From positions 1 through 32,687 of the forward strand of contig JABFSG010000090.1 of the NCBI GenBank assembly GCA_013140715.1: a DNA stretch of 32,687 nucleotides, written 5' to 3'. The stretch is from Nitrospiraceae bacterium (GTDB lineage: Bacteria > Nitrospirota > Nitrospiria > Nitrospirales > Nitrospiraceae). Below are positions 1-32,687 of this stretch, one piece after another; position 1 is the first letter of the stretch; the number at the start of each line of letters is the position of its first letter. The notes beneath the pieces were generated by a model. That model was not told the origin of the DNA, did no database searches, and saw only the letters and a list, made by a program, of their open reading frames with translations. The translations under genes and the position numbers were made by a program.

Positions 1-109
1 CGACTGAGAGATCCAAGGTAACCGCTTCAATCTCATGGGAATTTCCGAGCAGAAACCCCTGCACCTGGACTGGAACCCGTCGATGTGTTCGTCGATCCAC
101 GTTACTCAT
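1..109 (-). CDS. PilZ-domain protein, 5' part only
   Basis: This minus-strand gene starts at ATG 109-107 and runs off the left edge after 36 codons. The visible N-terminus reads MSNVDRRTHRRVPVQVQGFL and continues with a segment ending TLDLSV. This matches the opening of a PilZ domain: the basic RxxxR motif (R6/R10 or R7/R11), a short beta strand, then the start of the D-x-S-x-x-G motif (D33, S35; the glycine would lie outside the window). PilZ domains bind cyclic di-GMP and often control motility, exopolysaccharide or transcription; the target cannot be told from this fragment. It lies 68 nt downstream of the peroxiredoxin gene in the same orientation. No strong ribosome binding site precedes the ATG. 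The call rests only on the motif start. Confidence 0.6.
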   Translation of the reverse strand, partial: MSNVDRRTHRRVPVQVQGFLLGNSHEIEAVTLDLSV

Positions 110-177
110 AGGTTGCCAGGCTCACCATGATAATGAGGGTGACACTACATTAAACGACACACCAGACTATGTATTCT

Positions 178-663
178 TCATGTATGTAACATGCAATTGG
201 CGGCGCTGCTGACTCCGTGATCGAGCACGGTCTTCTCGACGTTAATAGTTTTTACCACCCCGTTTTCAACAACCATGGAGTACCGTTCAGAGCGTCCGTT
301 CAACCCGTACTCAGGTAAGTCAAGACTCAAACCGATGGCGCGGGTAAATGCGCCATCCGCATCCGACAGCATCGTGACCTTACCGTCGGCCCCATGCTGT
401 TTACCCCAAGCCTGCATGACGAACGGATCGTTGACCGAGATACAGGCGATGTCATCGATGCCTTTAGCCTTGAGGTCGTCGGCCTTGGCGACGAAGCCTG
501 GCAGATGGTTGGCCGAACAGACCGGCGTATAGGCGCCAGGCAGGCCGAAGAGCACGACCTTCCTCCCTTTTAGCAGCGTTGCAGTATCGATATTTGCAAT
601 ACCGTTGGCGCTGAGTTGCTTGAACGTAGCGGCTGGTACAGGATCGCCTACTTTAATAGGCAT
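178..663 (-). CDS. Peroxiredoxin, Prx5 type
   Basis: The 161-residue product is a thioredoxin-fold peroxidase of the Prx5/hybrid peroxiredoxin group, which reduces hydrogen peroxide and organic peroxides in the cytoplasm. The peroxidatic site is PGAYTPVCS with C49; the usual family form is PGAFTPTCS. The following strand DDIACISVNDPFVMQAW is typical of the family. Two further cysteines, C74 and C157 near the C-terminus, could act as resolving residues; which one does so cannot be decided from sequence alone. Length is normal. The start ATG is preceded by an AAGGAG site about 7 nt upstream. It is third in the same-strand run pal, YajG-like lipoprotein, peroxiredoxin, PilZ, but gaps of 64-70 nt leave open whether they share a transcript. 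Confidence 0.9.
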   Translation of the reverse strand: MPIKVGDPVPAATFKQLSANGIANIDTATLLKGRKVVLFGLPGAYTPVCSANHLPGFVAKADDLKAKGIDDIACISVNDPFVMQAWGKQHGADGKVTMLSDADGAFTRAIGLSLDLPEYGLNGRSERYSMVVENGVVKTINVEKTVLDHGVSSAANCMLHT

Positions 664-727
664 CTGACGCTCCTTTCGTTACATGGTTTGAAGTTGGGAC
701 ATGGAATCATACAGACTGCATGTTGGC

Positions 728-1351
728 TTACCGAAGCTTGAGGACCTTGCCGTCGAGCGAGGTGTCCGTCATAAACTTCTCGAAATTCTTGTTGTACAGT
801 TCGTTGAGCAATTCCTGAGCATCCTCTGGATCGAACCAAAAGACCTGGCTGGTTCCAGCACTGGTAAGGGCCTCACGGACCTGGCTGCCGTCCGCGTGAT
901 TTTTCACGTAGACGACCAGCCGATTCTTAGCGGTAAGGGCCGTCTGCCCAATACTGCTCTTGGCATCCACGCCAATTTCAACAAGTTGGCCTGTGATCGT
1001 CACGTCTGCTCCCGCTGCCCCACCTTCTTTGGCGACAACCGCATTCCAGCCTCTCTCTTTGAGATAGTCGACAAAGGCCTGCGCTGTGACCTTGCCGAGG
1101 GTGCCGCTGGAGAGGTCGAAGTGACTCTCTCCCCCCCATAGATGATATCTGGTGCCAAGGTGCGATCGATCATTGCGGTTATCTTCAAAAGGCAGGACCG
1201 CGACAGTCGCAGCGCTCATTGCAGCAACCTTCTCATTGGCTCCATAGGCGATGGGAACCTTCAAGTCGATGCGCTCGCCCTTGCCGGCACAGCCGGCTGC
1301 CAATACGACAATCCAGAGGAGTCCGATTACGGCATGTTCAATACGTCTCAT
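728..1351 (-). CDS. YajG-like outer-membrane lipoprotein
   Basis: The 207-residue protein begins with a lipoprotein signal peptide ending in the lipobox LAAGC, so C21 is the probable lipidated residue. The mature part has a VAVLPFEDNRND segment near the start and alternating strands and helices. It ends without membrane segments. This layout resembles the YajG lipoprotein family, whose function is poorly known; the assignment is by overall pattern and is tentative. A strong AAGGAGG site lies about 6 nt before the ATG. The gene sits between pal and the peroxiredoxin on the same strand. A run of seven C (G on the coding strand) at 1131-1137 encodes the WGG stretch and would be an error-prone spot in sequencing. 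Confidence 0.6.
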   Translation of the reverse strand: MRRIEHAVIGLLWIVVLAAGCAGKGERIDLKVPIAYGANEKVAAMSAATVAVLPFEDNRNDRSHLGTRYHLWGGESHFDLSSGTLGKVTAQAFVDYLKERGWNAVVAKEGGAAGADVTITGQLVEIGVDAKSSIGQTALTAKNRLVVYVKNHADGSQVREALTSAGTSQVFWFDPEDAQELLNELYNKNFEKFMTDTSLDGKVLKLR

Positions 1352-1421
1352 GTATTCCTCCTTGGTGATGCGATCCGGTTGTCTGTTGGGTAGAGGTCCC
1401 GGTTGAAGAAATTGCGATGGC

Positions 1422-1985
1422 CTATTGCGTCACGAAATGTGCCCGCCGATTCCGTTGATAGCAGCCTTCGTTCTGCTGCGTGCAGGAGGGCCTCGCTTCT
1501 CCATAGCTCGTGGTCTCGAGCTGGGAGGCAGGAATACCCAAATCTTGCAAATATTTCTTCGCCGTACGCGCCCGCTTCTCACCCAGGACAAGATTATAAG
1601 CTAAGGTGCCACGCTCATCGCTATGGCCTTCGATCAACGCAGCTTTGTTCACATTGGCGCGAAGCCATCCGGCATTGGCATCCAACACCGGCATCGCATC
1701 CGCTCGAATTTGAAACTGGTCGAAATCGAAGAATATATCGCCCAATGTATTGTTGCCGGAAACCGTGTTCGGCGAGAGCGAGAGATTAGCCGGCAAGCTG
1801 CCGGAAGGCCGGTCGAACGATTGCTCAAGGGGAATCGTCTTAATCGCATCCGGCAAGATTTCCTCGCTCTTGCCCTGACCTGCCTTTGAGGCTCGATCTC
1901 CAGACGAGGAAGAGATTTGCTTACCGGAGCAGCCTGCGATCAAAAGTAAAAGAATCAGACTCAGGCTAATGGCTCTTCGATTCAT
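1422..1985 (-). CDS. pal: Peptidoglycan-associated lipoprotein (Pal/OmpA C-terminal domain)
   Basis: The 187-residue protein has a lipoprotein signal peptide with lipobox LIAGC (C19). A low-complexity linker follows, then an OmpA-like peptidoglycan-binding domain over about residues 80-187. The diagnostic segment is EGHSDERGTLAYNLVLGEKRARTAKKYL, in which the aspartate and arginine of the domain contact the meso-diaminopimelate peptide. Pal anchors the outer membrane to the cell wall and works with TolB; no tol genes are in this window, so a Pal-like role outside the Tol system is possible. An AGGAGG site lies 8 nt before the ATG. It is divergent from lnt, and the 256 nt between them must hold both promoters, though I see no convincing pair of boxes there. 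Confidence 0.85.
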   Translation of the reverse strand: MNRRAISLSLILLLLIAGCSGKQISSSSGDRASKAGQGKSEEILPDAIKTIPLEQSFDRPSGSLPANLSLSPNTVSGNNTLGDIFFDFDQFQIRADAMPVLDANAGWLRANVNKAALIEGHSDERGTLAYNLVLGEKRARTAKKYLQDLGIPASQLETTSYGEARPSCTQQNEGCYQRNRRAHFVTQ

Positions 1986-2241
1986 AGAGATAGCCTCCTA
2001 TTGCCGTATCATTGATCCGGTTACTCCGTCAGAATCAGGCTAGACTACCCCCTCGCCTTAACTGACCTGCCCGCCCGCTTCACAGGGCTATAGATGCCGG
2101 ACTATTGCTTTCACTTATAGGCCATCGGCAGGTGACCGTCAACCCAAGATCCCGCTCTTCACGCTCGACAGCGTATCGACAAGCGAGCCCTTTTCGAGCT
2201 GGAAGTTGCATCCATCTTCGGCTTTCGATAAGGTGCGGTTC

Positions 2242-3858
2242 ATGACCCACTCCCTCGCGCGTTCGCTCGTCCTTGCCGGCGCGAGCGGGCTTTTCCTCCC
2301 GCTGAGTTTCCCGAAATCCGATCTTGGGCTGTTAGCCTGGATCGCCCTCGTGCCACTGCATTGGGCGTTGGACGGCAAAAGCAAATCGCAAGCGTTTTGG
2401 ATCGGTTGGCTCTCCGGTACGATTGCCTTTACCGGCATGATGTCCTGGGTGGTGACTGCCATGAACACCTATGGCAAAGTTCCGCTCGTCGTCAGTTACG
2501 GCCTCATGTTGCTGCTTACGGCCTACCTCGGCCTCTATGTCGGCCTCTATTCTGCCGGAACTGTATGGTTTCAGGCCCTGATTCCTCGCTACGGCCTCTT
2601 TGCGGTCCCCTGCTTGTGGGTCACCCTCGAACTGATCCGAACCTATGCACTCAGCGGAATGCCTTGGGGACTCCTCGGCTATTCTCAATATCGCCAGATT
2701 GAGATGATTCAGATTGCGGACCATATGGGGGTATACGGAGTCTCGTTCCTCATCGTACTGGTTAATGTGGCCCTCGCCGAATTGATATCCTGGCTGATGC
2801 CGCTGCTTCGAGGATTCCGTCCTGCCAAACTTCCCTGGGAACTCGTGACCATGGCGGCAATGTTAGTGACACTCTCGTGGGAATATGGTTTGGGAGTGTC
2901 GTCTGGAGCGCCCTTTTCTGATATTCCCCGATCCTCTATCAACGTGGGAGTCGTGCAGCCGAATGTGGATCAGGCCGTGAAATGGGATAATGCCTATCGA
3001 GAGGAAACTCTCGCGCGTTTCGACAGACTGACGGAACGGATTGGCCGTGCCACAGACTTGGTGATCTGGCCGGAAGCGGCAACACCCTTCGTCTTTGAGA
3101 GGGAGCCGGTCTATCAGCTGCAACTCATTGCGTTGGCTGATCGAGTCCAGACGCCCATCCTATTTGGAAGTCCTGCCCTGCGTTTCTATCCCGATCGACG
3201 TCCTTATCTGATGAACAGCGCCTATCTCCTCTCCCCTGACGGCCAATTGCTGGGACGTTACGACAAACAGCACCTAGTTCCGTTTGGAGAGTATATTCCG
3301 CTCAAATCTTCACTGTTGTCTTTCCTCGACAAATTGGTCGAGGGGATCGGCGATTTCGAAGCGGGACCCGGTTCGACAACCCTGACCTTGACGCCAAAGC
3401 TCCAGTCTGCCACGACAGGCACGACATCTCGGTCGGTAAAGTTCGGTGTGGCGATCTGCTACGAAGTGATCTTTCCGAACCTGGTGCGGCAATTCACTGC
3501 GAATGGGGCGGAATTCATGGTGACTGTGACCAATGACGCCTGGTTTGGCCCTTCGGGAGCCGCCTCGCAACATTTCTCGATGGTGGTATTCCGCTCGGTC
3601 GAGAATCATGTGGCCTTCGCTCGCTCAGCCAACACCGGCATTTCAGGATTTATCGACCCCTTCGGGCGCATCGTCGAGGCAACGCCGATCTTCACGGAGC
3701 AGGCTGTCAAGGCTACAATCCAGGCCTGGCGTCCGGATACCTTTTACAGTCGCCACGGCGATGTGTTTGCTTACGGCTGTGCTATAATCTGCGCGCTTTT
3801 ATTCCTATTCGGCATGTTCCGAACCAAGGAATCCGAGCCTGACGCAGTGCCGATATAA
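2242..3858 (+). CDS. lnt: Apolipoprotein N-acyltransferase
   Basis: Lnt adds the third acyl chain to the N-terminal cysteine of lipoproteins in the inner membrane, the step before Lol-mediated export. The product has several N-terminal membrane helices (about residues 10-220), then a nitrilase-like periplasmic domain and a final helix. The catalytic triad is visible, numbered from this start: E278 in VIWPEAATPF, K342 in RYDKQHLVPFGEYIP and C406 in GVAICYEVIFP. Length is 538 residues, normal for the family. An ATG 36 nt further upstream is in frame, but AAGGTG 6 nt before ATG 2242 and the position of the first helix favour 2242. Lol transporter genes follow 2.7 kb downstream on the same strand, so lipoprotein maturation and sorting are clustered here. 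Confidence 0.95.
   Translation: MTHSLARSLVLAGASGLFLPLSFPKSDLGLLAWIALVPLHWALDGKSKSQAFWIGWLSGTIAFTGMMSWVVTAMNTYGKVPLVVSYGLMLLLTAYLGLYVGLYSAGTVWFQALIPRYGLFAVPCLWVTLELIRTYALSGMPWGLLGYSQYRQIEMIQIADHMGVYGVSFLIVLVNVALAELISWLMPLLRGFRPAKLPWELVTMAAMLVTLSWEYGLGVSSGAPFSDIPRSSINVGVVQPNVDQAVKWDNAYREETLARFDRLTERIGRATDLVIWPEAATPFVFEREPVYQLQLIALADRVQTPILFGSPALRFYPDRRPYLMNSAYLLSPDGQLLGRYDKQHLVPFGEYIPLKSSLLSFLDKLVEGIGDFEAGPGSTTLTLTPKLQSATTGTTSRSVKFGVAICYEVIFPNLVRQFTANGAEFMVTVTNDAWFGPSGAASQHFSMVVFRSVENHVAFARSANTGISGFIDPFGRIVEATPIFTEQAVKATIQAWRPDTFYSRHGDVFAYGCAIICALLFLFGMFRTKESEPDAVPI
3780..3788 (+). promoter_or_regulatory. Extended -10 promoter candidate for prfB, inside lnt
   Basis: The sequence TGCTATAAT is a perfect extended -10 element (TGnTATAAT). 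It lies within the last codons of lnt, about 130 nt before the prfB start. No good -35 is present at 16-18 nt, as is common for extended -10 promoters. It would let prfB-lysS-lol be transcribed independently of lnt. Confidence 0.4.
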
Positions 3859-3865
3859 CTAGGAA

Positions 3866-3899
3866 CCTGTCCGACATTGATCGTTCTACGTCGGGCAGG
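3866..3899 (+). other. 10-bp stem-loop between lnt and prfB
   Basis: CCTGTCCGAC at 3866-3875 pairs with GTCGGGCAGG at 3890-3899 (nine Watson-Crick pairs and one G-U) across a 14-nt loop. It is followed by CGCTTAAG, not a T-run, so it is not a standard intrinsic terminator on the plus strand. It ends just before the AAAGGA ribosome binding site of prfB and could affect mRNA processing or initiation. Confidence 0.5.
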
Positions 3900-3920
3900 C
3901 GCTTAAGAAAGGATCGCTCC

Positions 3921-5070
3921 ATGTTGGATGAGATAAAGAATCGTGTGCGGGCTGTCGAACAATTGGTATCGGAACTACGGGGGCATCTTTGACTTCGCTC
4001 GCATGACAGCCGAGCTCGCACATCTTGAAGAACAGACGTCGCAGCCCGATTTTTGGGGTCACGCGCAGAAGGCCGCTAAAATCAGCCGGAAAAAGTCTAC
4101 GATTGAGCGAGACCTTCAGCAGTGGCGCGAGATCGACGAAAAAATGAACGACCTGGGCGCGCTACTCGAATTGGCGGAAGAAAGCGGCGACGCCGGACTC
4201 GCGAAGGAGCTCACCACTGAACTGGATCGGTTTGAGCCGAAACTCGCCGCCCTACGGCTTGAGCTTCTGCTCTCAGGCGAACTGGACCCCAACAACGCGA
4301 TTGTGGCAATCCATCCTGGCGCCGGTGGGACGGAATCGCAGGACTGGGCGCAGATGCTCTTGCGCATGTATGTTCGTTGGGCCGAGAGCAAGAAATTCAA
4401 GATCGAAACGTTGGACTTGCTCCCAGGAGAAGAGGCGGGTGTGAAGAGCGTCACCCTGTCGGTAACAGGGGCCTATGCCTATGGGTATCTCAAGGCAGAA
4501 GCCGGCGTGCACCGGCTGGTACGCATTTCACCGTTCGATGCAAACAAACGGCGACATACCTCCTTTGCCTCAGTCTTCGTCTATCCTGAGGTGGATGAGG
4601 ATATCGACCTCGTGATCGAGGATAAAGATCTCAAGATCGATACCTTTCGGGCCGGCGGAGCCGGCGGCCAGAATGTGAATAAGGTTGAGACAGCTATCCG
4701 CATGACGCACCTGCCGACCGGGATCGTGGTGCAATGTCAGAACGAACGGTCCCAGCTCCAAAATCGCAATGGCGCGATGAAGGTTTTGAAGGCGCGGCTC
4801 TATGAGCTGGAGTTGAAGAAAAAAGAAGCGGAATTCAATGCGATCGTCGGAGAGAAGAAGGATATCGCCTGGGGCAGTCAAATTCGCTCCTATGTATTTC
4901 AGCCCTATCAAATGGTCAAAGATCACCGGACCGGCCACGAAGTGGGCCAGGTAGCAGCCGTCATGGACGGAGATCTCGACGGGTTTATCGAGGCCTATCT
5001 GAAGATGAAGCAGCGTGGGGCAACTGCTCTCAGCTATCAGCAGTCGGGAATGGATGAGTTCGATAGCTAG
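3921..5070 (+). CDS. prfB: Peptide chain release factor 2, made by programmed +1 frameshift
   Basis: RF2 releases finished chains at UGA and UAA codons. Translation starts at ATG 3921 (AAAGGA site 7-8 nt upstream), reads 23 codons and meets an in-frame TGA at 3990-3992. The ribosome must slip +1 at CTT so that reading resumes with GAC at 3991. The combined product is 382 residues, close to the 365 of E. coli RF2. The stop-recognition tripeptide SPF (about 203-205) lies in [15 protein letters not shown], and the hydrolysis motif GGQ (about 248-250) lies in [16 protein letters not shown] conceptual start at 3943 in the second frame would give a nonsense N-terminus. lysS follows 32 nt downstream, a common prfB-lysS pairing. 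Regulation is autogenous: little RF2 leads to more frameshifting. Confidence 0.96.
3978..3993 (+). promoter_or_regulatory. Programmed +1 frameshift site of prfB
   Basis: The codons are CGG GGG CAT CTT TGA followed by C. This reproduces the known RF2 shift signal: an internal Shine-Dalgarno-like G-run, one codon, the slippery CTT, and the poorly terminating context TGA-C. The E. coli site has AGG GGG TAT CTT TGA C, so this differs only at the first base of the G-rich element and in the spacer codon. Confidence 0.96.
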
Positions 5071-5102
5071 CGAAGGGAACATATCATGCGGGCGGACTGT
5101 AC

Positions 5103-6584
5103 ATGGATGAGCTGAACGAACAGCAGCAACAACGCATTAAGAAGCTCGATTCCCTTCGAGAAGTCGGTGTGGCACCCTACGGCACACGATTCGACGTGAA
5201 GGACCGAGCCGGCGCCGTCATCTCACTCCATGGCGAGAAAACCAAAGACGTACTGGAAACGGAAAAGGTCTCTTGCACCTTTGCGGGACGCATCGTCGCC
5301 CTCCGGCGATTCGGCAAGGCAGGCTTTGCGGTGCTGCAAGACGGCTCGGACCGGCTTCAGGTTTATCTCAAGAAAGATCATCTTTCGGAACAAGGCTATC
5401 GTGTCGCGGAGCTGCTCGACTTGGGCGATTGGATCGGCGTGACCGGCACCCTCTTTCGCACAAAGACGAATGAGTTCACCGTCGAGGTCACAGAGCTGAC
5501 CTTCTTGAGCAAAGCCCTCAGACCCCTTCCGGAAAAGTGGCATGGATTGACGGACGTAGAAACCCGCTATCGGCAGCGCTATGTCGACTTGATCGCCAAT
5601 CCAGAAGTCCATGGCATCTTTGCCATGCGCAGCAGAATCATCGCCGGCATTCGCTCCTTCTTAATCGAACGAGGCTTCCTGGAAGTAGAAACTCCGATGA
5701 TGCATCCGATTCCCGGGGGCGCGGCAGCGAAACCCTTTGTGACCCATCATAACGCCCTGGGAGTCGATCTCTACCTTCGTATCGCGCCGGAACTCTATTT
5801 GAAACGGTTGATCGTCGGCGGTTTCCCCCGCGTGTTCGAAATCAATCGCAATTTCCGGAATGAAGGCATCTCGACGATTCACAATCCCGAATTCACGATG
5901 TTGGAGTTCTACGTGTCCTATGCCGACTATCAGGATCTGATCGTCCTCACGGAAGAACTCGTCTCTTCCTTGGCACAGCAAGTCCTCGGCAAGACGGTTA
6001 TCGACTATCAGGGCAAGGAAATCACACTTACGCCTCCCTGGCGCCGGTGGTCCTATCACCAGGCGATTCTGGAAGTGAACAACCTCGATCCTTCCGTCCT
6101 TGGGGACCAGGACAGGGCGGTTGCTGCGGCTAAACAACTGGGCATCGCGGTCGATCCGAAATGGCCTCTCTTCAATATCGTGAACGAAATCTTCGAGGAA
6201 ACGGTCGAGCCGAATCTGATTCAGCCGACGTTCATCACCGATTACCCGATTGAGATTTCCCCGCTCGCACGGCGCAAGGACTCGAACCAAGCCTTGACCG
6301 ATCGCTTCGAGCTCTACATTGCCGGTCGAGAAATCGCTAACGCCTTTTCAGAGTTGAACGACCCGCTGGATCAACGGAAACGATTCGAAGGACAAGCGGC
6401 ACAACGGGCAGCGGGCGACGAAGAAGCCCACCTGGTGGATGAAGATTTTCTGCGCGCCTTGGAGTACGGCATGCCTCCGACCGCTGGCGAGGGCATCGGC
6501 ATCGACCGTCTGATCATGCTCTTCACCAACCAAGCCTCGATCCGCGACGTCGTCCTCTTTCCGCAACTGAGGCCTGAGAAGTAA
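5103..6584 (+). CDS. lysS: Lysyl-tRNA synthetase, class II
   Basis: This enzyme charges tRNA-Lys in the cytoplasm. The 493-residue protein has an N-terminal OB-fold anticodon-binding domain (about 55-150, with [21 protein letters not shown]), then the class II catalytic core. Motif 2 is [20 protein letters not shown] (about 245-264) and motif 3 is [11 protein letters not shown] (464-474, with R469). Length is normal for bacterial LysS. The start ATG has only a weak G-rich site upstream (GGGCGG). A nearby upstream ATG at 5086 is out of frame and stops after nine codons. The stop codon is separated by 2 nt from the GTG of the next gene, so translation of the lipoprotein permease is probably coupled to lysS. 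Confidence 0.96.
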
Positions 6585-6586
6585 CG

Positions 6587-7864
6587 GTGGCCTTCCCCTA
6601 CGAAATTTTTGTCGGATTGCGATACCTCCGCGCAAAGCGCCGGAATCGGACCATCTCGTTGAACACGGTAGTCTCCATCGCCGGCATTACACTCGGCGTG
6701 GCAGCCCTCATCGGAACCGTCGGCATCATGACCGGGTTTAAAGAAGATATCCAGGCCAAGATCCTTGGAACGACGGCCCATATCATCGTGCAGGATCGAA
6801 TGAAGGAGAGCATGAGCGAATACGATGCCGTCACCAAACAGGTGGCAACTGTGCCTGGTGTCGTAGCGGCAACACCCTTCGTGCTCAAGCAGGTCTTACT
6901 CACAACCCCAACCGCTGTGCAGGGCATTGTGATCCGCGGTATCGACCCGCAGCGCGAAGGTATGGTAACAGAGCTGGCCAAGAATCTGTCGACCGGTCAG
7001 CTCGATGAGCTCAGCCGACCGGTCAAAGTCAAACAACCCCCTGCAGACGACCCAACCGGCCCGGCTGTGGAGACAGAAAAGCCCGGCATTATTCTGGGTA
7101 AAGAATTGGCACTTCGACTCGGCGTCTTCGTCGGCGACACAGTCAACGTGGTATCTCCTGTCGGTCCGATCAGCGCCATCGGCATGGTACCGAAGATCAG
7201 AACCTTTGCCCTGGTCGCCCTGTTTTCATCCGGCATGTACGAATACGATTCGTCATTGGCCTACATCGACCTCGCAGAAGCGCAAAAGTTTTTCAACATG
7301 GGCCAGACCGTTACGGGCATTGAAATCAAAGTCGAGGATGTCTTTCACGCAGCGGAAACGGCCCGCTCGGTGGAACAGTCCCTCGGCTTCGCCTACGGGG
7401 CGCGCGACTGGATGCAGATGAATCGCAATCTCTTCTCAGCGCTCAAGCTCGAAAAGACCATGATGTTTCTGTTGCTGGTGCTGATCACGATCGTGGCGTC
7501 TTTCAATATCGTGAGCACCCTCACCATGATCGTGACGGAGAAACAAAAGGAAATCGCGATTCTGAAGGCCATGGGCGCGACGCGCAAAAGCATCAGGCGC
7601 ATCTTCATGCTGAACGGATTGATCATCGGCCTATCCGGGACAGGCATCGGCATTCCGCTCGGCTACGCGTTTCTTTGGCTGATTCAGACATTCTGGACCT
7701 TCGATGCCTCGGTCTATTACATCTCTCGCATTCCCGTCCATGTACAAGCGATGGATGTCATTCTCGTGGCTGGTTCCGCCATTATCATTAGCTTTGCTGC
7801 CACGGTCTATCCCTCGCTCCAGGCAGCCAAGCTCGAACCGGTCGCTGCCCTACGCTACGAATGA
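6587..7864 (+). CDS. lolC: Lipoprotein-releasing system permease, LolC/LolE family
   Basis: The 425-residue protein has the LolC/E layout: an N-terminal FVGLRYLRAKRRNRTISLNTVVSIAGITLGVAALIG segment with helix 1, a long periplasmic (MacB-like) domain over about residues 50-280, and three C-terminal helices with the FtsX-type ATEKQKEIAILKAMGAT-like coupling loop (here VTEKQKEIAILKAMGATRKSIRRIF). It moves mature lipoproteins out of the inner membrane toward LolA. The start is GTG, 2 nt after lysS. Only one permease gene is present beside lolD, so the transporter may be a homodimer of this subunit unless a partner lies elsewhere. I cannot say from sequence alone whether it is closer to LolC or LolE. 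The neighbouring lolD and the upstream lnt support the assignment. Confidence 0.88.
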   Translation: MAFPYEIFVGLRYLRAKRRNRTISLNTVVSIAGITLGVAALIGTVGIMTGFKEDIQAKILGTTAHIIVQDRMKESMSEYDAVTKQVATVPGVVAATPFVLKQVLLTTPTAVQGIVIRGIDPQREGMVTELAKNLSTGQLDELSRPVKVKQPPADDPTGPAVETEKPGIILGKELALRLGVFVGDTVNVVSPVGPISAIGMVPKIRTFALVALFSSGMYEYDSSLAYIDLAEAQKFFNMGQTVTGIEIKVEDVFHAAETARSVEQSLGFAYGARDWMQMNRNLFSALKLEKTMMFLLLVLITIVASFNIVSTLTMIVTEKQKEIAILKAMGATRKSIRRIFMLNGLIIGLSGTGIGIPLGYAFLWLIQTFWTFDASVYYISRIPVHVQAMDVILVAGSAIIISFAATVYPSLQAAKLEPVAALRYE

Positions 7865-7913
7865 ACAGGCCTGCCCCTCTATCATCGCTGGTTATTCATT
7901 CTGGAGCTCCGGC

Positions 7914-8576
7914 GTGATCACCGTCACCTCCCTGTACAAATCGTTCCCAATGGGCGGCCAAACCCTCACGGTGCTGAAAGGCGTCGATCTGCAGATTCAG
8001 CGGGGGGAGTTGATTGCGATTGTCGGGGCTTCAGGCGCGGGAAAGAGCACGCTGCTCCATATCATCGGAACGCTCGACCGACCCACGACAGGGACCGTCC
8101 ATTTCGATGGCCAGGACATGTTTCAGATGTCGGAAGGAGAACAGGCGGACTTTCGAAATCGGCGTATCGGATTTGTCTTCCAGTTCCATCATCTCCTGCC
8201 TGAATTCACTGCGCTCGAAAATGCCTGTATGCCGGCTCTAATCCAGCGACGGAGTCCGGCAGACATCGAACCGGAAGCGATCGCCCTCTTGCAGGAGGTC
8301 GGGTTGGGAGCGCGGCTTCATCATAAGCCAGGTGAGTTATCGGGCGGTGAGCAGCAGCGCGTGGCGGTCGCGCGAGCCCTCTTGCAGAAACCGGATCTCG
8401 TCTTGGCTGACGAACCGACAGGAAATTTAGACACCCATACGGGCGAGGCGCTCTTCGCCATGATGCGAGAACTGAACAAGGCTCGCGGGACAACCTTCGT
8501 CATCGTCACCCATAACGATAAACTGTCGGCCCAAGCAGACCGTATTGTCCATATGCAGGATGGTCAGATTGTGTAA
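7914..8576 (+). CDS. lolD: Lipoprotein-releasing system ATP-binding protein LolD
   Basis: The 220-residue ABC ATPase powers the adjacent permease. Walker A is GASGAGKST (38-46), the signature is LSGGEQQ (142-148), Walker B is LVLADE (162-167) and the switch histidine is H200. The phrase DEPTGNLD and the overall length fit the LolD/MacB-type family. The frame is open 70 codons further upstream, but that part is an out-of-frame copy of the lolC end. GTG 7914 is preceded by GGAG 7 nt away and gives the usual family N-terminus, so I chose it. It begins 49 nt after lolC. LolD versus another ABC-ATPase of the same group is decided mainly by the neighbour. Confidence 0.9.
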   Translation: MITVTSLYKSFPMGGQTLTVLKGVDLQIQRGELIAIVGASGAGKSTLLHIIGTLDRPTTGTVHFDGQDMFQMSEGEQADFRNRRIGFVFQFHHLLPEFTALENACMPALIQRRSPADIEPEAIALLQEVGLGARLHHKPGELSGGEQQRVAVARALLQKPDLVLADEPTGNLDTHTGEALFAMMRELNKARGTTFVIVTHNDKLSAQADRIVHMQDGQIV

Positions 8577-8658
8577 GATGATGCGCTGCCATCTCCCTGT
8601 CTATTTCACGTAGCAACTGACCCCTCGTTTACATTCATAGGGTTCTCCTCGTCTAACC

Positions 8659-8687
8659 TTGACGAGAGCTATTTCATCCAATAGACT
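8659..8687 (+). promoter_or_regulatory. Sigma-70-like promoter candidate
   Basis: TTGACG (8659-8664), a 17-nt spacer and TAGACT (8682-8687) match the consensus at 5 and 4 of 6 positions with ideal spacing. Transcription would start near 8694, about 30 nt before the outer-membrane protein gene. The -35 lies in the second arm of a short inverted repeat, CTCGTC (8648-8653) and GACGAG (8661-8666). Confidence 0.42.
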
Positions 8688-8724
8688 CAGAAGCATCTTT
8701 CAATTCGCACGGAGTGGTCCTGGC

Positions 8725-9861
8725 ATGTCTTATCACCGTTCAGTTCTTGCCCTTGCGATCGTAGTGGGCTTCATGATACCGGCGCAGGCCATAGCTCTTG
8801 AATTCGTCACGGTCGGACCGCGAGCCATGGGCATGGGTGGGGCCGGCGTGGCTGTTACGACGGATGCCTTGGCCACCTATTGGAATCCGGCCGGACTTGC
8901 CATGACCCAGACAGTGGATGTCAGGATTCAAGGCAGTGGGCAGGTGATCGATCGTCTCGGTATTGCCGATGCCGTTCATGATCTCGAAAAATTTAATACG
9001 ACCGATATCTCGGCTGCGAATCAAGCTAAGGCCCAAGACATTGCCGATCGCATCAATCGACCTGGTGCCACGGTATCGGTCAATGGATCTGCCGGTCTCT
9101 ATATCAAAGGACATTTAGGAGAGCATGCCTTCGGGTTGAATGTCTCGGACGTTGCAACGGGTGGCGGCTTCGTCAGTAATCCAGTAACCCCAGCTCTTGT
9201 CGGCTCAAATGTGAATTTGACCGGTGCAATGGGCCTGCGTGCATTAGAGGCAAGACAGATCGCCTTCTCCTATGCCTATGCCTTTGCCGACAAAACCTTT
9301 TCAATCGGTGTAACAGGGAAAATTCTCCAAGGGGCCTCCTATAATGGGAACATGACTCTCAACGGAGGGACCGACGTTTCAATTACCGACAATTTTGGAA
9401 AGCCCACAATCTCGACTGCCTTTGGTATCGACGTCGGCGCCATCTACCGCCCATCCTCGTGGCTACGCTTTGGCGCTGTGGCGAAAGACATCAATCAACC
9501 GACTTTCGACGCTGTCGGCGGAGGAGAACTGAAATTGAGCCCTCAGGTCAGAGCCGGCGTCGCGGTGAACCCCTATTCTTCCTTGACCTTAACCGCAGAT
9601 GTGGATGCAACCTCCAATAAGACGTTCGTCCCGGGCGTCAAAAGCCAGATCTTGAGTCTCGGAGCCGAGCAGACCATCTTTTCTGAATTCCTCTCGTTCC
9701 GTGTCGGCGGCTTCAAGAATATGAAGGATGCCGGGACCCCCTTCACCCCGACTGCAGGGTTGGGCCTACGGATATTTGCTTTCCGTGCCGACGTCGGCGG
9801 CGGATATGATTTCCGGGAACAGGGTGCGCTGGTATCCGGCTCTCTCTCTTTGACATTCTAA
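8725..9861 (+). CDS. PorV/TraF-like outer-membrane beta-barrel protein
   Basis: The 378-residue protein has a Sec signal peptide (residues 1 to about 24, ending AQAIA). Right after it comes the motif VGPRAMGMGGAGVAVTTDALATYWNPAGLA, which is characteristic of FadL-related families such as PorV/PorQ and the TraF-like family (PF13729). The rest alternates in polarity as expected of a beta barrel, and it ends in LVSGSLSLTF with the C-terminal phenylalanine used for barrel assembly. The in-frame upstream TTG at 8659 is unlikely; ATG 8725 has GGAG 10 nt upstream and starts the signal peptide. No type IX secretion or conjugation genes are nearby, so names from those systems should not be taken as function. 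Transport of a hydrophobic compound is possible. A lipoprotein gene follows after 15 nt. Confidence 0.75.
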   Translation: MSYHRSVLALAIVVGFMIPAQAIALEFVTVGPRAMGMGGAGVAVTTDALATYWNPAGLAMTQTVDVRIQGSGQVIDRLGIADAVHDLEKFNTTDISAANQAKAQDIADRINRPGATVSVNGSAGLYIKGHLGEHAFGLNVSDVATGGGFVSNPVTPALVGSNVNLTGAMGLRALEARQIAFSYAYAFADKTFSIGVTGKILQGASYNGNMTLNGGTDVSITDNFGKPTISTAFGIDVGAIYRPSSWLRFGAVAKDINQPTFDAVGGGELKLSPQVRAGVAVNPYSSLTLTADVDATSNKTFVPGVKSQILSLGAEQTIFSEFLSFRVGGFKNMKDAGTPFTPTAGLGLRIFAFRADVGGGYDFREQGALVSGSLSLTF

Positions 9862-9870
9862 TGGTATACT
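9862..9870 (+). promoter_or_regulatory. Extended -10 candidate giving a near-leaderless transcript
   Basis: TGGTATACT fits the extended -10 pattern TGnTATAAT with one mismatch. It ends 6 nt before ATG 9877, so the transcript would begin at or near the start codon. No Shine-Dalgarno site is present. The upstream TTGACA at 9850-9855 is only 9 nt away and cannot act as its -35. Confidence 0.25.
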
Positions 9871-9876
9871 GAACCG

Positions 9877-10485
9877 ATGTTCATGCTCCATCATGTCAGA
9901 CGTGCATTTGCTCTCTGCCTTCTTCCTCTCCTAGTCGCCGGTTGTGGCGGCTTACAGGAAGTGTGGGAAGGACCAGGGGCCAAAGTGTTCCGACCCCAAG
10001 CCATTGCTGTCCTTCCCCCCATGGCGAGCCAATACGATAGTGCGCGCGAGGATATCCAAGAGGTCCTGTCAGGAGCTCTGAACAAGTCAGCCGCGATCGA
10101 GCGTGTAGTATCTCCTGAAAATGTGACTGATATCTTTCAGGGGTCGAAAGAAGCATTCGATGCGCTGGTATTTTACTTCTCCCGTCTGGAAATGACAGGC
10201 CAGTCCGACAAGGACTCCGCTGTGAAGCTGGGCAAGGCGCTGAATGTGGACTCGTTCTTGGTCGTGCGGGTGAACTCGTGGGAATACATGCGCAAGGAAG
10301 GCGATAATGTCGGTCGTGTGGGCCTAAGCCTTCGCCTGATCGATGCCACCACCGGCACCACCGTCTGGAAGGCGCGCCATGAACGGTCGAGCAGTTATAT
10401 GTTCTACCGGCCCTATTTAAAGGATGTCGCGAAAGATCTGGCCGCTGAAATGATCGAGGCCATGCCTCCCCAAGCCAAGCAATAA
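9877..10485 (+). CDS. Putative lipoprotein, GNA1162/CsgG-like
   Basis: The 202-residue protein has a lipoprotein signal with lipobox LLVAGC (C23). The mature part starts with a strand AIAVLPPMAS, followed by helices and strands including SFLVVRVNSWEYM and VGLSLRLIDATTGTTVWKARHE. The last phrase, a variable held in a strand with 'D-x-x-T-G-x-x-x-W', is typical of lipoproteins with a TolB-N/CsgG-like fold, such as GNA1162 (DUF799) and FlgO-type proteins. Function is unknown. It follows the barrel protein by 15 nt and may work with it at the outer membrane. No ribosome binding site precedes either ATG 9877 or ATG 9883; coupling to the upstream gene or leaderless translation are possible. It ends 10 nt from the convergent trpA. 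Confidence 0.65.
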   Translation: MFMLHHVRRAFALCLLPLLVAGCGGLQEVWEGPGAKVFRPQAIAVLPPMASQYDSAREDIQEVLSGALNKSAAIERVVSPENVTDIFQGSKEAFDALVFYFSRLEMTGQSDKDSAVKLGKALNVDSFLVVRVNSWEYMRKEGDNVGRVGLSLRLIDATTGTTVWKARHERSSSYMFYRPYLKDVAKDLAAEMIEAMPPQAKQ

Positions 10486-10495
10486 CACCCTTCGC

Positions 10496-11314
10496 CTAAC
10501 GGGTCTTAGTCTGGGCCGCCCGCATGGCAGTCTTCAATGAACGGACGAACTCTCCTACCTGCTTCACCATCCCTGGCTCCTGCTGGTGCGCGGCAATCTG
10601 TTTGACGATAGCACTGCCGACGATCACCCCATCGGCGATGGCCGCGACGTTGGCAGCATCCTCAGGGGTCGCTACGCCAAAACCGACCGCAACCGGAATC
10701 TTGGCGACTTTTTTGATCTTCTCGACATTCTTACCGACATCGGCCACGTTGCGCAGTTTTGCGCCGGTAATGCCAGTGAGCGAGACGCAATAGACGAACC
10801 CTTCTGACTGGCGTGCAACGAAAGACCGTCGCTCCGCCGTGCTTGTGGGAGCCAGAAGGTAAATCAGCTGTAGTCCCGCCGACGCCGCCGGTTTCTTCAG
10901 GGGGCCAGCTTCATCCGGCGGCATATCCGGCACAATCAACCCATCAACACCGGCTTTAGCTGACTCACGACAGAACCGTTCCGGGCCAAAAGCGTGAATA
11001 TTATTGTAGTAGACCATCAAGACTAGAGGAATCTGGGTTTTGGACCTGAGGCGTTCGACCATGGGAAGTATCGTTCGAACCGATGTGCCACTGCGCAGTG
11101 CTCGGGCCGCCGCCTGCTGGATCACTGGTCCGTCTGCAATGGGGTCGGAAAAGGGGACACCCAGCTCGATGATATCGGCCCCCGCTCGTTCCAATTCCAC
11201 CACAAGCTTCTCGGTTTCTCCCAGTGAGGGGTCCCCTGCCATGACATAGGCGATGACGGCCTGCTCACCGTCCTGTCGAAGACGTGCAAATGTTCGGTCG
11301 AGCCTCGATGTCAC
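10496..11314 (-). CDS. trpA: Tryptophan synthase alpha subunit
   Basis: TrpA cleaves indole-3-glycerol phosphate to indole and glyceraldehyde 3-phosphate, passing indole to TrpB. The 272-residue TIM barrel contains both catalytic acids: E50 in [13 protein letters not shown] and D61 in PIADGPVIQ. The phosphate-binding [10 protein letters not shown] and GVIVGSAIV segments are also present. The start is GTG; it overlaps the trpB stop by GTGA (11311-11314), which suggests translational coupling and equal synthesis of the two subunits. It is the last gene of the trp operon and converges on the lipoprotein gene ending at 10485, with 10 nt between the stop codons. Confidence 0.97.
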
Positions 11315-12507
11315 AGAGTGATCCCCCGCATCTTCGCCACCTGTTGCACATCCTTATCTCCACGACCGGAGAGGTTCACGATCAGAATCTGATTCTTTTT
11401 CATCGTGGGCGCCACCTTGATTGTGTGAGCGATGGCATGGGCGCTTTCGAGAGCCGGCATGATCCCCTCTTCTCTAGTCAGTAAATCAAACGCCACCATC
11501 GCCTCATCGTCAGTCACTGAGGTGTAGGTGGCCCTGCCTTGGTCCCGCAAATAACTGTGCTCGGGGCCGACTGCCGCGTAATCCAATCCGGCTGAAACCG
11601 AATGGGTCAGATTGATTTGCCCATCATTATCTTGAAGCAGATAGGTCATGGTCCCTTGCAAGACACCTGGCTTTCCTCCGGCAAATCGCGCGGCATGTTT
11701 TCCGCTTGCAACTCCTAACCCACCTGCTTCGACACCGACCATCTTGACCTTCTTGTCACAAATAAATGCATGGAAGAGGCCCATCGCATTGCTGCCGCCG
11801 CCGACACAGGCAATGAGGCAATCGGGCAACCGGCCTTCTGCCGCCAAGATCTGCCGCCGAGCTTCACGCCCGATAATGGATTGGAAATCACGGATCATCA
11901 TCGGATAGGGATGAGCCCCGAGCACTGAACCGAGAATGTAGTGGGTCGTGCGGATATTCGTCGTCCAATCCCTCATCGCTTCACTGATGGCATCCTTGAG
12001 TGTGCGGCTTCCGGCGTCGACCCCGGTCACAGTCGAACCGAGCAATCTCATCCGGAAGACGTTCAGCGCTTGGCGCTGCATGTCTTCCGTCCCCATATAA
12101 ATTTCACATTGAAGCCCGAACATCGCCGCAACAGTCGCCGTCGCCACCCCATGCTGTCCGGCGCCGGTTTCAGCAATAATACGGGGCTTCTTCATCCGTT
12201 GAGCCAGCAGCCCCTGCCCGATCGCATTATTGATTTTATGAGCCCCTGTATGGCAAAGGTCTTCGCGTTTCAAATAGATTTTCGCCCCACCTAAGCGCTT
12301 CGTGAGTCGTTGTGCGAAATAGAGCGACGTGGGCCGCCCGACGTAGTGCTTCAAGTAATAGGCAAGTTCAGACTGGAAGGCCCGGTCTTTTTTCACACGG
12401 GCATATTCCTGCTCCAATTCAAGCAGGGCCGGCATCAGGGTTTCAGGGACATAGCGTCCACCATAGGCGCCGAAACGACCTTGCTTGTTGGGAACCGAAT
12501 TCATCAC
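11311..12507 (-). CDS. trpB: Tryptophan synthase beta subunit
   Basis: TrpB joins indole and serine with pyridoxal phosphate to give tryptophan. The 398-residue protein has the cofactor lysine K91 in [13 protein letters not shown], the phosphate-binding glycine loop [10 protein letters not shown] (about 236-245) and the family N-terminus [19 protein letters not shown]. This is the standard TrpB1 form that pairs with TrpA. Two adjacent start codons are possible, GTG 12507 and ATG 12504; AAGGAG lies 9 nt before the GTG, and either would give nearly the same protein. A 160-nt spacer with repeat arrays and hairpins separates it from trpF upstream, so trpBA might be regulated separately from the first part of the operon. 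Confidence 0.97.
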
Positions 12508-12525
12508 GCCCTCACGCTCCTTGAA

Positions 12526-12623
12526 TCTGGTTTCTCTGGTTAGCCGGTTTGTTTGGTTTCTCTCATTCTTCGAGCCAGATCAACGAAACAAACAAGACAA
12601 ACCATATGAACAAAACAAACCGG
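12526..12623. repeat. Inverted array of short degenerate GGTT/AACC units
   Basis: On the plus strand, 12526-12564 contains GGTT four times at 8-9 nt spacing. From 12575 to 12623 the complementary AAC/AAACC pattern runs in the opposite sense. The outermost arms are a perfect 11-bp inverted repeat, CCGGTTTGTTT at 12544-12554 and its complement at 12613-12623. The centre is about CATTCTTCGAG. The whole block fills most of the trpB-trpF spacer and could fold into a long imperfect hairpin. I recall similar G/T-rich tails between genes in Nitrospira genomes but cannot verify this here. Confidence 0.6.
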
Positions 12624-12646
12624 CAGACTTCTGCCGCGTCCGGCAG
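12621..12646 (-). promoter_or_regulatory. Mutually exclusive hairpins downstream of trpF
   Basis: Three 6-nt arms alternate with 4-nt gaps: CGGCAG (12621-12626), CTGCCG (12631-12636), CGGCAG (12641-12646). The middle arm can pair with either neighbour but not both. In the trp transcript the later hairpin (12636 to 12621) is followed by GTTTGTTTTG, a weak terminator-like tail, while the earlier pairing would prevent it. This resembles an attenuator or a partial terminator between trpF and trpBA. Stems are short, so function is uncertain. Confidence 0.35.
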
Positions 12647-12667
12647 AGCGCTGCAGTATAAACGGGC

Positions 12668-13309
12668 TCATGCCGGAGAGACAACCCTGACGGCTCGAAT
12701 AAAGCCACGTACTTTTTCGGGGTCTTTCTTGCCCGGCGATCGCTCTACGCCGCTGCTCACATCCACTCCATAGGGCTGCACAATTTGAATCGCCTTCTCA
12801 ACATTGTCAGGGGTAAGCCCTCCGGCCAAGAGAATACTCGCAGCCTTGGCGACTTCTGCGGCAAACTGCCAATCGATCACCTGTCCAGTCCCTCCATAGG
12901 CCTGCTCAGAAAAAGCGTCCAGTACGAACCCGCGAACGCCGGCCCTTCCGCGAAACTCCGCCAAAGCGAGAAACGCGCTCCGGTCTTTCACCCGAAGCGC
13001 TTTCAGGACCGTGCGACCCAGCTCTTTGCAATAGATCGCCGATTCGTTTCCGTGCAGCTGCGCAACGGTAAGCCCACAATCGTCCATTAAATTTCGAACT
13101 ACCTGCTGGTCTTCATCGACGAATACGCCTACCGGAATCACCAAGGGAGGCAGGCTCATTACGATCTGCCTCGCCAGAGTCGGCTCAATGTACCGGGGAC
13201 TTTTCCGGAAGAATACAAACCCCAGAGCATCCGCGCCTGCCTCGACCGCCAGGGCTGCATCTTCGGCATTGGTGATACCACAAATTTTAACTTTGGATGT
13301 ATGGGCCAT
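12668..13309 (-). CDS. trpF: Phosphoribosylanthranilate isomerase
   Basis: TrpF performs the Amadori rearrangement of phosphoribosylanthranilate. The 213-residue TIM barrel has the general base C10 in KVKICGITNAEDA and the general acid D131 in GFVLDAFSEQAYGGTG. The phosphate-binding LLAGGLTPDNV and GVDVSSGVE segments are near the C-terminus. The frame is open upstream to 13402 (a TTG inside the palindromic element), but the family N-terminus begins at ATG 13309, so I use that. The upstream sequence has no clear ribosome binding site. An 81-nt stretch and a 125-bp palindrome separate it from trpC. Confidence 0.95.
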   Translation of the reverse strand: MAHTSKVKICGITNAEDAALAVEAGADALGFVFFRKSPRYIEPTLARQIVMSLPPLVIPVGVFVDEDQQVVRNLMDDCGLTVAQLHGNESAIYCKELGRTVLKALRVKDRSAFLALAEFRGRAGVRGFVLDAFSEQAYGGTGQVIDWQFAAEVAKAASILLAGGLTPDNVEKAIQIVQPYGVDVSSGVERSPGKKDPEKVRGFIRAVRVVSPA

Positions 13310-13390
13310 CTTAGCAATCTGGTGAAAAACAATTGTGCCAAGCCAGAATGTGACTGGTCCACACGTCTGGGACAAGAAGAAGACACCCCT

Positions 13391-13515
13391 CAGGGTGCTC
13401 AAAAAGGCTGTCCAGCAAGGCCACAGGTGAGTCGAAACCGGAGGCGTACCCTCTGGGGTACGTTGAGGATTTCGATGAACCGAGAACGCCGCTGGCAGAC
13501 TTTTTGAGCACCCTG
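13391..13515. repeat. 125-bp palindromic intergenic element with perfect 16-bp terminal inverted repeats
   Basis: The ends CAGGGTGCTCAAAAAG (13391-13406) and CTTTTTGAGCACCCTG (13500-13515) are perfect reverse complements. The centre also forms a hairpin: CGTACCC (13445-13451), loop TCTG, GGGTACG (13456-13462). Intermediate blocks match as well (TCGAAA with TTTCGA; CCAGC with GCTGG), so the whole unit is one long imperfect palindrome. It carries no gene. Its right end abuts the trpC stop codon (13516-13518). I recall very similar GTACCCTCTGGGGTAC-centred units in Nitrospira genomes, in many copies; only one copy is in this window. It could be a non-autonomous mobile element or a REP-like unit, and its transcript would fold into a strong stem. 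Confidence 0.85.
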
Positions 13516-14337
13516 CTATGCATGTGACGAAGCGGGAACTCCTCGTAACTCACGAATCTTGCCTCCGACATCGTCGGCTCGGATGAGGGATTCCCCGATG
13601 AGCATGGCATGGATACCGGCTTCGATCAACCGCATCACATCGGCACGCTGATGAATACCGCTTTCACTGACGATCAGCTTATCGGCAGGAATCCGTTTGG
13701 CCAAACGCAGCGTGACGCCAAGGTCCGTCGTGAAAGTCTTGAGATCGCGGTTGTTGATACCGATCAGTCTCGCTTCCGGCAATCGCTCCAAAACAATGTC
13801 GAGTTCTCGTTCGTGGTGCGTTTCGATGAGCACATCCAAGGCCAACCCACGGGCAAGCGCGTAGAAGTCGATCAATTGTTGCCGTTCAAGCGCCGCGACA
13901 ATCAAGAGAACGGCATCGGCCCCGTGAGCCCGCGCTTCGTAAAACTGAATCTCCTCAACCATGAACTCTTTATCCAACGCCGGCATGGGCACCGATTGCT
14001 TGATCTCGCGGAGGTACTCGAGACTCCCCTGGAAGAAATCCTTGTCGGTCAAGACGGACAGGGCCGAGGCGCCATGGGCATGATACGCCTTGGCTATTCC
14101 GAGGTAGTCGAACCGCTCTGAAAATTCCGGCCGGAGGAGGCCAAGACTGGGTGAGGCCTTTTTGACTTCGGCGATCAGAGCAGGACTACCGGCGGTTCTT
14201 GTCGCTTCGAGGGTCACGGCAAAGCCGAGTGGTCCTGGCGCATCCTGAATTTTTGCCTTCAGCTCCGACAGATAGCCACGGCTTTGTTTATGCCGAAGTT
14301 CTGCTTTCTTATGCTCCAGGATACGAGAAAGAATCAC
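13516..14337 (-). CDS. trpC: Indole-3-glycerol phosphate synthase
   Basis: TrpC closes the indole ring of carboxyphenylaminodeoxyribulose phosphate. The 273-residue TIM barrel has the catalytic lysine region AEVKKASPSLG (K59/K60), the second lysine in VLTDKDFFQG, the acid in DKEFMVEE, and the later motifs IGINNRDLKTF and VSESGI. It is a stand-alone protein, not fused to TrpF as in enterobacteria. The start is GTG at 14337, with AAAGGA about 10-11 nt upstream. The trpD stop is 6 nt away, so the two are tightly linked. Directly after its TAG stop the palindromic element begins. Confidence 0.96.
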   Translation of the reverse strand: MILSRILEHKKAELRHKQSRGYLSELKAKIQDAPGPLGFAVTLEATRTAGSPALIAEVKKASPSLGLLRPEFSERFDYLGIAKAYHAHGASALSVLTDKDFFQGSLEYLREIKQSVPMPALDKEFMVEEIQFYEARAHGADAVLLIVAALERQQLIDFYALARGLALDVLIETHHERELDIVLERLPEARLIGINNRDLKTFTTDLGVTLRLAKRIPADKLIVSESGIHQRADVMRLIEAGIHAMLIGESLIRADDVGGKIRELRGVPASSHA

Positions 14338-14343
14338 GAGGCA

Positions 14344-15357
14344 TCATCCTTTGTTCGTGAATGCGATGAGGCGAGCGAGTTTCTCCGCTGCGGCGCCGGA
14401 GTCGAGGGTCTGGGCCGCCAAGAGAAATCCATCGTGCAGGCTGGCCGCCTTGCGGCCCGCCACAAGGGCCGGAGCGGCATTCAGACATACGATATCCCGT
14501 TTCGGGCCTTTCCGTCCTTGGAGAATATCACGAGTGATCAGCGCATTCTCCTGCGGCGTCCCTCCGGCTAGCTGTTTGGCTGGGACCAGTGCCAGCCCGA
14601 ACTCAGACGGGTCCAAGAGGTAGTTCGAAAGAACGCCCCCTTTGGCTTCTGAAATCTGCGTTGTCGACGACAAAGTAATCTCATCGAGTCCGTCCAATCC
14701 ATGCACAACAAAACAATGCTGCGAACCCAGATGCATCAGCACATTCCCTAGCAGAGAGGTCAAGCGACGTTCAAAGACGCCCAGTACTTGTATCGTGGCT
14801 CCTGCAGGATTGGTCAGAGGGCCGAGGAGATTCAGCATCGTCCTGATACCCATCTCCTGTCTTGGGCCGGCACAATGTTTCATGGCTCCATGATAGAGAG
14901 GGGCAAAGAGAAAACCGATCCCGACTTCATTGATACAATCGGCTATCCGTTCAGTCGGCAGATCGATCTTGACCCCGAGAGCCGAGAGCACGTCTGCACT
15001 CCCAGACTTGGACGACACAGAGCGGTTCCCGTGCTTGGCCACGGTCAGGCCGGCGCCTGCGACGATAAACGCCGCTGTCGTGGAAATATTGAATGTGTGA
15101 GCTCCGTCCCCGCCTGTGCCACAGGTGTCCACAACCAACGGGTCAGCGATGGCAATACGGAGAGCCTTATCTCTCATGGCTCGCACAGAGCCGGTGATCT
15201 CCTCGACCGTCTCTCCCTTCAGGCGAAGCCCCATCAAATACGCGGCGATTTGGGCCTGAGTCGCTGCGCCGTCCATCATCTCCAACATCACCGATTCGGC
15301 TTCCTGTTCGGTGAGAGAAGTGCGGTCGGCAAGTTTGGCAATCGCGTCTTTGATCAT
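14344..15357 (-). CDS. trpD: Anthranilate phosphoribosyltransferase
   Basis: TrpD transfers phosphoribose from PRPP to anthranilate. The 337-residue protein has the glycine-rich PRPP loop DTCGTGGDGAHTFNIST (CGTGGDG at 79-85), the KHGNRSVSSKSGSADVLSALG block and the LLGPLTNPA motif, all standard for the family. It is a single-function enzyme, not fused to TrpG. It starts at ATG 15357, 24 nt after the trpG stop, and ends 6 nt before trpC. No clear ribosome binding site is seen, so coupling to trpG is likely. A long open frame on the other strand of this gene is a shadow. Confidence 0.97.
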   Translation of the reverse strand: MIKDAIAKLADRTSLTEQEAESVMLEMMDGAATQAQIAAYLMGLRLKGETVEEITGSVRAMRDKALRIAIADPLVVDTCGTGGDGAHTFNISTTAAFIVAGAGLTVAKHGNRSVSSKSGSADVLSALGVKIDLPTERIADCINEVGIGFLFAPLYHGAMKHCAGPRQEMGIRTMLNLLGPLTNPAGATIQVLGVFERRLTSLLGNVLMHLGSQHCFVVHGLDGLDEITLSSTTQISEAKGGVLSNYLLDPSEFGLALVPAKQLAGGTPQENALITRDILQGRKGPKRDIVCLNAAPALVAGRKAASLHDGFLLAAQTLDSGAAAEKLARLIAFTNKG

Positions 15358-15381
15358 GGATCGGAAACCCGGTGGGTCGAC

Positions 15382-15945
15382 TTACAGTTTAAGGAAATTG
15401 CGGAGAAGGTCTTTCCCCACCAGGGTAAGGATCGACTCCGGGTGAAACTGCACTCCTTCGATGCCCAACGATCGATGGCGCAATCCCATGATTTCCCCCT
15501 CCGCCGTTTCGGCGGAAACCTCAAAGCAGGAAGGCAGCGTCTCTCGCTTCACGATCAGAGAATGGTAGCGGGTCGCGTCGAAGGGATCGGGCAACCGCTG
15601 AAAGATCGTTTTCCCGTCATGGCGGATCTTCGAGGTTTTACCATGCATCAACCGTCCTGCCCGAACGACTTCTCCGCCAAACGCCACGGCCAGAGATTGA
15701 TGGCCTAGACAGACGCCTAAGAGAGGGAGGCGCCCGCCAAAATGCCTGATAGTCTCGACCGATACACCGGCTTCCACCGGCGTGCAGGGTCCCGGAGAGA
15801 TGACGATACGACTGGGGTGCAGCGACTCGATCTGCTCGATGGTAATTTTATCGTTGCGGAATACTTGGATGTCTTCGCCAAGCTCCCCGAAGTACTGCAC
15901 AAGGTTATAGGTAAAGGAATCGTAGTTGTCGATCATCAATAACAT
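15382..15945 (-). CDS. trpG: Anthranilate synthase glutamine amidotransferase component
   Basis: This class I glutamine amidotransferase supplies ammonia to TrpE. The 187-residue protein has the triad C79 (LLGVCLGHQ), H168 and E170 ([10 protein letters not shown]), plus the family start [15 protein letters not shown]. In many bacteria the same protein also serves 4-amino-4-deoxychorismate synthase (PabA role); no pabB is in this window, so dual use is possible but unproven. ATG 15945 has no good ribosome binding site; the family start would also fit the internal ATG four codons later. The 103-nt spacer from trpE holds an inverted heptad array, which is unusual because trpE and trpG are often nearly contiguous. 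Confidence 0.96.
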
Positions 15946-15960
15946 GATTGCGATAAGAGC

Positions 15961-16040
15961 TTATAGCAAATGGCTTATGGCACAAACAGGAGAAGTTCGA
16001 ACCCTTCTTCTTGCTATTAGCCATACGCTATTCACCATAG
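15961..16040. repeat. Inverted array of 7-nt units around a TTCGAA hairpin
   Basis: Left arm, plus strand: TTATAGC, AAATGGC, TTATGGC (15961-15981). Right arm: GCTATTA, GCCATAC, GCTATTC, ACCATAG (16013-16040). Read as reverse complement, the right arm has the same 7-nt pattern (CTATGGT, GAATAGC, GTATGGC, TAATAGC), so the two arms are inverted copies that match at about 15 of 21 positions. Between them, AGAAG (15991-15995) and CTTCT (16004-16008) form a 5-bp stem with loop TTCGAACC. The block fills most of the trpG-trpE spacer. Confidence 0.6.
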
Positions 16041-16048
16041 GCTCTTTC

Positions 16049-17545
16049 CTATTCCAGTCCCTGCTCCGCGAGTTCGACGGCCTTCATCATGGCCAGAGCC
16101 TTATTGCAAGTCTCTTCATACTCGTGTTCAGGGTTCGAATCCGCGACGATGCCGGCCCCTGCTTGAATGAAGGCCTGGTGGTTTTTCACGACGACGGTCC
16201 TGATATTGATGCACATGTCCATGTTACCGGAAAAACTAAAGTAGCCCACCGCGCCGGCATAGGGACCTCGTCTTGTCGGTTCGAGTTCGTCGATAATCTG
16301 CATTGCACGGACCTTCGGAGCGCCGGAAACCGTACCGGCAGGGAAACAGGCCCGCAAGACATCGTACGACGTCTTCGATTCATCCAGTCGTCCTGTCACA
16401 TTCGATACAATGTGCATCACATGCGAGTACCGCTCGACATGCATGAATGAGTCCACTGTGACCGAACCTGCTTTCGCGACACGACCGACATCGTTCCGCC
16501 CAAGATCCACGAGCATCACATGCTCGGCCCGTTCCTTATTATCCGCCAGTAGCCGCCGCTCCATCTGTTGATCTTCTTCGGACGTAGCGCCGCGCCGTCG
16601 CGTACCGGCAATCGGGCGGACGGAAATGACGCCGTTTTCACAACGGACGAGGGTCTCCGGAGAAGACCCAACCAGTTCGACGCCTGCGATACGCACGTAA
16701 TACATATAGGGAGAGGGATTCACGATGCGCAACGCGCGGTAGAGTTGCAAGGACGGCGCCTGGACGTTGGTCTCCCATCTCTGGGACAACACCGTTTGCA
16801 CGATATCGCCCGATCGAATGTATTCCTTCGTCCGCGCAACCATCTTCTCGAAGTCTGCCTTGCTCATGTTTGCCGTAAAGGCCACCGGACGACGGCGGCG
16901 ATGCGGACGTGCTCGACGGAGGGGACGTTTGAGCCTTGTGATGGTACGTTCGATCCGCTCCGTCGCCGATCTGTAGGCAGCCTTGATGCCTCGTTCCCCC
17001 TTCGCCGTAACATGGGCTGTGGCGACGACTTTGATCTTCTGCGCAACATTATCGAAAATCAGCATGGTATCGGTGATCAGGAAGGCAAAGTCCGGCAGAT
17101 TGAGTAAGTCCTTCCGCCGGTCAGGCAAGCTCTCAAACGTGCGCACCATGTCATAACTGAGATACCCGACAGCGCCGCCGACGAACGGGGGAAGGCCCGG
17201 CACGGTCACAGGGCGATAGGCCTCCATCATCTCCCGCAGACGTTCCAGAGGGTTTCCACGGCTTGGAATGCGTTTTTTGCGTGTGCCTTGCACGACAAGA
17301 AGATCTCCGCCATCCTCGTATACGACAACGGGCGAGCCACTTCCGAGAAAGGAGTAGCGCGCCCATTTCTCACCGCCCTCAATAGACTCTAGGAGGTAGG
17401 CGGAGGGACCATGATCGATTTTGGCAAAGGCAGAGACAGGGGTCTCATAGTCCGCGAGAATCTCGCGATAGAGCGGAACCAGATTGCCCTCTCCGGCATA
17501 CTGCCGAAGCTGGTCGAGACTGAGTGAATATTGCGGCGGGGCCAC
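16049..17545 (-). CDS. trpE: Anthranilate synthase component I
   Basis: TrpE makes anthranilate from chorismate with ammonia from TrpG. The 498-residue protein has the N-terminal tryptophan-binding motif LLES (51-54), so feedback inhibition by tryptophan is expected. The chorismate-binding half contains SPETLVRCENG, RPIAGTRRRG, the LVDLGRNDVGRVA block, FPAGTVSGAPKVRAM and the C-terminal IQAGAGIVADSNPEHEYEE. These mark it as TrpE rather than PabB or an isochorismate synthase. The start is GTG, 12 nt after the stop of the LysM gene, with a weak AGG site. It is the first biosynthetic gene of the operon. Confidence 0.97.
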   Translation of the reverse strand: MAPPQYSLSLDQLRQYAGEGNLVPLYREILADYETPVSAFAKIDHGPSAYLLESIEGGEKWARYSFLGSGSPVVVYEDGGDLLVVQGTRKKRIPSRGNPLERLREMMEAYRPVTVPGLPPFVGGAVGYLSYDMVRTFESLPDRRKDLLNLPDFAFLITDTMLIFDNVAQKIKVVATAHVTAKGERGIKAAYRSATERIERTITRLKRPLRRARPHRRRRPVAFTANMSKADFEKMVARTKEYIRSGDIVQTVLSQRWETNVQAPSLQLYRALRIVNPSPYMYYVRIAGVELVGSSPETLVRCENGVISVRPIAGTRRRGATSEEDQQMERRLLADNKERAEHVMLVDLGRNDVGRVAKAGSVTVDSFMHVERYSHVMHIVSNVTGRLDESKTSYDVLRACFPAGTVSGAPKVRAMQIIDELEPTRRGPYAGAVGYFSFSGNMDMCINIRTVVVKNHQAFIQAGAGIVADSNPEHEYEETCNKALAMMKAVELAEQGLE

Positions 17546-17557
17546 TTGGTCGGCCTA

Positions 17558-18202
17558 TTATTCTTGGCCCACGATGAGCTTCTGTCCTACCTCGATAATG
17601 TCGTCCGACAACCTATTCCACTGCCGGATTTTATCGACCGAGACGCCATAGCGACGACTGATCCGAAAGACTGTTTCGCCTGGCTTTACAACATGAGTGG
17701 CGGAGGATCTCATACCGCCCGACAAGGAATCTGATGCCCCGGACCTGGCAGGGACATCCGAACCGACCCCCCGATCCGGTGCACTGAGACCCAAATTATC
17801 CGACACCGATTCACCAGACAGCGGCTTGCGCATCGGGGTGAGCGCCCGTTTCATGTCGACCTTGGCTCTACGTTCCAGCAAGGCAGACTCCTTCATGGCT
17901 TCGGCTTCTTCCTGCACACGGGCCAGCTGTTCCCGGGTAGCCTGCACCTGTGCCGTGAGTTCACGATTCCTGGCTTCATACTCCATCAATTCATTCTTGG
18001 CCCTCTTCGCTTCACTATCAAGCTCACCGGTCCGTTTTTCTTCCTGGGCTAGAAGACGTTGAAAATTTAGACTGCGCGCCTTCTCTGCATCGTATTTCTC
18101 CGCCATCACACAACCGCCCATCAACAGCCCTCCACAGATAATCATGACGATTCGATAACCGGTTTTGGGCATTAACTTGTTCACGTGGTCCTCCCCTTTC
18201 AT
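17558..18202 (-). CDS. LysM-domain lipoprotein with coiled coil
   Basis: The 214-residue protein has a signal peptide with lipobox LMGGC (C31 from the first ATG). A long charged helical region over about residues 35-115 (EEKRTGELDSEAKRAKNELMEYEARNRELTAQ and following) is predicted coiled coil. A serine-rich linker follows, then a C-terminal LysM domain (about 169-212, THVVKPGETVFRISRRYGVSVDKIRQWN), which binds peptidoglycan glycan. It is probably an outer-membrane lipoprotein contacting the wall. Two starts have strong ribosome sites: ATG 18202 (AGGAGG, 5 nt) and GTG 18184 (GGGGAGG, 5-6 nt). The gene heads the tryptophan transcript, 12 nt before trpE; I see no metabolic reason for this. Confidence 0.8.
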   Translation of the reverse strand: MKGEDHVNKLMPKTGYRIVMIICGGLLMGGCVMAEKYDAEKARSLNFQRLLAQEEKRTGELDSEAKRAKNELMEYEARNRELTAQVQATREQLARVQEEAEAMKESALLERRAKVDMKRALTPMRKPLSGESVSDNLGLSAPDRGVGSDVPARSGASDSLSGGMRSSATHVVKPGETVFRISRRYGVSVDKIRQWNRLSDDIIEVGQKLIVGQE

Positions 18203-18224
18203 GGATACCTCCTCTGATGATCGT

Positions 18225-18265
18225 AGGGAGCTTCCCTCTCGCAGCTATGAGTAGACACAAGCTGC
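18225..18265 (-). promoter_or_regulatory. Two small hairpins in the LysM-trp leader
   Basis: GCAGCT (18241-18246) and AGCTGC (18260-18265) are perfect inverted repeats with a 13-nt loop. AGGGA (18225-18229) and TCCCT (18233-18237) form a second stem with a 3-nt loop. Both lie between the candidate transcription start (near 18293) and the AGGAGG site, inside the leader of the trp operon. No T-run follows them and no Trp-rich leader peptide is evident, so classical attenuation is not supported. Confidence 0.3.
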
Positions 18266-18299
18266 CGATCAATAGAAAATCGACTCAACGCTAGCCGTT

Positions 18300-18328
18300 A
18301 CAATAATGTCTATCGCAGCGAAAGTCAA
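18300..18328 (-). promoter_or_regulatory. Sigma-70-like promoter of the LysM-trp operon
   Basis: On the minus strand TTGACT (18328-18323) is followed by a 17-nt spacer and TATTGT (18305-18300), matching consensus at 5 and 4 of 6. Transcription would begin near 18293, giving a leader of about 90 nt. An inverted repeat AACG/CGTT around CTAGC (18287-18299) sits on the predicted start and could be an operator. Confidence 0.5.
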
Positions 18329-18351
18329 AGCGAATATGGCACATTCGTAGT

Positions 18352-18381
18352 TTGACCCACTCCCCGACCCTATGGTACGGT
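18352..18381 (+). promoter_or_regulatory. Weak promoter candidate for ligA
   Basis: TTGACC (18352-18357) and TACGGT (18376-18381) are 18 nt apart. The -35 matches 5 of 6 positions but the -10 only 3. It is divergent from the trp promoter and lies about 40 nt before the ligA start codon. Confidence 0.25.
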
Positions 18382-18419
18382 CGCCCTGTCGCTTCCTCTG
18401 TTCATCACCATCCAGTCCT

Positions 18420-20453
18420 ATGGCTCACCCCGATCTTGCTTCCAGACTGATTGTCCTCAAGGACAAAATCAGACGCCACGACTATCTCTACTACGTCAAG
18501 GATCGCCCAGAGATTTCCGACTCCCAATACGATCGCCTCTTCCGAGAGCTGGTCGAACTGGAACAGGCCCACCCTGAGTTGGTAACGCCGGATTCTCCTT
18601 CGCAACGTGTCGGCGCACCGCCGCTTGAAGAGTTGGCCAAAATTCCCCACGATCAGCCCATGCTCAGCCTCGACTCAATAATCGATCAGGGCGAGGTACA
18701 GGCATTCGACCAACGGATGAAGCGAGAATTGGAAACCACCTCTGTTGAGTACAGCGCGGAACCAAAATTTGACGGGTTATCGGTCGAGCTGGGGTACGAC
18801 AATGGAATCTTTACCCGTGGAGCGACCAGAGGGGACGGAACGACAGGAGAAGATGTCACCGTCAACCTTCGTACAATCCGTTCCCTGCCCCTGCAGTTGC
18901 AAGCTCAATCAAACTTTCCTGATCATCTCGTCGTACGGGGCGAAGTCTACATGTGCCTCGATGATTTCCACGTCTTAAATCGGCGCATCACTGAACGGGG
19001 CAACGACGCCTTTGCCAACCCACGCAATGCGGCAGCCGGCTCGCTTCGGCAATTGGACTCTACGATTACCGCGACCCGTCCATTGGTCATAACCTGCTAC
19101 GAAATTATGGCCCTAGCTGGGCCTATGCCACCGACCCATTGGGACGAACTCGAAGCCTTGGCCCAGTGGGGCCTCCCGGTCCCTAAAGGTGAGCATCGAC
19201 GGCTCTGTGCTTCAATCGATGAAGTCATTGCGTTTCATCACCACACGGAATCGGTGAGAGATCAGTTGCCCTATGAAATCGACGGCATCGTGGTGAAGGT
19301 GAATCGCCGTGACTGGCAGAGTCGCCTCGGCATGAAATCCCGTAGTCCCCGCTGGGCCATCGCGTTCAAGTTTCCCCCTCGCAAGGAAATTACCATCGTC
19401 CAGGATATCGTCGTCTCTGTGGGAAGAACCGGCACTCTCACGCCAGTGGCGCTTTTGAAACCAGTGGAAGTCGGTGGCGTGACCATCAGCAGGGCCACCT
19501 TGCACAATGCCTATGAAGTGTCACGGAAGGACATTCGAATCGGCGATACGGTCAAGGTGGAACGGGCGGGTGATGTGATTCCCGCCATTGCCGAGCGCGT
19601 TCCGATCGACGGAGAACAGCGCCGCCCCCCTTTTTGCATGCCGGATCATTGCCCAGTCTGTGGATCGACGGTCGGGCGTGAAGGCGCATTTTTCTACTGT
19701 ACCGGCCAATCGGTCTGCGGCGCGCAATTGAAGGGAACCATCGAACATTTTTCCTCCAAACATGCTCTCAACATCGAAGGGCTTGGGAAGAAAACCGTAG
19801 CCCAACTGGTCGATGAGGGACTGGTGCGATCCCTCGCCGACCTCTATCGCCTGACCAAAGCCGACCTCATTAAACTTGAAGGATTCGCTGAACGGTCTGC
19901 CACAGTCCTCTTGGAATCCATTGAGGGCAGTAAGGCCGTCTCCCTGGATCGTTTCCTGATGGGACTCGGAATCAGGCAGGTCGGACAACATATCGCCAAG
20001 GTTCTGGCCCGGGGGTTTGGCTCTCTCGATGAGATCATGTCGGCGGATCGGGAGCGGTTTCAGCAGATTAGGGAGATCGGTCCAGAAATTTCCGAGAGCT
20101 TAGCAGCCTATTGGTCTGAGCTGCATAACCGTGAGGTTATCGCACAACTTCAGGAGTCCGGCGTACAGGTTGGCCCCGGCATGGCCAAAGGTCACAGGAA
20201 GGAATCTCCACTTTCAGGAAAGACCTTCGTATTTACCGGTGGGCTGGACCATTTTACGAGAAACGATGCCCAACAGTCTGTGGAAGCGCTAGGCGCTCGT
20301 GTGTCTTCAAGCGTAAGCAAAAAGACGTCCTACCTGGTGGCAGGACGGGATCCTGGCGCCAAACTGGACCAAGCCCGCACATGTGCGGTCACAATTCTGA
20401 CAGAAGAAGAGTTTGCTGAGCTGATCGCAAGGAACGAGAATAGCCCTAGCTAA
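18420..20453 (+). CDS. ligA: NAD-dependent DNA ligase
   Basis: LigA seals nicks in replication and repair using NAD. From ATG 18420 the product is 677 residues, normal for the family. Domain Ia (with HDYLYYVKDRPEISD) binds NMN; the adenylated lysine is K116 in AEPKFDGLS; an OB fold follows. The zinc finger has CPVCGS (about residue 420) and CTGQSVCGAQ. Helix-hairpin-helix repeats come next, then a C-terminal BRCT domain (about 600-677, SGKTFVFTGGLDHFTRNDA). An in-frame ATG 48 nt upstream would add an unconserved tail, so I prefer 18420, although no good ribosome site precedes it. The stop codon overlaps the convergent CBS-protein gene by 8 nt. Confidence 0.96.
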   Translation: MAHPDLASRLIVLKDKIRRHDYLYYVKDRPEISDSQYDRLFRELVELEQAHPELVTPDSPSQRVGAPPLEELAKIPHDQPMLSLDSIIDQGEVQAFDQRMKRELETTSVEYSAEPKFDGLSVELGYDNGIFTRGATRGDGTTGEDVTVNLRTIRSLPLQLQAQSNFPDHLVVRGEVYMCLDDFHVLNRRITERGNDAFANPRNAAAGSLRQLDSTITATRPLVITCYEIMALAGPMPPTHWDELEALAQWGLPVPKGEHRRLCASIDEVIAFHHHTESVRDQLPYEIDGIVVKVNRRDWQSRLGMKSRSPRWAIAFKFPPRKEITIVQDIVVSVGRTGTLTPVALLKPVEVGGVTISRATLHNAYEVSRKDIRIGDTVKVERAGDVIPAIAERVPIDGEQRRPPFCMPDHCPVCGSTVGREGAFFYCTGQSVCGAQLKGTIEHFSSKHALNIEGLGKKTVAQLVDEGLVRSLADLYRLTKADLIKLEGFAERSATVLLESIEGSKAVSLDRFLMGLGIRQVGQHIAKVLARGFGSLDEIMSADRERFQQIREIGPEISESLAAYWSELHNREVIAQLQESGVQVGPGMAKGHRKESPLSGKTFVFTGGLDHFTRNDAQQSVEALGARVSSSVSKKTSYLVAGRDPGAKLDQARTCAVTILTEEEFAELIARNENSPS

Positions 20454-21723
20454 CAAGGTCGAGGGGGGCTTCGACTTGAGCCGGCAACTTCTCCTCACGA
20501 AAGATTTGAACGCTGCGGATGGAACGGGGCTCTGCTTCATGAATGAGGATCCGGCAGTTGGCGATCCGCACTTCTTCTCCGACCTTGGGAATTCGACCTA
20601 GCTCCTGCTGAATGAGGCCGCCGATCGTCACGGCCTCATCGCCGAGGTCCACTTTCAGAAAATCGTTGACCTTCCGAACTTCGGTTCTGCTGTGAACAAG
20701 GATGTGGTTTTTCCCCAAACGCTTGATCAGTTCTTCCGTGATATCGGTTTCGTCCATGATCTCCCCGACCACTTCTTCGAGAAGATCCTCAAGCGTCACA
20801 ATTCCCATTACGCCGCCGAATTCGTTGACCACGACGGCCATGTGCCGTTTTTCCTGCTGAAACTGCTTCATGAGGTCGTCCGCGGTCTTGCCTGAAGGAA
20901 CAAACAGGGGGGGATAGGCGATGTCCTTGAGTTTTGCCTCATTCTGCCCCTTGGCCAGCTCGGTCAATGCTCTGGTCTTGTACAGAATGCCCGTGATGTT
21001 ATCGAGCGTCCCGTCATATACGGGAATTCGAGAATACTTCGAGTTATAGAGGAGCTCCTGAGCCTCTTTCAGGCACAGGTTACCATCCAATGAAAAAACA
21101 TAGAGACGAGGGGTCATTGCATCTTCAGCCGTGATGTCCTTGAGCTGGAAGACGTTCTTGATCATCTTTACCTTTTCAAACTCGATGGTTCCGGTCTTTC
21201 CCCCCTCATCCAGCATGATCTTCAGCTCTTCCTCGGTCACGAGGGGAAGCGTCAGCCCCTTTCCTCCTGTCAACTTGTAGATCAAGGGCACGATCGCAAA
21301 TAGCAATGGTTTGAGAAGTAATTGAACCCCATAGACAGGGTAGGCCATGTTCAGAGTGACTGGAACCGAAAACTTAGCGGCTAACGTTTTCGGAATCACA
21401 TCGACGGCCACCAAGAGGACAAAGGTCAACAGGCCGACCATGACGGCAATCGCCTCATCAAAAAATGTCTGTCCCCCATAGATATTCAAGGTCAGAAAGG
21501 TGGCATACATCGGCGTCGCCACGCCGACCAAACGATCGCCAACCAAAATAGTGGAGAGGAGTTTTTGGGGATCGCTGCGGAGATGGAGGGCCAACTTCGC
21601 TCGCTTATTCCCAGTTTGGGCAAGCGCCCGTAACTTCGTCGAGTTGACCGAAAAAAAGCCGATTTCAGCCGTGGATATCACAGCGGAAAGAACGATAAGA
21701 CCTAAGAGGATTAAGACATCCAT
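20446..21723 (-). CDS. CNNM/CBS-domain membrane protein (HlyC/CorC family)
   Basis: The 425-residue protein has an N-terminal CNNM (DUF21) domain with about four hydrophobic helices (residues 1-190, starting LILLGLIVLSAVISTAEIGFFSV). A CBS pair follows (about 200-330, with EDAMTPRLYVFSLD and HMAVVVNEFGGVMGIVTLEDLLEEVVGEI), then a C-terminal CorC_HlyC transporter-associated domain (about 345-420). Members include YfjD/YtfL/CorB-type proteins linked to magnesium or cobalt efflux and resistance; the older hemolysin label should not be taken as function. No ribosome site is evident before ATG 21723; a TAATAC sequence lies about 10 nt upstream on the coding strand. Its end overlaps the 3' end of ligA by 8 nt. 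Confidence 0.88.
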   Translation of the reverse strand: MDVLILLGLIVLSAVISTAEIGFFSVNSTKLRALAQTGNKRAKLALHLRSDPQKLLSTILVGDRLVGVATPMYATFLTLNIYGGQTFFDEAIAVMVGLLTFVLLVAVDVIPKTLAAKFSVPVTLNMAYPVYGVQLLLKPLLFAIVPLIYKLTGGKGLTLPLVTEEELKIMLDEGGKTGTIEFEKVKMIKNVFQLKDITAEDAMTPRLYVFSLDGNLCLKEAQELLYNSKYSRIPVYDGTLDNITGILYKTRALTELAKGQNEAKLKDIAYPPLFVPSGKTADDLMKQFQQEKRHMAVVVNEFGGVMGIVTLEDLLEEVVGEIMDETDITEELIKRLGKNHILVHSRTEVRKVNDFLKVDLGDEAVTIGGLIQQELGRIPKVGEEVRIANCRILIHEAEPRSIRSVQIFREEKLPAQVEAPLDLVS

Positions 21724-22009
21724 GGATTGAACTGTATTAGAAACGACCGGCTGTGCCTATCAGCCTGGAATACTGGTGAGTCCAGGGGTAGATCCCCATC
21801 GCCTCAAACCGGCAATGTACGATTTGGCAGCGCAAAATGCCTTGATAGTAACCTATCGGACCTGTATCCATCGGACTGTAGATGTACCATATGGACTGGG
21901 ATTCGAGCAAGCATATGCCGGAATCACGCCACAAAATCAAAGAGTTACATTTCATGTGCGCAGAAAGACTATGGAATTAGAAGGCCGAATTGAGTCAAGG
22001 ATTGATTTT
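21724..22009. other. Intergenic stretch with no recognisable gene
   Basis: These 286 nt separate the CBS-protein gene from rlpA. Short open frames exist on both strands (79 codons at 21776-22015 plus; 72 codons at 21737-21955 minus), but none has a ribosome binding site or a recognisable motif. The sequence looks more AT-rich than the neighbouring genes. It may be a decayed gene or just spacer carrying the promoter of the CBS-protein gene. Confidence 0.4.
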
Positions 22010-22678
22010 TCATGAGTCGTCGCGAAACACATAGGCCTGAATCCCAAGGAAGGCTTCGAGGCGGGACGCCGCAGCTTCTGCCTGCGATTCTGTAGAAAAC
22101 CGACCGACGTGAACTCGATACCGTCTTCCTTCCGGCAGATCGACAGTCTGAACCCTGCTACCTGAGTAGAGATGCTTCGTTCGCTCTAAGAGGTTAAGAG
22201 CATTTTGCTGATCGGAAAAGGATCCGACTTGCACTCGCAAGGCTCCCATATCGGAGGCCCGCCCTTGATACCCCACCACTCGTAATTCAATCTGATCGGT
22301 TCCCGCTCCGGTCATCTCCAACGCCCGTGCCCCAGCAAGTGAAAGATCGAGGACTCTGTCTCTGGCGAAGGGACCACGATCGTTAATTCGAACGGTCACT
22401 TGGCGACCGGTACTCATCGATCGAACGACAGCAATTGAGCCGAGCGGCAAGGTCCTATGAGCAGCCGTCAACTGATGCATGTCATACCGTTCGCCATTTG
22501 CCGTCTTGTTTCCATGAAATCCAGGGCCATACCATGAAGCAACGCCTCGCTCGACGAACCCAACAGGATAGCCTGGGAAATAGATCGGCTTGGGAACGCC
22601 GCTACAGGAGACCAGCGCATTGACGAGAGTAGTTACGAGAAGAAGAACCGGCCAGCGGAGTTGCGGTCCAGGAGACAT
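22010..22678 (-). CDS. rlpA: RlpA-like septal lytic transglycosylase lipoprotein
   Basis: RlpA cleaves glycan strands that lack peptide stems, mainly at the division site. The 222-residue protein has a signal with lipobox LVSC (C25). The double-psi beta-barrel domain spans about 43-130 and carries GVASWYGPGFHGNKTANGERYDMHQLTAAHRTLPLGS and VRINDRGPFARDRVLDLS. The histidine and the aspartates in these segments correspond to the catalytic region known in Pseudomonas RlpA. A C-terminal SPOR domain (about 143-222, LRVQVGSFSDQQNA and YRVHVGRFSTESQAEAAA) binds denuded septal glycan. The start ATG lies 2 nt after the stop of the ACT protein gene, so the two are probably co-translated although functionally unrelated. 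Confidence 0.9.
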   Translation of the reverse strand: MSPGPQLRWPVLLLVTTLVNALVSCSGVPKPIYFPGYPVGFVERGVASWYGPGFHGNKTANGERYDMHQLTAAHRTLPLGSIAVVRSMSTGRQVTVRINDRGPFARDRVLDLSLAGARALEMTGAGTDQIELRVVGYQGRASDMGALRVQVGSFSDQQNALNLLERTKHLYSGSRVQTVDLPEGRRYRVHVGRFSTESQAEAAASRLEAFLGIQAYVFRDDS

Positions 22679-22680
22679 AT

Positions 22681-23091
22681 CTAGAATTCGTCGAGTGATT
22701 GATCCTGCAGAATAGTGAGGGCTTTAGCTATATTCGAGACGGTCAGGACCACAATCGCACGTTTCCCCTCACGCGATGGGGTGCAATATCCGCATTTAAT
22801 ATTGATGCGAGCCTTGGTCAGCAGATCCGCCACTTCTTTCAAAGCCCCTGGCTTATGTTCAAGGCTCAACAGTAAAGCGGTTTCTTCTCTAAATTTGATC
22901 TTTGCTGTTTTCAGCGCTACACGGGCTCCTTCCAGATCCCCAACCAACAGCCGTAGTTTTCCTGCTCCGGTAACCTCCGGAGCAGAAAAGGCCTTGATGT
23001 TGACCCTGGCCTCTCCAAGGACCTGAGCCACTTGAGCGATAACGCCTGGCCTACTCAATCCGCTAATGACCAATTGTGTCGTTGTGGGCAT
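22681..23091 (-). CDS. Protein with two ACT domains
   Basis: The 136-residue protein is two tandem ACT domains and nothing else. The first (1-66) has the typical LVISGLSRPGVIAQVAQVLGEARVNIKAFSA opening and the second (about 70-136) has LSLEHKPGALKEVADLLTKARINIKCGY. ACT pairs bind amino acids or other small ligands and usually regulate another protein; free-standing proteins of this form are common and uncharacterised. The CGYCTPS segment in the second domain carries two close cysteines. An AGGGAG site lies 8 nt before the ATG. It is transcribed with rlpA. The tryptophan operon is 5 kb away, so a link to amino-acid metabolism cannot be inferred from position. Confidence 0.88.
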   Translation of the reverse strand: MPTTTQLVISGLSRPGVIAQVAQVLGEARVNIKAFSAPEVTGAGKLRLLVGDLEGARVALKTAKIKFREETALLLSLEHKPGALKEVADLLTKARINIKCGYCTPSREGKRAIVVLTVSNIAKALTILQDQSLDEF

Positions 23092-23181
23092 GGGACTTAC
23101 TCCCTAGCATGAGACTACAAGATGTAATAGTTGATAATGATGACACCCTCATGACCGGGCTTCAATAGCCTCTGCTCCTGT

Positions 23182-23204
23182 TAGAATAGGAGGGATCTAT
23201 TCTA
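23182..23204. repeat. 7-bp inverted repeat upstream of the ACT gene
   Basis: TAGAATA (23182-23188) and TATTCTA (23198-23204) flank GGAGGGATC. The block lies in the 213-nt spacer between the ACT gene and the nrdJ-operon tail, about 90 nt upstream of the ACT start. It could be an operator or a small hairpin; nothing else is recognisable in this spacer. Confidence 0.35.
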
Positions 23205-23304
23205 TCGAGACCAATTGAATACCGGATCGAGGAGAGGCCTGGGAATCTCGTCATACCGCTGAGAATGCGAACAAATCGCTCAGGGTCGTTGAACCGGTTG
23301 CAAG

Positions 23305-23712
23305 TTAGAGCACCTGACAGAGGCCATTTACAAACGTATACTCGTAAATACCGCTAACGGAAACAAACGCCTCCCTTGCCGATCTCTGTGCCGACTCCTT
23401 GAGGCCACGCGGCACGAGCAAATAGAACGGGATCCCGTGCACGACCGCCTCCCTCCACTTTGAGACCGTTGCGACATCCTCGATCGAATCGTCGGTTTCT
23501 ACCTCAGCCATCCATTCCATTGTATTGCCTGAAGAACCCACCTGCCACCCGACGATGTCGCACATCTGCTGAGGACCGGCCCAGGGATCCTGCTCAAGAT
23601 CCGTATGGATGGTGACTTTACAATGAAACGCTTTGGCCCATCGCTGCGCGACCAAACTGACAACCTGATCGTGAACCGTGACAATCCCAGTCTCACGAAG
23701 CGCCGTATTCAT
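23305..23712 (-). CDS. Uncharacterised protein, possible PD-(D/E)XK fold
   Basis: I do not recognise this 135-residue protein by name. Its predicted order of elements is helix (HDQVVSLVAQRWAKAF), strand (CKVTIHTD), strand with D52 (MCDIVGWQV), strand with E70 and E72 (EWMAEVETDDS), helix (DVATVSKWREAVV), strand (IPFYLLVPRG), helix, strand. This is the core topology of the PD-(D/E)XK nuclease-like superfamily, with D-x17-E-x-E in place of the usual E-x-K; K85 on the following helix could replace the lysine. That is inference from pattern only. The frame is open to 23826 inside nrdJ, but ATG 23712 has GAGG 5 nt upstream and begins the globular part. It starts 13 nt after the nrdJ stop, so it is almost certainly in the nrdJ operon. 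Confidence 0.7.
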   Translation of the reverse strand: MNTALRETGIVTVHDQVVSLVAQRWAKAFHCKVTIHTDLEQDPWAGPQQMCDIVGWQVGSSGNTMEWMAEVETDDSIEDVATVSKWREAVVHGIPFYLLVPRGLKESAQRSAREAFVSVSGIYEYTFVNGLCQVL

Positions 23713-23725
23713 TACGTCCTCGCTC

Positions 23726-27271
<3,546 letters not shown>

Positions 27272-27414
27272 GATTTCCCCTCCTCCGGTCTGCGTAATTC
27301 TGGTGTAGGGTAACTCTCAATGCCAATAGGCAAACAAACAGGCTTTACAATCAATATTAGTGATGGTCTTCGTGCATTTAAACTTCGCGTCTCAGCAATT
27401 GATTCAACGCGGAG

Positions 27415-27462
27415 TATCTACATATAGCTATCGGGACGGATTGTCAACACCAACTGTAGTGG
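27415..27462 (-). promoter_or_regulatory. Pair of NrdR-box-like sites
   Basis: The NrdR consensus is acaCwAtATaTwGtgt. Site 1 (27415-27430) has core CTACATATAG, matching 9 of 10 core positions. Site 2 (27447-27462), ACACCAACTGTAGTGG, matches 11 of 16. Their starts are 32 bp apart, the three-turn spacing typical for NrdR pairs. Site 1 overlaps the predicted -10 and site 2 touches the -35, as expected for a repressor. Individual matches are moderate; the spacing and position raise confidence. Confidence 0.5.
27419..27447 (-). promoter_or_regulatory. nrdJ promoter
   Basis: On the minus strand a perfect TTGACA (27447-27442) is followed after 17 nt by TATGTA (27424-27419); TATATG at 15-nt spacing is an alternative. 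The start would lie near 27412, leaving a leader of about 140 nt before the GTG. Confidence 0.5.
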
Positions 27463-27468
27463 TGTGAC

Positions 27469-27552
27469 TGTGGAAACTGAGGAGATGCTGTGGATAGCTG
27501 CAACTGCTTGGAGAAGCACAAACTCTTGGGAAGTTAGACCGACTTATCCACA
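27469..27552. promoter_or_regulatory. Cluster of DnaA-box-like sites
   Basis: TTATCCACA at 27544-27552 (plus) is a perfect DnaA box. CTATCCACA at 27497-27489 (minus) has one mismatch and GTTTCCACA at 27477-27469 (minus) has two. Three such sites in 84 nt, just upstream of the ribonucleotide reductase promoter, recall the DnaA control of nrdAB in E. coli. No dnaA, dnaN or gyrase gene is nearby, so this is not obviously the origin. Confidence 0.5.
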
Positions 27553-27554
27553 GA

Positions 27555-27575
27555 GTTTGATCGAAAAGAGTCCCG
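27555..27575. repeat. Direct repeat, copy 1 of 2
   Basis: GTTTGATCGAAAAG followed by AGTCCCG matches the second copy at 28036-28057 (GTTTAATCGAAAAG then GAGCCCCG) at nearly all positions. The two copies flank the DUF4359-like gene, about 480 nt apart in the same orientation. Confidence 0.5.
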
Positions 27576-27617
27576 ATTATGTCGAGGCCTAAGGACACTC
27601 ATGGCAAAATATTAACA

Positions 27618-27989
27618 TTAAAATATCCGGCGACCGAGAGTCATAACGGCTTCATCCACTCCTTCAACAGGGATGAACTGGTTACCGATGCCGATGACTA
27701 CAACGCGGTTACCCAGTACCGTTGTTTCAAACCGGCTGAGAAGCCCCCAGTTTTGCCGCAAGGTATGAGGGCGCACCACGCTCTCGAGTAATTCCTTGCC
27801 ATGCCTGAGGAAGATATTTTTAACCACAGCGCCTTCTTGTTCCGGCGTAGACTGATCCATTCGATCTATAGCTTTGGTAAGTTCGGTTTGCACGAAGCCC
27901 AGATATTGATCCGTGGTGGGATTCGTCAGTGCCAATAGGACACTGATAGCCAATACCGTCGCAACCAGGCTCAAACGTAGGAGACTCAT
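27618..27989 (-). CDS. DUF4359-like membrane-anchored protein
   Basis: The 123-residue protein has an N-terminal hydrophobic segment (SLVATVLAISVLLALTNPT), which may be a signal peptide or an anchor. The sequence then runs through TNPTTDQYLGFVQTEL, a helical acidic region, and a C-terminal part with GLLSRFETTVLGNRVVVIGIGNQFIPVEG. The pairing of 'LTNP' after the hydrophobic segment with a late 'xFxT-x-LG-x-x-V-x-x-x-GI-x-x-x-F-x-P' resembles DUF4359 proteins, whose role is unknown. The assignment is from memory of the pattern. ATG 27989 has no clear ribosome site. It is flanked by a pair of direct repeats and lies upstream of the nrdJ promoter in the same orientation. Confidence 0.6.
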   Translation of the reverse strand: MSLLRLSLVATVLAISVLLALTNPTTDQYLGFVQTELTKAIDRMDQSTPEQEGAVVKNIFLRHGKELLESVVRPHTLRQNWGLLSRFETTVLGNRVVVIGIGNQFIPVEGVDEAVMTLGRRIF

Positions 27990-28035
27990 AATAGAAGCTT
28001 TGAAATTGATCGCTGCAGAACCGACGTCGTAACAG

Positions 28036-28057
28036 GTTTAATCGAAAAGGAGCCCCG
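28036..28057. repeat. Direct repeat, copy 2 of 2
   Basis: Second copy of the repeat described at 27555-27575. It lies between the DUF4359-like gene and the divergent small membrane protein gene. Confidence 0.5.
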
Positions 28058-28067
28058 CACTCCCCCT

Positions 28068-28096
28068 TTGACAAACCATAAGCGCATGATTAGCCT
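28068..28096 (+). promoter_or_regulatory. Promoter candidate for the small membrane protein
   Basis: TTGACA (28068-28073) is a perfect -35. The -10 at 17-nt spacing is TAGCCT (28091-28096), matching 3 of 6. A start near 28103 would give a leader of about 55 nt. Confidence 0.3.
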
Positions 28097-28158
28097 ACGT
28101 CCGGCAGGCCTGTCGTGGCAATCATGCTGCTCACATCGCTTGTATCAGGAGGATCACC

Positions 28159-28455
28159 ATGTTTGTCTGGAGCAAACGCCTTGTCGCAGCCCTGTTGGGA
28201 CTATTTATACTCATGCTGAGTGTTTTTTTCCTCGACACAGCTTCAGAGGGCACGAGCATCCTCAAGGATCATACAACCCGCTGGATGGCAATCAACTACA
28301 TCGGGTTGATTGGATGGGTCTTTGTCTGGATGATCGATCAAGCCCGCATGCGCGGGAAGAACTTCTGGGTTTGGCTTGTCCCCTTCGTCCTAGCACCCCT
28401 TCCGACATTAATGGTCTTCGTCTTGTTCCTCCAGCGCCGCATACAGTCGTCATAG
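28159..28455 (+). CDS. Small membrane protein with three predicted helices
   Basis: The 98-residue protein has three hydrophobic segments: about 8-27 (VAALLGLFILMLSVFFLDTA), 41-60 (RWMAINYIGLIGWVFVWMID) and 69-92 (FWVWLVPFVLAPLPTLMVFVLFL). The loops are short and charged (DQARMRGKN). I recognise no family. A strong AGGAGG site lies 6 nt before the ATG, which supports a real gene. Its last 6 nt overlap the end of the convergent AmpG-like gene. Confidence 0.75.
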   Translation: MFVWSKRLVAALLGLFILMLSVFFLDTASEGTSILKDHTTRWMAINYIGLIGWVFVWMIDQARMRGKNFWVWLVPFVLAPLPTLMVFVLFLQRRIQSS

Positions 28456-29718
28456 ATCGGCTGAACCAGCTCTGGCATATCCGTCACGATCAATTTCTTG
28501 ATGCAATTGTGTACGGAAAGCCCAGACCAGCCAGACACCGGGCAACGCGATTAAAAACGACCAAAAGAAAAACTGTGCCCAGCCGACCATTTCGACCAGC
28601 CCGGCCGATGGACGACCGGAAAACACTCGCCCGAGCGCTTCCAGGGAAGAGAGCAACGCGAACTGGGTCGCCGTATATCGATGGTCGCACAGCGACATAA
28701 TCAATGCGATAAATGCGGCCGTACCCATGCCTCCAGTCAGGTTCTCTACGAGAATCGACGCTGTGAGGGCTACGTAACTCTTACCCATCCAGGCAAGCCA
28801 CATGAATCCCAAGTTTGAGACCGCTTGCAGGAGACCAAAGAACAACAACGATCGGACCATCCCAATCTTAGCCATTGCGACACCACCGGCCAATGCACCG
28901 ATAAGTGTGGCCCCGAGTCCCAGGCCCTTCACATACCCGACCTCGCTGACAGAGAAACCCATCCCTCCAATGAGAAACGCCGTTTGAAGCGAAGCTGCGA
29001 CGGCATCTCCCACTTTATAGAGAATAATGAGGGACAGAAGCCCAACCACTCCTGGACGCGTAAAGAACTCTTTCAGCGGACCACCGATAGCTTCGGCCAA
29101 ACTTGCCGGCGCGGCGCTCTGCCCTGACGGTTCCGGGCTAAACAGGATTGTGATAACCCCTGCCGCCATCAGTGCGGCAAGCAGCAAATAGGTGTTCTGC
29201 CAGCCGATATGATCGGCCAACAGGAGCGAGCCGGCACTGGCAACCAACAGCGCACAACGATAGCCATTCACCCAGATAGCAGCACCGAATCCACGCTCCG
29301 GAGGTAAGAGCACGTCAGTCCGATAGGCATCGAAGACGATATCGAGCGAGGCGGAAAGGAAGGCCACAGCGAGAGCCAGGGCTCCCAGTATCTCCGGACG
29401 CTGGCCTGGACCAGTCACAGCCATGGCAACCAAGCCGAGCGCCACGCCGACCTGTGTCACCAGCATCCATCCGCGCCGGCGCCCCAGCCAAGGAGGGACC
29501 AGGCGATCCATCAATGGAGCCCACAAGAATTTCAATGTATAGGGAAGACCGACGAGCGTAAAGATCCCGATTGTCTTTAAGTCGAGGCCGACAACCGTCA
29601 GCCAGGCCTGGAGCGTCCCAGACGTGAGGGCTAAGGGCAGTCCCGAGGCAAAGCCCAAGGGCAACATGATGCCGATGCGCCGGTTTGCAAGAATCTGTAT
29701 GAGCGATGGTGATTTCAT
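28450..29718 (-). CDS. ampG: AmpG-like major facilitator permease
   Basis: The 422-residue protein has about twelve hydrophobic helices. The N-terminal segment MLPLGFASGLPLALTSGTLQAWLTVVGLDLKTIGIFTLVGLPYTLKFLWAPLMDR is characteristic of AmpG, the permease that imports GlcNAc-anhydroMurNAc peptides for cell-wall recycling. The loop GRRRGWM after helix 2 is also typical. Length is shorter than the E. coli protein (491), as in many other bacteria. The start ATG has only a weak GGGG site. It converges on the small membrane protein gene. RlpA and Pal elsewhere in the window also act on peptidoglycan, but no beta-lactamase or recycling enzyme is adjacent, so substrate is by family. Confidence 0.85.
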   Translation of the reverse strand: MKSPSLIQILANRRIGIMLPLGFASGLPLALTSGTLQAWLTVVGLDLKTIGIFTLVGLPYTLKFLWAPLMDRLVPPWLGRRRGWMLVTQVGVALGLVAMAVTGPGQRPEILGALALAVAFLSASLDIVFDAYRTDVLLPPERGFGAAIWVNGYRCALLVASAGSLLLADHIGWQNTYLLLAALMAAGVITILFSPEPSGQSAAPASLAEAIGGPLKEFFTRPGVVGLLSLIILYKVGDAVAASLQTAFLIGGMGFSVSEVGYVKGLGLGATLIGALAGGVAMAKIGMVRSLLFFGLLQAVSNLGFMWLAWMGKSYVALTASILVENLTGGMGTAAFIALIMSLCDHRYTATQFALLSSLEALGRVFSGRPSAGLVEMVGWAQFFFWSFLIALPGVWLVWAFRTQLHQEIDRDGYARAGSADL

Positions 29719-29857
29719 CGAGCCCCGTTAGTCTCTATGTGGGAACAGCATATCATCGGAGAGAAGAGCAGCTCAGGACATTCTTGATATTGATCGATGG
29801 GAAGGAAAAGGTCGAAGAAATACGAGAAGACTACCCCACAGAGCCGCGCCTTGAAAC

Positions 29858-30268
29858 TCAGCAGGGTTGTCCATTGAATGTGCAGGGCTTATAGCGCGAA
29901 AGATCAAACTCTATATTTTCTTGATAGACCCGTTCGTTTCCGTTCACGCCATCCTGTTCAGGGTCGTTGTACATGGTATGGTTCCACCAATAGAACAGGG
30001 GAAACGCTTCAGTCTGGTATACCGGATTCCCGTAGCTACTGCGGGTATATTCCCGAACCAACCGGCCAGTCACGAAGTCGACGCGGCCATCGCCTTTAAG
30101 TGAATACAACATCAAAAAGAGCCGCGCCTCATGGTCGTACAGTTCATCAACTCTTGTCGCGAGATCAGGTTCGAGAGGAAGGAGCTCCTTCGTCCACGCT
30201 CCGGACCCAGAGAGAAGGAGAAGAAGAGATACCGTCAAGACGCAAGCCGCCAACTGCAAAGGTGTCAC
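29858..30268 (-). CDS. Unknown secreted protein
   Basis: I do not recognise this protein. From GTG 30268 it would have 136 residues: an N-terminal hydrophobic signal (PLQLAACVLTVSLLLLLSGSGAW), then a soluble part with LEPDLATRVDELYDHEARLFLMLYSLKGDGRVDFVTGRLVREY, an aromatic segment FPLFYWWNHTMYNDPEQDG, and a C-terminal YKPCTFNGQPC with two cysteines that may form a disulfide. The frame is open back to 30598, overlapping mtaB, but that part looks non-coding. ATG 30331 is the other plausible start. Neither has a good ribosome site, so the N-terminus is uncertain. The gene is divergent from mtaB. Confidence 0.6.
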   Translation of the reverse strand: MTPLQLAACVLTVSLLLLLSGSGAWTKELLPLEPDLATRVDELYDHEARLFLMLYSLKGDGRVDFVTGRLVREYTRSSYGNPVYQTEAFPLFYWWNHTMYNDPEQDGVNGNERVYQENIEFDLSRYKPCTFNGQPC

Positions 30269-30369
30269 AACAAACTCACGATAATGGGGCCGGCGCAGTG
30301 GGCGGATTCTAGCATGGCCCTGTAGAGCCATCAAGCGAGAGCACGATACGAATCCTCCGCAACAGATCC

Positions 30370-30399
30370 TTGCTCCTATCGCACGGATCTCCCTATAAT
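30370..30399 (+). promoter_or_regulatory. mtaB promoter giving a near-leaderless mRNA
   Basis: A perfect -10, TATAAT (30394-30399), lies 8 nt before ATG 30408. A weak -35, TTGCTC (30370-30375), lies 18 nt upstream. Transcription would start at about 30406, almost at the ATG. No Shine-Dalgarno site is present between them. Confidence 0.5.
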
Positions 30400-30407
30400 G
30401 ACCCGCC

Positions 30408-31742
30408 ATGATGAAACGAGCCTCTCTCCATACACTCGGCTGCCGACTCAACCAAGCGGAGACCACCGTGCTCGCAGCTCGCTTGCAGCGCGATGGGTAC
30501 CGCGTCGTCGAGTTTGGAGAACCGACAGACCTGCTCGTCGTCAATACCTGTTCCGTGACAGAGGAGGCAGAACGTACCTGCCGATACGTCATCCGCAAGA
30601 CATTGAAACATTCTCCCGATGCCTTTGTGGCCGTGACCGGCTGTTACGCTCAAACCGGCGTCCAAGAGCTTCGCACCATCCCTGGGATCGACCTCATTGT
30701 CGGGAATCAATTCAAATGGGACTTATCGTCGTTTCTTCCTGCCCCCCATGCTCTGAGGAAGGAGCCGGACCCGCAAGTACTCCATACTCGCACCATCGAC
30801 CGGGAAGACTTCACCCTGCCGGAATATGGCACTCCAGACTCCACCAGGGCGCTCCTCAAGATCCAGGATGGCTGCAACGTGATGTGCAGCTTCTGTCTCA
30901 TCCCCTTTGCGCGTGGGCATGAACGGAGCCGCCTTCGCGACGATGTAATACGAGAAGCCGAGATCCTTGTTGCAGGAGGCTACCGGGAACTCGTGTTAAC
31001 CGGAGTCAATATCGGTCGGTATTGCCAGGGCGATCTGGATCTGGTCGGACTGATCGCACAATTGGAGACCATTGAAGGCCTCGATCGAATCAGAATTTCG
31101 TCTATTGAGCCGACGACGATCACTGACACCCTTATAGATCGGATGGCTTCCTCGTCGAAGCTCTGTCCCTATCTCCATATCCCCCTGCAAAGCGGAGACG
31201 ACCGCATCTTGTCGTCCATGAATCGTCCGTACAATGTAACCGAGTTTACCCAGCTGATCCGCCGGGCCCTGTTAGCGGTTCCCCATCTCGGGCTGGGCAC
31301 CGATATCATGGTCGGATTTCCAGGGGAAACTGAAGCAGCATTCGAACAGACGCTGAACATTCTACAAGCGCACCCCTTCTCCTACTTCCATGTCTTTATC
31401 TATTCTCAACGGCCCGGCACTGCTGCCACAAAGTTGCCCGACCAAGTGCCGATTGCAGTTGCTCGGGACCGTGCAAAAAGACTTGCTGAGCTGTCCCGCC
31501 TAAAGAGGCTGGCCTTTGCGGAACGGTATATCGGGTCCACTGTGTCGGTCCTCTTCGAGTCAGGAGACATGGACGGCTTCAGGTCTGGGGTTACCGCAAA
31601 CTTCATGAAAGTGAGTGTTTCGTCAAACATCGATCTCACCAACCACTTGAAGGAAGTACGGATTATCGGGGCGTCCGACCGTTGGGCGTTGGGTCGACTG
31701 ACGACAGAATCTCAACCCATGCGAACGGTGCCGATGTTATGA
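30408..31742 (+). CDS. mtaB: tRNA t6A37 methylthiotransferase MtaB
   Basis: MtaB adds a methylthio group to t6A at position 37 of tRNAs, giving ms2t6A. The 444-residue protein has the N-terminal UPF0004 domain with cluster cysteines C12 (HTLGCRLNQAE), C48 (NTCSVTEEAE) and C79 (VTGCYAQ). The radical SAM core has CNVMCSFC (C156, C160, C163), and there is a C-terminal TRAM domain. 'LGCRLNQAE' and 'CSVT' distinguish MtaB from MiaB (LGCQMNxxD, CAIR), and the next gene shows the MiaB version. Two in-frame ATGs (30408, 30411) are possible. The stop overlaps the start of miaB by ATGA, so the two are co-translated. Confidence 0.93.
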   Translation: MMKRASLHTLGCRLNQAETTVLAARLQRDGYRVVEFGEPTDLLVVNTCSVTEEAERTCRYVIRKTLKHSPDAFVAVTGCYAQTGVQELRTIPGIDLIVGNQFKWDLSSFLPAPHALRKEPDPQVLHTRTIDREDFTLPEYGTPDSTRALLKIQDGCNVMCSFCLIPFARGHERSRLRDDVIREAEILVAGGYRELVLTGVNIGRYCQGDLDLVGLIAQLETIEGLDRIRISSIEPTTITDTLIDRMASSSKLCPYLHIPLQSGDDRILSSMNRPYNVTEFTQLIRRALLAVPHLGLGTDIMVGFPGETEAAFEQTLNILQAHPFSYFHVFIYSQRPGTAATKLPDQVPIAVARDRAKRLAELSRLKRLAFAERYIGSTVSVLFESGDMDGFRSGVTANFMKVSVSSNIDLTNHLKEVRIIGASDRWALGRLTTESQPMRTVPML

Positions 31743-32687
31743 ACGCCAAATCCACCGCGACTCACGTGCATCTTGAAACCTTCGGCTGCCAGATGAACGA
31801 GTACGACTCGGAACTCGTTCGTTCGCTGATGAAACAGGATGGTTTTGTGTTTACCGACGAACGGGAGCGCGCGGATGTAATTCTGATGAATACTTGCGCG
31901 ATTCGCGAGAATGCCCACAACAAAGTCTATAAACATCTATCGGAGCTCAAAAAACTCAAGCGCCAACGCCCCTTAGTCGTAGGCGTTCTCGGTTGTATGG
32001 CGCAAAATCTGAAAGAGGAGCTCACGGACGTTCAGCCGCTGGTCGATGTGCTTGCCGGCCCTGACGCCTATCGTCAGCTGCCGATGTTGATCCGTAACGC
32101 AATGCTCTCGCAGGAAGAGGGGCTGGATCGGAAGGGACTCGCGGTAGACCTTTCAGAATATGAAACCTACCATGATGTTATTCCCGACCGAAACGACGGG
32201 GTAAACGCTTGGATCGCCGTCATGCGAGGCTGCGACAACTTCTGCAGTTTCTGTGTAGTCCCCTATACTCGGGGGCGTGAGCGCTCTCGTGAGCCGGAAG
32301 GAATTGTCCAGGAGGCCCGTCGAATCGCCGAACAGGGGTTCAAACAAATCACACTTCTGGGGCAGAACGTCAATTCATACCGATCCGGCGACTGGGATTT
32401 TGCGCGATTGATCATGACCGTGGCGGATGTGCCCGGTATTGAACGGGTGCGATTCACCTCCCCGCACCCCAAAGACTTTCCGCTTTCACTATTGGAAGCC
32501 GTCGTGTCCCACCCCAATATTTGCAAACAAATTCATTTGCCGGTGCAATCCGGCAGCGACCGCATCCTCGGCCTTATGAATCGCACCTATACCAATAAAG
32601 AGTATCGCGCCTTGGTCGACCATATCCGCACCCTACGGTCGGACATCGTCCTCAGCACCGATATCATCTGTGGTTTTTGTGGGGAAA
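31739..32687 (+). CDS. miaB: tRNA i6A37 methylthiotransferase MiaB, 5' part
   Basis: MiaB converts i6A37 to ms2i6A37 in tRNAs reading codons that begin with U. The gene starts at ATG 31739, overlapping mtaB by 4 nt, and runs off the right edge after 316 codons. The UPF0004 domain has C17 (ETFGCQMNEYDSE), C53 (MNTCAIRENA) and C86 (GVLGCMAQN). The radical SAM motif is CDNFCSFC (C165, C169, C172). The LPVQSGSDRIL motif follows, and the last visible residues are STDIICGFCGE. The usual form of this last motif is VGFPGE; GFCGE is also known from CDK5RAP1-like MiaB relatives. About 120-150 residues, including the TRAM domain, are missing beyond the window. Confidence 0.95.
   Translation, partial: MNAKSTATHVHLETFGCQMNEYDSELVRSLMKQDGFVFTDERERADVILMNTCAIRENAHNKVYKHLSELKKLKRQRPLVVGVLGCMAQNLKEELTDVQPLVDVLAGPDAYRQLPMLIRNAMLSQEEGLDRKGLAVDLSEYETYHDVIPDRNDGVNAWIAVMRGCDNFCSFCVVPYTRGRERSREPEGIVQEARRIAEQGFKQITLLGQNVNSYRSGDWDFARLIMTVADVPGIERVRFTSPHPKDFPLSLLEAVVSHPNICKQIHLPVQSGSDRILGLMNRTYTNKEYRALVDHIRTLRSDIVLSTDIICGFCGE

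Follow-up and report, generated by a model that had tools for sequence, protein, structure and literature searches.

The stretch of DNA analysed here (the window) comprises 32,687 nucleotides of a contig from a Nitrospiraceae bacterium. It includes a trp operon in the order trpE, a GATase gene, trpD, trpC, trpF, trpB and trpA. trpC, encoding indole-3-glycerol phosphate synthase (IGPS; PF00218), occupies 13516..14337 of the minus strand, and trpF, encoding PRA isomerase (PF00697), occupies 12668..13309 of the same strand, with its start 206 nt after the trpC stop. The intervening DNA contains a 125-nt palindrome (13391..13515), to which the minus-strand TAG stop codon of trpC (13516-13518) is joined with zero gap. 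Complementarity between the outer arms (13391-13410 and 13496-13515) is 95%, and their outer 16 bp match perfectly (CAGGGTGCTCAAAAAG / CTTTTTGAGCACCCTG). The predicted RNA fold of the 125 nt has an energy of -75.4 kcal/mol, compared with -38.5 +/- 3.7 kcal/mol for shuffled sequences (z = -9.9). Arm complementarity, fold and coordinates all agree with the first-pass annotation, which had described a 125-nt palindrome with perfect 16-bp ends abutting the trpC stop.

That annotation also took the palindrome for the whole unit, and on this point it must be revised. In the source genome and the relative G019, an inverted end (consensus GTTTTTCCGCAGCCTG) follows the hairpin at a distance of 73-80 nt in 29 of 125 copies, against 0-2 in shifted control windows. 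In an independent set of copies from many genomes, a recognisable right end at the fixed distance is found in 36 of 82. G019 has two clean empty sites (C97:3482 and C39:8019), from which the hairpin and a tail of ~77 nt are missing together. From these empty sites and the fixed distance of the right end, it follows that the unit is about 201 bp long. It starts with the left end; the hairpin comes next, closed by an inverted, internal copy of that end, and the last 76 nt form a tail with the right end at its extremity.

In the window, the unit extends over 13315..13515 and is read on the minus strand, with the hairpin end at 13515 and the tail end at 13315; these limits agree with the trpC-trpF sites of relatives, both occupied and empty. 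The hairpin forms the left 5/8 of the unit. The left terminal inverted repeat (13500..13515, minus strand) reads CAGGGTGCTCAAAAAG, where the family consensus is CAGGATGCTGAAAAAG. The internal inverted copy, identified by the complementarity of the arms, is at 13391..13406 on the plus strand, and the tail, right end included, covers 13315..13390 on the minus strand. The right terminal inverted repeat, CAATCTGGTGAAAAAC (13315..13330, plus strand), has diverged from the consensus CAGGCTGCGGAAAAAC of the family's right ends, with 3 mismatches in 15. The flanking tetranucleotides are CTAA on the right (13311..13314, minus strand) and ATAG on the left (13516..13519, minus strand), both read as copies of the target. 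The left one, whose TAG is the trpC stop, departs from the YTAR form discussed below; its counterpart is CTAG in relative G006 and CTAA in G008.

The element is dispersed, as the first reading of the sequence had supposed from the style of the repeat. The 3.58-Mb source genome has 41 BLAST matches to the palindrome and at least 135 copies by a covariance model built from 23 copies, and the family occurs in 59 of the 61 genomes searched (the source genome included). These counts contradict the case of a single copy with no homologues. All genomes of the same genus have it, with from 36 to at least 57 matches each, and those of other families of the order from none to at least 57. When a 34-base pattern of one arm was scanned against the genomes of 84,980 species, the matches listed were all labelled Nitrospira, Nitrospiraceae or Nitrospirae/-ota; the same pattern found zero copies in viral contigs, and no Rfam model scored over threshold in the window. 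The palindrome is part of a non-autonomous mobile element present in dozens to more than 100 copies per Nitrospira genome. Some larger hairpins of ~166-173 nt in the source genome (C9:57495-57660, C100:60045-60213 and C24:45491-45659) fit the same model and may constitute a long subfamily.

That the DNA between trpC and trpF was inserted, as first proposed, is confirmed by empty sites in relatives. In G014 and G015, the trpC-trpF site reads CTAAGATG, and the trpC TAA and the trpF ATG are one base apart. Most other relatives with an empty site have similarly tight junctions, the trpF start lying a few nt past the trpC stop. In G008, the occupied site is GCCTAA, the element, then GGCTAAGATG. A YTAR tetranucleotide stands outside the left end in 45 of 98 copies and, in the independent set, in 48 of 82; CTAG alone accounts for 24 of the 98, against a background of 0.09%. 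On the other side, 15 of 29 copies have YTAR next to the right end. Whether the two flanks match copy by copy is less uniform: identical YTAR pairs number 9 of 29 in the source genome and G019 (4.5 expected by permutation, p = 0.009), and 11 of 36 in the independent set (9.7 expected, p = 0.30), where CTAG dominates. Individual copies have matching flanks, such as CTAA/CTAA and TTAG/TTAG. Target site duplication is, accordingly, only partly proven.

This target explains the position of the palindrome, as follows. The hairpin abuts the stop codon because insertion takes place at sites of the CTAG/CTAA type, which contain a stop codon. Since YTAR contains TAR, insertion at a stop-bearing YTAR retains the trpC stop and places trpF 206 nt away. 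In the sequence of events we propose, the ancestral trpC stop would have been part of a YTAR target (CTAAGATG) that led straight into the trpF start. IS5/IS1182-like DDE transposases would recognise the 15-16-bp ends and insert the unit at YTAR; a YTAR would be left on both sides, keeping the trpC stop intact.

The candidate enzymes are suggested by insertion sequences that have the same ends and target. Seven such insertion sequences of 1.32-1.38 kb were found, with inverted ends matching at 14-16 of 16 positions (such as CAGGCTGCGGAAAAAC or CAGGCTGTTGACAAAC) and CTAG or CTAA flanks. In some of those carried by relatives the ends are CAGGCTGCGGAAAAAC, identical to the right-end consensus of the short element, from whose left end they differ at 2 of the first 15 positions. 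The transposases contain PF05598 and PF01609, and several score over the cut-off of the IS5 model NF033581 (L220-L222, L233 and, barely, L215 of G027), whereas the IS1182 score is below cut-off. L221 of G015 and L233 combine an IS5 score over cut-off with 16/16 ends equal to the right-end consensus. The source genome has only one related transposase, a PF05598/PF01609 protein in an insertion sequence at C6:3660-5041 (L195) with CTAG-flanked ends CAGGCTGTTGACAAAC. A gene ending ...KLKELELKPEV stops 8 nt short of L195, whose right flank is truncated at the end of the contig. None of the insertion sequences found has exactly the left-end sequence CAGGATGCTGAAAAAG. A further candidate, a 1.4-kb insertion sequence on C59, proved to be two inverted hairpin-type ends with no transposase between them. 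A reading of the repeats as integron attC sites was dropped, as the ends belong to insertion sequences.

IS5 duplicates YTAR (PMC10359306), and the Nitrospira element has both the YTAR target and the ends of an insertion sequence of that family. The features of a MITE are likewise present: the element is dispersed, short and without coding capacity; it has terminal inverted repeats (CAGGATGCTGAAAAAG / CAGGCTGCGGAAAAAC), albeit diverged in the window copy; and empty sites occur in relatives. Very probably, then, the element is a non-autonomous MITE of ~201 bp, which would be moved by DDE transposases of the IS5 family (IS5/IS1182-like). The first-pass annotation had left the mobilising enzyme, if any, as one it did not know; on the strength of the common ends and target, IS5/IS1182-like transposases can now be put forward as the candidate movers.

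Extragenic palindromes downstream of genes also recall the REP/BIME sequences associated with RAYT, and a mobilisation by that type of enzyme (a Y1 tyrosine transposase) was weighed. The element is palindromic, intergenic and downstream of genes, with a TAG beside the stem, and the source genome has one Y1_Tnp gene. REPs, however, are 20-40 bp long and have a GTAG or CGTC tag at one end and a Y1 enzyme (PMC3733652), whereas the Nitrospira element is about 201 bp long, has YTAR at both ends and shares DDE-type inverted ends with IS5-like insertion sequences; moreover, no copy flanks the single Y1 gene. This origin is therefore highly improbable, and the REP/RAYT reading was rejected. The Y1/RAYT-like gene itself (L123, C102:813-1160) follows a frame ending ...KTKGSGVFS, and the 2.66-kb stretch that includes it is free of hairpin elements.

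The nearest kinds are bacterial MITEs such as ERIC, NEMIS and RUP (PMC2229807), like which the element appears to work; it has the features tested, save that duplication is only partly proven. ERIC/IRU of enterobacteria (127 bp) is an imperfect palindrome of similar length, intergenic, transcribed and listed as a bacterial MITE (PMC2229807). ERIC has TA at its ends and 7-bp inverted ends, whereas the Nitrospira element has YTAR flanks and 15-16-bp ends; it further differs from ERIC in its 76-nt tail, which lies beyond the hairpin, and in having insertion sequences whose ends match its own. Correia/NEMIS and RUP are also short and non-autonomous with inverted ends, and the ends of RUP link it to an IS630 transposase (PMC2229807), much as those of the Nitrospira element link it to IS5. 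They differ in their terminal TA, in the family of their transposase, and in the lack of a long hairpin that is closed by a third, internal end copy. IS5-family insertion sequences share the YTAR target (PMC10359306), and the Nitrospira transposases with common ends score over the NCBIfam IS5 cut-off, but the Nitrospira unit encodes no protein and is only 201 bp long. With IS1272 of the IS1182 family there is transposase similarity, the use of inverted repeats as targets, and turnover of interiors at fixed ends; IS1272 leaves no duplication (PMC5678879), whereas the Nitrospira element has YTAR on both sides.

The stems of the hairpin covary strongly. Both sides have changed in 17 of 40 pairs, 96.6% of cells are paired, and 0 of 500 shuffles equal this. 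Two G.U pairs are almost invariant (23/23 and 22/23 copies), several unpaired boxes are conserved, and 22 of the 23 model copies have a C.C mismatch ten bases in. The window copy lacks this mismatch, and its perfect 16-bp ends are thus atypical. With respect to the typical upstream gene, the antisense strand folds better in 79 of 91 copies (mean -61.6 vs -54.6 kcal/mol). In some cases a gene reads into the element and ends at the element's own TGA, 11 nt inside; four such genes are in the source genome (C94:23984, C98:2356, C24:53364, C36:36543) and four in the independent set.

It could be argued that the hairpin is kept after stop codons for work in the mRNA, blocking 3' exonucleases or terminating transcription and so setting trpFBA below trpEGDC. 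The very stable fold, the strong covariation and the placement directly after stop codons are in keeping with such a role, and the processing of NEMIS transcripts by RNase III provides a precedent (PMC2229807). But the better fold of the antisense strand argues against it, since the strand read with the adjacent gene folds worse, and the near-invariant G.U pairs and the conserved C.C mismatch point to recognition at the DNA level. No strong intrinsic terminator was detected at the window element: the sole terminator-like match is a weak 6-pair stem at 13383-13398, and the A5/T5 runs are inside the long stem. Sister species, furthermore, either lack the element at trpC-trpF or have other sequence inside it. 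We regard an mRNA role as rather unlikely. The strand bias and the conserved G.U pairs and mismatch fit DNA-level recognition better than a selected mRNA hairpin, though they fall short of proof.

A separate question is why the hairpin end, in particular, is so often found at stop codons. YTAR-flanked left ends are at stop codons in 25 of 45 cases, against 17.5% of non-genic YTAR sites (G019 sample), and in 25 of 48 cases in the independent set, against 19% of such sites at independent loci (p = 3e-7). These numbers and those that follow were obtained with a simple codon-usage gene caller and may be inflated, as copies in related genomes are partly dependent and YTAR perhaps survives better when it serves as a stop codon. 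Near gene ends, the available YTAR sites are divided 170 at stops to 172 downstream within 60 nt, whereas left ends are divided 30:7 and 30:5 (p = 2e-4 and 3e-5). For full-length copies, the count at stops is 21 for left ends and 6 for right ends (p = 0.006). The hairpin end is, therefore, found at stop codons beyond what YTAR availability gives, and the tail end less so. The idea that an end lying exactly at a stop codon reflects target choice, selection or both holds up, with YTAR as the target and an excess of hairpin ends at stops. In copies of the source genome that have a gene start on the hairpin-end side, the start codon is often 3-29 nt away, the insertion being just upstream of the ribosome-binding region.

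Could YTAR targeting and the loss of intragenic insertions account for the stop abutment entirely, with no further preference and no function? TAR makes up two of the three stop codons, insertions inside genes are almost absent, and right ends are scattered over stop and downstream positions, all as this simple account would have it. The share of stop codons among occupied YTAR sites (52-56%, against 17.5-19% of those available) does not follow from it, nor do the skewed division of left ends between stops and downstream sites and the left-to-right imbalance at stops given above. We consider such an account somewhat unlikely. A second, bolder proposal, which we hold only tentatively and consider improbable as a whole, is that the IS5-type MITE is inserted or kept in a preferred orientation, its hairpin end being sought or selected at the TAR of stop codons and its interior being later swappable while the ends stay. 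We infer that the bias comes mostly from selection after insertion, which is favoured over orientation-specific insertion. The hairpin placed after the stop would be the most tolerated arrangement, perhaps aided by a weak 3'-end effect.

The trpC-trpF site has itself been subject to turnover. In a tree of trpD-trpC DNA, occupied and empty species are adjacent (G006 with G014; G031 with G015 and G025), and the sister species G000 and G019 have different interiors behind the same left edge. That edge, in which TAG or TAA precedes the first bases of the element (some diverged), is common to three interiors, found in G000/G006/G008, G019/G004/G031 and G005/G030, respectively. At C11:11751, G019 retains both arms of the hairpin, which enclose several hundred bp of another repeat. 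These observations would suit an addition to the MITE reading, namely that interiors are exchanged between copies, with the ends kept, by the inverted-repeat-replacing transposition for which IS1272 (IS1182 family) is the precedent (PMC5678879). However, nesting of one insertion in another, deletion, or gene conversion among the dispersed copies would leave the same picture, and exchange by inverted-repeat replacement is conceivable but on balance doubtful. The occupied and empty states and the changes of interior may reflect repeated insertion, excision, nesting, conversion or IS1272-type replacement. Two other kinds of sequence are associated with the element. One is a further repeat family, in the form of a long palindrome built of TTTGGTTTGTCTGG-like units, and is found inside or beside the element (L125 and L164 in G019, L129 in G004, L131 in G031). 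A third insert, with GGGGTAGC and GCGCGC-rich repeats, takes up the interior of the element, whose outer ends are unchanged (L126 in G005, L135 in G030, and L172 near 18035-18415 in G019).

Literature searches on MITEs in Nitrospira and on IS1182 in connection with CTAG returned nothing relevant. The element, not found described in the literature searched, is well supported as a new family of a known kind, the bacterial MITE, and a common Nitrospira palindrome thereby gains a defined unit, ends, a target and a candidate enzyme. The trpC-trpF site illustrates how DNA elements may come to lie precisely at stop codons and yet leave the gene unharmed: the target contains the stop and is present again after insertion. 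If the proposal of a preferred orientation with swappable interiors were true, many Nitrospira genes would end in an exchangeable DNA hairpin. The bias of the hairpin end, together with the changing interiors at one trp site, makes insertion preference versus selection testable in environmentally important nitrifiers.
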